A DNA stretch of 64,000 nt, from NCBI GenBank assembly GCA_905479105.1, contig CAJQLE010000002.1:62001-126000 (forward strand), read 5' to 3'. The notes beneath the pieces were generated by a model that did not search any database, was not told the DNA's origin, and saw only the letters and a list, made by a program, of their open reading frames with translations. Source of the DNA: an uncultured Flavobacteriales bacterium (GTDB lineage Bacteria; Bacteroidota; Bacteroidia; Flavobacteriales_G; Salibacteraceae). Shown one piece after another: positions 1 to 64,000 of the stretch; positions within the stretch are counted from its first letter, which is position 1; each line of letters starts with the position of its first letter. The position numbers were made by a program, and so were the translations under genes.

Positions 1-153
1 ACGAGATTCAATGTCTGAAAGAATCTCATCTTTTCCAGCACTACGATCGTATAATGAAGCAATCCTTTTTAAGTATGCCGATAATACTTCGTATGCGTCT
101 TCGTCAATGGTGAATACCTGTCCACTTAAATTGACTTGAACTGTTCTTTTCAT
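1..153 (-). CDS. PspC-domain family protein, N-terminal fragment (runs off left edge)
   Basis: Only the first 51 codons lie in the window. The translation begins MKRTVQVNLSGQVFTIDEDA, followed by a helix-rich stretch ending ...KDEILSDIESR. This opening matches my recollection of the N-terminus of Bacteroidota PspC-domain membrane proteins that travel with a PadR regulator. The PspC domain and membrane helices would lie beyond the window. The ATG overlaps the stop of the upstream PadR gene as ATGA (150-153), which fixes the start and implies translational coupling in one operon. In known PadR/PspC pairs the regulator controls an envelope-stress-like membrane protein; that role is inferred here. 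Confidence 0.75.
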   Translation of the reverse strand, partial: MKRTVQVNLSGQVFTIDEDAYEVLSAYLKRIASLYDRSAGKDEILSDIESR

Positions 154-497
154 TTTTCCTTAGGGGGTTGATTTTCTAATACTAATTTGTCTACGGCATT
201 CCTGAGTTCCTCCCAAGAGCTTACCAGCTCACCATAAAACATTCGTCCTTGTTCTGTTAAACTGTAATACTTACGCGGAGGTCCAGATTTGGACTCTTCC
301 CATCGATACGTAAGTAATCCAGCATTCTTGAGCCTGCTTAGCAGCGGGTAAAGTGTTCCTTCCACTACGATCAACTCTGCGTCTTTTAGCGAGTTGAGTA
401 AATCTGAAGGATACGCCTCTTCCTTTTGCAAAAGAGCCAACGCACAGAATTCTAGGATTCCTTTTCTAAGTTGAGCTTTTGAGTTTTCTATATTCAT
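150..497 (-). CDS. PadR-family transcriptional regulator
   Basis: A 115-residue protein. Residues about 8-90 form a winged helix-turn-helix of the PadR type: LRKGILEFCALALLQ, then a recognition region with VEGTLYPLLSRLKNAGLL, then a wing with GPPRKYYSLTEQG. A short C-terminal helix follows, as in compact PadR-s1 proteins that dimerise and repress their own operon. It overlaps the downstream PspC-type gene by four bases. A TAnnTTTG promoter element (515-522) lies 17 bases upstream of the ATG, and a 19-bp inverted repeat (539-557) lies further upstream and could be its operator. The inducer cannot be predicted. Confidence 0.9.
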   Translation of the reverse strand: MNIENSKAQLRKGILEFCALALLQKEEAYPSDLLNSLKDAELIVVEGTLYPLLSRLKNAGLLTYRWEESKSGPPRKYYSLTEQGRMFYGELVSSWEELRNAVDKLVLENQPPKEK

Positions 498-514
498 GAT
501 CTTTTATTGCATTA

Positions 515-522
515 CAAATATA
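515..522 (-). promoter_or_regulatory. -7 promoter element (TATATTTG) of the PadR/PspC operon
   Basis: On the minus strand this reads TATATTTG, an exact match to the Bacteroidota -7 consensus TAnnTTTG. It lies 17 bases upstream of the PadR ATG, so the transcript would have a leader of roughly a dozen bases. Confidence 0.65.
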
Positions 523-538
523 TATATGTATTCTAAGT

Positions 539-557
539 TACTATGCAATACATAGTA
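539..557. promoter_or_regulatory. Inverted repeat, candidate PadR operator
   Basis: The sequence TACTATGcaataCATAGTA is a perfect 7-bp inverted repeat with a 5-base spacer. It lies 16 bases upstream of the -7 element, roughly where the -33 region of the PadR promoter should be. PadR proteins commonly bind dyads with ATG/CAT-type half-sites and repress their own genes. The assignment rests on position and symmetry only. Confidence 0.5.
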
Positions 558-668
558 CTAAAATAAAACATAAGTAACTAGTAATCAAGCTAATTAATTT
601 TTAAGCTGACAGAGAAAATGATCAAAAAAGTAATGGACCACGGTTTTTCACCGCGCAATAAAAAGTGA

Positions 669-3197
669 TTATCGCTTCAAAGTGAACGAACCCGCGAATA
701 CATTGCGGTCTACATCCACCACTACTTCATCCTGATAATCCAAGGTGAAATAATAAACGCCTTCACCGGCCATTTCACCATTTATATAGCCATCCCAGCC
801 ATAGGCAATGTTCCTTGTTTCATGGACAAGTTGTCCCCAGCGGTTGAAAATGGTCAATCGATAGCTATATATATTACATGTAGTTGTGGGTCTGAATAAA
901 TCATTGATTCCATCTCCATTTGGTGTAAAGACATTGCTATACTCAACATCACAATCAATGGAAGGGCATGCAATATCATCCAGATCAAAACGAATTGACT
1001 CCACCTTAGAGCATTCACCTTTGGTAATGGTAACGGAATAGCGTTGTGTTCGATCATCAAGAACTGCCCAAATACTATCTACGGTATCTCCGGTATTCCA
1101 TAAATAAGTTGCCGATGAATCCGTTCCTTTCAGTAACACAGTAACCAGGTCGCAAATGACCGTATCTGGCCCAAAATCCGTCATGAGCTCGCCATTGAAA
1201 AGCACATTCATCGTATCAACGAATGTTCCACAAGCGTTAAAGGCAGCCAGCCACACTATTTGACTTTCTCCTACATCAAAGGTTCTTGAATTGCTTGAGT
1301 CCGACCAAACAAATGAAATGCCTTGTGCGGTCGGTCTTACCAGAGTAAAGCTGGCGTCAAAACAGTTAATGGTATCGGGTGGCAGAAGAGAATCAGGCAG
1401 GTTTGGAAAAAACGATACCTGAATGCTATCTTCTATCGCCCCACAATCACTAAAAATGCTTACGAGGTATTTAGCACTGGAATCAACTTCAATGAATGGA
1501 TCGGTATCACCCGTGTTCCAAAGAACATTATAACCAAAAGAAACAGTATCACCGATAACAATTGACGAAGCTCCACAGACCACTGTATCCAATCCTAGTT
1601 CATAATTCAATGGTGCCAAACGAATCACTTGAACAGAGTCTGTAACCGTATCGCATACTCCAAACAATGTCACTTTCACTAAACCAGAGTCCGTGGCGAT
1701 AAAAGCTGAATCGGTTGATCCATCTTGCCATAAATACGAAATCGCACCTGGCTGGTCTATATCAAACGTAAGTACTTGACCATCGCACAAAATTGTATCA
1801 TCTGGAAAGCTCACTGTTTGATTGGGGAAGATATTGACCTCAACAATCGTTGTATCAGACAAAAAAGCTGAATAGGCAATATGAGTAACTGTGTACGTTC
1901 CCGGAGTTTGATAAATGTGAAATGGATTTATAAGCTTAGAAGTATCATTCACTCCTGAAGTCGGATCTCCAAAATTCCAGAAGACTGAATCAGACGATAG
2001 ATAATTAGAAAAGAAAAATGAAGTATCGCCAAAGCACTTATCCAATACTGCAATATCTCCTTCTATGAAAAATGGATAAAACTGAGGCAAACCTCTATTA
2101 GAAATAGTTCCCGTTAGGCTAACGGCATTATGATCATAACCACACAATGGACCTGGATCATTCGGGAAATTAACACAGGCCAAAAAGGGGGCTGCGGCTC
2201 TACAAACATAAATCTTTCCATCAGGCCCCAATTGCAATGCTCCACCACCAGTTCCTGTATATCCGATTCCTACCATTTGCTCAGAGGCACTTACTGTAGC
2301 AGGATCACCAGAAGTCAGATCATACTGCCTAAGGTCGGCCAGAATGAAGGATTGCACATACAAGAAATTACCATTAGGCGAAAACTCAACACCATAATTA
2401 AATGTGTCCTGCAGTGTTGGCGATATTCCATAATCATAGGTCATCTGACCTGTGACATTATCAAAATCAAACAAGTGCACTTTAAATGGATTCGTTTGTA
2501 CAAATTGTGCCCAATAAATAGTCATCGCAATTTTGTCATTTTGCTGAGATCCTTTTAAGTACCCAACTTGATCGAATCCTATTAATGGCAAACCCGTATT
2601 ACTCAATACTGGAGTTGTATTGAGTCCAGAAGCAGTGATTTCAAATGCATAAGCTGTATCACCAGGTTTTCTTAAAGCAACCACCCAAAAATCTATATTG
2701 TTTGGCTTGCGCAAGCAAGTCAACATTTCGGTGGTTGAATCTATCAAGGGAATGTTTTTCTCAGCAGCTACTACGGCCCCTAATCCACCATTCAAAGACA
2801 TATCAATCTTTGAATAGTACATACCTCCATAAAATGACTTTACTGTAAATAAATAATACTCATTTGGGTGTTCTGGTCGAGGAACGATATAAGAATTCAT
2901 AGAGGCATCTCCAGGTGCCGGACCACTGGCATTTCCAATTAACCCTGTGCTATTCTGCATAGGATTATGAGATGCATCCCACACAAAATCACCTTTTGAA
3001 TAGAACAATAAATTCCCAAACTCATCAGAAATAGTTGAACACCCCTCCTCCGAATACATCTGTCCATTCAGATTTGCCACCGGACCACTGGGTGTAAAAT
3101 GCATCCCTGCATTCGTTCCAAAATACCACCAATCAGCTACTGACTGCCCAATAGATATCAGCGGTAAAAAGAATAAAATGATAAGCAGTTTTTTCAC
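669..3197 (-). CDS. T9SS type B sorting domain (gliding motility-associated C-terminal) secreted protein
   Basis: An 842-residue secreted protein, predicted to be exported by Sec and then the type IX system and attached to the cell surface. The N-terminus (KKLLIILFFLPLISIGQS) is a signal peptide. Residues about 20-370 form a propeller-like region beginning ADWWYFGTNAG. A PKD-like domain follows at about 385-460 (FWNFGDP ... GTYTVTHIAYS), then Ig-like modules rich in LWNTGDT and CD motifs. The last 90 residues carry the type B sorting domain: NVFTPNGDGINDLF, FNRWGQLV, WDGYINGE, GVYYFTLDY. The start is GTG. It is a paralogue of the gene 12 bases upstream, with the same domain order. The ligand is unknown; adhesion is the usual suggestion. 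Confidence 0.88.
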   Translation of the reverse strand: MKKLLIILFFLPLISIGQSVADWWYFGTNAGMHFTPSGPVANLNGQMYSEEGCSTISDEFGNLLFYSKGDFVWDASHNPMQNSTGLIGNASGPAPGDASMNSYIVPRPEHPNEYYLFTVKSFYGGMYYSKIDMSLNGGLGAVVAAEKNIPLIDSTTEMLTCLRKPNNIDFWVVALRKPGDTAYAFEITASGLNTTPVLSNTGLPLIGFDQVGYLKGSQQNDKIAMTIYWAQFVQTNPFKVHLFDFDNVTGQMTYDYGISPTLQDTFNYGVEFSPNGNFLYVQSFILADLRQYDLTSGDPATVSASEQMVGIGYTGTGGGALQLGPDGKIYVCRAAAPFLACVNFPNDPGPLCGYDHNAVSLTGTISNRGLPQFYPFFIEGDIAVLDKCFGDTSFFFSNYLSSDSVFWNFGDPTSGVNDTSKLINPFHIYQTPGTYTVTHIAYSAFLSDTTIVEVNIFPNQTVSFPDDTILCDGQVLTFDIDQPGAISYLWQDGSTDSAFIATDSGLVKVTLFGVCDTVTDSVQVIRLAPLNYELGLDTVVCGASSIVIGDTVSFGYNVLWNTGDTDPFIEVDSSAKYLVSIFSDCGAIEDSIQVSFFPNLPDSLLPPDTINCFDASFTLVRPTAQGISFVWSDSSNSRTFDVGESQIVWLAAFNACGTFVDTMNVLFNGELMTDFGPDTVICDLVTVLLKGTDSSATYLWNTGDTVDSIWAVLDDRTQRYSVTITKGECSKVESIRFDLDDIACPSIDCDVEYSNVFTPNGDGINDLFRPTTTCNIYSYRLTIFNRWGQLVHETRNIAYGWDGYINGEMAGEGVYYFTLDYQDEVVVDVDRNVFAGSFTLKR

Positions 3198-3209
3198 GGT
3201 GCGAATGTA

Positions 3210-5687
3210 CTATCTGGTAAGCGTAAAACTTCCACGAGTTAGCTGACGGTCGGCATCTACTACTACGAAGTCCTTATATTCTACGACAAAATAATAAACG
3301 CCCTCTGCCGCAGGTTCGCCATTGATAAACCCGTTCCAGCCGTAAGCCACATTTCTACTGTAATTAACCAGCTGTCCCCAGCGGTTGTATATGGACATAT
3401 CAAAGGAATAAACATCACAATCTGACGTGATACGAAATAGATCGTTGAGGCCATCACCGTTTGGACTAAACACATTGCCAAACTCCACATCACAATCAAT
3501 AGATTCACAAAAAATATCACTGCTTCTAACGCGCTTTGATTCCACCTTGGCGCACTCGCCTTTAAAAATGGTGACGATGTAGTTTTCGTCTAAGCCTACT
3601 TCCGTATAAATGGAGATGGTTGTATCGCCCGTGCTCCAAAAATAGGTGGCGGTAGAATCTGATCCCGAAAGTTGAATGCTATCTAAATCACAGATGTTGG
3701 TGTCTTCACCCAATTCTGTTTTGATCTCTCCATTAAAAAGGATGTTCATGGTGTCTACAACAAACCCACACTCATTGAAAGCCGCTAGCCAAACTTGTTG
3801 GGTAGAATCAACTTCAAAACGAGGTCCAGAAGTGCTATCACTCCAGATATAAGTGACGGAATCATTCACAGGTCTTTCTAAGATGATTTGTGCATCAAAA
3901 CAGTTGATGGTATCTGGTGGCAAAGGATCAAAGTCGATCTGTGGAATTAGTTCAACGATAATAGTGTCAACGAACAAACCACAAGCACTAGAATCTTGAG
4001 CAGAATAAGTTCCTGATTTTGTGATAAGCAGGCTATCTGAAATAACACCCGTACTCCAAAGAATATCAGTAGTTGGATTTAGGAGATTTTGAAGTGTGAT
4101 CGTGTTGGGCAGACAAAGTGTAACATCCTCTCCTAAATCAATAGGATTGGGTACATCAACTATCACTTCAATGGTATCAGTTAGTGTATCGCACACTCCG
4201 AACACAGTGACTGTCACTAAGGAGTCGTTATAAACTTGGATTGAATCTGAGGTTGACCCTGTACTCCATAAATACGTTACATAAGGTTGACCAAGACCAA
4301 GATTTACAGTATCACCTTCACAAAGTCTGAAATCAGATTCCCAATTCTTTGATAACCTAGGATATATAAACACTGTTTGAACTACAGTATCAATAATCGT
4401 ATCAGAATAAGCAATTAGCGTCACTGTATATTCACCAGTATCCGTAAATAAATGTGTTGGAGAAAATAGTGTAGAGGTATTTTCAACTCCTGATGCCGGA
4501 TCACCAAAATTCCAGTTAGCAGAATCTACACCGGCTGTATCGATGAAAAAAACTGTTGAATCACCAGAGCAGATTTCGCTAAATGAAAAGCTAGCATTGA
4601 AAAAAGACTGAATAAAAGTAGGAAGCCCAAATTGGCTGTTTGAAGTAAGAACTACTGCCGTATCAATCCAATTGCATCCAACGCCAAGCACATTGGGTTC
4701 AGTTATTGCGGACAGAAACGTTTGATTTATTCGAGCACAATAGATTCTTCCATCAGGCCCCATTTGCAATTGACCACCACCTTGTCCATTATTACCAATC
4801 ATCGTCTCACTGGCAGAAATTGCTATGGAATTCGCTAAGGTTAAATCGAATTGTCTTATGTCCTCTGAAGATTCAGAAGCCATATATAAAATCTTGGCAT
4901 CCGATGAAAATTCAAGTCCATACATTGGATTACTTGGCATGGTCGATCCAATTTTATAATCGGACGACACTAAACCTGTAACACTGTTAAAATCATAAAT
5001 AAGAATACTATCTTGCTTATCAACTGCAGCTATCTTATCACCTGCTGAATTAATTGCCATTGTGCCGTAAGGTGAAGATACAACCCAATCCGTATTGGAT
5101 ACTATGGGCGATGTATTCACACCAGCTGACGTAACTTCAAACGTGTAAAACTGATTCGTTCCTACCTTCTGACCTATGATCCAAAAACCACCTGGTTTTT
5201 TCACCGCAGCTAGCTTTTCGCTTGCAGTATCAGCAAGAAATACATTCTTTTCATTCACAACTACGTCTCCATTACCTCCGTTTAAAGCCAAGTCCACTTT
5301 AGAGTAGTGAATTCCGACTCCAGGAGCGCCTCCTTGATCAACAGTGAATATGTAAAATTCAGTCGAACTGCCTGGACGCGGAATTACAACAGAAGAATGA
5401 GCGGATGAAGTTGCACCTAATAAACCAGATCCATTTGGCATGAGTACATGAAGCTTATCATACACAAGTTGACCATCAGTATAGAAAAGCAGGTTTCCTT
5501 GCTGATCAGATATTGATGAACAACCCTCTTGCGTTTGAATTTGCCCATCACCTACAGCGACAGGCCCACTTGGCGTAAAATGAATACCCGCGTTATTCCC
5601 AAAATACCACCAATCAGCCGGTGATTGACATTGGCCGACAAACTGAGCCAAACAAAAAGTGATGATTAGGGTAATCCTCAAAAGCAT
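3210..5687 (-). CDS. T9SS type B sorting domain secreted protein, tandem paralogue
   Basis: An 825-residue secreted protein with a signal peptide (MLLRITLIITFCLAQFVGQCQ) and an N-terminal propeller-like region starting ADWWYFGNNAGIHFTPSGPV. A PKD-like domain lies at about 385-450 (NWNFGDP ... GEYTVTLIAYS), followed by repeated Ig-like modules (YLWSTGSTSD, FWSTGDT). The type B C-terminal sorting domain contains NVFSPNGDGLNDLF and YNRWGQLV. The ATG at 5687 is preferred over the TTG two codons upstream because it begins a standard signal peptide. The downstream paralogue follows after 12 bases, so the pair is probably co-transcribed and arose by tandem duplication. Both carry many aspartates and paired cysteines typical of extracellular calcium-stabilised modules. 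Confidence 0.88.
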   Translation of the reverse strand: MLLRITLIITFCLAQFVGQCQSPADWWYFGNNAGIHFTPSGPVAVGDGQIQTQEGCSSISDQQGNLLFYTDGQLVYDKLHVLMPNGSGLLGATSSAHSSVVIPRPGSSTEFYIFTVDQGGAPGVGIHYSKVDLALNGGNGDVVVNEKNVFLADTASEKLAAVKKPGGFWIIGQKVGTNQFYTFEVTSAGVNTSPIVSNTDWVVSSPYGTMAINSAGDKIAAVDKQDSILIYDFNSVTGLVSSDYKIGSTMPSNPMYGLEFSSDAKILYMASESSEDIRQFDLTLANSIAISASETMIGNNGQGGGQLQMGPDGRIYCARINQTFLSAITEPNVLGVGCNWIDTAVVLTSNSQFGLPTFIQSFFNASFSFSEICSGDSTVFFIDTAGVDSANWNFGDPASGVENTSTLFSPTHLFTDTGEYTVTLIAYSDTIIDTVVQTVFIYPRLSKNWESDFRLCEGDTVNLGLGQPYVTYLWSTGSTSDSIQVYNDSLVTVTVFGVCDTLTDTIEVIVDVPNPIDLGEDVTLCLPNTITLQNLLNPTTDILWSTGVISDSLLITKSGTYSAQDSSACGLFVDTIIVELIPQIDFDPLPPDTINCFDAQIILERPVNDSVTYIWSDSTSGPRFEVDSTQQVWLAAFNECGFVVDTMNILFNGEIKTELGEDTNICDLDSIQLSGSDSTATYFWSTGDTTISIYTEVGLDENYIVTIFKGECAKVESKRVRSSDIFCESIDCDVEFGNVFSPNGDGLNDLFRITSDCDVYSFDMSIYNRWGQLVNYSRNVAYGWNGFINGEPAAEGVYYFVVEYKDFVVVDADRQLTRGSFTLTR

Positions 5688-5761
5688 ATACAAAAGACGG
5701 ATATTTTGAGATAAAGTCGCCTGAGCTAAGGGAATACTTATCGATACGTTAACACAAGTTT

Positions 5762-7729
5762 TTAACGCTCGAGGATAGTTGATAAATCAGAAAACTCCTC
5801 TCCTACTTCTTCCCATCGCTTCATGTCTTCGTCTAACTGGCGTTGGACATCCGCATGCTCATAGAACATATTCGGGTTTTCTTTGGCCGCATCGGGGTTG
5901 TGCATTTTTTCCTCCATGTCAGCCAAGGACTTTTCAGCCTCTTCAATCTTTTGCTCCAAATTAGACATGGTATTCTTCAAGCGCTTCCAGTCTTTCTCCT
6001 TCTCCTTGCGCTCTTTATTGCTCAATCCGCTGTTTTCTGAAGCCTTAGTTTCAACTTTCGCTTTCTCGAGCTCTTTTTGTTTCTTCTCTTTGGCTCCTTC
6101 AAACTCTCGAAAACTTTGGATCTTGTAATTGGCTAAGAAATTGTCAATGGTGCCAATATGCTCTTTTACTTTCCCTTCTTTAAATTCAAAGGTTCGGTCT
6201 GTCAATCCTTGTAAAAACTCACGGTCGTGACTCACAACGATCAATGTTCCGTCAAATGAGTTTAGCGCTTCTTTCAATGTTTCTTTTGCACTGATATCCA
6301 GGTGATTGGTAGGCTCATCTAGAATGAGTAAGTTACTCGGCTTGAGCAGCAGCTTCGCCAATGCCAATCGAGATTTCTCTCCTCCAGAAAGCACTTTCAC
6401 CTTCTTTTCATAGTCGTCTGGTCCGAATAAGAATGCTCCCAATAGTGCACGCACCTTATGAATCTTGGCATTATCACCCGTAGCCGCATCTTCGATAACC
6501 TTCTCAACGGTTGACTCCTGATTCAAGGTTTTTTCTTGGATCTGAGCATAGTATCCAATTTCAACATTATGACCTATAGCTAATTCTCCTTCGCCATGCT
6601 CCTCGCCTACCACCATTTTTATCATGGTAGACTTTCCTTGTCCGTTTCTTCCTACAAAAGCAATGCGTTCACCTCTAAAAATATCAAAGTCTACACCAGA
6701 AAAAATCGTGCTATCGCCATATGCTTTTTTCGAATTTCTGGCTTTCAACACTACATCACCTGATCGTGGAGCTGGAGGAAAACGAAACCTGATTTTAGAA
6801 CCATCGGTTTCATCAATATGCACCCGCTCCAACTTATCCAGCTGCTTCATCTTACTCTGCGCTTGCTTGGCTTTTGAAGCCTTCGCTTTAAATCGTTCGA
6901 TGAAACGCTCTTGCTGGTTGATGTATTTCTGTTGATTTTCAAACGTGGCCTTTTGCTGGTCAATCCGCTCTTGCCTCAAGATGAAAAATCTAGAATAAGA
7001 AACGGAATAGTCGTAGATTTTTCCCTTCACAATCTCAACCGTGCGATTGGTAATGTTGTCTAAAAACATTCTATCGTGAGAGATCATCATGATGGAACCA
7101 GGGTACTCTTTAAAGAAATCCTCTAACCACATGATGGAATCAATATCCAAGTGATTCGTTGGCTCATCCAGCAGCAATAAATCTGGCTGCATTAGAATCA
7201 GCTTCGCCAATTCTACCCGCATTTGCCATCCACCGCTGAATTCAGAAATCTTTCTTGTAAAATCTTCTCTTTTAAAGCCAAGTCCCAACAGCACTAATTC
7301 AGCGCGTTGTTCAGTTTTACCATCGTCAATCATTTCAAGGCGCATGTGAATGGCTCCTAATTCATCGATAATGGCACTGTAAGAATCACTTTCGTAATCT
7401 GTGCGATCAGTCAATTCTTTTTGAATCTCTAAATCACGGTTTTTCAAGTCATTGATCTCGGCAAATGCCTTCAATGTTTCTGACCAAATGGTTTGATTGC
7501 CCTCAAAGACGATTTCTTGAGGCAGGTAGCCCACCTTTCTTCCATCGGGAATGATAACAGTGCCAGTATCAGGTTGCTGAAAATTTAAAATAATCTTCAG
7601 TAAAGTACTTTTCCCAACGCCATTCTTACCTACAAGACCAATGCGATCTCGCTCATTAATGACCAATGAAATGTCTTTAAATAGATCTATCCCGCTGAAG
7701 GATACAGATATGTTATTGAGGCTTATCAA
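5762..7729 (-). CDS. ABC-F family ATPase
   Basis: A soluble protein of 655 residues with two ABC cassettes and no membrane segment, the layout of ABC-F proteins that act on the ribosome. Cassette 1 has Walker A GKNGVGKST (about residues 34-42), an FSGGW signature and Walker B LLLLDEPTNHLD. Cassette 2 has GRNGQGKST, LSGGEKSR and LILDEPTNHLD. A lysine/glutamate-rich linker joins them, and the C-terminus is a long charged coiled coil resembling Uup/YheS-type members. The reading frame stays open to a TTG at 7753, but an exact TACCTTTG promoter element (7738-7745) lies inside that extension. I therefore place the start at the TTG at 7729, giving the family-typical opening ISLNNISVSFSG. Confidence 0.9.
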   Translation of the reverse strand: MISLNNISVSFSGIDLFKDISLVINERDRIGLVGKNGVGKSTLLKIILNFQQPDTGTVIIPDGRKVGYLPQEIVFEGNQTIWSETLKAFAEINDLKNRDLEIQKELTDRTDYESDSYSAIIDELGAIHMRLEMIDDGKTEQRAELVLLGLGFKREDFTRKISEFSGGWQMRVELAKLILMQPDLLLLDEPTNHLDIDSIMWLEDFFKEYPGSIMMISHDRMFLDNITNRTVEIVKGKIYDYSVSYSRFFILRQERIDQQKATFENQQKYINQQERFIERFKAKASKAKQAQSKMKQLDKLERVHIDETDGSKIRFRFPPAPRSGDVVLKARNSKKAYGDSTIFSGVDFDIFRGERIAFVGRNGQGKSTMIKMVVGEEHGEGELAIGHNVEIGYYAQIQEKTLNQESTVEKVIEDAATGDNAKIHKVRALLGAFLFGPDDYEKKVKVLSGGEKSRLALAKLLLKPSNLLILDEPTNHLDISAKETLKEALNSFDGTLIVVSHDREFLQGLTDRTFEFKEGKVKEHIGTIDNFLANYKIQSFREFEGAKEKKQKELEKAKVETKASENSGLSNKERKEKEKDWKRLKNTMSNLEQKIEEAEKSLADMEEKMHNPDAAKENPNMFYEHADVQRQLDEDMKRWEEVGEEFSDLSTILER

Positions 7730-7737
7730 AACGGCTG

Positions 7738-7745
7738 CAAAGGTA
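7738..7745 (-). promoter_or_regulatory. -7 promoter element (TACCTTTG) of the ABC-F gene
   Basis: An exact TAnnTTTG match ending 8 bases before the TTG at 7729. The predicted transcription start falls only a few bases before that codon, so the message would be leaderless or nearly so. This decides against the longer reading frame. Confidence 0.65.
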
Positions 7746-7787
7746 CATTTCAACGCGAGCCATTTTCAGGAAGTTTTAAATAAATAA

Positions 7788-7810
7788 CAATAGCACGAAT
7801 GGCGCTATTG
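7788..7810 (-). terminator. Possible terminator of the T9SS type A gene
   Basis: On the minus strand CAATAGC and GCTATTG form a 7-bp stem around a 9-base loop, followed by TTATTTATTTAAAA. The stem overlaps the stop codon of the gene ending at 7805. The T-tract is interrupted, so the strength is uncertain. Confidence 0.45.
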
Positions 7811-9718
7811 CTTTACCACTTTCTCTTGGAAAACAACGTCATTCACTGATTTAGCTTGAACAATATATACTCCAGCTGAAAGCGGAGAAAGGTCAAAACT
7901 CAAGACATGCGATCCAGCACTCAATTGATCTCTTCCTAAATCAGCTACTTTTCTTCCATTGAGATCCCGAATTTCAAAATTCACTTCGGCTTGCTTTTCC
8001 ACGTCAAATTCAAAGCTCACAAACTCCATTACTGGATTTGGAAATACGTGCATTTGATTAGACTTGATTTCCTCAGAAATACCAACTGATTCATAATCTG
8101 GATTTGCCAACTCAGCAATCCATGACCCTGGGCGATTGTTGCCATAGCCCCAATAACCAGAAACCCAAAACTTGCCTGGCTCATCAAATTTCCGTTGAAT
8201 AGCGGTATAATCTCCCCAACGCTCTTGCGCAGAATTCATAGCGTTCACAAAGGCTTCCCCCTTTTTTATCCATTGCACTGGACCATACTCTCGTTCACTA
8301 TTAAAGTAAACAGCAGAATTCCCAGCAAAAGTGGAGATTCCGGTATGATTAAAGAAGATGGCTACATCTTTGTCACCTTCACTAATGCCGACAAAATCCA
8401 TGTTAGGAAATCCAAATTCACGCTCAGAATCTGAAATGATATTTCCTGTAACCGATGGATTATCATAATCATCAATAATTCCATGATAGATAGCGGCAAA
8501 GCCATTTTCTGGATTTAGTGTGTTTCCAACAAATTGAATTTCCTTGCCCATTCTCACCGCACCAAGACACCTGGCATCATTCGTCCAAAATTCTTGATTG
8601 CCTGCTTGCTTTGCATAAGGTGGATGCCAGTAAGGAACATCCGTAATGGCCAACTTCACGTCAACCTGAGAAGAAGCAACATTTACATCCCCCACAGTGC
8701 GGATTAAAAAGAATGAATCATTGGTGGTTACAAACGGTCGATTGGCTACAAAAAACATGGTATCAGATTCTGGTCCCCAAGCAGTCTTAACTGGTCGCAG
8801 ATATCGAAGCTTTGATCCTTCATATTCAAATCCTGTCCAAAACTTAGTAGATAAGTTTTCGGCTCCTGTAAAACCATCTTCCAGATCCATTTGCCACAGC
8901 ACCGTTTCCGCGAAACCTTCTACCCAGCCAGAATCGGGATACAATTGATTTAGAGTGAGATACACACTATGTTCGTTCATCGCCAATTGTGGATAGTCGG
9001 CCCAAGACGAATACGTGAGTGGATCACCAGGGATGCGATAAGCACTCCATTCGTCCTTCGGATCATTGGTAGAAGAAAAGAATATCACTGTTTCACTTGT
9101 TTCAGGATCACGCCCTTGCCCCAACCCATCTGCTGAAAGGAAAACCAAAATAAACCGATCATACGTTGGGTGATACAGCAATTTAGGATCAAATGGAAAA
9201 TAGAGCGTAAAATTCGTATCCGAATATATATTCAGAAACTGAGAAAAGCTTGGATGCTTTGAAATGGAAGAAAATAAGTAGGTATCAGCAACCACATTGT
9301 AACCCCAAACCTGTGAATTCCATGAAGCAATAAGGTTACCGTTATTAGCAATGGCCATGGCATTGTCATTCGGTGTTCCACCTGATAATGGATTTTGATT
9401 AAACCAGAAGCTGCTCGGAAAGGAAGAAGCCACTGTCAATGTATCTGAAGTATCTCTTCCACCTCTCGCATTGGGCTTTCCATATTGTTTCGGATAATCT
9501 TTTTCCAATTGAACCTTTAAGTCATGAATATGCTGCTTGGCATTTTCTCCACTAGGAAATGGTGCTTCCTTCTGTTCTAATTTCACGCTATAATCTTCCT
9601 TAAAATCCTTGGGACTTACTGTCCATCCTTTTGGGATTTCCATGTTGACTGTTTTCACAGAGTTCTGAGCAAACAGATTGAGTGGAAGAATAAAAACGAA
9701 TAAAAGCAGACGAGTCAT
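7805..9718 (-). CDS. Secreted protein with T9SS type A C-terminal sorting domain
   Basis: A protein of about 637 residues with a signal peptide (MTRLLLFVFILPLNLFAQ). I do not recognise a catalytic family in the central region, which contains many aromatic beta-rich segments of propeller type (for example WGPESDTMFFVANRPF and WGDYTAIQRKF). The final 80 residues form a type A sorting domain: VFPNPVMEFVSFEF, IRDLNGRKV, LSPLSAGVYIVQ and a terminal KVVKQ. It should therefore be exported by the type IX system and anchored or released at the surface. The ATG at 9718 is chosen over the TTG at 9724 because the latter overlaps a near-consensus promoter element. A possible terminator follows. Confidence 0.85.
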   Translation of the reverse strand: MTRLLLFVFILPLNLFAQNSVKTVNMEIPKGWTVSPKDFKEDYSVKLEQKEAPFPSGENAKQHIHDLKVQLEKDYPKQYGKPNARGGRDTSDTLTVASSFPSSFWFNQNPLSGGTPNDNAMAIANNGNLIASWNSQVWGYNVVADTYLFSSISKHPSFSQFLNIYSDTNFTLYFPFDPKLLYHPTYDRFILVFLSADGLGQGRDPETSETVIFFSSTNDPKDEWSAYRIPGDPLTYSSWADYPQLAMNEHSVYLTLNQLYPDSGWVEGFAETVLWQMDLEDGFTGAENLSTKFWTGFEYEGSKLRYLRPVKTAWGPESDTMFFVANRPFVTTNDSFFLIRTVGDVNVASSQVDVKLAITDVPYWHPPYAKQAGNQEFWTNDARCLGAVRMGKEIQFVGNTLNPENGFAAIYHGIIDDYDNPSVTGNIISDSEREFGFPNMDFVGISEGDKDVAIFFNHTGISTFAGNSAVYFNSEREYGPVQWIKKGEAFVNAMNSAQERWGDYTAIQRKFDEPGKFWVSGYWGYGNNRPGSWIAELANPDYESVGISEEIKSNQMHVFPNPVMEFVSFEFDVEKQAEVNFEIRDLNGRKVADLGRDQLSAGSHVLSFDLSPLSAGVYIVQAKSVNDVVFQEKVVKQ

Positions 9719-9721
9719 AGT

Positions 9722-9729
9722 CAAATAGA
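9722..9729 (-). promoter_or_regulatory. Near-consensus -7 element (TCTATTTG) of the T9SS type A gene
   Basis: It matches TAnnTTTG at all but one fixed position and ends 3 bases before the ATG at 9718. The spacing resembles that of the exact elements upstream of the YdcF and patatin genes. Confidence 0.4.
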
Positions 9730-9787
9730 TTTGTTGCTAAATATAAAGCTTAGACAACAGAATTGTTTTGAAAAGCAAATTCAAAAC

Positions 9788-10444
9788 CTAAGAATTACCC
9801 TTTTGATAGTCGGCTAAAAACTGAGCCAAGCCACTATCTGTAAGCGGGTGGTTCAGCAGTTGAAGAATTGGCTTCAACGGACATGTGGCCACATCTGCTC
9901 CAATTTTCGCACAATCAACAATGTGCATGGCATGGCGAATGGATGCAGCTAGAATCTGCGTCTCAAAACCATAGTTATCATAGATTAATCTGATCTCTTC
10001 AATCAGCGCCAATCCATCCGCACTGATGTCGTCTAGTCTTCCAAGAAAAGGTGACACATAAGTTGCACCTGCTTTCGCAGCCAACAAGGCTTGACCAGCA
10101 GAGAAGACTAACGTACAATTCGTTCTTATTCCGCGTTCAGAGAAATATTTCAAGGCCTTGATACCGTCTTTGATCATTGGAATCTTCACAACGATATTCT
10201 CGTGCAATTCCGCGAGGATCATTCCTTCGCGAATCATACCTTCAAAATCAGTCGCAATAACTTCTGCACTCACATCACCATCTACAATGTTGCAAATGTC
10301 TACGTAGTGCTTCATGATATTATCAGTGCCTGTGATGCCTTCTTTGGCCATCAAACTTGGATTGGTGGTAACTCCGTCTAAAACTCCTAAATCATTGGCT
10401 TCTTTAATCTCTGCAATGTTGGCTGTATCTATAAAAAACTTCAT
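9788..10444 (-). CDS. Transaldolase / fructose-6-phosphate aldolase family protein
   Basis: A 218-residue single-domain TIM barrel of the small transaldolase (TalC/FSA) subfamily. The family start [15 protein letters not shown] is followed by GVTTNPSL. The Schiff-base lysine is Lys87 in VVKIPM, and [19 protein letters not shown] and SPFLGRLDD are also characteristic. The family either transfers a dihydroxyacetone unit between sugar phosphates (pentose phosphate pathway) or cleaves fructose 6-phosphate. In Bacteroidota this short form is normally taken to be the housekeeping transaldolase. It acts in the cytoplasm. The gene appears to be a single unit with its promoter somewhere in the 233-base region shared with the divergent peptidase gene. 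Confidence 0.92.
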
Positions 10445-10677
10445 GGAATTGTTTTCTTAATAATTGGACTCAAAGAAAACGAAATAATGCAGATTGCACG
10501 AATGAAAAGAAGAAGCATCTTTGAATCGAATCGACTTAACGAAATCTAAGGATTCTCAAAAAACTAAACTTCATAAAAGTACCTTCGCGCTTGAAAAAAT
10601 CATTTTACCTCAACATGGTAATTGCTACCCACGTAATTGCGGACTGTAGTGAATAGCCAACTAATTCAGATACTACT

Positions 10678-12723
10678 TTGATTGCACCAATAGCTAAAAA
10701 AATACCGTTTGAAATCACCACTCATGGCGATACTAGAATTGACAATTACTATTGGATGAGGGACATGGATCGAAAAGATCCAGAAATCATCAGTCATCTT
10801 GAAGCAGAAAATGCATATACCAAGGCAAAGCTCAAGCATACAGAGAAGTTTCAAGAAGAGTTGTTCAATGAATTAAAAGGACGCATCAAGCAAACGGATG
10901 AGTCGGTGCCCTACTTGTATGATGGCTTTTATTATTACACGAGATTCGAGGAAGGATTTGAGTATTCTATTTATTGCAGAAAGCAAGGAGGTTTAGATGC
11001 AGAAGAGCAAGTTATGCTAGACGTCAATGAGCTAGCAAAAGACTATAGCTACTATCAAGCCGCTGGAAACAGCATCAGCACCAATAACAATATCCTGGCT
11101 TTTAGCGAGGACACATTAAGCCGGAGAGTCTATACGATACGTTTTAAAGACCTTACTACGGGTGAGTTTCTTGAAGATAGAATCGATGGAACAGCAGGAG
11201 GTTGCACTTGGGCAAACGACAACAAAACCGTATTCTACACGGTAAAAGATCCTGTTACACTAAGGTCTTTCAAAGTCTACAAGCATGTACTTGGTACAAA
11301 ATCTTCAGAAGATGTGGAGGTTTATCATGAATCCGATGAGACATTTAATGTAAGCGTTGGTAAATTCAAATCTAAGAAGTGGCTTTACATCCACACTGGC
11401 GCCACCGTATCGGATGAATACTTGATCTTAGATGCTGAAACTCCAAATGGAAATTGGAAAGTTTTTCAACCTAGAGAGAGAGATTTGGAATACGGAATTT
11501 CTCATTTTAACGGTGAATTTTACATCCTGACAAACAAGGACGATGCAACTAATTTCAAATTGGTAAAAACACCAGAAAATAAAACTGGCCTAGAGAATTG
11601 GAAAGAAGTAATTGCACATCGAAAAGATGTGTTTCTTGAAGATTTTGACGTTTTCGAAAATCATTTGGTTCTAACCGAGAAGTCTAACGCTCAGAGTGCT
11701 ATTCGCATTATCAATTGGACCACAAATGATGATCACTACATCGCTTTTGAAGAAGAAGCATATGCGGTTCAAAGCTCCATAAACCCTGAGTTCAAAACCC
11801 AGAGTCTGCGCTTCAGCTATACGAGTATGACAACGCCTGCTTCAGTGTTTGAATACAACATGGAGACGAAGGACAGAACACTATTGAAGCAACAAGAAGT
11901 GTTAGGTGGATTTGAAAAGGATGATTATGTAGCAAAGCGTATCTGGACAACCGCGCGTGATGGAGCGAAAGTTCCAATGTCTTTGGTCTATAAGAAAACC
12001 ACTAAAATTGATAAAAACACTCCACTATTATTATATGGGTATGGTTCATATGGAATCACGATTGACCCTTCGTTTAGCCCATCTCGCTTGAGTTTATTAA
12101 ATCGAGGTTTTGTGTTTTGCATTGCGCATATACGTGGCAGTCAAACCATGGGAAGAGAATGGTATGAAGACGGCAAGATGCTGAAGAAGCAAAACACCTT
12201 CAACGACTTTATTGACTGCGCAGAAAACCTTATAGAGCTTGAATATACATCTTCCGAACATCTTTACGCAATGGGAGGAAGCGCAGGTGGTTTGTTGATG
12301 GGGACAATTGTCAACATGAGACCTGATCTATGGAACGGAATCATTTCAGCAGTACCGTTTGTTGATGTGGTGACCACCATGCTTGACGAAAGCATCCCAT
12401 TGACAACTGGCGAATTTGATGAATGGGGAAATCCAAAAGACGAAGAATACTATCATTACATCAAAAGCTACTCACCTATTGATAACATTGAAGCAAAAGC
12501 TTATCCGAGTATGCTCGTGACTACTGGACTTCATGACAGTCAAGTACAATATTGGGAACCTGCTAAATGGGTGGCTAAGTTGCGCGAATTGAAAACTGAT
12601 TCAAACGACATCCTATTCCACATAAACATAGATTTTGGGCATAGCGGTGCTTCAGGTCGATTTGAAATCTATCATGAAATAGCGTTGGAGTATGCGTTTT
12701 TAATGGATCTAGAATCCAAGTAA
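10678..12723 (+). CDS. Oligopeptidase B-like serine peptidase (S9 family)
   Basis: A 681-residue prolyl oligopeptidase-fold enzyme. An N-terminal lead-in (KKIPFEITTHGDTRIDNYYWMRD) and a seven-bladed propeller precede a C-terminal alpha/beta hydrolase domain. The catalytic triad is visible as Ser535 in GGSAGG, Asp620 in LHDSQVQYWEP and His655 in FGHSGASGRFE. This pattern fits oligopeptidase B, which cleaves short peptides after basic residues. The basic-residue preference is known for the family and not shown here. No signal peptide is present, so a cytoplasmic location is likely. The start is TTG, because a stop codon lies in frame at 10654 and no ATG gives the conserved N-terminus. It converges on the lipoprotein gene with 11 bases between stops. 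Confidence 0.88.
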   Translation: MIAPIAKKIPFEITTHGDTRIDNYYWMRDMDRKDPEIISHLEAENAYTKAKLKHTEKFQEELFNELKGRIKQTDESVPYLYDGFYYYTRFEEGFEYSIYCRKQGGLDAEEQVMLDVNELAKDYSYYQAAGNSISTNNNILAFSEDTLSRRVYTIRFKDLTTGEFLEDRIDGTAGGCTWANDNKTVFYTVKDPVTLRSFKVYKHVLGTKSSEDVEVYHESDETFNVSVGKFKSKKWLYIHTGATVSDEYLILDAETPNGNWKVFQPRERDLEYGISHFNGEFYILTNKDDATNFKLVKTPENKTGLENWKEVIAHRKDVFLEDFDVFENHLVLTEKSNAQSAIRIINWTTNDDHYIAFEEEAYAVQSSINPEFKTQSLRFSYTSMTTPASVFEYNMETKDRTLLKQQEVLGGFEKDDYVAKRIWTTARDGAKVPMSLVYKKTTKIDKNTPLLLYGYGSYGITIDPSFSPSRLSLLNRGFVFCIAHIRGSQTMGREWYEDGKMLKKQNTFNDFIDCAENLIELEYTSSEHLYAMGGSAGGLLMGTIVNMRPDLWNGIISAVPFVDVVTTMLDESIPLTTGEFDEWGNPKDEEYYHYIKSYSPIDNIEAKAYPSMLVTTGLHDSQVQYWEPAKWVAKLRELKTDSNDILFHINIDFGHSGASGRFEIYHEIALEYAFLMDLESK

Positions 12724-12734
12724 AAAAGGAATCT

Positions 12735-13406
12735 TTAAAAGCCGGAGTCTCGATATTCTTGAATCCACTGTAAGCCGGAGTCAATTCCAAACTGGGTTTC
12801 AATGTCGAACCACTTTTTGTAAACCAAGCCCACATTTCGTGCAAAGCGCTCTTCTGCGAATTGTTTGATGATGAAATTGTCTGTATCATTCACTTGAATG
12901 ACCCTTAAAGTATTCTCAAAGACATCATCACCGAATGCTTCGTTCTGATCTACATAGTCATACGAGTAGAAAAGAGGTTTTTCGATGTTAAATGCATTGG
13001 CATCCCAATCCTCACCAACCTTCGGTGGGAAAACTAAAGGAACCGTTTTAATATTATTCTCTGACAATTCCGCCCTCACCCCTTGAACTACGTAGGTGTA
13101 TGTGCTGACATAATTGTTTGAAGCTGTATCTGAAGTTCTCTTGAATCGCTCAAACCGATATACTGTTCTGCCCTCAAGGTCTTTATATTCCTCAACACAT
13201 TCATCTCGTTGAATGAATGAGAATGTATCTACTGAGGCATTGAAATCATCGTAAACAATAGAATCTACGTCATATTCAATCCAAGCCCCTTGGTAAAGAG
13301 GTAAATAATCATAGCCAAAATCTACTTCCTGAATTTGATTATTGCGTTTACATGCACCCAGCATTAAAACAGCAAAAATCAATATGAAACTAGCTGACCT
13401 TTTCAC
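12735..13406 (-). CDS. Predicted lipoprotein of unknown function
   Basis: A 223-residue protein with a lipoprotein signal (MKRSASFILIFAVLMLGAC, lipidated Cys19). The rest is soluble and beta-rich, with a conserved-looking opening YDYLPLYQGAWIEYDVDSI and many aromatic and acidic residues. I do not recognise a named family. The GTG start lies inside the 3' end of mnmA (17-base overlap), so the two are translated from one message. Proteins of this size and style, lipoproteins after mnmA in Flavobacteriales, are generally unstudied. Confidence 0.75.
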   Translation of the reverse strand: MKRSASFILIFAVLMLGACKRNNQIQEVDFGYDYLPLYQGAWIEYDVDSIVYDDFNASVDTFSFIQRDECVEEYKDLEGRTVYRFERFKRTSDTASNNYVSTYTYVVQGVRAELSENNIKTVPLVFPPKVGEDWDANAFNIEKPLFYSYDYVDQNEAFGDDVFENTLRVIQVNDTDNFIIKQFAEERFARNVGLVYKKWFDIETQFGIDSGLQWIQEYRDSGF

Positions 13407-14538
13407 GGTTCATCATTTTGTGACTAAATGATAATGGGATTTCGGTTGAACGAGCGATAAACCCTCCACCAATCACATCATCGCCATCATAAAAAACTGC
13501 GCTTTGTCCGGGAGCAATAGCACTAACATTATGATCAAACTCCACACGAAGACGTCCTTCGGTATCGCTATAAACTCTGCTCATCGCTCCAGCATTATTG
13601 TATCTAATTTTAGTGACCGCCTCCATGCCATCTTCAATACTCTCGTATTTCTGAATATTAGGGTTTCGAACATACATCGAGTGTCCCATCAAATCTTCTT
13701 CACGACCTAGATGAACAGTATTGGTCAATGGGTCAATTTTAGTAACGAACATCGGCTCACCAAATGCCATCCCTAAACCTTTGCGTTGACCGATAGTGTA
13801 GTATGGATAGCCGCGATGTTCACCCAGCACATTCCCGTCTTTATCAACATACTTACCTCCTTTTAAGCGTTCTTCTAAACCATCAACCTTTCGGTTTAAG
13901 AAGCCACGGTAATCATTGTCTGGAACGAAGCAAATCTCATAACTTTCATTCTTCTTGGCCAATGACTCGTAACCATGATCAATGGCCATTTGTCTTATCT
14001 CTGGTTTAGTAAAATTGCCCAAAGGAAACCGTGTGCGAGCCAATGCTTTTTGAGACAATCCCCAAAGCACATAACTCTGATCTTTATTGTCATCAAGTCC
14101 TTTTGAAATGATGTATCGACCATTCTCTTCTCTGCTCTTTGCATAATGACCTGTGGCTATAAACTCACAATCCAATTGATCTGCTCTTTTCAGTAACGCA
14201 TCCCATTTGATGTGCGTGTTGCACATAATACAAGGGTTTGGCGTCCTACCTGCCAAATATTCTTCCACGAAATTGTCGATGATATTTCCGCCAAATTCTT
14301 CTCGAATATCGAGTATCATATGATGAAAGCCTTTTTCTACGGCCAAAGCACGCGCATCATTGATGTCATCTAAGCTGCAGCAACCGGTGGTTTTTCGGGC
14401 CCCTCCAGATGAATCATAATCCCATGTCTTCATGGTAACACCAATCACCTCATAGCCTTCTTCGTGCAACATAAGAGCAGCCACCGAACTATCGATTCCT
14501 CCACTCATTGCTACCAATATCCTTCCTTTCTTGCTCAT
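13390..14538 (-). CDS. mnmA: tRNA 2-thiouridine(34) synthase MnmA
   Basis: A 382-residue cytoplasmic enzyme that thiolates uridine 34 of tRNA-Lys, -Glu and -Gln. The PP-loop ATP pyrophosphatase motif SGGIDSS is at residues 12-18. The catalytic cysteine pair is Cys106 (NPCIMCN) and Cys203 (YEICFVPD). The central region GHYAK and the C-terminal beta-barrel elements (YYTIGQRKGLG, IAPGQSAVFYDGDDVIGGG) are as in the family. It overlaps the following lipoprotein gene by 17 bases. A near-consensus -7 element (GAACTTTG on the minus strand at about 14580-14587) lies upstream. Confidence 0.95.
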   Translation of the reverse strand: MSKKGRILVAMSGGIDSSVAALMLHEEGYEVIGVTMKTWDYDSSGGARKTTGCCSLDDINDARALAVEKGFHHMILDIREEFGGNIIDNFVEEYLAGRTPNPCIMCNTHIKWDALLKRADQLDCEFIATGHYAKSREENGRYIISKGLDDNKDQSYVLWGLSQKALARTRFPLGNFTKPEIRQMAIDHGYESLAKKNESYEICFVPDNDYRGFLNRKVDGLEERLKGGKYVDKDGNVLGEHRGYPYYTIGQRKGLGMAFGEPMFVTKIDPLTNTVHLGREEDLMGHSMYVRNPNIQKYESIEDGMEAVTKIRYNNAGAMSRVYSDTEGRLRVEFDHNVSAIAPGQSAVFYDGDDVIGGGFIARSTEIPLSFSHKMMNREKVS

Positions 14539-14661
14539 TGCTTCAACTATACTTCTCTTGACAACTCAAAATTGAGCGCAAAGTTCGCAATTCCAATTCA
14601 TTAAACTGAAAACTAAGGTTGAAATGATGTTCTTGAGGGTGATTAGCAGAATGTAGAGAAT

Positions 14662-15501
14662 CTAACGGCCTCCAACTGGGCGGCCATTCATGAAATCATC
14701 GACAGCTTTATCTTCATCAATGACATCATCCTCGTCTAGCTCTTCTTTGAATTCTTTTATTTCAAAGCCTTCCTCTATCTTTTCTTTTACGAGTTTACCC
14801 TTGTTGTAAACCTGCTGCGCCTTTACCCTACCATCGTCTGCAAAATACATCCACAAACCATCTTTTACTGCGGCTCTATATTTTCCTTCCATATAGATTT
14901 GGCCGCCTTCAAAGTATTGCTTGTATTCACCATCAAAAGTGTTGTCGGCATATGTACCTTCAATCAGCACATCACCACTAGGGGCATATTCTTTGAATGG
15001 TCCGTTTTTGAGCCCATCGACATATGGGATTTCAGCCGCTAATTTTCCGTTCAAATGGTACACTTTCATCAATCCATCAATCTTCCCATTCTTATATGGC
15101 TCCTCTGAACTTAGAATAGCTTTATTGTCAAAAAACTTCCATGTGCCATTCTTTACCCCATTCTGATAATCTCCTTCGCCCATGACAGTGCCATTCTTAT
15201 GGAAGAAAATGGCATGACTTGCATCGCTTCCTTTTCCTTCTAAATGCTCCACTTGAGAACTCTTTTCGCCCGTATCGTAGTAGTAGAAAAACACACCAAT
15301 TGGTTTTCCATGATCAAACTGACCCGAATAACGAGGTTGATCTTTTGGAGCATCTGGATCATCAGGATTATTTGGGTAATTGACCTCCCAAGCTCCATGC
15401 TTTTTCCCGTCAGCATCAAGGCTATTCTTATTACCCTCTTGCGCTGCAGCGGACAAAGAAGTAATCAAAAACATCAGAAGTAGTGTAATGTGGTTTCTCA
15501 T
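14662..15501 (-). CDS. YwqK/MORN-type repeat secreted protein
   Basis: A 279-residue protein with a signal peptide (MRNHITLLLMFLITSLSAAAQ) and about six repeats of the toxin-antitoxin YwqK/MORN-like type, each with the pattern G-x-Y-x-x-G-x-x-x-G-x-W/F-x-x-Y (for example GDYQNGVKNGTWKFF and GKYRAAVKDGLWMYF). The tail is acidic. Databases often label such proteins 'YwqK family antitoxin', but the secretion signal argues for an exported scaffold or binding protein. The ATG at 15501 is chosen because an exact TACTTTTG promoter element (15508-15515) overlaps the alternative upstream TTG. Confidence 0.82.
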   Translation of the reverse strand: MRNHITLLLMFLITSLSAAAQEGNKNSLDADGKKHGAWEVNYPNNPDDPDAPKDQPRYSGQFDHGKPIGVFFYYYDTGEKSSQVEHLEGKGSDASHAIFFHKNGTVMGEGDYQNGVKNGTWKFFDNKAILSSEEPYKNGKIDGLMKVYHLNGKLAAEIPYVDGLKNGPFKEYAPSGDVLIEGTYADNTFDGEYKQYFEGGQIYMEGKYRAAVKDGLWMYFADDGRVKAQQVYNKGKLVKEKIEEGFEIKEFKEELDEDDVIDEDKAVDDFMNGRPVGGR

Positions 15502-15507
15502 GAAAAT

Positions 15508-15515
15508 CAAAAGTA
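15508..15515 (-). promoter_or_regulatory. -7 promoter element (TACTTTTG) of the YwqK-repeat gene
   Basis: An exact TAnnTTTG match ending 6 bases before the ATG at 15501, implying a leaderless or nearly leaderless message. Confidence 0.62.
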
Positions 15516-15543
15516 CATGGATTTAAACGCTTGTCTTCCGCTT

Positions 15544-16086
15544 CTATTTTGAAGTTATCACATCTATAAAGTGAAATAAAGATGGATAAGTTTCTTTAGC
15601 CTTCGCCTGAGCACCAATTCCAACGCATTTCATGCCTAACCTTTGTCCAAATTCCATATCAGAAGGGGAATCTCCAGCGATGATAGATTTGGCGAACTCA
15701 ATAGAAGGATAGTCTGCACGCGCGTCAAATGCCATTCCTGTGCGTGGCTTGCGGTGACTTGGATTGTCCGCCTCCAAATCAGGACAGAAGTAAATCTTAT
15801 CAATGCGACCACCATTATTGAACACTTCTTTGATCATGTGCTGATGGATTGTAAAAAGGTGGGTATCGGTCATTATGCCTTTACCAATGCCTTGCTGATT
15901 GGTTACTACAACTATAACATCAAAGATTCTTGACGCTTTCTCTAAAGCATCTAATACACCAGGAAGAAACTGAAATTCATCAATCTGCTTTACGTAATCG
16001 CCAGGTAGCTTTTCATTAATCACTCCATCTCGATCCAAAAACAAAGTCCAGCTGCCATCAATTTCGCTATGCCAATCTTTTTTCAT
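15544..16086 (-). CDS. gmhB: HAD-IIIA phosphatase, GmhB-like (D-glycero-manno-heptose-bisphosphate 7-phosphatase)
   Basis: A 180-residue HAD-superfamily phosphatase. The nucleophile motif is FLDRDGVIN (Asp18, Asp20). Motif II is VVVTNQQGIGKG and the acidic motif is IIAGDSPSDMEFG. RKPRTGM matches the substrate loop of GmhB, which removes the 7-phosphate of heptose 1,7-bisphosphate in the ADP- or GDP-heptose pathway. It directly follows gmhA (TGATG overlap), which supports this role. The zinc-binding loop of classical GmhB (Cys-x-His ... Cys-x-Cys) is reduced to a single cysteine (FCPDLEADNPSHRKP), so the metal site is probably absent. A histidinol-phosphatase-like role is the alternative. Confidence 0.82.
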   Translation of the reverse strand: MKKDWHSEIDGSWTLFLDRDGVINEKLPGDYVKQIDEFQFLPGVLDALEKASRIFDVIVVVTNQQGIGKGIMTDTHLFTIHQHMIKEVFNNGGRIDKIYFCPDLEADNPSHRKPRTGMAFDARADYPSIEFAKSIIAGDSPSDMEFGQRLGMKCVGIGAQAKAKETYPSLFHFIDVITSK

Positions 16087-16658
16087 CAAGCGAAAATTCT
16101 ACTTTCAAGTTCTTGACAAAGCACATGACCTAGAGTAATATGTAATTCTTGAATACGCGCTGTATTATCCGAAGGAATTTGAAAGACATGATCAGCTAGT
16201 TTCCCCATTTCTCCTTTATGCTCGCCTAGGAAAGCAACGGTTATCATTCCGATTGATTTCGCCTTCTCGATGGCTTTAACCACATTTTTAGAATTTCCAC
16301 TGGTTGATAATCCAATCAAAACATCTCCCTTTCTGCCCATCGCCTCCGTCATTCTCGCATAAACCTCATCGTAACCATAATCGTTGGCTACAGCGGTCAG
16401 ATAACTTGAGTTTACGTGCAATGCCTCGGCAAATAAAGGTGCTCGATCTAGAATGAACCTGCCACTTAATTCTGCTGCGATATGTTGTGCATCTCCAGCA
16501 CTTCCACCATTACCGCACAACAAAAGCTTCTTATCTGATTTAAAAGCACTTTCAATCTGATCAATACATGCGTAAAAATCATTCTGAAATTTCTGATCAG
16601 CCAATAATGATTGTCTGAGATTAACTGAAGAATTTAAAGCTTGTTGTAAGTTATTCAT
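16086..16658 (-). CDS. gmhA: Sedoheptulose-7-phosphate isomerase GmhA
   Basis: A 190-residue SIS-domain isomerase that converts sedoheptulose 7-phosphate to D-glycero-D-manno-heptose 7-phosphate, the first step of nucleotide-heptose synthesis. Diagnostic stretches are LLCGNGGSAGDAQHIAAELSG, LIGLSTSGNSKNV and IQELHITLGHVLCQ, matching the family over its full length. It starts with ATGA overlapping the stop of the glycosyltransferase and runs directly into the gmhB-like gene. The later kinase/nucleotidyltransferase (HldE or HddA/C type) is not in this window. Confidence 0.93.
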   Translation of the reverse strand: MNNLQQALNSSVNLRQSLLADQKFQNDFYACIDQIESAFKSDKKLLLCGNGGSAGDAQHIAAELSGRFILDRAPLFAEALHVNSSYLTAVANDYGYDEVYARMTEAMGRKGDVLIGLSTSGNSKNVVKAIEKAKSIGMITVAFLGEHKGEMGKLADHVFQIPSDNTARIQELHITLGHVLCQELESRIFA

Positions 16659-17797
16659 GCGTCAAAATTAGTGGAGTAAAACGAAATGAAATGATCAACA
16701 AATGCATACCAAGAAAACCGTTTCTTTTCTTCCTTAATTGATTCTTCAAATGCTGTGGCATCCATATTAAAGAAACGCACGATTTGATCGGCTATATTCT
16801 GAGGGTCAACCGTTGAAAATAGGCCTGTTTCCCCTTCTATCAAGAACTCATCTAAGCCGCCCACCTTTGTAATTAGAGCTGGAATATTGAAGTGTAATGC
16901 CATTTGGGTAATTCCACTTTGAGTAGCGCTTCTGTATGTTTGAGTAACAAGATCCGCAGCGCAGAAGTAAGCAGGAATTTCTTCAGAAGGAATGAAATCA
17001 TTTCTCAAAATGACTCGATCCTCCATATGATGTTTTTTAATGATATCCTCATATTCATCCATGCTTTCATAACTCTCACCAGCCACGATCAAATTCACTT
17101 TTTGATTTGCTAACCTTTGATCTCCAAGTGCTTCCAAAAGCAGATCAAGTCCTTTATACTTCCTTATAAATCCAAAAAATAGAAGGTACTTGGCATGGGC
17201 ATCTAAGTCAAGCTTCATTCGAGCCTCTTTCCTCGAGATTACTTCACCCAATTGATCATTAATTGGATGGGGGAAATAAGAGGATGGCTTTTTAGAAAGC
17301 GTATAAATATCTCTTTTAACGGATTGAGAAAGCGCCATAAACGCATCACAGCTCGCCATGAAATACTTCGTAAAAAACGAGTCTAATAATCGTCTCTCGT
17401 GGGGTATCACATTATCTGTGAGTCCTATGATCTTAATGTTCTTGCCCAATAAAAATGCAATAGACCCCAAACAAGGGGCCATGTAAGGCAACCAGTAACG
17501 AACGATAACAATATCTGGGTTTAATTTATTAATCCTGCGAGCAGCAAATAACCAATTTATCGGATTAAAGCTGTGTATCCACCTGCGAATTCGCACTCCA
17601 TTTGGAGCGGGACCCTTATTAAACTGCGTTTTTCCTGGAAAAAGAAAATTGGGATACTGCACACTGAATGTCACCAATTGAGTATCATGACCAGCTTTTA
17701 CAAAAGCACGACACATAGCTTCGTTGGTATCCGCGATTCCTCCCCTAAATGGATGAGCCGGACCTATGATCACTATTTTCTTCTGTTTTACTCCCAC
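16655..17797 (-). CDS. GT-B glycosyltransferase (family 4 type)
   Basis: A 380-residue GT-B fold glycosyltransferase. The N-terminal domain begins KIVIIGPAHPFRGGIADTN, and the C-terminal nucleotide-sugar domain contains LLFFGFIRKYKGLDLLLEA, IVAGESYES and an E-x7-E-like region around ALITKVGGLDEFLIEGETGLF. No signal peptide or membrane span is visible, so it should act at the cytoplasmic face of the membrane. The start is GTG and overlaps the end of the sulfotransferase gene by 10 bases. The position between a sulfotransferase and heptose genes suggests surface-glycan assembly. Donor and acceptor cannot be read from the sequence. Confidence 0.87.
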   Translation of the reverse strand: MGVKQKKIVIIGPAHPFRGGIADTNEAMCRAFVKAGHDTQLVTFSVQYPNFLFPGKTQFNKGPAPNGVRIRRWIHSFNPINWLFAARRINKLNPDIVIVRYWLPYMAPCLGSIAFLLGKNIKIIGLTDNVIPHERRLLDSFFTKYFMASCDAFMALSQSVKRDIYTLSKKPSSYFPHPINDQLGEVISRKEARMKLDLDAHAKYLLFFGFIRKYKGLDLLLEALGDQRLANQKVNLIVAGESYESMDEYEDIIKKHHMEDRVILRNDFIPSEEIPAYFCAADLVTQTYRSATQSGITQMALHFNIPALITKVGGLDEFLIEGETGLFSTVDPQNIADQIVRFFNMDATAFEESIKEEKKRFSWYAFVDHFISFYSTNFDA

Positions 17798-18657
17798 AGA
17801 GCTAGATCAATATTATCGGGAAAACGCTCAGCTAAAATCTTATTGGATTCAGCAAAACGGGATTTGTATTCCAAAATCATCTTTTTATCTGCTTCCGAAA
17901 CAGGAGGCATGGCGGTAGAATTAAGCTTAAGATAAAGCGGGATCAAAATCTTTTCTTGCAGCCATTGAGGGACCAGAGGTTGTAATTGAAGACCAAGTCG
18001 GTGCAGTTTGGTGCTCCTCATTTTTCGGGTCTCATTTCTTTTCACAAAATCAAATTCATCATAGAACGAAGGCTCAATTCCAAGAAACTCAGCTAGGTTC
18101 TTCAATTCCTCGACACGGTTCTTGAAGACTTTTTCTAATTGCAATACATAAATTCCATCCTCTCCAAAAGCTTCAATCCATTGATCTATATAGGTGATAT
18201 ACTCACCCCGCTGCAGTGGATCACTTTCTGTGGAAGACGTTTCCTTTAAGTAATCTACATACGTTTTATCCAATGGAATATTTCCCAAGCGATACTTATT
18301 GAATCTAAATTGAGAATGAGCCCGAACAGAAGGTTCACGAAGTATGAAGACAATCTTAGGTTTTTGCTCAAACCCACTCAAATGCTTCAGTGCATTCTTC
18401 TGATAAATGTAGATTGGAGTGGCTTCCATAATGACCTTGGCATTAATGGCACAGTGATCAAAATATGGTAAATATCTTTCCAAGCCATGATTCATCACAT
18501 TCGCTGAAGAATTGAATCTTGAATTGATGGAGTCGTCAAAAAAATGAGTCTCTTTTGTCTTTGAAGCGCATACTTCAGGATGAGAAGAAAGCCACCAATA
18601 AAGCGAACTTGAACCGCTTTTAGGTGCACCTGCAATTATGGTGTTTGGTAATGGCAT
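17788..18657 (-). CDS. PAPS-dependent sulfotransferase
   Basis: A 289-residue sulfotransferase-fold protein. The 5'-phosphosulfate binding loop is at the N-terminus (IIAGAPKSGSSSLYWWL) and the 3'-phosphate motif is FILREPSVRAHSQFRF. EATPIYIY and the C-terminal region resemble heparan/carbohydrate sulfotransferase-like families. The frame stays open for 35 codons upstream, but an exact TATTTTTG promoter element (18666-18673) lies in that extension and the catalytic loop begins right after the ATG at 18657, so I use that start. It is the first gene of a four-gene overlapping operon with a glycosyltransferase, gmhA and gmhB, implying sulfation of a surface glycan. Confidence 0.87.
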   Translation of the reverse strand: MPLPNTIIAGAPKSGSSSLYWWLSSHPEVCASKTKETHFFDDSINSRFNSSANVMNHGLERYLPYFDHCAINAKVIMEATPIYIYQKNALKHLSGFEQKPKIVFILREPSVRAHSQFRFNKYRLGNIPLDKTYVDYLKETSSTESDPLQRGEYITYIDQWIEAFGEDGIYVLQLEKVFKNRVEELKNLAEFLGIEPSFYDEFDFVKRNETRKMRSTKLHRLGLQLQPLVPQWLQEKILIPLYLKLNSTAMPPVSEADKKMILEYKSRFAESNKILAERFPDNIDLALWE

Positions 18658-18665
18658 AAGCCGCA

Positions 18666-18673
18666 CAAAAATA
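18666..18673 (-). promoter_or_regulatory. -7 promoter element (TATTTTTG) of the sulfotransferase/heptose operon
   Basis: An exact TAnnTTTG match ending 8 bases before the ATG at 18657. It moves the operon start 105 bases downstream of the longest reading frame. Confidence 0.63.
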
Positions 18674-18779
18674 GAATTAGAACTGCATTGAATTGAAGCA
18701 TTCTGTAAAGTCTTCAAGTTAAGCCGGGATAATAGTTCTTTATTCAATTTCAATTTTACCATCCTCAGGGCATTTCATT

Positions 18780-18787
18780 TAAGTTTG
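18780..18787 (+). promoter_or_regulatory. -7 promoter element (TAAGTTTG) of the YdcF-family gene
   Basis: An exact TAnnTTTG match ending only 3 bases before the ATG at 18791. Its last three bases are the TTG that would start a longer frame. The predicted transcription start coincides with the ATG, so the message should be leaderless. Confidence 0.62.
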
Positions 18788-18790
18788 GGC

Positions 18791-19549
18791 ATGTTTTTCA
18801 TTCTTTCCAAAATCTTAGGATTCCTTTTCATGCCAATGTCATGGATTGTGATTGCGCTGGTAGCAAGTTTTTTCATAAAGAAATACTCTAAAAAACTGCG
18901 GTTAGCGGCATTGATTATTCTTCTGTTTTTTGGTAACTCATTCATTTTAAACGAAGTGAAGTTACTTTGGGAAGTACCTGTGACCCTTGATCAAAATCTA
19001 GATCACTACAAATACGGAGTTGTTCTAGGAGGATACGCATATTACTCACCTGAAAATGACCGAATAACATTCGCAAAAAGCGGAGATCGACTCTTCCAAG
19101 GATTGAGGCTTTTAAAAACTGATTACGTTGATCAACTCATTTTATCTGGTGGTTCTGGCTATATGCTTTTTCCAGAGTTGAAAGAATCCCTTTATGTGGG
19201 AAGTTATTTAGAAGCGATAGATGTGTCATCCGATGCAGTGATATTGGAATCTGAATCAAGAAACACACATGAAAATGCACTTAACACATTTGAAATTTTA
19301 AAAAGCCTTGGAGCAGAAACTAAACCAATCGTTCTGCTAACATCCGCATATCACATGCGAAGAGCAAAAGCCTGTTTTGAGAAGGTTGGGCTTGATGTAA
19401 TTCCATATTCTGCGGAATCTCCCTCAAATAAACGATTGTTTACTCTTGACCATTTACTTCTGCCTTCAGCTTCTGCCTTGGCCGAATGGAATGTTCTGAT
19501 TCACGAATGGATGGGCTTCATAAGTTATATCCTTGCGGGTTATGTTTAA
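18791..19549 (+). CDS. YdcF/ElyC-family (DUF218) membrane protein
   Basis: A 252-residue protein with two N-terminal membrane helices (about residues 4-28 and 36-55), followed by a DUF218 domain. Visible family features are VVLGGYAYY at the start of the domain, LILSGGSG, ESESRNTHENA and LLTSAYHMRRAKACF. Relatives such as ElyC and SanA are linked to cell-envelope integrity and to late steps of peptidoglycan or lipid-carrier metabolism; the biochemical activity is unsettled. The start is fixed by the promoter element at 18780-18787. It diverges from the sulfotransferase operon. Confidence 0.88.
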   Translation: MFFILSKILGFLFMPMSWIVIALVASFFIKKYSKKLRLAALIILLFFGNSFILNEVKLLWEVPVTLDQNLDHYKYGVVLGGYAYYSPENDRITFAKSGDRLFQGLRLLKTDYVDQLILSGGSGYMLFPELKESLYVGSYLEAIDVSSDAVILESESRNTHENALNTFEILKSLGAETKPIVLLTSAYHMRRAKACFEKVGLDVIPYSAESPSNKRLFTLDHLLLPSASALAEWNVLIHEWMGFISYILAGYV

Positions 19550-19651
19550 TGTGCAAACCAAACAATCAGTGCGTATTACTCGTACAACTATACAAGAAGT
19601 AGTTTCGTCTACGTTTCACATATATTAATCGACATATTCAAGCGTCCTGTT

Positions 19652-22600
19652 TTGAGCAAATCTGTCCTTATTGCAATATTAATTCTTCTCTGCACTCATC
19701 CTTTGAGTGCCCAGTTTTGGATGCAAAAAGGAGGTAGTCTTAATGTTGACGAGGCATACTCTGTGGTAGTTGACAATTTTGGTAATTCTTACGCTACGGG
19801 ATACTTTACTGGAACCGCAACTTTCGGAACAACATCACTCACATCTTCTGGAAGTTCAGATATTTTCATAGCAAAAATCAATAGCACGGGAGTTTATCAA
19901 TGGGCCTTGAAAGCAGGAGGAACTGGCAATGATCGTGGTTTATCCATCGCCTTAGATGGATCAAACAATGTCTTTGTAACCGGCTATTTCAATGGCAGTG
20001 CTGACTTCTCGGCAACCACGCTCACATCCAGTGGCCTTCAGGATATGTTTATTGCAAAATATTCAACAGCAGGAGTGTTGTCTTGGGCCGTTCGAGCAGG
20101 AGGAACTGATTCAGACATAGGCAATGGAATCTGCGTTGACAATTCCGGAAATGTAATTGTAACAGGAGAATTTAAAGGTATTTCATCGTTTGGCCCAAGT
20201 TCACTCACTAGCGTAAATGGCTCAACAGATGTTTTCATTACAAAACTTAATGGATTAGGTGTGTTTCAGTGGACCCAACAAGGATCAGGAACCGGCACCA
20301 ATCGAGGAATAGACATAGGTTGCGATGCTTCTGGAAATGTATATGCAACTGGGCAGTTCAGTGAAAACTTCACTTTTGATGTGCTTCATACAAATACAAT
20401 GTTTAATGTGGTCTACTTGGTTAAATTCAATAGCGCTGGTGTAGAGCAATGGTTTAAAACAATAGGCGGAGGAACTTCGGTGTTTGCTTATGACCTTGAT
20501 GTCAATTCGAGCGGAAACATTTTTATAGCGGGAGATTTTACGGGAAATCTGACTTTTTTCAACTCAACAAATACGACTCTAACAACCACCTATTCCAACG
20601 AAATTTTTGTCGCGAAGTATGCAAACAGTGGCACCACTTTATGGGCTTCAAAAAGTGGATCGAATAGCGCTGTATCAGCGAGGGGTGTCGCTGCAGACGC
20701 CAGTGGAAATGTATTTGTAGTCGGTCAGTTTGAATGTGCTTTTGATGAATACATGGAGGAATATGGTGATGCCATATTTAATTCAGTTGGATATGAAGAC
20801 ATTTTCATATCAAAGTTCAATAGTTCTGGAGTATGGAGCTACAGTAAACATATCGGAAGTCGGAATGAAGATTACGGACTAGGAATTGACATCAACAGCT
20901 CAGGACAAGCCATTTTTGCAGGGAGTTTCAAATCAGGCCTAAGTATTCCCACCAGTTCGAACTTTATAAATTCAAATCTAAGTAACTGGTCTTCTGCAAA
21001 CTGCGCCTCAAATAATGGATATTGTGGAGACCCCGACTATGGTACTTTCCACAAAATGACATCTATTGGTAATTCAGATATAATCATTGCCAATTGTTTT
21101 GATCCTAACCGTGATCCATATGATTACTATCAAAGAAGTGGAAATGGTTGTATTAGAGACATAGTTTCAGGATGCATTAACACAGGATGCCCCGATACAG
21201 TCTCCAACTGCAACAGCGCGCTCGTAACCGCTTTTCCAATAACATGCTCCAACGTTGGGCCTTCGATTGTTTTCAATTGGTCGAATGGCGCTTCAGGAAC
21301 GACAGTCAATCAAACCTTCTTCGCTTCGTCAGGCTATAAGTGGGTTGACTTTACCACAAAAGATGGATGTTTCACTCATAGAGATTCTATTTATGTGAAC
21401 ATTTTCCCTAATCCACCAAAGCCATTCATTGAAGATGATGTGGTGATTAATACACCAACCCCATTTCCCGTTCAAATAGATGTTTGCATTCCCGATACAG
21501 TAAAGTTGACAGGAAGCAATTTCACAGGAAACAATATTCTTTGGACTGGAACGGGCCTTCCTCCATCAGGAGTCCAGGACTCAATCTTATATGTGACAGA
21601 GACAGGTGTTTATACGTTCACAGTGGTCAATGCTTATGGATGTTCGTCACAATCTTCTGTACCAGTGACATTCTTTGACCCTCTAGATTCTTTTGAGCTG
21701 CGAGCTAACCTTCCTGATACCGTCTATATATGTGAAAATGTGCCTTACCAAATAATTCTATTTGACAGTGTCGACAACCCTCTTGGTGTGCCTATATGTT
21801 TCACTGATTCACAGCCATATATCAATACAACTATTAATTATACTCCAGCAAATTGGACGGTATTTGAAACTTGCGAAACGTTCTTTGATGTAAGTGCAAT
21901 AGACACAGGTTGGTTTTCATTTGATATAACCTTAATCAGGACGATTCCATGTGATACCGACACTTTCTACTTGAGTGACTCTATCTACTTTGTTCCGTTT
22001 CCTGCTCCTCAATCAGGACAATTCAGTATAGAAATGATCGGGAGTCAATATTTCTGCCCTGGCGGAAGTGTTATGCAATACGGATCAGGAAGTAATAACT
22101 ACACTTGGACAGGACCTTCAGTAAATGGATTAACCAATGACAGCTTGTTCATTAGCACTGCAGGAACCTATTCAATTTCATCTATTCTATACGACACAAA
22201 CATATATGGCTGCGTTGACTCAGCAACTGCATCTGCGATAAAATTGATCACTCAAAAACCTCAACCTCTAGTAACTTCGACCTCCTTATTCTTGTGTCCG
22301 AATGATACGGTATGGTTGACAGTTGCAAATTCTGGTGCAAGCCAGGGGTTCTTCTGGGAAGGACCAAACGGACCAATTCCTGGTGACTCAAGTTCCATTA
22401 TAGCTACAAATGCTGGTACGTACTTCTGTGTTGTAAATGACACCGATAGTTGTGACTTATCGAGTAATTCAATCATTCTCACACAGTACACGACTCCTTC
22501 GTTAGCTAGTGGAGGGAATTTGACCATTTGCGATGGAGATTCTGTAATTCTTAATGTAGTGTCGAGCGCAGGCAGTCAGATTGAATGGCTGCCGCCATTG

Positions 22601-23887
22601 AGTGGTTCAGGAACATCACAAACTGTTTATGAACCCGGAATTTACACGTGTAAAATTGTGTCTTGTGGTATAGAAACATTCGCTTCCATTGAGGTCTTCC
22701 CTTCTTACGTAGAGTCCGAAATAACACCGAGTGGAATTCTATGTTTTGACAGCACCATCACGCTATATGGCACCGTAGGAATGAGTACATATCAATGGAG
22801 CGGAAGCCCTTCGGGTGCTGATAGTTTAGTGATTTCAAGTGCTGGAACGTGCACCCTCACTACAACAGACTCAACGGGATGCTCAAAAGTTTCAGACCCC
22901 ATAACTATAACTATCACTCAAGAGCCAACTCAAATAAGCATAAGTGGATACCCCGTGTTTTGCAATGGGGATTCTATTACCCTATTTGGAAACTCTAACA
23001 TGAACAATTACTTATGGCTGCCTATAGGAGATACAACTCAAAATATCACAACGTTTGAAGCAGGCATATTTACTTTGAGAACAGTCGATAGTAATGGTTG
23101 CAAAGGATCATCTGAACCTTTGAGAGTGAGTATTCCTGATACAATAGCGCCATTTAACATATCAAGCGATTTGGATTTTTGCGAAGGTGATTCTGTTGAT
23201 TTCAGAGCTCGAAGAGGCGGAATGGCAGAGTATCTCTGGCTTCCTGACAGCGCTGTAGGACGAACTATAACGCTCACCCAAACTGGCAAGTATTCACTTA
23301 TTACAACGGACACTTTCGGTTGTTTGGCTTGGTCAGATTCGGTTAGTGTCTATGTGCAACCTAATGAAATAGACAAACCTTTTGGAGATGACACCCTGAT
23401 TTGTGCCGGCTCAGTAGCTTCTCTTTCAGCATTCAATAATATTGGAACTCTAAAATGGTCAGAACGTGCTTTTGGCAACGTTATCAATGAAGGAGAATTC
23501 TTTAAAACTCCTGCGTTGTATCAATCAACACCCTACTACGTGTGGTCAGATTTTGAGTTATGTAGAGGTGATACGGGAATAATATACGTTACGACTATGG
23601 ATTGCGAAACCGCGTTCATCCCAAATGTATTTACTCCGAATGGTGATGGTTACAACGAATACTTTACAATAAGGCTCAACGAAATCCAATGCTTTCATAT
23701 GGATATTTATAATAGATGGGGCGTAAAGCTTTTTGAAACAGACTCTGTAGAACCAGGTTGGGATGGCACAATACAAAACGATGGAAACCCAGCCCCGGAA
23801 GGTACATATTACTACGTAGTGGATTTCTGTCGTTTTAACGGAACTAAAGGTGACTTAAAAGGCTCTTTGACCCTTATTCGGAATTAA
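19652..23887 (+). CDS. Large SBBP-repeat protein with T9SS type B sorting domain
   Basis: A 1411-residue secreted protein with a signal peptide (residues 1-21, ending LSAQ) and a TTG start; no upstream in-frame ATG exists. Residues about 35-440 contain seven SBBP-type beta-propeller repeats, recognisable by the recurring pattern D-x-S-G-N-x-x-x-x-G-x-F (GNSYATGYFTG, GNVIVTGEFKG, GNVYATGQFSE, GNIFIAGDFTG and so on). A long array of Ig-like/PKD-like modules with paired cysteines follows. The end carries the type B sorting domain: NVFTPNGDGYNEYF, YNRWGVKLF, GWDGTI and EGTYYYVVDF. It is probably a surface adhesin or gliding-related surface protein; the target is unknown. Its 3' end overlaps the convergent CoA-transferase gene by 14 bases. 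Confidence 0.88.
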   Translation: MSKSVLIAILILLCTHPLSAQFWMQKGGSLNVDEAYSVVVDNFGNSYATGYFTGTATFGTTSLTSSGSSDIFIAKINSTGVYQWALKAGGTGNDRGLSIALDGSNNVFVTGYFNGSADFSATTLTSSGLQDMFIAKYSTAGVLSWAVRAGGTDSDIGNGICVDNSGNVIVTGEFKGISSFGPSSLTSVNGSTDVFITKLNGLGVFQWTQQGSGTGTNRGIDIGCDASGNVYATGQFSENFTFDVLHTNTMFNVVYLVKFNSAGVEQWFKTIGGGTSVFAYDLDVNSSGNIFIAGDFTGNLTFFNSTNTTLTTTYSNEIFVAKYANSGTTLWASKSGSNSAVSARGVAADASGNVFVVGQFECAFDEYMEEYGDAIFNSVGYEDIFISKFNSSGVWSYSKHIGSRNEDYGLGIDINSSGQAIFAGSFKSGLSIPTSSNFINSNLSNWSSANCASNNGYCGDPDYGTFHKMTSIGNSDIIIANCFDPNRDPYDYYQRSGNGCIRDIVSGCINTGCPDTVSNCNSALVTAFPITCSNVGPSIVFNWSNGASGTTVNQTFFASSGYKWVDFTTKDGCFTHRDSIYVNIFPNPPKPFIEDDVVINTPTPFPVQIDVCIPDTVKLTGSNFTGNNILWTGTGLPPSGVQDSILYVTETGVYTFTVVNAYGCSSQSSVPVTFFDPLDSFELRANLPDTVYICENVPYQIILFDSVDNPLGVPICFTDSQPYINTTINYTPANWTVFETCETFFDVSAIDTGWFSFDITLIRTIPCDTDTFYLSDSIYFVPFPAPQSGQFSIEMIGSQYFCPGGSVMQYGSGSNNYTWTGPSVNGLTNDSLFISTAGTYSISSILYDTNIYGCVDSATASAIKLITQKPQPLVTSTSLFLCPNDTVWLTVANSGASQGFFWEGPNGPIPGDSSSIIATNAGTYFCVVNDTDSCDLSSNSIILTQYTTPSLASGGNLTICDGDSVILNVVSSAGSQIEWLPPLSGSGTSQTVYEPGIYTCKIVSCGIETFASIEVFPSYVESEITPSGILCFDSTITLYGTVGMSTYQWSGSPSGADSLVISSAGTCTLTTTDSTGCSKVSDPITITITQEPTQISISGYPVFCNGDSITLFGNSNMNNYLWLPIGDTTQNITTFEAGIFTLRTVDSNGCKGSSEPLRVSIPDTIAPFNISSDLDFCEGDSVDFRARRGGMAEYLWLPDSAVGRTITLTQTGKYSLITTDTFGCLAWSDSVSVYVQPNEIDKPFGDDTLICAGSVASLSAFNNIGTLKWSERAFGNVINEGEFFKTPALYQSTPYYVWSDFELCRGDTGIIYVTTMDCETAFIPNVFTPNGDGYNEYFTIRLNEIQCFHMDIYNRWGVKLFETDSVEPGWDGTIQNDGNPAPEGTYYYVVDFCRFNGTKGDLKGSLTLIRN

Positions 23888-24962
23888 AACTAATTCTGAA
23901 GGCATTTCCAGAAAGCCTTTCAGTCTCTTCGTCTTGAATCAATTCTTTCAAAATCATAGATCGAGCTGTTTTAGATTCTAACACCTCATCTAATGTTCTT
24001 ATAAAACCCGCGGGAATTTTATGTTTGAGCAGCTCATCCATTAGCTTATCGCTATTCAATTTCGGAATATACCTCGAAATGATTTCTTGCATTTTTAATC
24101 GATGCTTCACCCGTTCAGGGTTTGTTAGAAATGGCAATATTTCAGATTCTGACATCCCAATGATATTGCCAAGCATCTTAAACTGAGCATCCGAACCTAC
24201 CGCCAAAACAATAGACCTTTTATCATTGCACCGGAAAGTATCTCCATAAGGTGCAATGTTTGGATGTAAACTTCCTAAGCGCTCAGGAATGGTTTTATTC
24301 ATCAACCAATTCGTTGCCTGATTCACTAATGACGAGAGCGCAGATTCCTCCAAACTCACCTCAATGTGTGCTCCTTTTCCATTGCGCGACTGATTAATCA
24401 ATGCCAATAATATTGCCTCCTTCATTTGATGAGCAGCCAAAACATCGATCAGTGCAATGGGCATTTTAATTGGCCCGCTTTCAGAACTTCCATTCATACT
24501 CATGAAGCCTGTTTCAGCTTGCAATACGGCATCAAAGGCAGGTCGTTTAGGATCAGACTCAAATCCGTTGAGTTGAGCATAGATGAGTTTTTGGTTCAAG
24601 ACTGAAAGGGATTTATAGTCCAATCCAAACTTTAGATCATCACCATGTTTAAAGTTTGTAATCACAATATCTGATTCAGAAACCAGACGCCCTACTTCTT
24701 CCAAATCTTTTGGTTTGGAATAGTCAAGCATCACATGATTCTTTCCCCAATTTACGCTGGCGAAATATGCGGAATATCCTTTTCGGTTTTCACCTTTTGA
24801 CCGCCATTTTCTAGTGACATCTCCGCCAACTTTGGGATTTTCAATCTTAGTAACCTCAGCACCCAACTCGGCAAAGAACATTCCCACAGCTGGTCCAGCA
24901 AGAACACTTGCCAATTCCAAAACCTTAAGTCCTTTAAAAATTTCTGATTGATTATCGCTCAT
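23874..24962 (-). CDS. CaiB/BaiF-family CoA-transferase
   Basis: A 362-residue class III CoA-transferase. The N-terminus GLKVLELASVLAGPAVGMFFAELGAEVTKIE is typical, followed by the linker region WGKNHVMLDYSKPKD. Asp173 in IALIDVLAAHQ is at the position expected for the aspartyl-CoA nucleophile. The family moves CoA between carboxylic acids (for example carnitine, bile acid, formyl/oxalate or dicarboxylate CoA esters). The substrate cannot be predicted. It is the last gene of a valS operon, 11 bases after the DUF481-like gene, and its end overlaps a convergent gene by 14 bases. Confidence 0.88.
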   Translation of the reverse strand: MSDNQSEIFKGLKVLELASVLAGPAVGMFFAELGAEVTKIENPKVGGDVTRKWRSKGENRKGYSAYFASVNWGKNHVMLDYSKPKDLEEVGRLVSESDIVITNFKHGDDLKFGLDYKSLSVLNQKLIYAQLNGFESDPKRPAFDAVLQAETGFMSMNGSSESGPIKMPIALIDVLAAHQMKEAILLALINQSRNGKGAHIEVSLEESALSSLVNQATNWLMNKTIPERLGSLHPNIAPYGDTFRCNDKRSIVLAVGSDAQFKMLGNIIGMSESEILPFLTNPERVKHRLKMQEIISRYIPKLNSDKLMDELLKHKIPAGFIRTLDEVLESKTARSMILKELIQDEETERLSGNAFRISFNSE

Positions 24963-24973
24963 AGAAGCTATTG

Positions 24974-25747
24974 CTAAAATTCCAATTTAATGGCATTCCT
25001 AAAGGTAAACACCAAATCAGGAACTTCAGCGGGCGGGGCAGAATCATAGGTCAAATCTAAACTCGTGACAAAGCGAAGCCAACTCAACACACCAAACTCA
25101 ATACTATTAGATGAGCTAAACCTGAAATCTGATAAGTAATCTAGACGCGGTTGGTAATAGTTAATGGTTTGAAACTCAAACTTCTTGAATGCTACGAAAA
25201 AGAGAACATAAGAACTCTGTCGGAAATTTCTCTCGATGATACCTGTAGTAAGTTTTTCATACTCGTACATCGGCAAACTTCCAACCCAAAGTTTTAATGA
25301 ATCGTTTTCCAGGACGTTCCACCTTAACCCTGCCCCCGTCAAATGCCGAAAGTCAATGCGCTGAATACCATTGAATTGAGCTTGTTGAAACGCCTCAAAA
25401 GAAAAATGACGTTTGTTTCCAAAATCATAATTATATCGAACATGTTCATAGCCTTTATTGATGAAATCAGTGCCTCCTGCCACTACACGAGAAAGGTCTG
25501 AGAGCACCAGTAATCTATGTCGCTGTTTTAGATATTGTACAGTGCCTTTGGCTCCATAATCCAAAACATCATCGGTGTTTCTTGTAAAGTTCAAGCTTAA
25601 ATTAAGCGAGCCATGCCAACCTTCTTGCGAATTATCCGATCGCTTGCTTTCTACATTGACTATTTGCGATTGGGCAGAATGCAATAAAGATGAAAACGCA
25701 AGAATGCAAAGTATCTTAACCGTTATGAAGTTCAACTTCAAAATCAC
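24974..25747 (-). CDS. DUF481-like outer-membrane protein
   Basis: A 257-residue protein with a signal peptide (about residues 1-28, ending SAQS), then alternating beta-strands with aromatic girdle residues and a terminal strand ending LEF, as in outer-membrane barrels. The spacing of strands ([42 protein letters not shown]) resembles DUF481 proteins. The start is GTG and overlaps the valS stop as GTGA. The function is unknown. A pairing with valyl-tRNA synthetase probably reflects shared transcription more than shared function. Confidence 0.72.
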
Positions 25748-28362
25748 TTCAAGGCAACCAATTGTTCTTTTATGGATGTAATTCTTGATTCTGCATCGTC
25801 ACGCTTCTTTTGCTCAGCAGCGACAACTTGTTCAGGAGCTCCACTCACGAAACGCTCATTTGAAAGCTTCTTCATCACAGAGTTTAAGAAGCCCTGTTGA
25901 TATTTAAGTTCTTCTTCCAATTTCGAGATTTCAGCAGATGTATCTATCATACCTTCAAGCGGAACTGCAAATTCCTCCGTACCAATAATAAAGGAGGCCG
26001 CAGGTCCATTTGCTGATTCTCCGAATTTCAAATCAACATTTGCGAGTTTAGAAATGATTAATTCATAAGATGAATAAGATCCCTTCTCACCCTTTTGAAT
26101 TAGTCCCAAAGTCTCTCTTGGTGAGAGGTTCTTTTGAGCCCTCACTGATCTCACTTCAGTAATGATTTGTTTGGCCGTTTCAAAATCAGAAATAGCTTGA
26201 ACATCAAATTTTCCAGCTTGAGGCCATGGAGCAACAATGATGCAATCTTCTTCTGACCGTTCGCGCAACGAATGGTAAACCTCTTCCGTGATAAATGGCA
26301 TCATAGGATGCAACATAATCATCAACTTCTCTAAAGCATCGAGTGTGGCATTGTAAGTCTTACGATCTATACTATCTCCGTAAGCTGGCTTTATGGCCTC
26401 CAAATACCACGAACAAAACTCATCCCATACAAGCTTGTAAAGACTCATTGCAGCATCGTTAAGTCTATACTTGATATAATGATCGTTAATTTCTGCTGTC
26501 TCCTGTGCTATACGTTGATTCAACCAGTCTATGGACACCTTATTCACTTCGGGTTGAGCTTTATCCTCAACACTCCAACCCTTTATTAAGCGAAGAGCAT
26601 TCCAGATCTTGTTCGTAAAGTTTCTTCCTTGCTCGCAAATAGAATCGTCAAAGGGAATATCATTTCCAGCGGGAGCTGTCATCAAGAGTCCGAGTCTTAC
26701 TCCATCAGCACTGTATTTCTCAATTAGATCAATCGGATCAGGAGAGTTTCCTAAAGACTTAGACATTTTGCGTCCTAACTTATCTCGAATAATTCCCGTG
26801 AAATAAACGTTTTTAAAAGGTCTTTTACCTTCAAACTCATAACCAGCCATAATCATTCTGGCTACCCAGAAGAAAATAATATCTGGCCCAGTAACCAAAT
26901 CATTGGTTGGATAATAATAATCCAACTCTTTTCTATCGTAAAAGCCATCAAAAACACTAATAGGCCACAGCCATGAGCTGAACCATGTATCCATCACATC
27001 CTCATCTTGACGTAAATCTTTAGCCGTAATTGATGAATCTATGGCTTTTGCTTTTGAAAGCGCTTCTTCCGCATTTTTCGCAACAACAAAGTTTGCGTCA
27101 CCTTCACCGAAATACCATGCAGGAATGCGATGTCCCCACCATAATTGCCTGCTGATACACCAATCTTTAATATTGGTCATCCAGTGGCGGTAAGTATTAT
27201 TGAATTTCGCTGGATGGAATTTGATTTCACCATTCTCAACTGCATCTAATGCAGGTTCAGCCAATGTTTTCATTTCGACAAACCATTGCAATGAAAGACG
27301 AGGCTCAATGATAGAATTGGTGCGCTCGCTTCTTCCTACCTTATTGTCATAGGACTCCACCTTTACCATAGAACCTGCCTCTTCGAGCATGGTTCCAATT
27401 TGCTTTCTAGCCTCAAAACGATCCACTCCAACTAAGATTTGAGCAGCCTCACTCAGTGTGCCATTTGCATTCAGGATGTCAATAGTCTCAAGATTGTGCT
27501 TTTGACCAAGGTCATAGTCATTTGTGTCGTGAGCAGGGGTCACCTTTAAGCATCCAGTTCCAAATTCACGATCAACGTATTCATCCAAAATGATCGGAAT
27601 TGACCGATTAACTAAGGGAACAATCGCCCTTTTACCATGCAAATGATTGTATCTTTCATCTTCTGGATGAATACAAATAGCGGAGTCGCCAAGAATCGTT
27701 TCAGGTCGAGTGGTAGCGATTGTTACATACTCTTCACTTCCTTCAATCTTATAGCGAAGGTGATACAGCTTTGATTGCTCTTCGGTATAAATAACTTCTT
27801 CATCAGAAACTGCGGTTAGTGCCTCTGGATCCCAGTTCACCATGCGCAATCCGCGATAAATAAGCCCTTTGTCATGCAAGTGGATAAACGTATCAATTAC
27901 ACTTTCATAGAATTTCTCATCCATTGTGAAACGAGTACGATCCCAATCACAGCTAGCTCCTAATTTCTTTAATTGCTGAAGGATTACACCTCCATATTCT
28001 TCTTTCCAATCCCACGCATGGCTCAAGAACTCCTCTCTACTCAGGTCGGATTTCTTAATTCCTTTCTCTCTTAAACGCTTAACAACCTTTGCTTCAGTGG
28101 CAATTGATGCGTGGTCCATACCTGGAACCCAGCACGCATTCTTACCTTCTAGTCTAGCTTTACGAATAAGAATATCTTGAATGGTATTATTCAACATATG
28201 TCCCATGTGAAGAACACCTGTTACATTGGGCGGAGGAATGACAATAGTGAATGGCTCTTTGTCAGGATCTGGTTTTGAAGAGAAAAACCCTTTTTCCATC
28301 CAGTGCTTATACCACTTGCCTTCTACTTCCGATGGACTATATTTCGTTGATAAATCACTCAT
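25744..28362 (-). CDS. valS: Valyl-tRNA synthetase
   Basis: An 872-residue class I aminoacyl-tRNA synthetase that charges tRNA-Val. The HIGH-type motif is HMGH at residues 52-55 ([15 protein letters not shown]) and the KMSKS motif is at residues 532-536 ([14 protein letters not shown]). The editing domain contains [10 protein letters not shown] and [12 protein letters not shown]. The C-terminal 60 residues form the coiled-coil arm with [16 protein letters not shown]. The length is normal for the bacterial enzyme. It is first in an operon with the DUF481-like and CoA-transferase genes. An exact TACCTTTG promoter lies 25 bases upstream of the ATG. Confidence 0.97.
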
Positions 28363-28387
28363 GAGAAATGCTAAAATTTGAAGTTGG

Positions 28388-28395
28388 CAAAGGTA
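28388..28395 (-). promoter_or_regulatory. -7 promoter element (TACCTTTG) of the valS operon
   Basis: An exact TAnnTTTG match 25 bases upstream of the valS ATG, leaving room for a short untranslated leader of about 20 bases. Confidence 0.65.
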
Positions 28396-28557
28396 GAAGC
28401 TTAATGCAATAAATACATGCGATCTTCACCCGCACATCACACACGCTCAATGCACTTTAATTGAAATGAGGATCTAGATGAAAATGTCAATGACATTTGT
28501 AAAACGCTTCAAATCTTAACAGTGTGTTAAACGAACCTGTGTCAAAGCAATCAAAAC

Positions 28558-28565
28558 TAAATTTG
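28558..28565 (+). promoter_or_regulatory. -7 promoter element (TAAATTTG) of the DUF1573 gene
   Basis: An exact TAnnTTTG match 25 bases upstream of the ATG at 28591, in the region divergent from valS. Confidence 0.62.
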
Positions 28566-28590
28566 TCTCAAAGAAAAAAATCCGTAACCG

Positions 28591-29022
28591 ATGAAAAAAT
28601 TATTAGTAGCTCTCGGAGCAGCGTTATTTCTCTCTCTAGGAGTAAGCGCACAAGCAGAAATCGCATTTGAAAAGGATGTTCACGATTTTGGAACAATGAA
28701 GCAACATGGAGATGCCTCAACTGAATTTGTATTCAAAAATACAGGAAGTGAGCCGTTGATCGTTGCAAACGCTAAAGGATCTTGTGGATGTACTGTTCCA
28801 GAATGGCCACGTGAGCCAATTCAGCCAGGAGCTTCTTCTGTGATAAAAGTAAAATATGATAGTAAGCGATTAGGCCCTATCAACAAGTCTGTTACTATTA
28901 CTTCTAATGGCAGCGAGCAGCCAAAGGTTATCCGAATAAAAGGAAATATCGAAGCCGCTCCCAAAGCTGATGAATCAGCCATGCCAGTGAAGGAGCCAAC
29001 GATGGCACCATCTGCAAACTAA
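28591..29022 (+). CDS. DUF1573 periplasmic protein
   Basis: A 143-residue protein with a signal peptide (MKKLLVALGAALFLSLGVSAQA) and one DUF1573/ASH-like Ig domain. Diagnostic features are FEKDVHDFGTMKQHG, the TEFVFKNTGSEPLIV strand and the cysteine motif SCGCTVPEWP, which is shared across the family. The tail is low-complexity and rich in proline and alanine. The family is very common in Bacteroidota envelopes and has no settled function. It has its own promoter and a strong terminator, so it is a single-gene unit. Confidence 0.88.
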   Translation: MKKLLVALGAALFLSLGVSAQAEIAFEKDVHDFGTMKQHGDASTEFVFKNTGSEPLIVANAKGSCGCTVPEWPREPIQPGASSVIKVKYDSKRLGPINKSVTITSNGSEQPKVIRIKGNIEAAPKADESAMPVKEPTMAPSAN

Positions 29023-29041
29023 GGTTTGCTAATCAAATATC

Positions 29042-29073
29042 AAAAGCCCTGTCATTCAATTGGCGGGGCTTTT
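29042..29073 (+). terminator. Rho-independent terminator after the DUF1573 gene
   Basis: A 12-bp stem (AAAAGCCCTGTC with GGCGGGGCTTTT, three G-T pairs) closes an 8-base loop and runs into a T-tract. It ends 30 bases before the promoter of the aminotransferase gene and separates the two units. Confidence 0.85.
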
Positions 29074-29102
29074 TTATTACTCATTTCTTGGATGGCATAA
29101 CT

Positions 29103-29110
29103 TATATTTG
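29103..29110 (+). promoter_or_regulatory. -7 promoter element (TATATTTG) of the aminotransferase gene
   Basis: An exact TAnnTTTG match 38 bases upstream of the ATG at 29149, just after the preceding terminator. Confidence 0.6.
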
Positions 29111-29148
29111 CCCACCGCAAAAAATAGCGGAGACCTAAACTCCAAAGT

Positions 29149-30348
29149 ATGCCATTTATCTCAAATAAGGGCTTCGCAATGCCCGAGTCACCGATACGCA
29201 AGCTTGTTCCATATGCAGAAAAAGCAATCGATGCCGGAAAAGAAGTAATTCACCTTAACATCGGTCAACCTGATATTGAAACACCTGAGGTTGCTTTGGA
29301 GGCAATTCGCAACATTGATAGAACTGTCATAGAATATAGCCATTCAGCAGGGTACCTATCTTATCGTAAAGGCCTTGTTGAATACTATAAAAGCAATGAT
29401 ATCATCGTTGATTCAAGTCAAATAATCGTTACGAATGGTGGTTCCGAAGCCATCATGTTTGGAATGATGACCTGCTTCAACCCTGATGATGAAGTTATTG
29501 TTCCTGAGCCATTTTATGCGAATTATAACGGTTTTGCCCTTGAAGCTCAGGTGAATTTAACGCCAATTACAACGCATATTTCTCAAGCATATAAGCTTCC
29601 TCCAATTCATAAATTTAGAGAGCTAATTACTCCACAAACTAGAGGCATAATCATTTGCAATCCAGGAAATCCGACAGGATATCTTTATACTCAAGAGGAG
29701 CTGGAGACTTTGAAGCAAATCGTCCTTGAGAACGACTTATTCTTAATCGCTGACGAAGTCTATCGAGAATTCTGCTACGATGGCAGAACACACAGGTCAA
29801 TATTGAGCCTTGAAGGAATCGATAAGAATGCCATAGTTGTGGATTCTGTTTCAAAGCGCTACAGTATGTGTGGAGCTAGAGTTGGTGCTCTGCTATGCAA
29901 AAATGAAGAGGTCATAAAGACTGCAATGAAGTTTGCACAAGCTAGATTAAGTCCTCCTACTTTTGGACAGATTGCCAGTGAAGCCGCTCTCAAAACACCT
30001 AAATCTTACTTCGATGATGTAGCGAAAGAATATGTCCAAAGAAGAGATGTTCTTGTAAATGGAATGAACGCCATTAAAGGTGTTACGTGTCCTATGCCTG
30101 GTGGTGCATTTTACGCAATGGCAGAACTTCCAGTAGACAGTGCAGAGAAATTTTGCGCATGGATCTTGGAGCATTTTGAATATAAAGGAGCCACGGTAAT
30201 GATGGCACCTGGAGAAGGTTTTTATGCTACAAAAGGCCTCGGCATGAGAGAAGTTCGTCTTGCATACGTATTAGAAATTCCTAAGCTGAAGTTTGCTCTT
30301 GAAATTCTTGAAAAGGCTCTTGAAGCATATCCAGGAAAGATTGACTAA
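29149..30348 (+). CDS. Class I/II pyridoxal-phosphate aminotransferase
   Basis: A 399-residue fold-type I aminotransferase of the aspartate aminotransferase group. Visible features are LNIGQPDIETP near the N-terminus, the cofactor segment NGGSEAI, NPGNPTG, the DEVYREFCY motif, the Schiff-base Lys236 in DSVSKRYSMCGARVG and MREVRLAYV near the end. The full N-terminus (ISNKGFAMPESPIRKL) matches relatives, which supports the first ATG over the one ten codons on. The amino-group donor is probably aspartate or glutamate; exact specificity is uncertain. A lipoprotein gene follows 22 bases downstream. Confidence 0.9.
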   Translation: MPFISNKGFAMPESPIRKLVPYAEKAIDAGKEVIHLNIGQPDIETPEVALEAIRNIDRTVIEYSHSAGYLSYRKGLVEYYKSNDIIVDSSQIIVTNGGSEAIMFGMMTCFNPDDEVIVPEPFYANYNGFALEAQVNLTPITTHISQAYKLPPIHKFRELITPQTRGIIICNPGNPTGYLYTQEELETLKQIVLENDLFLIADEVYREFCYDGRTHRSILSLEGIDKNAIVVDSVSKRYSMCGARVGALLCKNEEVIKTAMKFAQARLSPPTFGQIASEAALKTPKSYFDDVAKEYVQRRDVLVNGMNAIKGVTCPMPGGAFYAMAELPVDSAEKFCAWILEHFEYKGATVMMAPGEGFYATKGLGMREVRLAYVLEIPKLKFALEILEKALEAYPGKID

Positions 30349-30370
30349 ATTTCGATAGAATCGGAGTCAA

Positions 30371-31153
30371 ATGAGCCTACCTAGTAAATTCTTTTTCTTA
30401 TTTAGTTTGGTGATCATCTTTGGGTGCCAAGAGCAAAAGGAGGTTCCCGATTTAACTGTTACAGAAAAATATAAGCCCACCGAAGCTATTGAGCAAAAAG
30501 CTTCAAATTCAATTACGCGAATTAAACCTGTTCGCTATAGAATAAAAGAAGGGCATGTTTCTTACGCCTATTCTGGAATACAAAGAGGTACAGAAGAAAT
30601 GTATTTCAGTGACTACGGTATGCTAGAAATAAAATTCACCGAAACTGTCAGAGATAATCCATTCAGTGGTTCTGAAGAAAAGATCAGCCTCATCACATTC
30701 ATGAGCGATAGCGCCATTTATGTTGTAGATAAAACAACCATGAATGCACGTAAAATTGATAACTCTCTGTTATTTGAATCAGCTCAAGAAAGTGCTTCAT
30801 TAGATTTAAATGAAGTGGCTGAAAACATGTACAGAGATCGCGGTGGATTCATTGAAACACAAGAAGAAATTGCAGGTGTACAATGCGACCGTTGGTATAT
30901 TGAAAGCACCAAGACAAAAGAATGGCGACATAAAGGAATTATGCTCAATACATTGGTAGATCTGCCTCGGAACTTCGTAAAAGTTGAAGCCACAGCCATA
31001 GATACTATATCAGCTCTTCCAGAAGGTATTTTCGAATTGCCAGAAAATGTAAATGTTCAAGACGGAATGAGCATGAAGAGATGGATTGAAGAATTGAGTA
31101 AGCCCGTTGAAAGAAGAAAGGTTTTTGATATAAGAAATCAAGAATCAAATTAA
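30371..31153 (+). CDS. Predicted lipoprotein of unknown function
   Basis: A 260-residue protein with a lipoprotein signal (lipobox IFGC, lipidated Cys19), then a soluble domain from about residue 55 with alternating strands (VRYRIKEGHVSYAYSG, YFSDYGMLEIKF, CDRWYIESTKT). I do not recognise a named family, though the shape resembles DUF4412-like periplasmic domains. It follows the aminotransferase by 22 bases and is probably co-transcribed. It converges on the muramidase gene with 13 bases between stops. Confidence 0.72.
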   Translation: MSLPSKFFFLFSLVIIFGCQEQKEVPDLTVTEKYKPTEAIEQKASNSITRIKPVRYRIKEGHVSYAYSGIQRGTEEMYFSDYGMLEIKFTETVRDNPFSGSEEKISLITFMSDSAIYVVDKTTMNARKIDNSLLFESAQESASLDLNEVAENMYRDRGGFIETQEEIAGVQCDRWYIESTKTKEWRHKGIMLNTLVDLPRNFVKVEATAIDTISALPEGIFELPENVNVQDGMSMKRWIEELSKPVERRKVFDIRNQESN

Positions 31154-31166
31154 GTTTTTGCCCTTC

Positions 31167-32354
31167 CTAGTTGTAAAGGAGATAGGCCTTTCTCCTTTCT
31201 TTGAATTCTAATAATCCACTTTTCCAAGAATCGCGTATTTCATCTGCACTCATGCCAGATTGAATCTGCAGCCTTAGTTCATCGGTTCCGGCCAATTTAT
31301 CAAAGAAGCCATTCGAAAGAAAAAACTTTTCCTTTAGAGGGAAATCCCGGTAAGCATTAATCATCCAATCGAGAATTAATGTTTGCTTTTCTTGGACGCG
31401 CTTCCCTCCGATCTCAGTTAAATCCCAGCCCAAACAGGGTACTCCTTCATGCTTTGGATGCTTCGCTCCATCAGTACTTTTCGGCACGAACATAAAAGAA
31501 CCCATGCCCATATTTGGATGTCCAAACATTTCAAAAGGATGATCAGTTCCTCTGCCAACTGAAAAGTCGGTTCCCTCAAAAAAACAAAGGGATGGATATA
31601 GTAAAATAGCATTCATGTTTGGCAGATTGGGAGAGGGTTTTACTGGCAAAACGTATATATCAGACTTGGAATAATTACCGCACGTCACCACGCTAATTTC
31701 ACACTGCACACCACCTTCCATCCATTTTTCACCATTGATCATTTGCGCCAATTCACCCACTGTCATTCCGTGTACTACAGGAATAGGATGCATACCAACG
31801 AAAGACTTAAACTCCTCCTTGAGCATTGGTCCATCGGTGTAAAAACCATTGGGGTTAGGTCTATCTAAAATAACCACTGGAATACCTTGTTCAGCGCAAG
31901 CTTCCATTACATAAGTCATGGTAGAGATGTACGTATAAAATCGTGCACCAACATCTTGAATATCAAATACCATGATATCGACCCCCATTAAATCTTCAGC
32001 TGAAGGTTTTTTATGCGATCCATACAAGCTCACTATAGGTAAACCTGTCTTTAGATCTTTTCCACTTTCAACTTTTTCACCTGCATCGGCTTTTCCTCTA
32101 AAACCATGCTCCGGTGCAAATACTTTCACAATATCCACCTCCTTATCAAGAAGCCAATCCACTAAGTGCACACTGTCAATCATCGAAGTGTGGTTGCCAG
32201 TAATAGCGACCTTTTTTCCTTCTAACAATGCTGAATATTCAGCATATCGTTTGGCGCCCACCTCAATGTCAGCATCTGTCTTAAACAACGTAGGTTGAGC
32301 AAAAACGGATGAAATTGTAACGAGAAAAGTGGATAAAAGAAGTGCTGTCCTCAT
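31167..32354 (-). CDS. NamZ-type exo-beta-N-acetylmuramidase (DUF1343)
   Basis: A 395-residue secreted protein with a signal peptide (MRTALLLSTFLVTISSVFAQ). The DUF1343 core contains VAITGNHTSMID, VFAPEHGFRG (Glu82-His83, which I take to be the conserved active-site region), FDIQDVGARFYTYI, ILDRPNPNG and FEGTDFSVGRGTDHPFEMFG. Characterised members (NamZ) release terminal N-acetylmuramic acid from peptidoglycan fragments for recycling. The same activity is inferred here. It stands alone on the minus strand, divergent from the permease gene. Confidence 0.88.
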   Translation of the reverse strand: MRTALLLSTFLVTISSVFAQPTLFKTDADIEVGAKRYAEYSALLEGKKVAITGNHTSMIDSVHLVDWLLDKEVDIVKVFAPEHGFRGKADAGEKVESGKDLKTGLPIVSLYGSHKKPSAEDLMGVDIMVFDIQDVGARFYTYISTMTYVMEACAEQGIPVVILDRPNPNGFYTDGPMLKEEFKSFVGMHPIPVVHGMTVGELAQMINGEKWMEGGVQCEISVVTCGNYSKSDIYVLPVKPSPNLPNMNAILLYPSLCFFEGTDFSVGRGTDHPFEMFGHPNMGMGSFMFVPKSTDGAKHPKHEGVPCLGWDLTEIGGKRVQEKQTLILDWMINAYRDFPLKEKFFLSNGFFDKLAGTDELRLQIQSGMSADEIRDSWKSGLLEFKERRKAYLLYN

Positions 32355-32435
32355 ATTGTCAATTTAGATTATCAAATTTGCGCATCTTCATAACCTCAAT
32401 CTTTCATTGGCAACGAAGTTTTAAACAGATTCCCT

Positions 32436-33668
32436 TTGCAATTCGAATTTTTCATTTCTAGAAGAATGATTAGCGGCCGGAAGTCAAACCGGAAAAGCCA
32501 AAGCTCATCAACCATCGTCAAAATTGCCGTAACTGGTATTGCAATTGGAATGGCAGTTATGATCCTTTCTGTTGGTATTGTGCACGGATTTCAAAATGAA
32601 GTCCGGCAAAAGGTTATAGGATTTGGGTCTCACCTTCAAATTTCACTTTACAATCCGCAAAATGCCTTAGGTGCAAAACCAATGGATGCTGAGCAACCAT
32701 TTTTCGAAAAAATTCTTGCTGAACCAGCCGTAAAAAGCATTCAAGCTTACGCATACAAAAGCGGAATAATAACTGCGAATGGCAACATTCAAGGAGTAAT
32801 GAATAAAGGGGTTTCAGATGATTTTGACTGGAACTTCTTTGAGTCCAACATGGTTGAAGGAAAAGCATTTAGCATTTCTGAATCTGGGCCGAACGACAGC
32901 ATCGTGATTTCTAAATCAATTCAGAACAAACTTGATCTAAATCTTGGCGAAAAAATCACAGTGTCATTTTTTCAAGATGAAAAAGAGCGAAAAAGGCGTT
33001 TTATTATTGGAGGAATATATGAGTCGGGAATGGAACAATTTGATGGCAGCATTCTTCTTTGTGACATCCGACATATTCAAAAATTGAACGGTTGGGAAGA
33101 GTCACAAATTGCAGGTTATGAAGTTTTACTCCATTCTTTTGAAAACCTTGATCAGCTCGATAAAATCGTCCAAGAACATATTTCATATGAATTCAATACG
33201 CTTGCCATTACTGATCATTTCATGGAGATATTCGGATGGCTCGAGCTACAAGACATCAATGTCGTTATTATTTTAACCCTGATGATACTTGTTTCAGGAA
33301 TCAATATGATTTCCGCTCTCTTAGTTATGATCCTTGAAAGAACTAACATGATCGGACTTTTAAAAGCAATGGGAGCGCAGAACAGAAGTATCGGTAGAAT
33401 ATTCTTAATCAATGCTCTTTATTTAATTATTATCGGAGTAATCATTGGCAACGGAATTGGCCTAGGGTTAGGTTGGTTGCAATCGCATTTCGAATTGATA
33501 AAGCTCGATCAAGCAAATTATTATGTTGACCACGTGCCTGTTCTATTTGAAGCCTCGACTATTTTATACATTAATCTAGGGAGTATAATCGCATGCTTAA
33601 TCATGTTGCTTATCCCCTCATTGATTGTGAGCAGAATTGATCCTGTAAAGACGATTCGCTTCAACTAG
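32436..33668 (+). CDS. LolC/LolE-type ABC transporter permease (FtsX/MacB fold)
   Basis: A 410-residue inner-membrane protein with one N-terminal helix (about residues 30-52), a large periplasmic MacB-like domain and three C-terminal helices (about 270-295, 325-350 and 375-400). Family signs are the cytoplasmic lead FEFFISRRM, GFQNEVRQKVIGFGSH, MILVSGINMISALLVMILERTNMIGLLKAMGA and the terminal IDPVKTIRFN. It should work with a separate LolD-type ATPase in lipoprotein release, although a generic export role is possible. The start is TTG, supported by the family N-terminus. A near-consensus TCCCTTTG overlapping it is probably not its promoter. Confidence 0.88.
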   Translation: MQFEFFISRRMISGRKSNRKSQSSSTIVKIAVTGIAIGMAVMILSVGIVHGFQNEVRQKVIGFGSHLQISLYNPQNALGAKPMDAEQPFFEKILAEPAVKSIQAYAYKSGIITANGNIQGVMNKGVSDDFDWNFFESNMVEGKAFSISESGPNDSIVISKSIQNKLDLNLGEKITVSFFQDEKERKRRFIIGGIYESGMEQFDGSILLCDIRHIQKLNGWEESQIAGYEVLLHSFENLDQLDKIVQEHISYEFNTLAITDHFMEIFGWLELQDINVVIILTLMILVSGINMISALLVMILERTNMIGLLKAMGAQNRSIGRIFLINALYLIIIGVIIGNGIGLGLGWLQSHFELIKLDQANYYVDHVPVLFEASTILYINLGSIIACLIMLLIPSLIVSRIDPVKTIRFN

Positions 33669-33675
33669 GTAATCT

Positions 33676-33683
33676 TACATTTG
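33676..33683 (+). promoter_or_regulatory. -7 promoter element (TACATTTG) of the cystathionine beta-synthase gene
   Basis: An exact TAnnTTTG match directly after the permease stop codon and 23 bases upstream of the ATG at 33707. It gives the CBS/BtuF-like pair a promoter of its own. Confidence 0.62.
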
Positions 33684-33706
33684 CCGCTCAATTCTTAGTG
33701 GATAAA

Positions 33707-35068
33707 ATGAATATCAAACAAAACATTCTTGAGACCATTGGAAACACTCCAATGATCAAATTAAATAAAATTGCTGAAGACCTTCCAGGAACCATCTTAG
33801 CTAAGGTTGAATATTTCAATCCTGGTCATAGTACAAAAGATAGAATGGCCTTGAAAATGGTTGAGGATGCAGAAATTAGAGGTGATATAAAGCCAGGAGG
33901 AACTATTATAGAATGCACCAGCGGCAACACAGGAATGGGTCTTGCTTTAGCATGCATTATCAAAGGCTACAAGCTTATTTGCACGATGAGCGACAAGCAA
34001 AGTCAAGAGAAAATTGACATCCTTCGAGCGGTTGGTGCAGAGGTATATGTCTGTCCTACCAATGTAGCTCCAACCCATCCAGAATCTTACTACTCAGTAG
34101 CTGAAAGGAAAAATAAAGAGATTGAAAACTCATATTGGGTAAATCAATATGACAACCTATCCAATCGATTGGCTCATTATGAAACCACAGGTCCTGAAAT
34201 CTGGGAACAAACAGATGGAAAAGTAACTCATTTTGTAGTTGGCGTTGGCACAGGTGGAACTATTTCCGGTGTTGCGAAATATCTAAAAGAAAAGAATCCC
34301 AAGGTGAAAATTTGGGGAGTCGATTCGTATGGCTCCGTTTTTAAGAAATATCATGAAACAGGAGAATTCGATGAGAAGGAAATTTACAGCTACATCACTG
34401 AAGGAATTGGAGAAGACATTCTTCCAAAAAATGTCGATTTTAGCCTGATTGATCACTTTGAAAAAGTAACTGACCGCGATGGTGCGCTTGTAGCAAGAGA
34501 ACTCGCGCTGACAGAAGGTTTGTTTTTAGGATATTCTTGTGGGTCTGCATTTCAGGCTGTGAGACAACTCAAGAGCGAATTAAATGAAGACTCTTTAGTT
34601 GTCGTTCTTTTTCATGACCACGGATCGAGATATGTAGGTAAAGTATTCAATGATGCTTGGATGCGTGATAGAGGATTTTTGAATAAAGAAAATAAAGTAG
34701 CGCGTGATCTTTTTGCAAATCATAAAGATCTACCTCTTTTGACCATAGGGGCGTATGAGCCAATTCACAATGCCATTGCTGTTATGCGCAAGTTTGGAGT
34801 ATCACAATTACCCGTGGTTGATGGCTCCAAGTTCGTTGGCAGCATCAATGATTCTAGTCTTTTGGCTCAACTTTCAGAAAATCCAAGTTTAAGAGATGCT
34901 GAAGTTAAGGTGTCCATGCAATCCCCATTTCCAGTTGTGCAAGCTACAGACCCTCTCATCGCCATTTCAAAGCATTTTAATGCAGAAAACGGTGCAGTGC
35001 TTGTGGAACTTGGTCAAGGACGATATCAGATCATTACGAGCCACGACATGGTTTCCGCAATGAGTTAA
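33707..35068 (+). CDS. Cystathionine beta-synthase with C-terminal CBS domain pair
   Basis: A 453-residue enzyme. The fold-type II pyridoxal-phosphate domain (about 1-320) has ILETIGNTPMIKLN, the Schiff-base Lys44 in NPGHSTKDRMA, CTSGNTGMGLA and the phosphate loop VGTGGTISG. Two CBS domains occupy about residues 330-453 (AYEPIHNAIAVMRKFGVSQLPVVDG and later). The domain order matches cystathionine beta-synthase, which joins homocysteine and serine; cysteine synthase activity is an alternative. The ATG at 33707 is preferred to the GTG three codons earlier because it gives the usual short N-terminus. Its stop overlaps the start of the next gene (TAATG). Confidence 0.9.
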   Translation: MNIKQNILETIGNTPMIKLNKIAEDLPGTILAKVEYFNPGHSTKDRMALKMVEDAEIRGDIKPGGTIIECTSGNTGMGLALACIIKGYKLICTMSDKQSQEKIDILRAVGAEVYVCPTNVAPTHPESYYSVAERKNKEIENSYWVNQYDNLSNRLAHYETTGPEIWEQTDGKVTHFVVGVGTGGTISGVAKYLKEKNPKVKIWGVDSYGSVFKKYHETGEFDEKEIYSYITEGIGEDILPKNVDFSLIDHFEKVTDRDGALVARELALTEGLFLGYSCGSAFQAVRQLKSELNEDSLVVVLFHDHGSRYVGKVFNDAWMRDRGFLNKENKVARDLFANHKDLPLLTIGAYEPIHNAIAVMRKFGVSQLPVVDGSKFVGSINDSSLLAQLSENPSLRDAEVKVSMQSPFPVVQATDPLIAISKHFNAENGAVLVELGQGRYQIITSHDMVSAMS

Positions 35069-35862
35069 TGACCGAGAAAAAACATATCGATCAAGTAGGT
35101 AGAGAAATAATGATTTCCTATCCTCCAAAACGTATCATAAGTTTAGTTCCTTCTCAAACGGAGCTTTTGCATTATTTCGACCTTGACAATGAAGTAGTAG
35201 GGATAACTAAATTCTGCGTGCATCCGGAAGCATGGTTCAGAACTAAAAAGAGGATTGGTGGCACTAAAAAAATAAACCATGCTCAAATCAAAAGCCTGAA
35301 TCCAGATTTGATTATTGCCAATAAAGAAGAGAATACATTAGAAGATATTAAAAACCTTGAGAAAGATTATCCTGTTTGGGTCAGTGATATCAAATCATGT
35401 GAAGATGCACTTCAAATGATAAATGCCTTAGGTATCATAATCAATCGGCAGTCAAAATCTCAAGAATTGATAGCATCCTTGAGGTTAAGCTTCTCCCAAA
35501 TAACATTACCAGTAATTCGTAAAAAGGTTCTTTACCTTATTTGGAACAAACCTTTTATGGCCGCAGGAAGGGACACATTTATCAATGAAATGCTTTCAAT
35601 AGCAGGATTTGAAAATGCAATTAATGATACTTCATCGAGATATCCTTCTCTGAGTGAAGATGAAATTCACGCACTGAATCCAGATTTAATATTCCTGTCT
35701 AGTGAACCTTTTCCCTTTGCGCAAATTCATGTTGAACAGTTTCAGCATTTATTTACGCGCTCAAAAACTATCATCGTTGATGGTGAGCTATTCAGTTGGT
35801 ATGGATCGCGATTACTAAAAGCACCTGCCTACTTTGAAAAGCTCAAAATAGTCATTGAATAG
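35068..35862 (+). CDS. BtuF-like helical-backbone metal/cobalamin receptor without signal peptide
   Basis: A 264-residue protein with two Rossmann-like lobes joined by a long helix, the fold of cobalamin and siderophore binding proteins (PPKRIISLVPSQTELLHYFDL, VGITKFCVHPEAW, IKSLNPDLIIANKEEN, AAGRDTFINEMLSIAGFENA). Classical relatives are periplasmic, but this one begins MTEKKHIDQVGREI with no signal peptide or lipobox, so it should be cytoplasmic. Its ATG overlaps the cystathionine beta-synthase stop by one base, implying translational coupling. A link to sulfur amino acids or intracellular cobalamin or metal handling is an inference from this context only. Confidence 0.82.
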   Translation: MTEKKHIDQVGREIMISYPPKRIISLVPSQTELLHYFDLDNEVVGITKFCVHPEAWFRTKKRIGGTKKINHAQIKSLNPDLIIANKEENTLEDIKNLEKDYPVWVSDIKSCEDALQMINALGIIINRQSKSQELIASLRLSFSQITLPVIRKKVLYLIWNKPFMAAGRDTFINEMLSIAGFENAINDTSSRYPSLSEDEIHALNPDLIFLSSEPFPFAQIHVEQFQHLFTRSKTIIVDGELFSWYGSRLLKAPAYFEKLKIVIE

Positions 35863-35890
35863 ACGAAAACTTTCTACCGCTTTTCTTTCA

Positions 35891-35898
35891 TAGATTTG
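35891..35898 (+). promoter_or_regulatory. -7 promoter element (TAGATTTG) of the patatin gene
   Basis: An exact TAnnTTTG match ending 4 bases before the ATG at 35903, predicting a leaderless message. Confidence 0.6.
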
Positions 35899-35902
35899 AA
35901 GC

Positions 35903-38233
35903 ATGCCATCCCGAGCTACACGGACACTAACCTTTATAATTATTATGCTTTCGCAATGTGCTTTAGCACAATCTGTTGGCGTAGTATTTAGTGGCGGTGG
36001 TGCTTCCGGATTAGCTCATGTTGGAGTTCTTAAAGCACTAGAAGAAAATGGTATCCCGATTGACTATATCGCTGGCGCCTCAATTGGAGCCTTAGTCGCA
36101 GGATTATATAGTGCTGGCTATAGTCCAGATCAAATTGAAGCGATGCTCACAAGCAGCAAGTTTCGAGACTTAGCCTCAGGCCAATTGGAAGATAAGTATG
36201 TCTATTATTTCCGAAAACCTCTTCAAAACGCGAATTGGGTCTCGATAAAGTTTTCATCTTTCTCAAACTTTCTTGAAACTTCTATTCCAACCAGTTTTAT
36301 AAATCCTGCTGCACTTGATCTTGAATTAATGAGAATTCTTGATCCAGCCAGCATGGTCTGCGACTATCAGTTCGATAGTCTTTTTATTCCATTTAGATGC
36401 GTAGCCTCTGATATTGTAGATAAGAAATCCGTGGTGTTTAAAGATGGTAATTTGAATGTTGCCGTAAGAGCAAGCATGAGCTACCCTGCTTATTTAAAGC
36501 CATTGAGAATAGATGGCAAATTGCTTTATGACGGAGGTCTTTACAATAATTTCCCAACCGATGTGATGCGGGATGAATTCAATCCAGATATAATAATTGG
36601 TAGTAATGTATCATCCAACGAATCTCCACCAGAGGAAGATGACTTTTTAAGTCAAATTCGAAATATGGTCATAAGTAAAACGAATTATCAGCTCAATGGT
36701 GATTCAACTGTCCTGATTGAACCTAAGGTCGAATACGGAATATTCAATTTCAACCACCTTCAAGAAAGTATCGACTCAGGTTACGTTGCTACTCTAAAAG
36801 AAATTGAGACAATAAAGGCCATAGTCCATCGCAGGGTTCATCATAAAGTTATGGACGAAAAGAGACTAAAGTTCAATCGTAGAAAAACGAGTCTAGTCTT
36901 CAATGAATATGAGTATGAAGGTCTAACTAAGACGGAGACTAGATACGTGAACAGAATTATGCAACCAAAAAAAAATAGTAAGCTGGGATTTCCAGAGATG
37001 AAGAAAAACTATTATCGCATCTATGAAAATGATAAAATAGCTCGACTGTTTCCTTTTTCAACCTATAATGCTTCTGACAGCACGTATAAGTTAACCCTTA
37101 AAGTAAAGAAGGAAAAAAACATGCTTCTAGAATTTGGAGGTAATGTTTCTTCTAGACCCATAAACACAGGTTATATTGGTATTGGCTATAACACGATCAA
37201 CAATACCGGGGTAAGCTTCAACGCGAATGCTTATTTCGGAAAACTTTACGCCTCTGTTTTGGCGAAAGCGAGAGTGGATATCCCAATAAGATTTCCGATA
37301 TATATCGAACCCATAATAACAATTAATCGCTGGAACTACTTTGATAGTCGTGCAACTTTCTTCGAGGATAATAATTCACTCTTTCTTATTCAAAATGAAC
37401 AATTCGCCATAATCAACACCGCCTTTGCTGCGAGTAATAAAACTAAAATATCTCTATCAGGTGGGCTGCTCTCTCTCCGTGATGATTATTATCAGTCCAA
37501 TTCTTTCGGACAAGATGATATAACGGATAAAACCGTTTTCTTAGGCTCAACATTCGCAGCATCATTTGAAAAGAACAGCCTGAATGATAAGCTGTATCCA
37601 AATGAGGGATCAGCATTACGATTATCTATACGTAATACCAATGGAGAAGAATCCTACAACCCAGGAACAACAGCATCTGAACAAAACGTAGTTCTAAAAA
37701 ATCACAATTGGATTGATGCAAAACTCAGCTATGATCACTATTACAAATCCAAAGGAATCATACGTCTAGGCTTTTATGCAGAAGTGATGTACAGCGATCA
37801 AGATCTCTTTACAAACTATACCGCTAGCTCTCTTCGATCTCCCTCATTTCAGCCTACACCTGAAAGTAAAACTTTATTTCTTGAGTCCTTTAGAGCATAT
37901 CAATATGCCGCATTCGGGCATAAATTCATAATCAACATTATAAAGGATGTTGATTTAAGACTTGAAGGTTATGTGTTTCAGCCCTATAGATTTGCAGAAA
38001 ATAGAAATGATCAAGGTCTGGTTCCAAATGACAAACGAAGTCTTGAAAGGCGATATACAATAGCAACGGCAAACGCTGTATATAGAAGTCCGCTGGGGCC
38101 AATAAGTTTCTCTTTAAATTATTACTACAATGTGCCCGAAGTAAGCTCAGACAATCTTGGGGAACAAAGAGTACCAATTACCTTTTTATTCCATTTTGGA
38201 TACATCCTCTTTAATGACAAAGCACTAAAATAA
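35903..38233 (+). CDS. Patatin-like phospholipase fused to an Omp85/BamA-type barrel
   Basis: A 776-residue secreted protein with a signal peptide (about residues 1-23, ending ALAQ). The patatin domain (about 24-310) has the oxyanion loop GGGASGLAHVG, the nucleophile Ser60 in GASIG and the catalytic Asp210 in YDGGLYNNFP. The region 310-380 is compatible with a POTRA-like linker. The C-terminal half is rich in amphipathic strands ending PITFLFHFGYILF, as in 16-stranded Omp85 surface-antigen barrels. The architecture parallels PlpD/FplA type Vd autotransporters, in which the barrel displays or exports the lipase. Substrate specificity is not predictable. Confidence 0.88.
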   Translation: MPSRATRTLTFIIIMLSQCALAQSVGVVFSGGGASGLAHVGVLKALEENGIPIDYIAGASIGALVAGLYSAGYSPDQIEAMLTSSKFRDLASGQLEDKYVYYFRKPLQNANWVSIKFSSFSNFLETSIPTSFINPAALDLELMRILDPASMVCDYQFDSLFIPFRCVASDIVDKKSVVFKDGNLNVAVRASMSYPAYLKPLRIDGKLLYDGGLYNNFPTDVMRDEFNPDIIIGSNVSSNESPPEEDDFLSQIRNMVISKTNYQLNGDSTVLIEPKVEYGIFNFNHLQESIDSGYVATLKEIETIKAIVHRRVHHKVMDEKRLKFNRRKTSLVFNEYEYEGLTKTETRYVNRIMQPKKNSKLGFPEMKKNYYRIYENDKIARLFPFSTYNASDSTYKLTLKVKKEKNMLLEFGGNVSSRPINTGYIGIGYNTINNTGVSFNANAYFGKLYASVLAKARVDIPIRFPIYIEPIITINRWNYFDSRATFFEDNNSLFLIQNEQFAIINTAFAASNKTKISLSGGLLSLRDDYYQSNSFGQDDITDKTVFLGSTFAASFEKNSLNDKLYPNEGSALRLSIRNTNGEESYNPGTTASEQNVVLKNHNWIDAKLSYDHYYKSKGIIRLGFYAEVMYSDQDLFTNYTASSLRSPSFQPTPESKTLFLESFRAYQYAAFGHKFIINIIKDVDLRLEGYVFQPYRFAENRNDQGLVPNDKRSLERRYTIATANAVYRSPLGPISFSLNYYYNVPEVSSDNLGEQRVPITFLFHFGYILFNDKALK

Positions 38234-38263
38234 ACTTACACGCGCTATGTCACACTATAAAAA

Positions 38264-38291
38264 AGCCCCGACAACTTACGTTGTCAGGGCT
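38264..38291 (-). terminator. Rho-independent terminator of the rpoBC operon
   Basis: A 12-bp stem with one mismatch (AGCCCTGACAAC with GTTGTCGGGGCT on the minus strand) around a 4-base loop, followed by TTTTTTAT. It lies 21 bases after the DUF3467 stop and ends the long minus-strand supercluster. It may also slow read-through from the patatin gene. Confidence 0.88.
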
Positions 38292-38312
38292 AATATACTA
38301 TTGACTTAAGAG

Positions 38313-38639
38313 TTAAGCCTCGCCTGTAGGCCCACCAAAATTCATCGGAAAAGGCGCAACACCACTTTGCTCTACATCCGCAATTTCGCCATGTTGTGAT
38401 TCAAATTTTCTGACATTCTCATTCAGAGCCTTTAGTAATCGCTTGGCATGTTGCGGAGTTAAAATAATCCGTGACTTAACCTTCGCCTTTGGCGTTCCGG
38501 GCATCATACTAACAAAATCAACTATAAACTCAGCAGTAGAATGAGTGATTATAGCGAGGTTAGAGTATTCACCCTGTGCCACCTCCTCACTCAACTCAAT
38601 ATTAATCTGTCCTTGTTTTTGATCTTTTTCGTCAGCCAT
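38313..38639 (-). CDS. DUF3467 protein, last gene of the rpoBC operon
   Basis: A 108-residue soluble protein of the DUF3467 family: INIELSEEVAQGEYSNLAIITHS, FIVDFVSMMPG, KVKSRIILTPQHAKRLLKALNENV, and a Gly/Pro-rich tail. No signal peptide or membrane helix is present. It begins 7 bases after the rpoC stop. The same gene follows rpoC in many Bacteroidota, suggesting a conserved link to transcription or to operon expression, but no function is established to my knowledge. Confidence 0.88.
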   Translation of the reverse strand: MADEKDQKQGQINIELSEEVAQGEYSNLAIITHSTAEFIVDFVSMMPGTPKAKVKSRIILTPQHAKRLLKALNENVRKFESQHGEIADVEQSGVAPFPMNFGGPTGEA

Positions 38640-38646
38640 GCTTCTC

Positions 38647-41600
38647 TTATTTATCTAGTTCTTCAACTACTTGAGATGAGTCAACTCCTACCATCTGATC
38701 ATACTCGTCTTGACTACCAACAATAATGCTTTGGTAATTTTTAAGACCAGTACCAGCTGGAATAAGGTGACCAACAATCACATTCTCTTTCAAGCCTTTC
38801 AAGTAATCCTCCTTACCACTAACAGCCGCTTCGTTAAGCACTTTAGTAGTTTCTTGGAATGACGCTGCTGAAATAAAGCTATCTGTTTGAAGTGATGCTC
38901 TGGTAATACCCTGAAGAATAGGACGACCTGTTGCCGCAATTGCCTCACGGAATTCGACAAGCTTCATATCCTTTCTTCTCAAGATTGAGTTTTCATCTCT
39001 CAATTTACGAGCAGATATTATCTGTCCAGCTATCACATTTTCAGACTCACCAGCATCCATTACCACTTGCATTCCAAAGATCATATCGTTTTCCGCGATA
39101 AACTCAACCTTATTAGCAATTTGGTTCTCAAGGAATCGTGTATCTCCTGGATCAAGAATAATAACTTTTCGCATCATCTGACGCACAATCACTTCGAAGT
39201 GCTTATCATTAATCTTCACACCTTGAAGTCGATATACTTCTTGAATCTCGTTTACAAGATATTCCTGAACAGCTGTTGGTCCTTTAATCGCAAGGATATC
39301 TGCAGGAGTAATCGCTCCATCAGACAATGGCTGACCCGCTTTAACGAAGTCATTCTCTTGCACTAGGATGTGTCTAGATAATGGAACTAAGTATTTAGAC
39401 TTATCACCCAATCTTGACTCCACGATAATTTCTCTGTTACCTCTTTTGATTTTACCGAAAGAAACGATACCATCAATTTCAGAAACGATAGCTGGGTTAG
39501 AAGGGTTTCTTGCTTCGAAAAGCTCAGTAACTCTTGGAAGACCTCCAGTAATATCACCTGAAGACTTACCACCTGAACGTGGAATCTTTACAAGAATTTC
39601 ACCAGGACCTACCTTATCAGCTTCGCTCACCATAATGTGCGCTCCAACAGGTATACTATAAGTTCTAAGCACTTCTCCTTTGTTATCAACTACATTGATA
39701 GCAGGGTTTAATGTCTTATCTCTATTATCGATAATAACCTTTTCACGGAAACCAGTTTGCTCATCTGATTCTTCTTTGTACGTAAGACCTTCTTGAATAC
39801 TTTCAAAATCAAGCTTACCTGCGAATTCAGAAACAATAACTGCGTTGTAAGGATCCCAAGAACAGATTAGATCCCCTTTCTCAAGAGTTTCTCCTGGTTT
39901 CTTGAACATCTCAGAACCATAAGGAATATTGTTGGTAGCAACGGTTAAACCAGTCTTCTTATCAACGACACGCATTTCTGCAGATCTACCAATAACGATG
40001 ATTTGTTTACTACCATCTTTAGCTTTCTTCTCTACCGTTCTTAATTCATCAATTTCCAAAACACCTGGTTGCTTCGCAGTAATCTTCGACTCAGAAGCAA
40101 TACTCGATGCCGTACCTCCAACGTGGAATGTTCTCAGAGTAAGCTGTGTTCCTGGCTCTCCAATAGACTGAGCAGCGATAACACCAACTGCTTCACCCAT
40201 TTTCACATCATGGCCATTTGCCATATTCTGACCATAACATTTCGAACAAATACCTCTTGGCATTTCACATGTAAGTGCAGATCTGATTTCAACTTCATCT
40301 ATACCAAGCTGCTCTATCAATTCTGCTGTATCGTCAGATATATATCCTCCTGCTTCAACAATCATTTCATCCGTTTCTGGATTCATCACATTATGAACAG
40401 AGGTTCTACCTTGAATTCGTTCTTTAAGAGACTCAACGATTTCTTCATTCTTCTTAAGGGCAGACATAGTCAGACCTCTCAAAGTACCACAGTCGTCAGA
40501 AGTTACAATAACGTCCTGAGCAACATCGACCAATCTACGCGTTAAGTATCCAGCATCCGCTGTCTTAAGGGCAGTATCGGCAAGACCTTTACGTGCACCG
40601 TGTGTAGAAATAAAGTACTCAAGAATTGAAAGACCTTCACGGAAGTTAGAGAGAATAGGATTCTCAATAATTTCACCTCCTTGTGATCCAGATTTTCTTG
40701 GCTTAGCCATCAAACCTCTCATACCTGAAAGCTGACGAATCTGTTCTTTAGATCCCCTCGCTCCAGAATCAAACATCATATAGATCGAGTTGAACCCTTG
40801 GTTATCATTCTTCAATCTATCCATCAACACATGCGTCAACTTAGAGTTGGTATGTGTCCAGATGTCAATGATTTGGTTATAACGTTCGTTGTTCGTAATG
40901 AGACCCATGTTATAGTTCATCATTACTTCATCAACTTCCTGCTGTGCTTTAGCCAAAAGGTCTACTTTCTCTTCTGGAACAAGTACGTCAGACAGGTTGA
41001 ATGAAAGACCACCTTTAAATGCCATGTAGAAACCTAGAGACTTGATATCATCTAAGAACTTCGCAGTTTTAGCAGTTCCACAAACTTTCAATACACGACC
41101 AATAATATCTCTTAATGATTTCTTAGTCAGTACTTCGTTGATGTAACCTACTTCTTCTGGAACAACTTGGTTGAACATAACCCGACCACAAGATGTGTCT
41201 ACGATCATTCGTTCACCTTTGTTATTTACTCTCACCTTAATGTGTGAGTGAAGTCCTAGCTTACCCTCATTGTACGCTATTGTTACCTCTTCTGGAGAAT
41301 AGAAAATCTTTCCTTCTCCTTTCATTGGCAACTCAGGCGTACTAACTCTAGACTTAGTAATGTAGTAGAGACCCAATACCATATCCTGAGATGGAACCGT
41401 TACCGGTGCTCCATTTGCAGGATTTAAAATGTTGTGAGAAGCTAACATTAATAATTGAGCTTCAAGGATTGCCGCATGCCCCAATGGTACGTGAACAGCC
41501 ATCTGATCACCATCAAAGTCAGCGTTGAATGCTGTACAAACTAACGGGTGAAGTTGAATCGCTTTTCCTTCAATCATTTTTGGTTGGAATGCCTGAATAC

Positions 41601-42948
41601 CTAATCTGTGAAGAGTTGGTGCACGGTTAAGCATTACAGGGTGACCTTTCAAGACATTTTCTAAAATATCCCAAACAACAGGCTCCTTCTTATCAACGAT
41701 TTTCTTCGCTGACTTCACCGTTTTTACAATTCCTCTTTCAATAAGCTTTCGAATAATGAACGGCTTAAACAGCTCAGCTGCCATATCTTTTGGCAATCCA
41801 CATTCGTGTAATTTCAATTCTGGACCTACAACAATTACAGAACGAGCTGAATAGTCAACACGCTTACCGAGTAAGTTTTGACGAAAACGACCTTGCTTAC
41901 CTTTCAAACTATCAGAAAGAGACTTAAGTGCTCTGTTTGACTCAGTCTTAACTGCTGAAGACTTTCTTGAATTATCAAACAAAGAATCAACCGCCTCTTG
42001 AAGCATACGCTTCTCATTACGAAGGATTACTTCAGGAGCTTTAATCTCAAGAAGTCTCTTCAAACGATTGTTACGAATAATAACTCTTCTGTAAAGGTCA
42101 TTCAAGTCAGATGTAGCGAAACGACCACCATCTAAAGGCACTAGAGGTCTTAATTCTGGTGGAATAACCGGAACAACTTTTACGATCATCCACTCAGGAC
42201 GATTAACGATATGCTCATTTGCAGCTCTAAAAGCTTCAACAACTTGTAGCCTCTTAAGAGCTTCGTTTTTACGTTGCTGAGAAGTCTCGGTGCTCGCTTT
42301 GTGACGCAGGTCATAAGAAAGAGCATCAAGATCTAAACGTTTAAGCAATTCATAAAGTGCTTCAGCACCCATCTTAGCTATGAACTTATTAGGATCATCA
42401 TCATCCAAGTACTGGTTTTCTCTAGGAAGTGCATCCAGAATATCTAGGTACTCTTCTTCTGTCAAGAACTCCAAATATTGAAGAGGTTCATCTTCCTTAT
42501 TATTGGCAATACCTGCATTAATTACAACGTATCTCTCGTAGTAAATAATAGTATCCAATTTCTTACTAGGAAGACCCAGCAAGTAACCGATCTTGTTTGG
42601 TAGAGATTTAAAGTACCAAATATGAGCAACAGGAACTACAAGGGAAATATGTCCCATGCGCTCTCTTCTTACTTTCTTTTCGGTAACCTCTACACCACAT
42701 CGGTCACACACAATACCCTTATAGCGAATACGCTTGTATTTACCACAGTGACACTCATAGTCTTTTACTGGACCGAAAATTCGCTCACAGAATAGACCAT
42801 CCCGTTCTGGTTTGTATGTACGATAGTTAATAGTCTCAGGCTTTAGCACCTCTCCATGAGATCTCTCAAGGATCATCTCAGGTGAAGCTAAACTGATAGT
42901 GATTTTGTTAAAACCACTGCTTGGTTTTGTATCTTTTCTTAATGCCAT
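38647..42948 (-). CDS. rpoC: DNA-directed RNA polymerase subunit beta'
   Basis: A 1433-residue beta' subunit. The active-site magnesium motif NADFDGDQM is at residues 475-483 (Asp477, Asp479, Asp481). The N-terminal zinc finger is [20 protein letters not shown], and a second zinc site lies at [13 protein letters not shown]. The trigger loop/bridge helix region [14 protein letters not shown] and the C-terminal double-psi elements are intact. It is 30 bases downstream of rpoB and 7 bases upstream of DUF3467. Confidence 0.98.
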
Positions 42949-42978
42949 TTCAACAATATAGAATGGTTAATAATAAGC

Positions 42979-45900
42979 TTAATCGAGTGTAATATTTAGA
43001 CCTAGGCCGCGCATTTCATGAAGCAATACGTTGAAGGATTCTGGAATACCAGGCTCTGGCATTGGTTCTCCTTTAACAATAGCTTCATAAGCCTTAGCTC
43101 TTCCTACTACGTCATCAGACTTCACAGTCAATATCTCACGAAGAATGTTGGCAGCACCGAATGCCTCAAGTGCCCACACTTCCATTTCTCCAAATCTTTG
43201 ACCTCCAAATTGAGCTTTACCTCCGAGTGGTTGTTGAGTAATAAGTGAGTAAGGACCGATAGATCTCGCATGCATCTTGTTATCAACTAAGTGATGCAGT
43301 TTCAACATATAAATCACACCAACGGTTGCAGGTTGATCAAAACGATCTCCTGTTCCACCATCATAAAGGAATGATCTGCCGTTTTCAGGAACATTGCCCT
43401 TCTTAGTCCATTCTTCAACGTCAGCTACAGAAGCTCCGTCAAAAATTGGAGTAGAAAACTTAACTCCTAAGTTCTTACCTGCCCAACCAAGTACAGTTTC
43501 GTAAATCTGTCCAAGGTTCATACGCGATGGCACACCCAATGGGTTAAGAACAATATCAACTGGAGTTCCATCCTCAAGGAATGGCATGTCTTCTTGACGA
43601 ACAATCTTAGCAACAATACCCTTGTTACCATGACGTCCAGCCATCTTATCTCCTACTTTAAGCTTACGCTTGTTTGCTAGGTAGACTTTGGCCAATTGAA
43701 TAATACCTGAAGGAAGTTCATCACCAACAGTGATTGAAAACTTCTTACGCTTCATTGTTCCTAAAGCCTCATTCGCCTTAACGCTATAGTTATTAAGAGA
43801 TCGCTTGATCATTGTATTCTTATCATCATCAGTCGTCCATCCGTTCGGATTTAGGTTTGTGTAATCCAAACCAGTTAGACTCTTTTGAGTGAACTTAGTA
43901 CCTTTCTTGATCAACTCTTCATTGAAGTTATTGAATACTCCTTGAGATGTCTTACCATTCACAATCGTGAATAATTTATCTACCAATCGACCATTCAAAG
44001 CATCAATTTCCTTCTCGTATCCTTTATCAATCTCATCAATGATGTTTTTCTCTTGAGCTTTCATCTTGCGATCCTTTATTGCTCTTGAGAAAAGTTTCTT
44101 CTCAATAACAACTCCAGAACCACTTGGTGGAACTTTCAAGGAAGCGTCTTTTACATCGCCAGCTTTATCACCAAAAATTGCACGTAGAAGTTTTTCTTCT
44201 GGAGTTGGATCAGTTTCACCCTTTGGTGTGATCTTACCAATAAGAATATCGCCTTCCTTAACTTCTGTTCCGACTCTAATTAAACCGTTTTCATCAAGGT
44301 TCTTAGTAGCTTCTTCACTTACGTTAGGAATATCTGCTGTCAACTCTTCTAAGCCTCTTTTCGTGTCACGAACTTCAAGAACGTACTCAGCAACGTGAAG
44401 GCTAGTGAATATGTCATCGCGAACAACTTTTTCAGAGATTACAATCGCATCCTCAAAGTTGTAACCTTTCCAAGGCATGAATGCTACCATAAGGTTTCTA
44501 CCTAATGCCAGCTCCCCTTGTTGGGTTCCATAACCTTCGCAAAGAACATCTCCATTCATTACCTTTTGACCTTTTAGCACTATCGGCTTAAGGTTTATGG
44601 TTGTGCTTTGGTTCGTCTTCTTGAATTTGATTAAAGGATAAGTCTTGTATTCGTTATCGAAACTTACAAGTTCATCATCATCGCTTCTGTCATACTTAAC
44701 AGTGATTGAATTAGCATCTACGCTATCAATTACTCCATCACCTTCAGCATGAATCAATACTCTGGAATCATGGGCAACCAATCTCTCTAATCCTGTTCCA
44801 ACGATTGGAGATTCTGGACGCAATAACGGTACTGCTTGACGACTCATGTTTGATCCCATCAACGCACGGTTAGCATCATCATGTTCCAAGAAAGGAATTA
44901 AAGATGCTGCAATCGAAGCTATTTGGTTCGGAGCAACGTCCATCAATGTCAATTGACTCGGTGCAACTACAGGGAAATCACCCTCAAATCTGGCTTTCAC
45001 CTTTTCTGTTGTGAATACTCCTTTTTCATTGATCTTAGCATTTGCCTGAGCAATCATTTGCTCATCTTCCTCTTCAGCACTCAAGTAGATAATGTCATCT
45101 AACTTAACCGCTGCATCAGCTACCTTACGATAAGGTGTTTCAATGAAGCCAAGCTTATTCACTTTAGCATAAACACACAATGAAGAAATCAAACCAATGT
45201 TTGGACCTTCAGGCGTTTCAATGGTACATAAGCGACCATAGTGAGTATAGTGAACGTCACGTACTTCGAATCCAGCTCTTTCTCTCGAAAGACCGCCTGG
45301 GCCTAATGCTGACAATCTTCTCTTATGTGTAATTTCAGACAATGGATTCGTTTGATCCATAAACTGAGACAACTGATTCGTTCCAAAGAATGAATTAATC
45401 ACAGAAGACAAAGTCTTCGCGTTAATCAAATCGATTGGAGTAAATACTTCGTTGTCACGAACATTCATACGCTCACGAATCGTTCTAGCCATACGAGCTA
45501 GACCAACACCAAACTGGTTGTATAGTTGTTCTCCAACAGTTCTTACCCTTCTGTTACTTAAGTGATCAATATCATCAACATCTGTTTTAGAGTTGATCAA
45601 TTCAATCAAGTACTTAATGATTTCAATGATATCAACTTTTGTAAGAACTCTGATCTCCATGTCAATATCAAGACCAAGCTTCTTATTGATTCTATAACGA
45701 CCAACTTCACCTAAGTCATATCTCTTATCAGAGAAGAATAATTTATCAATAATTCCACGAGCTGTCTCCTGATCTGGTGGCTCAGCGTTACGCAGTATTC
45801 TGTATATATGCTCTACCGCTTCAATTTCTGAGTTTGAAGGGTCTTTCTGCAACGTATTATATATAATCGCGTGATCTGCAGCATTCACATTCTCCTTATG

Positions 45901-46785
45901 AAGAAGAATTGTTTTTACTTCAGCATCCAAGATTATCTCCATGTGAGAATCTTCGATAACTGATTCACGGTCAACTACTACTTCATTTCTTTCAATAGAT
46001 ACAACTTCTCCAGTATCTTCATCAACGAAGTCTTCAAACCATGTCTTCAAAACACGCGCTGCAAGTCTTCGACCTACAACTTTCTTTAATCCTGTTTTAC
46101 TAACCTTTACTTCATCAGCAAGGTCGAAAATCTCAAGGATCTCCTTGTCACTTTCGTAACCAATTGCTCTTAGTAAAGTTGTTACAGGTAATTTTTTCTT
46201 ACGATCGATGTATGCATACATCACCGCGTTTATATCAGTAGCAAATTCAATCCAAGAACCCTTGAAAGGAATAATACGTGCTGAATAAAGCTTCGTGCCA
46301 TTAGCATGAAAGCTTTGACCAAAGAATACACCAGGCGATCGATGCAATTGAGAAACTACTACTCTTTCAGCTCCATTGATCACGAAAGAACCACGTGGTG
46401 ACATATAAGGGATAGTTCCCAAATAAACATCTTGAACGATTGTCTCAAAATCCTCGTGTTCTGGATCAGTACAGTAAAGTTTTAATTTGGCCTTCAATGG
46501 AACGCTGTAGGTCAGCCCTCTTTCTATACATTCCTCAATAGCGTATCGAGGCGGGTCAACGAAATAATCCAAAAATTCAAGAACGAAATTGTTTCTTGAA
46601 TCAGTGATTGGAAAATTTTCACTGAATACATTGTATAGACCCTCGTTTTCTCTATCCTCAGGAGATGTCTCCAACTGGAAAAAGTCCATAAACGACTTTA
46701 TCTGGATATCTAGAAAATCCGGGTATTGAAGTTGGTTTAGAGTGCGGGAAAAGTTTACTCTTTCCGGAATATTCGATTTGGTCAT
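42979..46785 (-). CDS. rpoB: DNA-directed RNA polymerase subunit beta
   Basis: A 1268-residue beta subunit. The rifampicin-binding region is clear ([34 protein letters not shown]), followed by [14 protein letters not shown]. The conserved [13 protein letters not shown] and the C-terminal [18 protein letters not shown] are present. The residues around the rifampicin pocket look wild type (Asp in FMDQ, His in THKRR, Ser in RLSALG). A hairpin lies between rplL and this gene. Confidence 0.98.
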
Positions 46786-46824
46786 GGAAAAGTTAAATTA
46801 TTAATACAAACAACCACAAAGCAC

Positions 46825-46860
46825 AAAGGGTTTAGCCCCCACCATGGGAGCTAAACCTTT
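46825..46860 (-). promoter_or_regulatory. Hairpin in the rplL-rpoB intergenic region (attenuator or processing site)
   Basis: On the minus strand AAAGGTTTAGC pairs with GCTAAACC(C)TTT around a small inner CCC/GGG stem, giving about 11 outer pairs with one bulge. No good T-tract follows, so full termination is unlikely. In other bacteria the rplL-rpoB gap holds an attenuator or RNase III processing site that lowers polymerase expression relative to ribosomal protein. The same role here is an inference from position. Confidence 0.6.
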
Positions 46861-46882
46861 ATAAAGTGCTTATTTAAGAGAA

Positions 46883-47257
46883 TTACTTGATCTCAACCTC
46901 AGCTCCAGCTTCTTCAAGCTGCTTTTTTAGTGCTTCAGCCTCATCTTTTGCTACACCTTCTTTAAGTGGTTTTGGTGCACCATCAACTAATTCCTTAGCT
47001 TCTTTCAAGCCAAGACCAGTCATCTCTTTTACTAATTTCACTACTGCAAGTTTTGATGCGCCACCTCCATTAAGGATTACATCAAATTCTGTTTTCTCCT
47101 CAGCAGCTTCTCCACCACCTGCGGCAGGTCCAGCAACTGCAACTGCAGCGGCAGCAGGCTCAATGCCATATTCATCTTTAAGTATAGTTGCAAGTTCGTT
47201 TACCTCTTTTACGGTAAGGTTTACTAGTTGCTCTGCGAATGCTTTCAAATCAGCCAT
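46883..47257 (-). CDS. rplL: Ribosomal protein bL12 (L7/L12)
   Basis: A 124-residue protein. The N-terminal dimerisation helix ([23 protein letters not shown]) is followed by an alanine-rich hinge and the globular domain [35 protein letters not shown]. The full length is normal. It follows rplJ by 43 bases. Confidence 0.97.
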
Positions 47258-47300
47258 TTCTATTGATTATTAAATGTTTAACCTAAGTTTTTAATTAAAA

Positions 47301-47825
47301 TTACGATTCCCTCTCTTGGAGAGTCTTGACGATTCCTGCTAATGTTCCACCTCCAGACTTGAGTCCAGAAATAACATTCTTAGCAGGCGATTGTAGTAAG
47401 CCTATGATTTCACCAATCAATTCATCTTTAGATTTCAATGCTACTAAAGCATCAAGATTGTTGTCACCTACGTACACACTCTCTTGAATGTAAGCTCCTT
47501 TTAATAAAGGAACTGCCACCTTCTTTCTAAAATCCTTGATCAGTTTAGCTGGTGCATTACCAACCTCCGAAATCATTAGTCCAGTGTTACCTACCAATAC
47601 AGTTGATAATTCACCATACTCTCTGCCTTCAACTCTTTCCATTGCTTTTCGAAGCAATGTATTTTTCACTACTTGTAATTGCACATCCCTTTGGAAGCAA
47701 AGCCTGCGCAATTTACTAGTGTCTTCAGCATTAAGACCGGCAATATCTGTAAGGTACACCACCTCACTCTTACTCAATCTCTCAGCAAGATCACTGATAA
47801 AAGAATTTTTTTCTTGACGTGTCAT
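47301..47825 (-). CDS. rplJ: Ribosomal protein uL10
   Basis: A 174-residue stalk-base protein. The start TRQEKNSFISDLAERLSKSEVVYLTDIAGL and the central VVKNTLLRKAMER are typical, and the C-terminal helix that anchors L7/L12 is present. Only 21 bases separate it from rplA, so the classic long L10 leader seen in other phyla cannot be present here. Confidence 0.96.
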   Translation of the reverse strand: MTRQEKNSFISDLAERLSKSEVVYLTDIAGLNAEDTSKLRRLCFQRDVQLQVVKNTLLRKAMERVEGREYGELSTVLVGNTGLMISEVGNAPAKLIKDFRKKVAVPLLKGAYIQESVYVGDNNLDALVALKSKDELIGEIIGLLQSPAKNVISGLKSGGGTLAGIVKTLQERES

Positions 47826-47846
47826 CTCACTTTGTTGATTAAGTTA

Positions 47847-48539
47847 TTATGAGCTAAAAGACTTTGTGTCTACCTGTACGCTCGGACTCATTGTGCTAGA
47901 CATATAAATTGTCTTCACATAAGAGCCTTTTGCAGATGCAGGCTTCAGCTTAATAATTGTCTGTAACAGCTCACTCGCGTTTTCCGCGATTTTTTGTGCA
48001 TCGAAGGAAACTTTTCCAACGGAAGCATGCACGATTCCATACTTATCTACTTTAAAGTCAATCTTACCAGCTTTTACCTCCTGAACAGCTTTTCCCACGT
48101 CCATGGTTACAGTACCTGTTTTTGGATTTGGCATTAAGCCTCGTGGACCAAGTACACGTCCCAAAGGACCTACTTTGCCCATAACGCTTGGAGTCGTGAT
48201 GATAACATCAACATCCGTCCAACCGCCTTTGATTTTAGCAATATACTCATCCAATCCAACGTACTCAGCTCCAGCATCCTTTGCTTCCTGCTCCTTGTCA
48301 GGAGTACAAAGCACTAATACCTTCACATCTTTACCTGTTCCGTGCGGAAGTGTAACAACACCACGAACCATTTGATTAGACTTTCTAGGGTCAACACCTA
48401 ACCGTATACTCACATCTACGGAGGCATCGAACTTAGTAGTAGATATATCTTTAATAAGCGCACTCGCGTCATTCAATGAATACGTTGCGTTTTTGTCTAC
48501 CTTTTCGATAGAGGCTTTTCTATTTTTAGTAAGGCTCAT
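47847..48539 (-). CDS. rplA: Ribosomal protein uL1
   Basis: A 230-residue two-domain L1 protein. Family signatures include [50 protein letters not shown] and the C-terminal [19 protein letters not shown]1 binds 23S rRNA at the E-site stalk and represses its own operon in many bacteria. It follows rplK by 8 bases. Confidence 0.97.
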
Positions 48540-48547
48540 CTGCTTTG

Positions 48548-48970
48548 TTATTTAATTGCAACACCCATGCTACGAGCAGTACCCGCAACCATTTTCATTG
48601 CTGATTCAACAGTAAAGCAGTTCAAGTCAACCATTTTATCCTCTGCTATTGTTCTTGCCTGATCTTTAGAAATGGTACCCGACTTAATTCGGTTTGATTC
48701 TGCAGATCCGGACTTAATTTTTGCGGCTTCCTTTATTTGGATGGCCACAGGTGGAGTTTTTACAATAAAGTCAAAAGACTTATCGCCATAAACCGTTATA
48801 ATTACTGGAAGAACTTTCCCAGCTTTATCTTGAGTTCTAGCATTAAACTGCTTACAGAACTCCATAATGTTGACACCTTTAGCACCTAGTGCCGGACCAA
48901 CTGGTGGAGACGGATTAGCGGCTCCTCCTCTTACTTGCAACTTAATAAGTGCACTTACTTCTTTCGCCAT
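48548..48970 (-). CDS. rplK: Ribosomal protein uL11
   Basis: A 140-residue protein with the N-terminal region [21 protein letters not shown] (thiostrepton/stringent factor region) and the rRNA-binding C-terminal domain [19 protein letters not shown]. The length is normal. It lies 57 bases downstream of nusG. Confidence 0.97.
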
Positions 48971-49027
48971 TATATAAAATTTAGTTCAAGCGTTGCGCAT
49001 ACGAAATCGCAACTCCTAATTAATTAA

Positions 49028-49582
49028 TTACTCTTTTTCTACTTGCATATAACTTAACTCTAGTGGAGTCTTTCTTCCGAAAATCTTCACCATCACTTTA
49101 AGCTTCTTTTTATCTTCATTGATTTCTTCAATAATTCCTGAAAAACTATTGAAAGGACCATCAATAACCTTAACTGCCTCGCCAACCACGAAAGGAATAT
49201 TCAATTCCGCTTCACTCTCAGCCATTTCATCAACCTTACCTAACATCCTATTCACCTCATTCACTCTCAGAGGTATAGGCTGACCACCTTTCTTGTCCGA
49301 TAAAAACCCAATTACATTAGTGATTCCCTTCACAATGTGCGGAACCTCACCAACCAAATTAGCCTCTATAAAAACATATCCTGGGTAGAGATTTCTCTCT
49401 TTAGACATCTTCTTTCCGTTTCGGATCTGGTATACTTTTTCAATAGGAAGAAGAATCTGGGAAACATACTCTTGCATTCCAAGACGATCAATCTCCATTT
49501 CAAGGTACTCCTTAACTTTTTTCTCCTTCCCGCTAATTGCGCGAACGACATACCATTTATTTGCAGTTTTAGTTTCAGACAT
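49028..49582 (-). CDS. nusG: Transcription termination/antitermination protein NusG
   Basis: A 184-residue NusG. The N-terminal NGN domain (KWYVVRAISGKEKKVKEYLE ... RNLYPGYVFIEANL) binds RNA polymerase. The C-terminal KOW domain is VVGEAVKVIDGPFNSFSGIIEEIN. The ATG at 49582 is used; it begins one base after the secE stop, whereas a TTG three codons upstream would overlap secE. Confidence 0.95.
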   Translation of the reverse strand: MSETKTANKWYVVRAISGKEKKVKEYLEMEIDRLGMQEYVSQILLPIEKVYQIRNGKKMSKERNLYPGYVFIEANLVGEVPHIVKGITNVIGFLSDKKGGQPIPLRVNEVNRMLGKVDEMAESEAELNIPFVVGEAVKVIDGPFNSFSGIIEEINEDKKKLKVMVKIFGRKTPLELSYMQVEKE

Positions 49583-49583
49583 C

Positions 49584-49781
49584 CTAACCAAATATTTTCA
49601 AATAAATAACATCCATCAACTGACCAAAAGTAAGATCCATCAAATAAATCAAACCAGCAATAATGAAAGTCGCAACAAGCACGACTATACCGCTACTTTG
49701 AAGTTCTGACCAGGTTGGCCAGCTTACCTTATTGGTAAGCTCGTCAGCTGCTTCTTCTATATATGTTTTTATTCCTGCCAT
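49584..49781 (-). CDS. secE: Protein translocase subunit SecE
   Basis: A 65-residue SecE of the short single-helix type. The amphipathic segment KTYIEEAADELTNKVSWPTW contains the conserved KVSWPT, followed by one membrane helix (GIVVLVATFIIAGLIYLMDL). The ATG at 49781 lies 12 bases after the 3' end of tRNA-Trp, so the protein and the tRNA share a transcript. A TTG further upstream sits against the tRNA end and is rejected. Confidence 0.94.
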   Translation of the reverse strand: MAGIKTYIEEAADELTNKVSWPTWSELQSSGIVVLVATFIIAGLIYLMDLTFGQLMDVIYLKIFG

Positions 49782-49793
49782 TTTCTTTAGTTG

Positions 49794-49866
49794 CACGGGT
49801 GGTAGGAATCGAACCCACAGCCCCTGGTTTTGGAGACCAGTGCTCTACCAATTGAGCTACACCCGT
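49794..49866 (-). tRNA. tRNA-Trp (anticodon CCA)
   Basis: A 73-base cloverleaf with acceptor ACGGGTG/CACCCGT, D arm GCTC...GAGC, anticodon arm CTGGT-CTCCAAA-ACCAG (anticodon CCA) and T arm GTGGG-TTCGATT-CCTAC. The 3' CCA is not encoded. It lies between the tuf terminator and secE. Confidence 0.97.
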
Positions 49867-49915
49867 AATTTTAGCGATGCTCACACTCTGAGTAGAACAC
49901 CTATTCATAAAACAA

Positions 49916-49952
49916 CAGAAAGTGTGGGGCCAAAATAGGCTCCACACTTCTG
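49916..49952 (-). terminator. Terminator after tuf
   Basis: On the minus strand CAGAAGTGTGG and CCACACTTTCTG pair with one bulge, with an inner GCC/GGC stem, and TTGTTTTAT follows. It lies 17 bases after the tuf stop and 50 bases before tRNA-Trp, so tRNA-Trp and secE probably have a further promoter or depend on read-through. Confidence 0.8.
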
Positions 49953-49969
49953 AATAATTAAACTGTTTC

Positions 49970-51154
49970 TTAGGTGAGAATCTCAGTAACTTGACCAGCT
50001 CCTACTGTTCTACCACCTTCACGGATAGCAAACTTAAGACCTTGGTTTATCGCAACAGGAGCGATTAAGTTAACCTCGATAGTCAAGTTATCACCTGGCA
50101 TTACCATTTCTCTTCCTTCTCCAAGGATGATTTCACCAGTAACGTCAGTTGTTCTTAAGTAGAACTGTGGACGGTACTTGTTATGGAATGGCGTGTGACG
50201 ACCACCTTCTTCTTTCTTAAGGATATAAACCTCAGCTTTAAATTTAGTATGAGGCTTAACCGAACCTGGCTTACAGATTACCATTCCTCTTCTAATAGCT
50301 TCTTTTTCGATACCTCTAAGCAACAAACCTACATTGTCACCTGCTTCACCTCTGTCAAGGATCTTACGAAACATCTCAACTCCTGTAATAGTTGAAGTCA
50401 ATTTCTCTTCGAAACCAATAATCTCAACTGAATCACCAGTATTAATAACTCCTGCTTCAATTCTACCTGTAGCAACAGTTCCACGACCTGTAATCGAGAA
50501 AACATCTTCTACTGGCATCAAGAAATCCTTATCAACATCACGTGGAGGAAGTGGAATGTAGCTATCAACTGCATTCATCAAATCCATGATTTTCTCTTCC
50601 CACTTAGCCTCACCATTCAATCCTCCTAAAGCAGAACCTTGAATAACTGGAACATTATCTCCGTCATAATCATAGAAGGAAAGCAATTCTCTGATTTCCA
50701 TTTCAACAAGCTCTAAAAGCTCCTCATCATCAACAAGGTCAACCTTATTCATGAAAACTACGATTTCAGGAACGCCTACTTGACGTGCAAGAAGGATATG
50801 CTCACGAGTTTGTGGCATTGGACCATCTGTAGCCGCTACAACTATAATAGCACCGTCCATTTGTGCAGCACCAGTAACCATGTTCTTAACATAGTCAGCG
50901 TGACCTGGACAGTCAACGTGCGCATAATGACGATTCTCTGTTTGGTATTCTACGTGTGATGTATTAATTGTAATACCTCTTTCCTTTTCTTCTGGAGCGT
51001 TATCGATTGAATCGAATGAACGAAGTTCAGAGAAACCTTTCTTAGCAAGAACTGTAGTGATTGCTGCAGTCAATGTCGTTTTACCGTGGTCAACGTGACC
51101 AATAGTTCCGATGTTTAAGTGTGGTTTGGAACGATCAAATTTTTCCTTTGCCAT
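49970..51154 (-). CDS. tuf: Elongation factor Tu
   Basis: A 394-residue translation factor that delivers aminoacyl-tRNA. The G-domain motifs are GHVDHGKT (residues 19-26), [12 protein letters not shown] and NKVDLVDD, followed by domains 2 and 3 ending [15 protein letters not shown]. It lies 57 bases downstream of tRNA-Thr(GGU), as in the thrU-tyrU-glyT-thrT-tufB arrangement of enterobacteria, and is followed by a terminator. Confidence 0.98.
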
Positions 51155-51211
51155 GACTTATTACCTATTTAGTTTAATTATTGAGTTTACTTATTTATTC
51201 TTCTATCTACG

Positions 51212-51283
51212 AGCCAACGAGGGGAATTGAACCCCTGACCTCTTCCTTACCAAGGAAGCGCTCTACCCCTGAGCTACATCGGC
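51212..51283 (-). tRNA. tRNA-Thr (anticodon GGU)
   Basis: A 72-base cloverleaf with acceptor GCCGATG/CGTTGGC, anticodon arm CTTCC-TTGGTAA-GGAAG (GGT) and T arm AGGGG-TTCAATT-CCCCT. The acceptor stem includes a G-T pair. CCA is not encoded. Confidence 0.97.
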
Positions 51284-51361
51284 TTTATATAACTCTCGGG
51301 AGAGCCTTTATATTAAAGGTGGACTCCACCTAATAAATCCATCTACCATTATAATGTTTTG

Positions 51362-51434
51362 AGCGGGAGACGAGACTCGAACCCGCGACCCTCAGCTTGG
51401 AAGGCTGATGCTCTACCAACTGAGCTACTCCCGC
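51362..51434 (-). tRNA. tRNA-Gly (anticodon UCC)
   Basis: A 73-base cloverleaf with acceptor GCGGGAG/CTCCCGC, anticodon arm TCAGC-CTTCCAA-GCTGA (TCC) and T arm GCGGG-TTCGAGT-CTCGT. CCA is not encoded. Confidence 0.97.
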
Positions 51435-51515
51435 TTAAATATTATAATTCGATAAACGAATCTTATTTCAAATAACAATAACCAACTCAAACGTTGGTTC
51501 TTCCACATTCTTCAG

Positions 51516-51598
51516 TGGGGAGAGAAGGATTCGAACCTTCGAAGGTAAAAACCAACAGATTTACAGTCTGTCCTCGTTGGCCGCTTGAGTATCTCCCC
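51516..51598 (-). tRNA. tRNA-Tyr (anticodon GUA)
   Basis: An 83-base class II tRNA with a long variable arm. It has acceptor GGGGAGA/TCTCCCC, anticodon arm ACAGA-CTGTAAA-TCTGT (GTA) and T arm GAAGG-TTCGAAT-CCTTC. CCA is not encoded. Confidence 0.97.
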
Positions 51599-51633
51599 TA
51601 CATTCTTGAGCCCAAAGACTCACCGTATAAACG

Positions 51634-51707
51634 AGCCGGTGGAGGGATTCGAACCCCCGACCCGCTGATTACAAATCAGCTGCTCTGGCCAACTGAGCTA
51701 CACCGGC
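51634..51707 (-). tRNA. tRNA-Thr (anticodon UGU)
   Basis: A 74-base cloverleaf with acceptor GCCGGTG/CACCGGC, anticodon arm GCTGA-TTTGTAA-TCAGC (TGT) and T arm GGGGG-TTCGAAT-CCCTC. It is the first gene of the tRNA-tuf operon. CCA is not encoded. Confidence 0.97.
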
Positions 51708-51732
51708 AAATGCATATTTCAATGAACTACAT

Positions 51733-51765
51733 AAAAAATGCAGACCCCCTTGAAAAAGGTCTGCA
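51733..51765 (-). terminator. Terminator between hpf and the tRNA-tuf operon
   Basis: A perfect 8-bp stem (TGCAGACC with GGTCTGCA) around an 11-base loop, followed on the minus strand by TTTTTTAT. It ends the xerC-hpf unit 26 bases before the first tRNA. Confidence 0.82.
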
Positions 51766-51775
51766 AATTTATACA

Positions 51776-51793
51776 TTGTTTCAATTGAAACAA
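51776..51793. repeat. 18-bp perfect palindrome
   Basis: TTGTTTCAATTGAAACAA reads the same on both strands. It lies between the hpf stop and its terminator. An outer inverted repeat (GGATGT at 51799-51804, ACATCC at 51828-51833) sits next to it. It may be a protein-binding site or RNA structure; no function is known. Confidence 0.6.
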
Positions 51794-51843
51794 GAGATGG
51801 ATGTTTTTTTTCACGAACGTGATTCCAACATCCTGAAATACGA

Positions 51844-52146
51844 CTAATAAACCTGTTGAAGTTTTCCTTTTTTTCTCCTCACCTGACGCCTCAGAGCCTC
51901 AGATGCAGCATCAGTTGCCTCCTCAAAACTCTTACCTTGTTTTTTAGCAAACATTTCTTTGCCAGGAGTATTCAATCTAATTTCAGCCACCTTATTTCCT
52001 TCAATACTGTTCTTATCTATTCTCAAATAAACTTCGCTAGAGATAATATCGCTATAAAATTGATCTAATTTATTAACTCGTTGTTCTATAAATTCAATGA
52101 GTTTGTGATCTGCATCAAAGTGAATTGAATGAACTTTAATTTCCAT
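51844..52146 (-). CDS. hpf: Ribosome hibernation-promoting factor, short form (HPF/YfiA)
   Basis: A 100-residue protein with the beta-alpha-beta-beta-beta-alpha fold of the HPF/YfiA family: EIKVHSIHFDADHKLIEFIEQRVNKLDQFY, YLRIDKNS, VAEIRLNTPGKEMFAKKQGKSFEEATDAASEAL and a basic C-terminal helix (RRQVRRKKGK). The short form lacks the C-terminal dimerisation domain of long HPF. It binds the 30S subunit in stationary phase and inactivates ribosomes. It follows the recombinase by 7 bases and is co-transcribed with it. Confidence 0.9.
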   Translation of the reverse strand: MEIKVHSIHFDADHKLIEFIEQRVNKLDQFYSDIISSEVYLRIDKNSIEGNKVAEIRLNTPGKEMFAKKQGKSFEEATDAASEALRRQVRRKKGKLQQVY

Positions 52147-52153
52147 AATGATT

Positions 52154-53044
52154 TCATTTTTTGCTCCGGGGATGAGCTTGGTTATAAACGTCTTTTAATT
52201 TCTCTAACGAAGTGTGAGTGTAAATTTGGGTAGTAGCCAAACTAGCATGCCCCAAAAGATCCTTAATGGATTGTAAATTCGCTCCTTCGTTCAGCAAATG
52301 TGTTGCAAACGTATGCCTGAGCACATGAGGACTTCTTTTTTCCATTGTAGTCACCTTCGAAAGGTAATTTTTTACAATTTCATAAACAAGAGAAGGATAC
52401 ATTTTTTGTGCTTTGCCTGTTAAAAAAAGAAAAGGTTCAGAAGAATTCACCTGACCCCTTTCATCAATATAGCTTCTGAGAATCTTAATCAATTCAGGAG
52501 CTATGGGGATAATTCGTTCCTTATTTCTTTTACCCAATACCTTTAATTGACTTTGGTGAAAATCAATATCCAAAACTTTTAAGTTGATCAATTCATCTCT
52601 TCTCAATCCACACGCATAAAACACACTCAATAAAGCCAGGTCCCTTCGCCCCTCGAAATTTGCAGCAAATCGATTTGGCTCAAACAGCTGCTCGACCTGT
52701 TCGCTGCGCATAACACTCGGTAAGTGGGATGAAGTTTTTGGTCGCTGAACGCTCTTAGCTGGATTGACCTCAAGAGGTCCCTCCTTAAGTAAAAATCCAT
52801 AAAATGATTGAATAGAGCTGAGTTTTCTATTGATAGACCTCGAAGATATTCCCGATTCTGCCAAATCCGCTATGAATGAGCTAATCATTCGCCTTGATAC
52901 AACTCCAGCGTCATTAGTCTCAAAGAAAACTTCTAAATAGTCGGCAAATGAGTTGAGGTCATTCCGATATGCAATGATGGTATTATTGCTATATCTCTTT
53001 TGATAAGAAAGATAATCAAGAAATTTAGCAATGAGATCCTTCAC
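52154..53044 (-). CDS. Tyrosine recombinase of the XerC/XerD group
   Basis: A 296-residue site-specific recombinase. The N-terminal SAM-like DNA-binding domain begins LIAKFLDYLSYQKRYSNNTI. The catalytic set is complete: Arg148 (ACGLRRDEL), a lysine at 172 or 175 in GKRNKER, His240 and Arg243 (HVLRHTFATHLL), His266 (LLGHASLATT) and Tyr275 (IYTH). This fits the housekeeping Xer recombinase that resolves chromosome dimers at dif. The start is GTG. No attachment-site repeats or cargo genes are visible, so an integrase role is unlikely. It is followed by hpf. Confidence 0.92.
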   Translation of the reverse strand: MKDLIAKFLDYLSYQKRYSNNTIIAYRNDLNSFADYLEVFFETNDAGVVSRRMISSFIADLAESGISSRSINRKLSSIQSFYGFLLKEGPLEVNPAKSVQRPKTSSHLPSVMRSEQVEQLFEPNRFAANFEGRRDLALLSVFYACGLRRDELINLKVLDIDFHQSQLKVLGKRNKERIIPIAPELIKILRSYIDERGQVNSSEPFLFLTGKAQKMYPSLVYEIVKNYLSKVTTMEKRSPHVLRHTFATHLLNEGANLQSIKDLLGHASLATTQIYTHTSLEKLKDVYNQAHPRSKK

Positions 53045-53079
53045 AAGCTGCTTTTAATTTTGAAACTTGTGTAAAATAA

Positions 53080-53108
53080 AAAATCCATCCCGAAACGGAA
53101 TGGATTTT
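53080..53108 (-). terminator. Rho-independent terminator after rpsU
   Basis: A 13-bp stem with one mismatch (AAAATCCATTCCG with CGGGATGGATTTT on the minus strand) closes a 3-base loop and runs into a T-rich tract. It separates rpsU from the recombinase gene. Confidence 0.87.
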
Positions 53109-53131
53109 CTAAAATTTATGAATAACTAGGA

Positions 53132-53323
53132 CTAGTCTTGAGTCCCGTACTTTTCGTTTTTGTAGATAGCCTTCAATTTTTGCTCACGATTCTCCACTGA
53201 AGGCTTCGTGAACTTCTGGCGCTTGCGCAACTGCTTCATAGTGCCAGTTCTTTCGAATTTCTTCTTGTACTTCTTAAGAGCCTTTTCAATAGACTCACCT
53301 TCTTTTACTGGAATAATTAACAT
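53132..53323 (-). CDS. rpsU: Ribosomal protein bS21
   Basis: A 63-residue basic protein: LIIPVKEGESIEKALKKYKKKFERTG, then MKQLRKRQKF and a lysine-rich tail. bS21 sits near the anti-Shine-Dalgarno end of 16S rRNA; in Bacteroidota it has been linked to the low use of Shine-Dalgarno sequences. It has its own terminator and, upstream, a near-consensus promoter element, so it forms a single-gene unit. The bases before the ATG (CAAGAAGATAGT) hold only a weak purine stretch. Confidence 0.94.
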   Translation of the reverse strand: MLIIPVKEGESIEKALKKYKKKFERTGTMKQLRKRQKFTKPSVENREQKLKAIYKNEKYGTQD

Positions 53324-53346
53324 ACTATCTTCTTGAATTGAGGCCG

Positions 53347-53354
53347 CGAATTTA
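53347..53354 (-). promoter_or_regulatory. Near-consensus -7 element (TAAATTCG) of rpsU
   Basis: Matches TAnnTTTG except for one base and lies 23 bases upstream of the rpsU ATG. The same TTCG variant appears upstream of two other genes in the window (3200-3207 and about 10575-10582). Confidence 0.42.
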
Positions 53355-53377
53355 TAAATAAAATATAACTACAACAA

Positions 53378-54517
53378 CTATTTTAGTATTTCACGTGAAA
53401 TAACTAGTTTCTGAATTTCAGAGGTGCCTTCACCAATGGTGCAAAGCTTGCAATCACGGTAATACTTTTCAGCTGGAAAGTCCTTCGTAAAACCATACCC
53501 ACCAAAAATTTGGACTGCTTCATTAGCACAACGCACTGAAACTTCAGAAGCATAATACTTCGCAATAGCCGACTCCTTGGTCATTTTCAAACCTCGGTTT
53601 TTCATATCCGCAGCCTGAAGTGTGAGCAACTCTGCTGCTTCAATCTCCGTTGCCATGTCCGCCAGTTTAAAAGCGATTGCTTGAAACTGTGAAATAGGCT
53701 TACCGAATTGCTCTCTTTCCTTCGAATATTTTATCGAAGCTTCCAAAGCACCTTTAGCAATACCAATTGAAAGTGCCGCAATAGAAATTCTCCCTCCATC
53801 CAAAACCTTCATTGCTTGAACAAACCCATCACCTTCTTTACCCAACATGTTTTTGTTAGGAACACGACAGTTATCAAAAAATAGGCCCGCTGTTTCGGAT
53901 GCGCGCATTCCCAATTTGTTTTCTTTCTTTCCTCCGCTAAAACCCGGAGTTCCTTTTTCGATGACAAAAGCGGACATTCCATGAGAATCACCCTTCTCAC
54001 CTGTTCGCACTATAACCACCGCAACGTCACCACTTATGGCATGAGTAATAAAATTCTTACTCCCGTTCAAAACCCAATGATCACCATCCTTTACTGCGGT
54101 TGTATTCATACCCCCAGCATCAGAACCTGTTCCAGTTTCGGTTAATCCCCAAGCACCTATCCATTCGGCAGTAGCCAATTTTGGAAGCCATTTTTTGCGC
54201 TGTTCATCTGTGCCAAACATCAGAATATGATTCGTGCATAGCGAGTTATGTGCAGCAACACTTAATCCAATTGAACCGCACACCTTAGCTATTTCACTTA
54301 CGATTGTATAATATTCGAAATATCCAAATCCTGCTCCGCCATATTGCACAGGAACAAAAACTCCCATCATTCCTAATTCACCCATCTTCTTAAACAGCTC
54401 AACTGGAAAATGCTGTTTTTCATCCCATTCCATGACATGCGGACGGATTTCCTTTTCAGAAAAATCTCTCACCATCTGGGTGATCATGTCGTGGTTTTCA
54501 TAGTGTTCAAAATTCAT
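53378..54517 (-). CDS. Acyl-CoA dehydrogenase
   Basis: A 379-residue FAD-dependent dehydrogenase that makes the first double bond in fatty-acid or branched-chain acyl-CoA oxidation. Family stretches are MVRDFSEKEIRPHVMEWD, the flavin-contact motif WGLTETGTGSDAGGM, FITHA and the C-terminal IGEGTSEIQ with the catalytic base Glu363. The length and pattern fit short-chain or isovaleryl/glutaryl-related enzymes; the chain-length preference is uncertain. It is last in an operon 3 bases after apt. Confidence 0.93.
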   Translation of the reverse strand: MNFEHYENHDMITQMVRDFSEKEIRPHVMEWDEKQHFPVELFKKMGELGMMGVFVPVQYGGAGFGYFEYYTIVSEIAKVCGSIGLSVAAHNSLCTNHILMFGTDEQRKKWLPKLATAEWIGAWGLTETGTGSDAGGMNTTAVKDGDHWVLNGSKNFITHAISGDVAVVIVRTGEKGDSHGMSAFVIEKGTPGFSGGKKENKLGMRASETAGLFFDNCRVPNKNMLGKEGDGFVQAMKVLDGGRISIAALSIGIAKGALEASIKYSKEREQFGKPISQFQAIAFKLADMATEIEAAELLTLQAADMKNRGLKMTKESAIAKYYASEVSVRCANEAVQIFGGYGFTKDFPAEKYYRDCKLCTIGEGTSEIQKLVISREILK

Positions 54518-54520
54518 TTA

Positions 54521-55051
54521 TCAGTATTTTATAAGTGAAACAACATTATCAGAATATGGTTGAAGACTTTTTCTCCCATCAAGAAGTCCTAGTTCAATAA
54601 TAAAGCTATATCCTACAAGTTTAGCTTGGCTCATTCGAACAAGTTTTGAAGCCGCAACTGCAGTGCCTCCAGTAGCCAATAAATCATCGTGCAAAAGTAC
54701 TCTCTGGTTTGGCTTAATGGCGTCATCATGTATCTCTATTACCGCTGAGCCATATTCCAAATCATACTCCGATTCCATGGTCTTGGCAGGTAGTTTACCT
54801 TTTTTTCGAATTAAAGTAAATCCGCAATTCAATCGACCAGCCATCATTAAACCAAAAATAAAACCTCGACTTTCAACTCCTGCAATGATATCTATTTGCT
54901 TTTCCTTAAATGGATCAATTAATGCATCCGCAATATCTGCGCATAAAACGGGGTCTGAAAGCAATGGTGTAATATCTTTAAACTGGATTCCCTGTTTTGG
55001 AAAATCAGGTACAGTGCGAATTACATCATTGATTCTTGAGGATAATTTCAT
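54521..55051 (-). CDS. apt: Adenine phosphoribosyltransferase
   Basis: A 176-residue purine salvage enzyme converting adenine and PRPP to AMP. The PRPP-binding motif VLLHDDLLATGGTA is clear, as are TVPDFPKQGIQFKDITPLL, GVESRGFIFG and RKKGKLPAKT, which are specific to adenine phosphoribosyltransferases. It overlaps the ComEA-like gene by 4 bases. Confidence 0.96.
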   Translation of the reverse strand: MKLSSRINDVIRTVPDFPKQGIQFKDITPLLSDPVLCADIADALIDPFKEKQIDIIAGVESRGFIFGLMMAGRLNCGFTLIRKKGKLPAKTMESEYDLEYGSAVIEIHDDAIKPNQRVLLHDDLLATGGTAVAASKLVRMSQAKLVGYSFIIELGLLDGRKSLQPYSDNVVSLIKY

Positions 55052-55980
55052 TTAATCTCTAAGTAGGGTGCAATTTTAAGATAAAGCGAATCGGAAATCA
55101 CGTCTGTTCTCATTATTTCCTTAACGCTCTTAAAGTTTTCGTGTTGATCTCTATACGCGATGATTATTCTAGCCTGTTTCCAAGTAAGGTAAGGATGACG
55201 CCCAAGATCCTCTATCAAGCATGAGTTGAGATCAATCCTTTGAATAACCGTTGTGTCAATTGTAGTTTTCTCAGAAAGAATAGTAAGCGTTTCATCACTT
55301 ACACGATACAAATCCAAGAGCTGATCAAATGATCGAAATCCTTTATATCGACTTCTCAATTCTACTATCTGCCTCGCATAGAAAGAACCAATACCTGGTA
55401 TTGACTTTAATTCAGAAGTATCAGCGAGATTGAGGTCTATCTTTTTCAATTTTAAAGAATCAACTTTTTGCTCTTGCTTAAAACCATCATTAGTCTTGAA
55501 TTTAGTCGATTCTTTAAACTTTGGATCAATATCAACAAATGGAGACGCCTGGTTGACCCAACTAGTATCAATATCATAAACCTTCTTCAGATCTGATACT
55601 TCAGCGTATGGCTTAACCTTCTCACGATAATTGATTACTCGCTTGGCCATCCAGTGCTCAAGACCTAAATCAACCAATTCTTCGAGACTCACAAGATTTG
55701 GATCAAACTTTCGCCACACTATTGACTTTTCGCTATTCAATGAGGTGTCCGAAACAACTTGACTCATGACTTGAATAGGTTTTGCACGTTCTATATTCTG
55801 CGCAAATAATTCAAACTCAGCAAGCTCTAACTCGGAATAAGCCTGATGTTGATCTGGATAAAACCTTACTAATAGATGAGTTCCTGAAAGAAGTGTTAAT
55901 AGAACAATCAAGGAATAAGCTCCTCTTTTCTCTCTTTTATTAAAAGTGAAATAATCGCGAACTAATTTCTTCCAAATCAT
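55048..55980 (-). CDS. ComEA-like helix-hairpin-helix protein
   Basis: A 310-residue protein with one N-terminal membrane helix (about residues 20-38) and several helix-hairpin-helix motifs in the remainder (LVDLGLEHWMAKRVINYREK, LKSIPGIGSFYARQIVELRSRYKGF, LGRHPYLTWKQARIIIAYRDQH), each followed by a D-L-K/Y step as in ComEA-type DNA-binding proteins. Such proteins bind double-stranded DNA outside the cytoplasmic membrane. Here it may serve DNA uptake or simply bind DNA at the envelope. It overlaps apt by 4 bases and follows the symporter by 6. Confidence 0.85.
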   Translation of the reverse strand: MIWKKLVRDYFTFNKREKRGAYSLIVLLTLLSGTHLLVRFYPDQHQAYSELELAEFELFAQNIERAKPIQVMSQVVSDTSLNSEKSIVWRKFDPNLVSLEELVDLGLEHWMAKRVINYREKVKPYAEVSDLKKVYDIDTSWVNQASPFVDIDPKFKESTKFKTNDGFKQEQKVDSLKLKKIDLNLADTSELKSIPGIGSFYARQIVELRSRYKGFRSFDQLLDLYRVSDETLTILSEKTTIDTTVIQRIDLNSCLIEDLGRHPYLTWKQARIIIAYRDQHENFKSVKEIMRTDVISDSLYLKIAPYLEIK

Positions 55981-55986
55981 TCAAGG

Positions 55987-57543
55987 TTATTTATAGGCCT
56001 TAATGTCACCAGATTTAACTCTTGCGAAGTAATCCGCAAGATCTTTTCTTACTTCACCTGATAAGAAATACAAACCAAGGATATTTGGAAAGGCCATGGC
56101 AAAGATCATAGCATCTCCGAAATCGAACACTTGATTCGCACTGATTGCCGCTCCAACAACTACTAAGAGACAAAATATTACTTTGTAAGTTGTGATAGAA
56201 GCTCTGCTATTTCCAAAAAGATAAGACCAAGCCTTAATTCCATAGTAACTCCAGCTAATCATGGTGGACAAGGCGAATAATATAACGGCAACACTCAGTA
56301 CAACTGGAAACCAACTGATACTTTGGGCAAAAGCTGAAGATGTCAATCCAATTCCAGCTGCTGTTCCACCAGTGGATGCGGAAAGAAGTGCTTCTTCTTG
56401 AGTAAAGCTGCCATAATCCGCAAAAATGATCACCAAAGCCGTCATAGTACAAATCACGACTGTATCAATAAACGGCTCTAATAATGCTACAATACCCTCG
56501 CTCACCGGTTCGTCCGTTTTAGCAGCTGAGTGGGCTATGGAAGCAGAACCAATACCTGCCTCATTTGAAAAAGCAGCTCGTTTGAAGCCAAGGATCAATA
56601 CTCCAACAAAACCTCCATACATGGCATCCGGGCTAAAGGCACCTCCCACAATTTGCTGAAATGCCCAACCAATATGACTGATATTCATACCAATAACTAT
56701 CAGGGCCGCTACAACATATATAGCAACCATAAATGGCACTACTTTATCGGTAACCTTAGCTATACTCTTAATTCCACCTATAATAATTGCACCAACCACA
56801 AGAGCCATTATAACTCCGAAAATCCAACCTCGTTCATAGAACATACTTGACTCACCTCCTGTCACATCAATCAGCTGCTGAGTCGCTTGATTTATCTGAA
56901 CCATATTTCCTCCTCCAAAAGAACCACCAATACACGCAACCGAAAAGATCACAGCAAGCACTTTTCCTAGTTTAGATTTCCCTTGTTTGGCTAACCCTTT
57001 ACTTAAGTAATACATGGGTCCACCCGAAACACTTCCATCTTCATGCTCTTGGCGATATTTCAATCCTAAAGTACATTCAACAAACTTTGATGACATTCCT
57101 ATCAGACCCGCAGCAATCATCCATAATGTAGCCCCAGGCCCACCTAGTGAAATTGCAATAGCAACACCTGCAATATTTCCTACTCCTACAGTACCAGAAA
57201 GTGCGGCAGTAAGTGCTTGAAAGTGAGAGACCTCACCACTATCATCAGGGTTGTCATATTTCCCACTGACTACTTCAATCGCATGTTTAAAACCACGGAT
57301 ATTGATAAACTTCATGTATACTGTGAAGAACAAAGCTCCAACAAGCAACCAAACTAATACGAATGGAATCGACATGTCACCGATCGGTATCGAAAAGAAA
57401 ATGACATCCATTAAAACCGATGTAATCGGCTCCATAAAGTCATTGATTCTATCATCTATGGTTCTAGCACTAGACTGCGCATAAACAGAAAATGAAAAGA
57501 ACGATAAGAGCGATAACAAAAAGTATTTGCTTAGTTTTTTCAT
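55987..57543 (-). CDS. Sodium/alanine symporter (AGCS family)
   Basis: A 518-residue membrane protein with about ten helices. A 22-residue N-terminal signal-like segment ([22 protein letters not shown]) precedes the family core. AGCS signatures are [53 protein letters not shown] and [20 protein letters not shown]. It is expected to import alanine or glycine with Na+. The ATG at 57543 is used because a TATATTTG promoter (57565-57572) overlaps the upstream TTG. It heads an operon with the ComEA-like gene, apt and acyl-CoA dehydrogenase. Confidence 0.92.
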
Positions 57544-57564
57544 AAAACATGATTGGATAAGCTC

Positions 57565-57572
57565 CAAATATA
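57565..57572 (-). promoter_or_regulatory. -7 promoter element (TATATTTG) of the symporter operon
   Basis: An exact TAnnTTTG match 21 bases upstream of the ATG at 57543. It overlaps the TTG that opens the longest reading frame, so that start is excluded. Confidence 0.65.
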
Positions 57573-57602
57573 TGAATCTGATTGAAGGAACTACAATCGT
57601 GA

Positions 57603-58481
57603 TTAAATAGGGAACAAACGCAAACCTTCTTCTATGGATTTGGGGTGATAATCAAATATGCGCTTAGCTCTTTCTAAATCAAACCCGCTCTTTAGAGGAC
57701 GATTCTCACTTACATTATCCACTTTAGTTTTGACTGGTATTAAAAGGTTCGCATCCAGCTGAAATGACTCAGCCACCTTCAACGCAAATTCATAAACGCT
57801 TAATGCTTCAGGACCCGATAAGTGAAGAATGCCTCGATCATTTGAAAACAAAGCCTTTCTTATGACTTCCGTAATATCAGAAATATGAGTAGGCATTCTG
57901 ATTTGATCTTCAGTAATGCTCATTCTTTCACCTGACCCAAGTTTAGACGCAATCAATAAAGGGAAGTTCATTCTAGTAAGGTTTTCAAAATAACCATACA
58001 CTAAAATGGGTCTTATTATAAGATGGTTTCTTAAATTTAATTGGACGACTTTTTCGCTCTCTAATTTTGTCCTTCCATACGAGCTCAAAGGGTTGGTGAG
58101 ATCAGCTTCATTGTAGTCAGTCCTCTCGCCATCAAACACGAAATCTGAAGAGAAATGAATTAATCTCGAGCCATTTTTTTCACACCACAAGGCAATTTCA
58201 GATACAGCATCAACATTCAATCGTTTAGCGTCTCTAGGATTATTAAACACCTCCTCTATGGAAGTCATTGCGGCAGTGTGCACAATTATGCTTGGACGAG
58301 CTTTATCTAGAAAATCTTGGATGAGCTCTGTGCGACCGAAATCAAATGGGACAAATTGATTGATTGGCAAGTCTGAACTAGTCCTTGACGTTAAAACCAC
58401 TTCATGGTGATTTCTTAATTCTGCCCAAACGCCTCTGCCAATAAGTCCAGTTGCACCAGTTAATAAGACACGTTTAGTCAT
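57603..58481 (-). CDS. RmlD-like sugar-nucleotide reductase (SDR family)
   Basis: A 292-residue extended short-chain dehydrogenase with NAD(P) motif [12 protein letters not shown] at the N-terminus, [23 protein letters not shown], the catalytic Tyr-x-x-x-Lys in [11 protein letters not shown] and [10 protein letters not shown]. The pattern is closest to RmlD/dTDP-4-dehydrorhamnose reductase-like enzymes. The substrate is uncertain because no other rhamnose genes are nearby. It is the last gene of the purM operon and overlaps the channel gene by 8 bases. Confidence 0.85.
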
Positions 58482-59505
58482 CTATATGCAACGCCTGTTT
58501 GATTTTTATTATTTGGTTAATATTTCCAAGCACAAACAGTTTGGACTTTGGCACTAATTCCGTTTCTGGAGAAGGGTTTACGATTATTTTGTTTTCTGGG
58601 GTTTTAAATCCAATGATCCTTGCACCCGTTTGATACCTTTTCTCCAACTCCAAAATCGATTTATGCTCAAAATCAGGAGGCAAATTTTTAAATTGAATTT
58701 CTACCAAAGTAGACTCATCTTCCCCCATCATTGATATTTGATCTAGGAATTGCATTAGGTCAGGACTGGTAACCAAAGTCGCCATATGAGCACCTCCGAC
58801 CTTATCTGGTAGAATAACATTATTGGCACCAGCGATTCTCAATTTGTGTTCACTTCTATCATCGCTTGCACGCGAAATAATATTGAGCCCTTTGTTGATA
58901 TCCCTCGCAGTAAGAACAACGAATAAATTATCTGTATCTCTTGGCAGTGTAGTAATCAGAGCAATAGCCCTATTTATGCCTGCCTTAATAATAACTGAAT
59001 CATCCGTAGCATCTCCATCAATAACCAAAATATTTGAATCTTCTTCTCGGAGTTTATGCACTAACTCTAGATCACTTTCAATGACCAAAAATGGCACCTT
59101 GTGGGCTTGTAAGGTTTTCACAGCCTGACGTCCATTTCTTCCATATCCGCAGATAATGACGTGATTCGAAAGTTTTTCTAATTGGTTATTCACTTGAAAG
59201 GTTTTGTAATAGATTCTGTATTGCCCTGAAATCAAATATCGCGTAATCATACTAATTACGTATGCAAATGTTCCGAAAGTGGTAATGATTAATAATGATG
59301 TGAATAACTTACCTACTGGATGCAGAGGTGCAATTTCTCCAAAACCCACTGTAGATACTGTTATCACAGTCATATAAAACGCATCCATCCATGAATAATC
59401 CTCCAGATAGATGTACCCAACAGTGCCAATAAACAATACAGCCATCAAGAACGCGATGGCATAATAAATCTCCTTGAAATATTTAAAACTGAGTAAAAGC
59501 TTCAC
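58474..59505 (-). CDS. Two-helix potassium channel with RCK domain
   Basis: A 343-residue membrane protein. Two membrane helices flank a pore loop whose selectivity filter is TVGFG (residues 52-56 in ITVSTVGFGE). The RCK/TrkA-N domain follows with NAD-type motif IICGYGRNGRQAV and ALITTLPRDTDNLFVVLTAR, and then a TrkA-C domain (about 265-343). This layout is that of ligand-gated K+ channels such as MthK-like and GsuK-like proteins. The gating ligand is not predictable. It lies 17 bases after the PspC gene in the purM operon. Confidence 0.92.
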   Translation of the reverse strand: MKLLLSFKYFKEIYYAIAFLMAVLFIGTVGYIYLEDYSWMDAFYMTVITVSTVGFGEIAPLHPVGKLFTSLLIITTFGTFAYVISMITRYLISGQYRIYYKTFQVNNQLEKLSNHVIICGYGRNGRQAVKTLQAHKVPFLVIESDLELVHKLREEDSNILVIDGDATDDSVIIKAGINRAIALITTLPRDTDNLFVVLTARDINKGLNIISRASDDRSEHKLRIAGANNVILPDKVGGAHMATLVTSPDLMQFLDQISMMGEDESTLVEIQFKNLPPDFEHKSILELEKRYQTGARIIGFKTPENKIIVNPSPETELVPKSKLFVLGNINQIIKIKQALHIDD

Positions 59506-59522
59506 CTAAATTAGTTTTGAGA

Positions 59523-59744
59523 TTAAAAATCCCAAATTGTTGGCTTCTTTGACTTGAAAAAATCCTTCTGTTCTATCCAAAATAAGAGCACGAAATAGAT
59601 GATTACGGGTGAGCCAAACGCAAGGAAAGAGACATAGATAAAGTATAGACGAATGCGAGATGATTTAATACCCCATTTCTCTCCTAACCAGCCACAAACA
59701 CCGAAGGCGTTCTTCTCTAAAAATGATTGAAATTGATCTTTCAT
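59523..59744 (-). CDS. Small PspC-domain membrane protein
   Basis: A 73-residue PspC-type protein: FLEKNAFGVCGWLGEKWGIKSSRIRLYFIYVSFLAFGSPVIIYF, then WIEQKDFF. One or two membrane helices occupy about residues 28-55. The ATG at 59744 forms ATGA with the stop of DUF2851 and is preferred to an upstream ATG and to the longer frame. PspC proteins in proteobacteria sense envelope stress together with PspA; no pspA is present here. Confidence 0.85.
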   Translation of the reverse strand: MKDQFQSFLEKNAFGVCGWLGEKWGIKSSRIRLYFIYVSFLAFGSPVIIYFVLLFWIEQKDFFKSKKPTIWDF

Positions 59745-61009
59745 AGGGAGGATATTATCCATTTTCCGAAGTTGCAATTTACGCATTTTTTATGACTGCA
59801 ATACTGTTGCTCTAGTTCTATTAAAGCCTGAGAATCAAGCGCATTATCAGCGTGAAATCCGAGCTTCTCCCAAATTTTGATTATTTGATTTGATTCTGGT
59901 TTGATTGATTCAAGCAAACCAATAGCCTTATCCATTAAATTTTGATCACCCGTCATTTGTCCGTAAAAAAACAAAAAAGGAGCATGGCCATTGATGTCAA
60001 TAAGCTCGCTTAACAACTTAGAAATATTTGCACTTAAGATTTTATGTGCAGCTTTTTCAAGTGAATAATGATGATTCCAATGCTCATCAATTCTTAAATC
60101 TAATTTGCTCCATTGAAAATTCCCTATGGTTATTAATTCATTCAAGGCTCGAGGCATAAATTGAACCATCCCTGATAATTGGGCAACTCTGCGACTCGGA
60201 GAATTTTCTGGTCGTATCCTACCTGTTTTCCAACCTTGAGAAACCTCGACTAAAGAATTTTTGCCCTTCTGAAATTGATAGGCTCTATTGAGTTTGAAGC
60301 CATATTCATGCTTCGTATCAGGATTAAGAAAGCGGCCTACACCTAAAAACACCGACTCTAACTCTTCCTGTTCATCCACTTGCTTTGAGACTAGATTAAA
60401 GGGTAATTTCCTTGCAAGCTCAAGCATGGGAAGCTTATTGTTGTTCTGACCAAGGGAGGCAGCTATAAGACTATAATAAGTCTGTTGCCAATCTTGATTT
60501 GATTGATTGAAGATCAGCTCAACATCTTTGGTCTTTCGCTCAAGTCTCTCGATCACCACTCGATTAAGCCATGATGAACGGTTTATCTCATTAATTTGTG
60601 CTAAACTTCCTTCACAAGGAATTCTTGATTTACTCCGTTTAAGTGATTCATAGTTTTTTAAAATGGTGGCGCTTATTCTTCCCTTCAACTCTAAGGTGGG
60701 AATAGGCTGATTGTCCCTATTTAAAACAGGGACATCATCTTCAAAAACAACATGAAGAATAACATTATCGTAGGCGAAATCCTCAGAATGTCGGTGCCTA
60801 TGCCAATCACTAGATTTAAGATGAATCTCCACTGATCCAGCCCATTTGGTTTCTCCTACGGTAATTTGTGCTTCTGAAAAATCAGGTCCGGAGCTAAAAT
60901 TGTGCTTCCCAAATTGATGAATTGCCAACGACTCTCCATCCATTGTCTGCAATGCATTAGAGTTAAATAATTTATACTCCCAAACAAAATGCAAAAAATC
61001 CTCAATCAT
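59741..61009 (-). CDS. DUF2851 family protein
   Basis: A 422-residue soluble protein of a family known mainly from Bacteroidota. The N-terminal region contains FLHFVWEYKLFN, FSSGPDFSEAQI and WAGSVEIHLKSSDWHRHRH, a histidine-rich motif reminiscent of a metal site. The C-terminus carries a cysteine cluster CSHKKCVNCNFG. No function is established. It sits 11 bases after pyrF and overlaps the PspC gene by four bases. Confidence 0.88.
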   Translation of the reverse strand: MIEDFLHFVWEYKLFNSNALQTMDGESLAIHQFGKHNFSSGPDFSEAQITVGETKWAGSVEIHLKSSDWHRHRHSEDFAYDNVILHVVFEDDVPVLNRDNQPIPTLELKGRISATILKNYESLKRSKSRIPCEGSLAQINEINRSSWLNRVVIERLERKTKDVELIFNQSNQDWQQTYYSLIAASLGQNNNKLPMLELARKLPFNLVSKQVDEQEELESVFLGVGRFLNPDTKHEYGFKLNRAYQFQKGKNSLVEVSQGWKTGRIRPENSPSRRVAQLSGMVQFMPRALNELITIGNFQWSKLDLRIDEHWNHHYSLEKAAHKILSANISKLLSELIDINGHAPFLFFYGQMTGDQNLMDKAIGLLESIKPESNQIIKIWEKLGFHADNALDSQALIELEQQYCSHKKCVNCNFGKWIISSL

Positions 61010-61020
61010 GCCTTTTAGAA

Positions 61021-61827
61021 CTAGACCATCATTTCACTCATTTGAATTTGAAGCTTTTCTGCTTCATGGGCAGAAGCCTCAGCAAAATCTTCGCCAGATG
61101 AAGCGTAAATTATTTGCCTTGAACTATTTACAATAATACCCGTTTCAGGAGTCATTAAACCCTTCAGATCGGTAAGTTGACCTCCTTGCGCTCCAACTCC
61201 TGGAATCAATAAGAAATGATCAGGTGCTGCTTTCCTGATTCGCTCAAAGTATTCTGTTTGAGTAGCACCTACTACAAACATTATTTGCTCGGAAGAACCA
61301 AGATTTGCCGTTGCTGTCATCGCGGCCTCAAACACGTACCTTCCATCCTCAAGTTTCAACAATTCAATATCCTTTGCACCAACATTAGAAGTTAAGCCTA
61401 AAACGATGGACCATTTACCTTCATATTCCAAAAATGGTGTAATAGAATCTTCACCCATGTATGGGTTGACCGTTATGGCGTCACAATTTAGTGTTTCAAA
61501 AAAAGCCTTTCCATATCTGGCAGCTGTATTACCTATATCCCCTCTCTTCGCATCTGCAATAATGAGGGCTTCTCTAGGGGGAATTAATTCTATGGTACGT
61601 TTTAAAATATCCCATCCCTCAATGCCCATCGCTTCATAAAAAGCAATGTTAAGTTTATAGGAAACGGCAAAGGGCAATGTCGATTCTATAATTGCCTTAT
61701 TGAACTCGAAGACTGCATCAGGGTCGTCTTTTAAAACCTCAGGCAATTTATCTGGATCGGTATCGAGTCCGACACATAAAAACGATTTTTTTCTACGAAT
61801 CAACTCAACGAGCTCAGGCTTTGTCAT
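61021..61827 (-). CDS. pyrF: Orotidine 5'-phosphate decarboxylase
   Basis: A 268-residue TIM-barrel enzyme for the last step of UMP synthesis. The catalytic motif is IIADAKRGDIGNT. FLCVGLDTDPDKLPEVL at the start and LIPGVGAQGG for phosphate binding are typical of the longer type 2 subfamily. It is 10 bases downstream of prfA in the purM operon. Confidence 0.96.
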   Translation of the reverse strand: MTKPELVELIRRKKSFLCVGLDTDPDKLPEVLKDDPDAVFEFNKAIIESTLPFAVSYKLNIAFYEAMGIEGWDILKRTIELIPPREALIIADAKRGDIGNTAARYGKAFFETLNCDAITVNPYMGEDSITPFLEYEGKWSIVLGLTSNVGAKDIELLKLEDGRYVFEAAMTATANLGSSEQIMFVVGATQTEYFERIRKAAPDHFLLIPGVGAQGGQLTDLKGLMTPETGIIVNSSRQIIYASSGEDFAEASAHEAEKLQIQMSEMMV

Positions 61828-61837
61828 ATTCTTACAA

Positions 61838-62920
61838 TTAAACTTCTTCTCCTGCTTTTAATTTCTCAGCATTCTCCGCCACCTTTAATTCTTCGATAAT
61901 CTTTTGGATGTCTCCATCCATTACTGCATCGAGATTATAAAGTGTCAATCCTATTCTATGATCTGTCACCCTCCCTTGAGGATAGTTATATGTTCGAATC
62001 TTCGCACTTCGATCTCCAGAAGAGACCATTGTTTTTCGCTTAGATGAAATCTCAGCCATGTGCTTAGAGTATTCAATATCATAGAGTCTTGAGCGCAACA
62101 TATCTAAGGCCATTTCGCGATTCGCAAGCTGAGAACGAGAAACCTGACATTGAATGGTGATTCCACTAGGCTTATGCGTCAACTGAACCTTTGTTTCAAC
62201 TTTGTTTACGTTTTGTCCTCCAGCCCCGCTAGAACGCGCAGTTTTAAACTCCAAATCAGCTGGGTTAATTGTGACATCGACATCAGCAGCTTCTGGAAGA
62301 ACAGCAACTGTTGCCGCAGAAGTATGAACTCTACCTTGAGTTTCTGTATTTGGAACACGCTGCACACGATGAACACCTGCTTCGTATTTCATCACACCGT
62401 AAACTTCATCACCTGTGACTTTCAATATAATTTCTTTATAACCACCTGAAGTCCCTTCTGTTTCATCGATCAACTCCACTTTCCATCCCTGCTTCTCCAT
62501 GAAACGAGAATACATACGATAGAGATCGCCAGCAAATATGCTTGCCTCATCCCCTCCTGTACCAGCACGAATTTCAAAAATGGCATTCTTTTCATCTTCT
62601 GGATCAGAAGGAATAAGCATCCATTTAATCTTCTCCTCCATCTCTGGAATCTGATCTTCTAAAGAATGCAACTCTTCTTTTGCGATTTCACGCATTTCAT
62701 CATCCTTTTCGGTTTGGAGCATCTCTTTGGTACTCTCAAGGTTGGCAACCAAATTTTTGTAAACCTCATATGCCTTTACAATTTCAGTGAGCTCACTGTA
62801 TTCCTTATTGAGCTTGACAAAACGCGACATATCGCCCGTTATTTCAGGGTCAGAAAGTTTTAACTCCACTTGTGTCCATCGTTCTTTGATAGATTCAAGC
62901 TTACTCATTAATTTATTCAT
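61838..62920 (-). CDS. prfA: Peptide chain release factor 1
   Basis: A 360-residue class I release factor that reads UAA and UAG. The GGQ motif is at residues 234-236 ([14 protein letters not shown]). The stop-codon recognition segment [14 protein letters not shown] contains the Pro-x-Thr tripeptide of RF1, here PNT, and not the SPF of RF2. The start ATG overlaps the purM stop as ATGA. Confidence 0.97.
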
Positions 62921-64000
62921 AAGCTCGTTTTAGAATATTCTAAGTTTTCGTTGCCATGTACTATTCGAAGTTCAGGTTTCTCATTTGCCTCAACATAACC
63001 AATAACCTGTGCATTTACATTGAAAGACTTAGCAATATCAATAACTGTTTGGGCGTTTTTTTCATCGAGATAAAGCTCTAGTCGATGACCCATATTAAAC
63101 ACCTGATACATTTCATTCCAAGACGTTTGTGAATGCCTTTGAATTAGATCAAACATAATTGGAGTGTCAAACAACTTATTCTTCACTACTCTATTGCTAT
63201 TCAAAAAATGAAGGATTTTCGTCTGTCCACCTCCCGAGCAATGAATCATTCCATTGATCTGTCCTTTCAACTCAGAAAACACCTTCATCATTATAGGCGC
63301 ATAAGTTCTTGTTGGGGAAAGAACCATTTTACCTGCATCGACAGGTACACCTTCGATTTTATCTGTTAAGAAATATGGTCCGACATAAGATAATTCATCA
63401 GATATAGCGGAGTTAAAGCTCTCAGGGAAACGCTTTCCAACTTCTTTGTTAAATAGATCATGACGTGCAGAGGTTAGGCCATTCGATCCAGTTCCTGCAT
63501 TCCATTGATGCTCATAGCTAGCCTGACCGTCAGAAGCAATACCTACGATAACATTACCTGGTTTGATGTTTGAATTATCGATTACATCAGCGCGACTCAT
63601 AACCGCAGTGACTGTGCTATCTACGATTATCGACCGCACCAAATCACCCACATCAGCTGTTTCTCCTCCGGTGGAAAAGATATCGAATCCATGTTCACGT
63701 AAAGATTGAAGAAGCTCTTCGGTACCCTCAATGATCGACTTAATTACCTCTCCAGGAATCTCACTTTTATTTCTACCAATAGTTGATGACAGAGCAATCG
63801 GACCAGTAGCGCCTACGCACAATAAGTCATCTGTGTTCATCACCACAGCATCCTGAGCAATCCCTTTCCAAACAGACAGATCACCCGTTTCTTTCCAGTA
63901 AGCATAGGCCAAAGAAGATTTAGTTCCAGCGCCATCAGCGTGCATTACTATACACTTAGAATCATCTCCTGAAAGCACATCTGGAATCACCTTGCAAAAG
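62917..64000 (-). CDS. purM: Phosphoribosylformylglycinamidine cyclo-ligase, 5' end outside the window
   Basis: The last 361 codons or so of AIR synthetase, the fifth step of purine synthesis. The visible part starts ...[13 protein letters not shown] and contains [48 protein letters not shown] and [13 protein letters not shown]. The true start lies beyond the right edge; the GTG at 63990 is internal. The stop overlaps prfA by 4 bases. Confidence 0.95.

Follow-up and report, generated by a model that had tools for sequence, protein, structure and literature searches.

A candidate -7 box three bases ahead of a ydcF-type start codon, and a minority class of predicted leaderless genes, in a Salibacteraceae genome

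Genes and candidate promoters in the window

The window is a stretch of 64,000 nucleotides from an uncultured Flavobacteriales bacterium of the Salibacteraceae (GenBank assembly GCA_905479105.1, contig CAJQLE010000002.1, positions 62,001 to 126,000), and coordinates without a locus prefix refer to it. Candidate promoters were taken as strict matches to TAnnTTTG, the -7 box of primary-sigma promoters in Bacteroidota, and the gap is the number of bases between the box and the start codon. The features concerned are as follows:

7738-7745, minus strand: TACCTTTG, box of the ABC-F gene; gap 8 to TTG 7729, predicted leader about 4 nt
15508-15515, minus strand: TACTTTTG, box of the MORN_2-repeat gene; gap 6 to ATG 15501, predicted leader about 2 nt
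16086-16658, minus strand: SIS-domain gene, with exact gap-4 leaderless geometry
16663-16670, minus strand: TAATTTTG, box of the SIS-domain gene; gap 4, predicted +1 at the A of ATG 16658
17788-18657, minus strand: sulfotransferase gene, divergent from ydcF; start read as 18657, as in the G011 orthologue
18666-18673, minus strand: TATTTTTG, box of the sulfotransferase gene; gap 8, predicted leader about 4 nt
18780-18787, plus strand: TAAGTTTG, candidate -7 box (TAnnTTTG) of the ydcF-type gene; +1 predicted by the register at 18792
18788-18790, plus strand: GGC, the 3-base gap between the ydcF box and ATG; AAC, of equal length, in G011
18791-19549, plus strand: ydcF-type gene, DUF218 domain, 252 aa, ATG 18791; start backed by a conserved N-terminus
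35891-35898, plus strand: TAGATTTG, box of the patatin gene; gap 4, predicted +1 at 35903, the A of ATG
35903-38233, plus strand: patatin-domain gene, ATG 35903; box at gap 4-6 kept in many relatives

The ydcF-type gene starts with AUG (ATG 18791), and its product matches PF02698 (DUF218) with an E value of 4.2e-26. An earlier note on this DNA had placed the octamer three bases ahead of the start codon, and both the coordinates and the gap of 3 were confirmed. TAAGTTTG satisfies TAnnTTTG, and the 75 bases upstream of the gene contain no other box, either strict or with one mismatch. Since no rival box lies in these 75 bases and the closest relative keeps both box and gap (see below), TAAGTTTG is probably the promoter of the ydcF-type gene. 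It carries a G at -9 and so falls outside the TAHHTTTG refinement known from F. johnsoniae, which has no G at -10 or -9; in the excerpts of PMC6847099, G at -9 is virtually absent from F. johnsoniae boxes. No TTTG was found near -33 of the ydcF promoter (18750-18765). That element comes from Bacteroides fragilis and is weak or unfound in F. johnsoniae, as given in passages of PMC7366714 and PMC6847099. In-frame ATGs lie further inside the gene at 18830 and 18836. No phage match to 18500-19000 was obtained among 50,697 records. The product of the ORF after ydcF (19652-23887, plus strand) is 1411 aa long and contains a CHU_C type IX secretion domain.

The divergent sulfotransferase ORF (17788-18762, minus strand) extends upstream to ATG 18762, probably by chance. 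In G011 the orthologue begins at the position of 18657 and lacks such an extension, so that 18657 is most likely the true start here as well. From 18657 the spacer to the ydcF start codon measures 133 bases, versus 28 from 18762.

Among the other genes of the window, the box of the patatin gene lies four bases before its ATG, as had been reported. Gaps of 6-8 had been attributed to three further genes; they hold for the YwqK (MORN_2-repeat) gene (6), the sulfotransferase gene (8, from ATG 18657) and the ABC-F gene (8), but the ABC-F start is TTG, not ATG. The ABC-F label reflects two ABC_tran domains and ABC_tran_Xtn, as read here. There is no ATG near the box in its ORF (5762-7753, minus strand, start 7729), and a near-leaderless UUG message would be unusual if real. 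The SIS-domain gene had been missed. By sequence, the clean leaderless candidates of the window are the patatin and SIS genes, with ydcF off by one base.

Register of the transcription start

The box occupies -12 to -5 in Flavobacterium psychrophilum, according to excerpts of PMC9723704, and in the probable promoters of F. johnsoniae described in passages of PMC6847099 the box and the start are 4 or 5 nt apart. In the present genome the counts rise sharply at gap 4 (see below), which agrees with the register of -12 to -5, in which a gap of 4 makes the A of ATG +1. This geometry predicts +1 at 35903 for the patatin gene and at 18792 for ydcF. With a gap of 3, the published spacing would put the ydcF +1 within the start codon, at either its U (18792) or its G (18793).

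Distances from box to start codon across the genome

Genes were called in 60 stretches of 20 kb from the genome of the window, plus the window itself (1.264 Mb, 1036 genes). Each strict TAnnTTTG was scored by its distance to the first ATG of a gene, and the mean of eight permuted octamers served as control. The boxes observed (control in brackets) were as follows:

Gaps 0-2: 1 (2.0)
Gap 3: 2 (0.5)
Gap 4: 21 (0.9)
Gaps 5-8: 27 (2.1)
Gaps 9-14: 9 (2.2)
Gaps 15-19: 27 (2.1)
Gaps 20-24: 37 (3.6)
Gaps 25-29: 14 (3.6)
Gaps 30-39: 16 (7.1)
Gaps 40-59: 19 (11.1)

The distribution is bimodal over the 1036 genes, with 48 boxes at gaps 4-8, 9 at gaps 9-14 and 78 at gaps 15-29. Gaps 4-14 hold 57 boxes, 48 of them at 4-8 (p 2e-9 for the dip at 9-14), and at gaps 3-8 a box precedes 50 of the 1036 genes, compared with a permuted-control mean of about 3.5. 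A similar picture was obtained with the 327 genes whose start is unambiguous (none at gaps 0-3, seven at gap 4, nine at gaps 5-8, four at gaps 9-14 and 34 at gaps 15-29). Gap 4 is enriched genome-wide before ATG (68 matches versus 35 in the control), and this peak is absent for GTG or TTG. Gap 3 is not: TANNTTTGN3ATG gave 29 whole-genome matches versus 46 for the reversed control, and the gap of ydcF falls outside the genome's own short-gap class (gaps 4-8). Near-zero predicted leaders are thus supported, at the level of sequence, as a distinct minority class in this genome.

The count at gap 4 carries an ascertainment bias, since TAG or TAA in a gap-4 box is an in-frame stop and favours calling the following ATG as the first. 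When counting was limited to TAYnTTTG, to control for this bias, the peak persisted (11 genes at gap 4, one at gap 3). G stands at -10 in 8 of the 21 gap-4 boxes; this excess probably reflects the same bias and is not claimed as a feature. G at -10 or -9 was counted in 15 of the 86 boxes at gaps 15-34, compared with 279 of 706 boxes overall, so that it is disfavoured, not excluded; AG at these two positions, as in ydcF, was found in 2 of the 86 leadered boxes.

A same-strand neighbour lies within 20 nt upstream of 4 of the 48 gap 4-8 genes, 3 of the 86 genes with boxes at gaps 15-34, and 312 of the 893 genes without a box in the counted classes. Short-gap genes therefore sit mostly at the start of transcription units, and for this reason the short-gap octamer is unlikely to be a translation signal instead of a promoter. 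A at -3 was present in 33% of gap-4 genes, 15% of those at gaps 5-8, 48% of those at gaps 15-34 and 39% of those with no box, a small comparison that fits the leaderless reading. Shine-Dalgarno-like (SD) motifs before ATG were near the shuffled level in the 1036 genes (observed versus shuffled: GGAGG, 3 and 3.4; AGGAG, 11 and 6.7; the four-base set, 69 and 69.8).

Pfam hits of the gap-4 genes were mixed (OEP, GcpE, histidine kinase, AA_kinase, release factor, LysR, deaminase and RuvX among others), and no common function was evident among the genes scanned; the scan covered the 19 gap-4 genes outside the window except two that cross a stretch boundary. The GcpE gene (L008:15789-17738, 649 aa) has gap-4 geometry, as does its orthologue in genome G020. 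Its domain match spans residues 25-638 against a profile of 343 positions, which suggests a long insertion.

Short-gap boxes in relatives

The nearest relative found (G011) has a ydcF protein of 77% identity. Its spacer between ydcF and the sulfotransferase gene has diverged from that of the window, save for two conserved stretches, one per promoter: TAAGTTTG is retained with a 3-base gap in one, and the sulfotransferase box TATTTTTG sits within the other.

For wider comparison of ydcF, a phylum protein search (E 1e-20) matched 13 of 158 genomes, which was too few, and a class protein search (E 1e-30; 173 of 395 genomes) was used for orthologues instead. A phylum-wide scan for the box, a gap of 4 and ATGTTYTT matched 84 of 296 genomes; it was too unspecific for ydcF and was dropped. 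The class search contributed rows from its best-match loci and from 60 regions chosen by hand across genera, out of the 173 matching genomes. Before tabulation L073, whose match begins at residue 37, was excluded, as were L087-L090, which are weak or partial matches, L091, which repeats the locus of L066, and L103-L106, which are either partial or carry the names of other phyla. Removal of the duplicates L092, L095 and L100 and of L129, with a misplaced start, reduced the 133 orthologue rows to 129. These carry 80 genus labels, one of which ('named') lumps several records, and the rows are neither independent nor random.

Strict boxes in the 129 rows were distributed as follows: two at gap 3, eight at gap 4, five at gaps 6-8, two at gaps 9-14, 16 at gaps 15-23 and two at gaps 24-34. 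Gap 3 was confined to the genome of the window and G011, two close species, and the gap-4 rows comprised four from genus g14, one from g3, one from g255 and two from Hymenobacter. No strict box was present at gaps 0-34 in 94 rows; in 21 of these a box with one mismatch lies at gaps 3-8. Ten genera include ydcF genes with short gaps, alongside leadered versions, but most rows are uninformative. The second residue is F in 126 of the 129 rows, with FF in 117, and the orthologues share the MFFxLSK start, even where the box lies at gaps 15-23. This conserved N-terminus supports the start at 18791.

A search for the patatin gene within the taxonomic family matched 29 of 35 genomes, own included, and one sequence (match from residue 109) was dropped. 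A strict box at gaps 4-6 precedes 18 of the remaining 28 sequences, own included (nine at gap 4, five at gap 5, four at gap 6), and these 18 span genera g1, g2, g7, g13 and g14. This count leans towards the hypothesis, because the in-frame starts of L254, L259, L260, L262 and L263 were picked with the box in view, and the starts of L258, L259, L260 and L262 are GTG or TTG. The other sequences have a one-mismatch box at gap 5 (two), boxes at gaps 11, 18, 19 and 19 (four), or no strict box near the start (four).

Few orthologue pairs were informative. Five own short-gap genes had an orthologue in the other sampled stretches, and in four cases this was short-gap too; one of the four is a class II tRNA-synthetase gene, with gap 5 here and gap 4 in a class-level relative. 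The fifth pair is a hit of 31% identity, perhaps a paralogue. One own gene without a box pairs with a gap-4 hit of 38% identity. For leadered genes of the own genome, the partner was leadered as well in 11 of 14 pairs at genus level and in 4 of 8 at class level.

Share of short-gap genes

Leaderless translation had been proposed to be common in this organism. The class looks real, but it is a minority: a strict box at gaps 4-8 precedes 48 of 1036 genes (4.6%) and accounts for 28% of the 173 boxes at gaps 0-59, so that most box-bearing genes are leadered. After subtraction of the control, the share at gaps 0-8 is about 33%, a value based on permuted octamers, not mapped promoters. Boxes at gaps 0-8 versus 9-59 numbered 51 and 122 in the own genome, and 7 and 51 in a pooled class sample of 20 genomes with 20 kb each (p 0.008). 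In a pooled family sample the numbers were 13 and 48, and the own genome did not differ significantly from it (p 0.25). No gap-4 box was seen among genes with unambiguous starts in either the pooled family (81) or the pooled class (74) sample.

Interpretation of the ydcF promoter

The sequence shows the box, the gap and the start codon of ydcF, the bimodal distances in the genome and the conservation of box and gap in one relative; the true 5' end, the sigma factor and leaderless translation we infer. We are evenly divided for and against the reading in which TAAGTTTG is a primary-sigma -7 box that drives the ydcF-type gene, with transcription starting at or in the start codon (18791-18793). 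It is favoured by the absence of another box in the 75 bases upstream, the conservation in G011, the short gaps on other ydcF genes, the conserved N-terminus and the genome-wide pattern (two distance classes, a gap-4 peak specific to ATG, and few close same-strand neighbours ahead of gap 4-8 genes). It is weakened by the unenriched gap of 3 and the +1 that this implies, the G at -9, the missing TTTG near -33, the restriction of gap 3 to two close species and the 94 rows that lack a strict box at gaps 0-34. The gene would then act like the leaderless and near-leaderless genes of this genome, whose predicted leaders measure 0-4 nt. The leadered class is larger, at about 11-25 nt by prediction, and predicted leaders between the two, of about 5-10 nt, are scarce. 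Ribosomes able to recognise an AUG at the 5' terminus would translate the leaderless messages. The earlier note had named ydcF as the leaderless case. Its octamer is probably a promoter, but the gap of 3 puts the predicted +1 inside the AUG, and the clean geometry is a gap of 4. The leaderless class is well supported by sequence, and its exemplar appears as an outlier, one base off the class geometry (gap 3, versus 4-8). The ydcF message that makes protein would most likely start at A18791, with a start site chosen one base closer to the box than usual, since transcripts starting at 18792 or 18793 would lack the AUG.

In a rather unlikely alternative, the promoter is real and RNA polymerase starts at 18792 or 18793. 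Most transcripts would then be without an AUG and poorly translated, or would be read from the in-frame ATGs at 18830 or 18836, which exist and would give a leader of about 37-44 nt. The published register with its usual spacing of 4-5 nt and the lack of preference for gap 3 genome-wide speak for such a start. The MFFxLSK sequence, however, is conserved in orthologues, including those with boxes at gaps 15-23, and hence is probably translated.

We doubt to a similar degree that the octamer is a chance match or a minor promoter, with an undetected promoter upstream that provides an ordinary leader. The G at -9, the missing TTTG near -33 and the unenriched gap of 3 would agree with this, as would the 16 of 129 ydcF rows with boxes at gaps 15-23 and the 94 with no strict box at 0-34. 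Against it, G011 keeps box and gap, no second near-consensus box lies within 75 bases, and short-gap boxes recur on ydcF orthologues.

A further proposal we consider distinctly improbable: in this lineage, leaderless initiation would be a conserved, gene-specific second start mode, with a leader window of 0-4 nt and a sparse zone at 5-10 nt, and the choice of start site at ydcF would act as a translational switch. If so, the ydcF promoter stands one base too close in two species, and a start at A, U or G would decide whether the AUG exists.

Bacteroidota make little use of SD. A box at gap 4-8 with a dip at 9-14 is a genome-only signature that predicts leaderless genes, and the patatin and similar genes keep it across genera. 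Such genes would offer a natural set on which to test leaderless initiation, which has been regarded as rare in this phylum. The ydcF case poses the question of the outcome when +1 falls inside the AUG.

Comparison with known systems

Leaderless messages are a known minority in Bacteroidota. In excerpts of the respective papers, leaderless messages account for 5.5% of 890 CDSs in F. psychrophilum (PMC9723704), 13% of leaders are not above 10 nt in F. johnsoniae (PMC6847099), and about 3.7% of leaders are under 10 nt in B. thetaiotaomicron (PMC7366714). The phylum is classed as SD-scarce, with leaderless mRNA mentioned for some Flavobacteriia, in PMC10783764. The weak SD use ascribed to this organism is borne out by motifs near the shuffled level, but the suggestion that leaderless translation is in keeping with it meets the view of the F. 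johnsoniae authors, in the excerpts of PMC6847099, that leaderless translation cannot account for the missing SD. Among the matches listed in a literature search on leaderless genes in Bacteroidota/Flavobacter, no title or abstract opening concerned conserved leaderless genes.

The TAnnTTTG box, SD-poor genes and leaderless messages of Flavobacterium and Bacteroides, as described in passages of PMC9723704, PMC6847099 and PMC7366714, are all as here. Leaderless mRNAs are a minority there by mapped or predicted starts, whereas here 28% of the strict boxes at gaps 0-59 predict leaders of 0-4 nt, a forecast from boxes and not from mapped ends, and the figures are not directly comparable. The published values are lower, and an elevated leaderless share in this genome is possible, with the reservation that the measures differ. 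A survey (PMC3160421) places Bacteroidetes among the clades with many atypical genes, and the string TTTG is absent from its text. The TA-led leaderless genes that its excerpts describe in Actinobacteria and Deinococcus-Thermus carry, as here, a box at a fixed short distance before the start; that box is TANNNT, unlike the TAnnTTTG of this genome.
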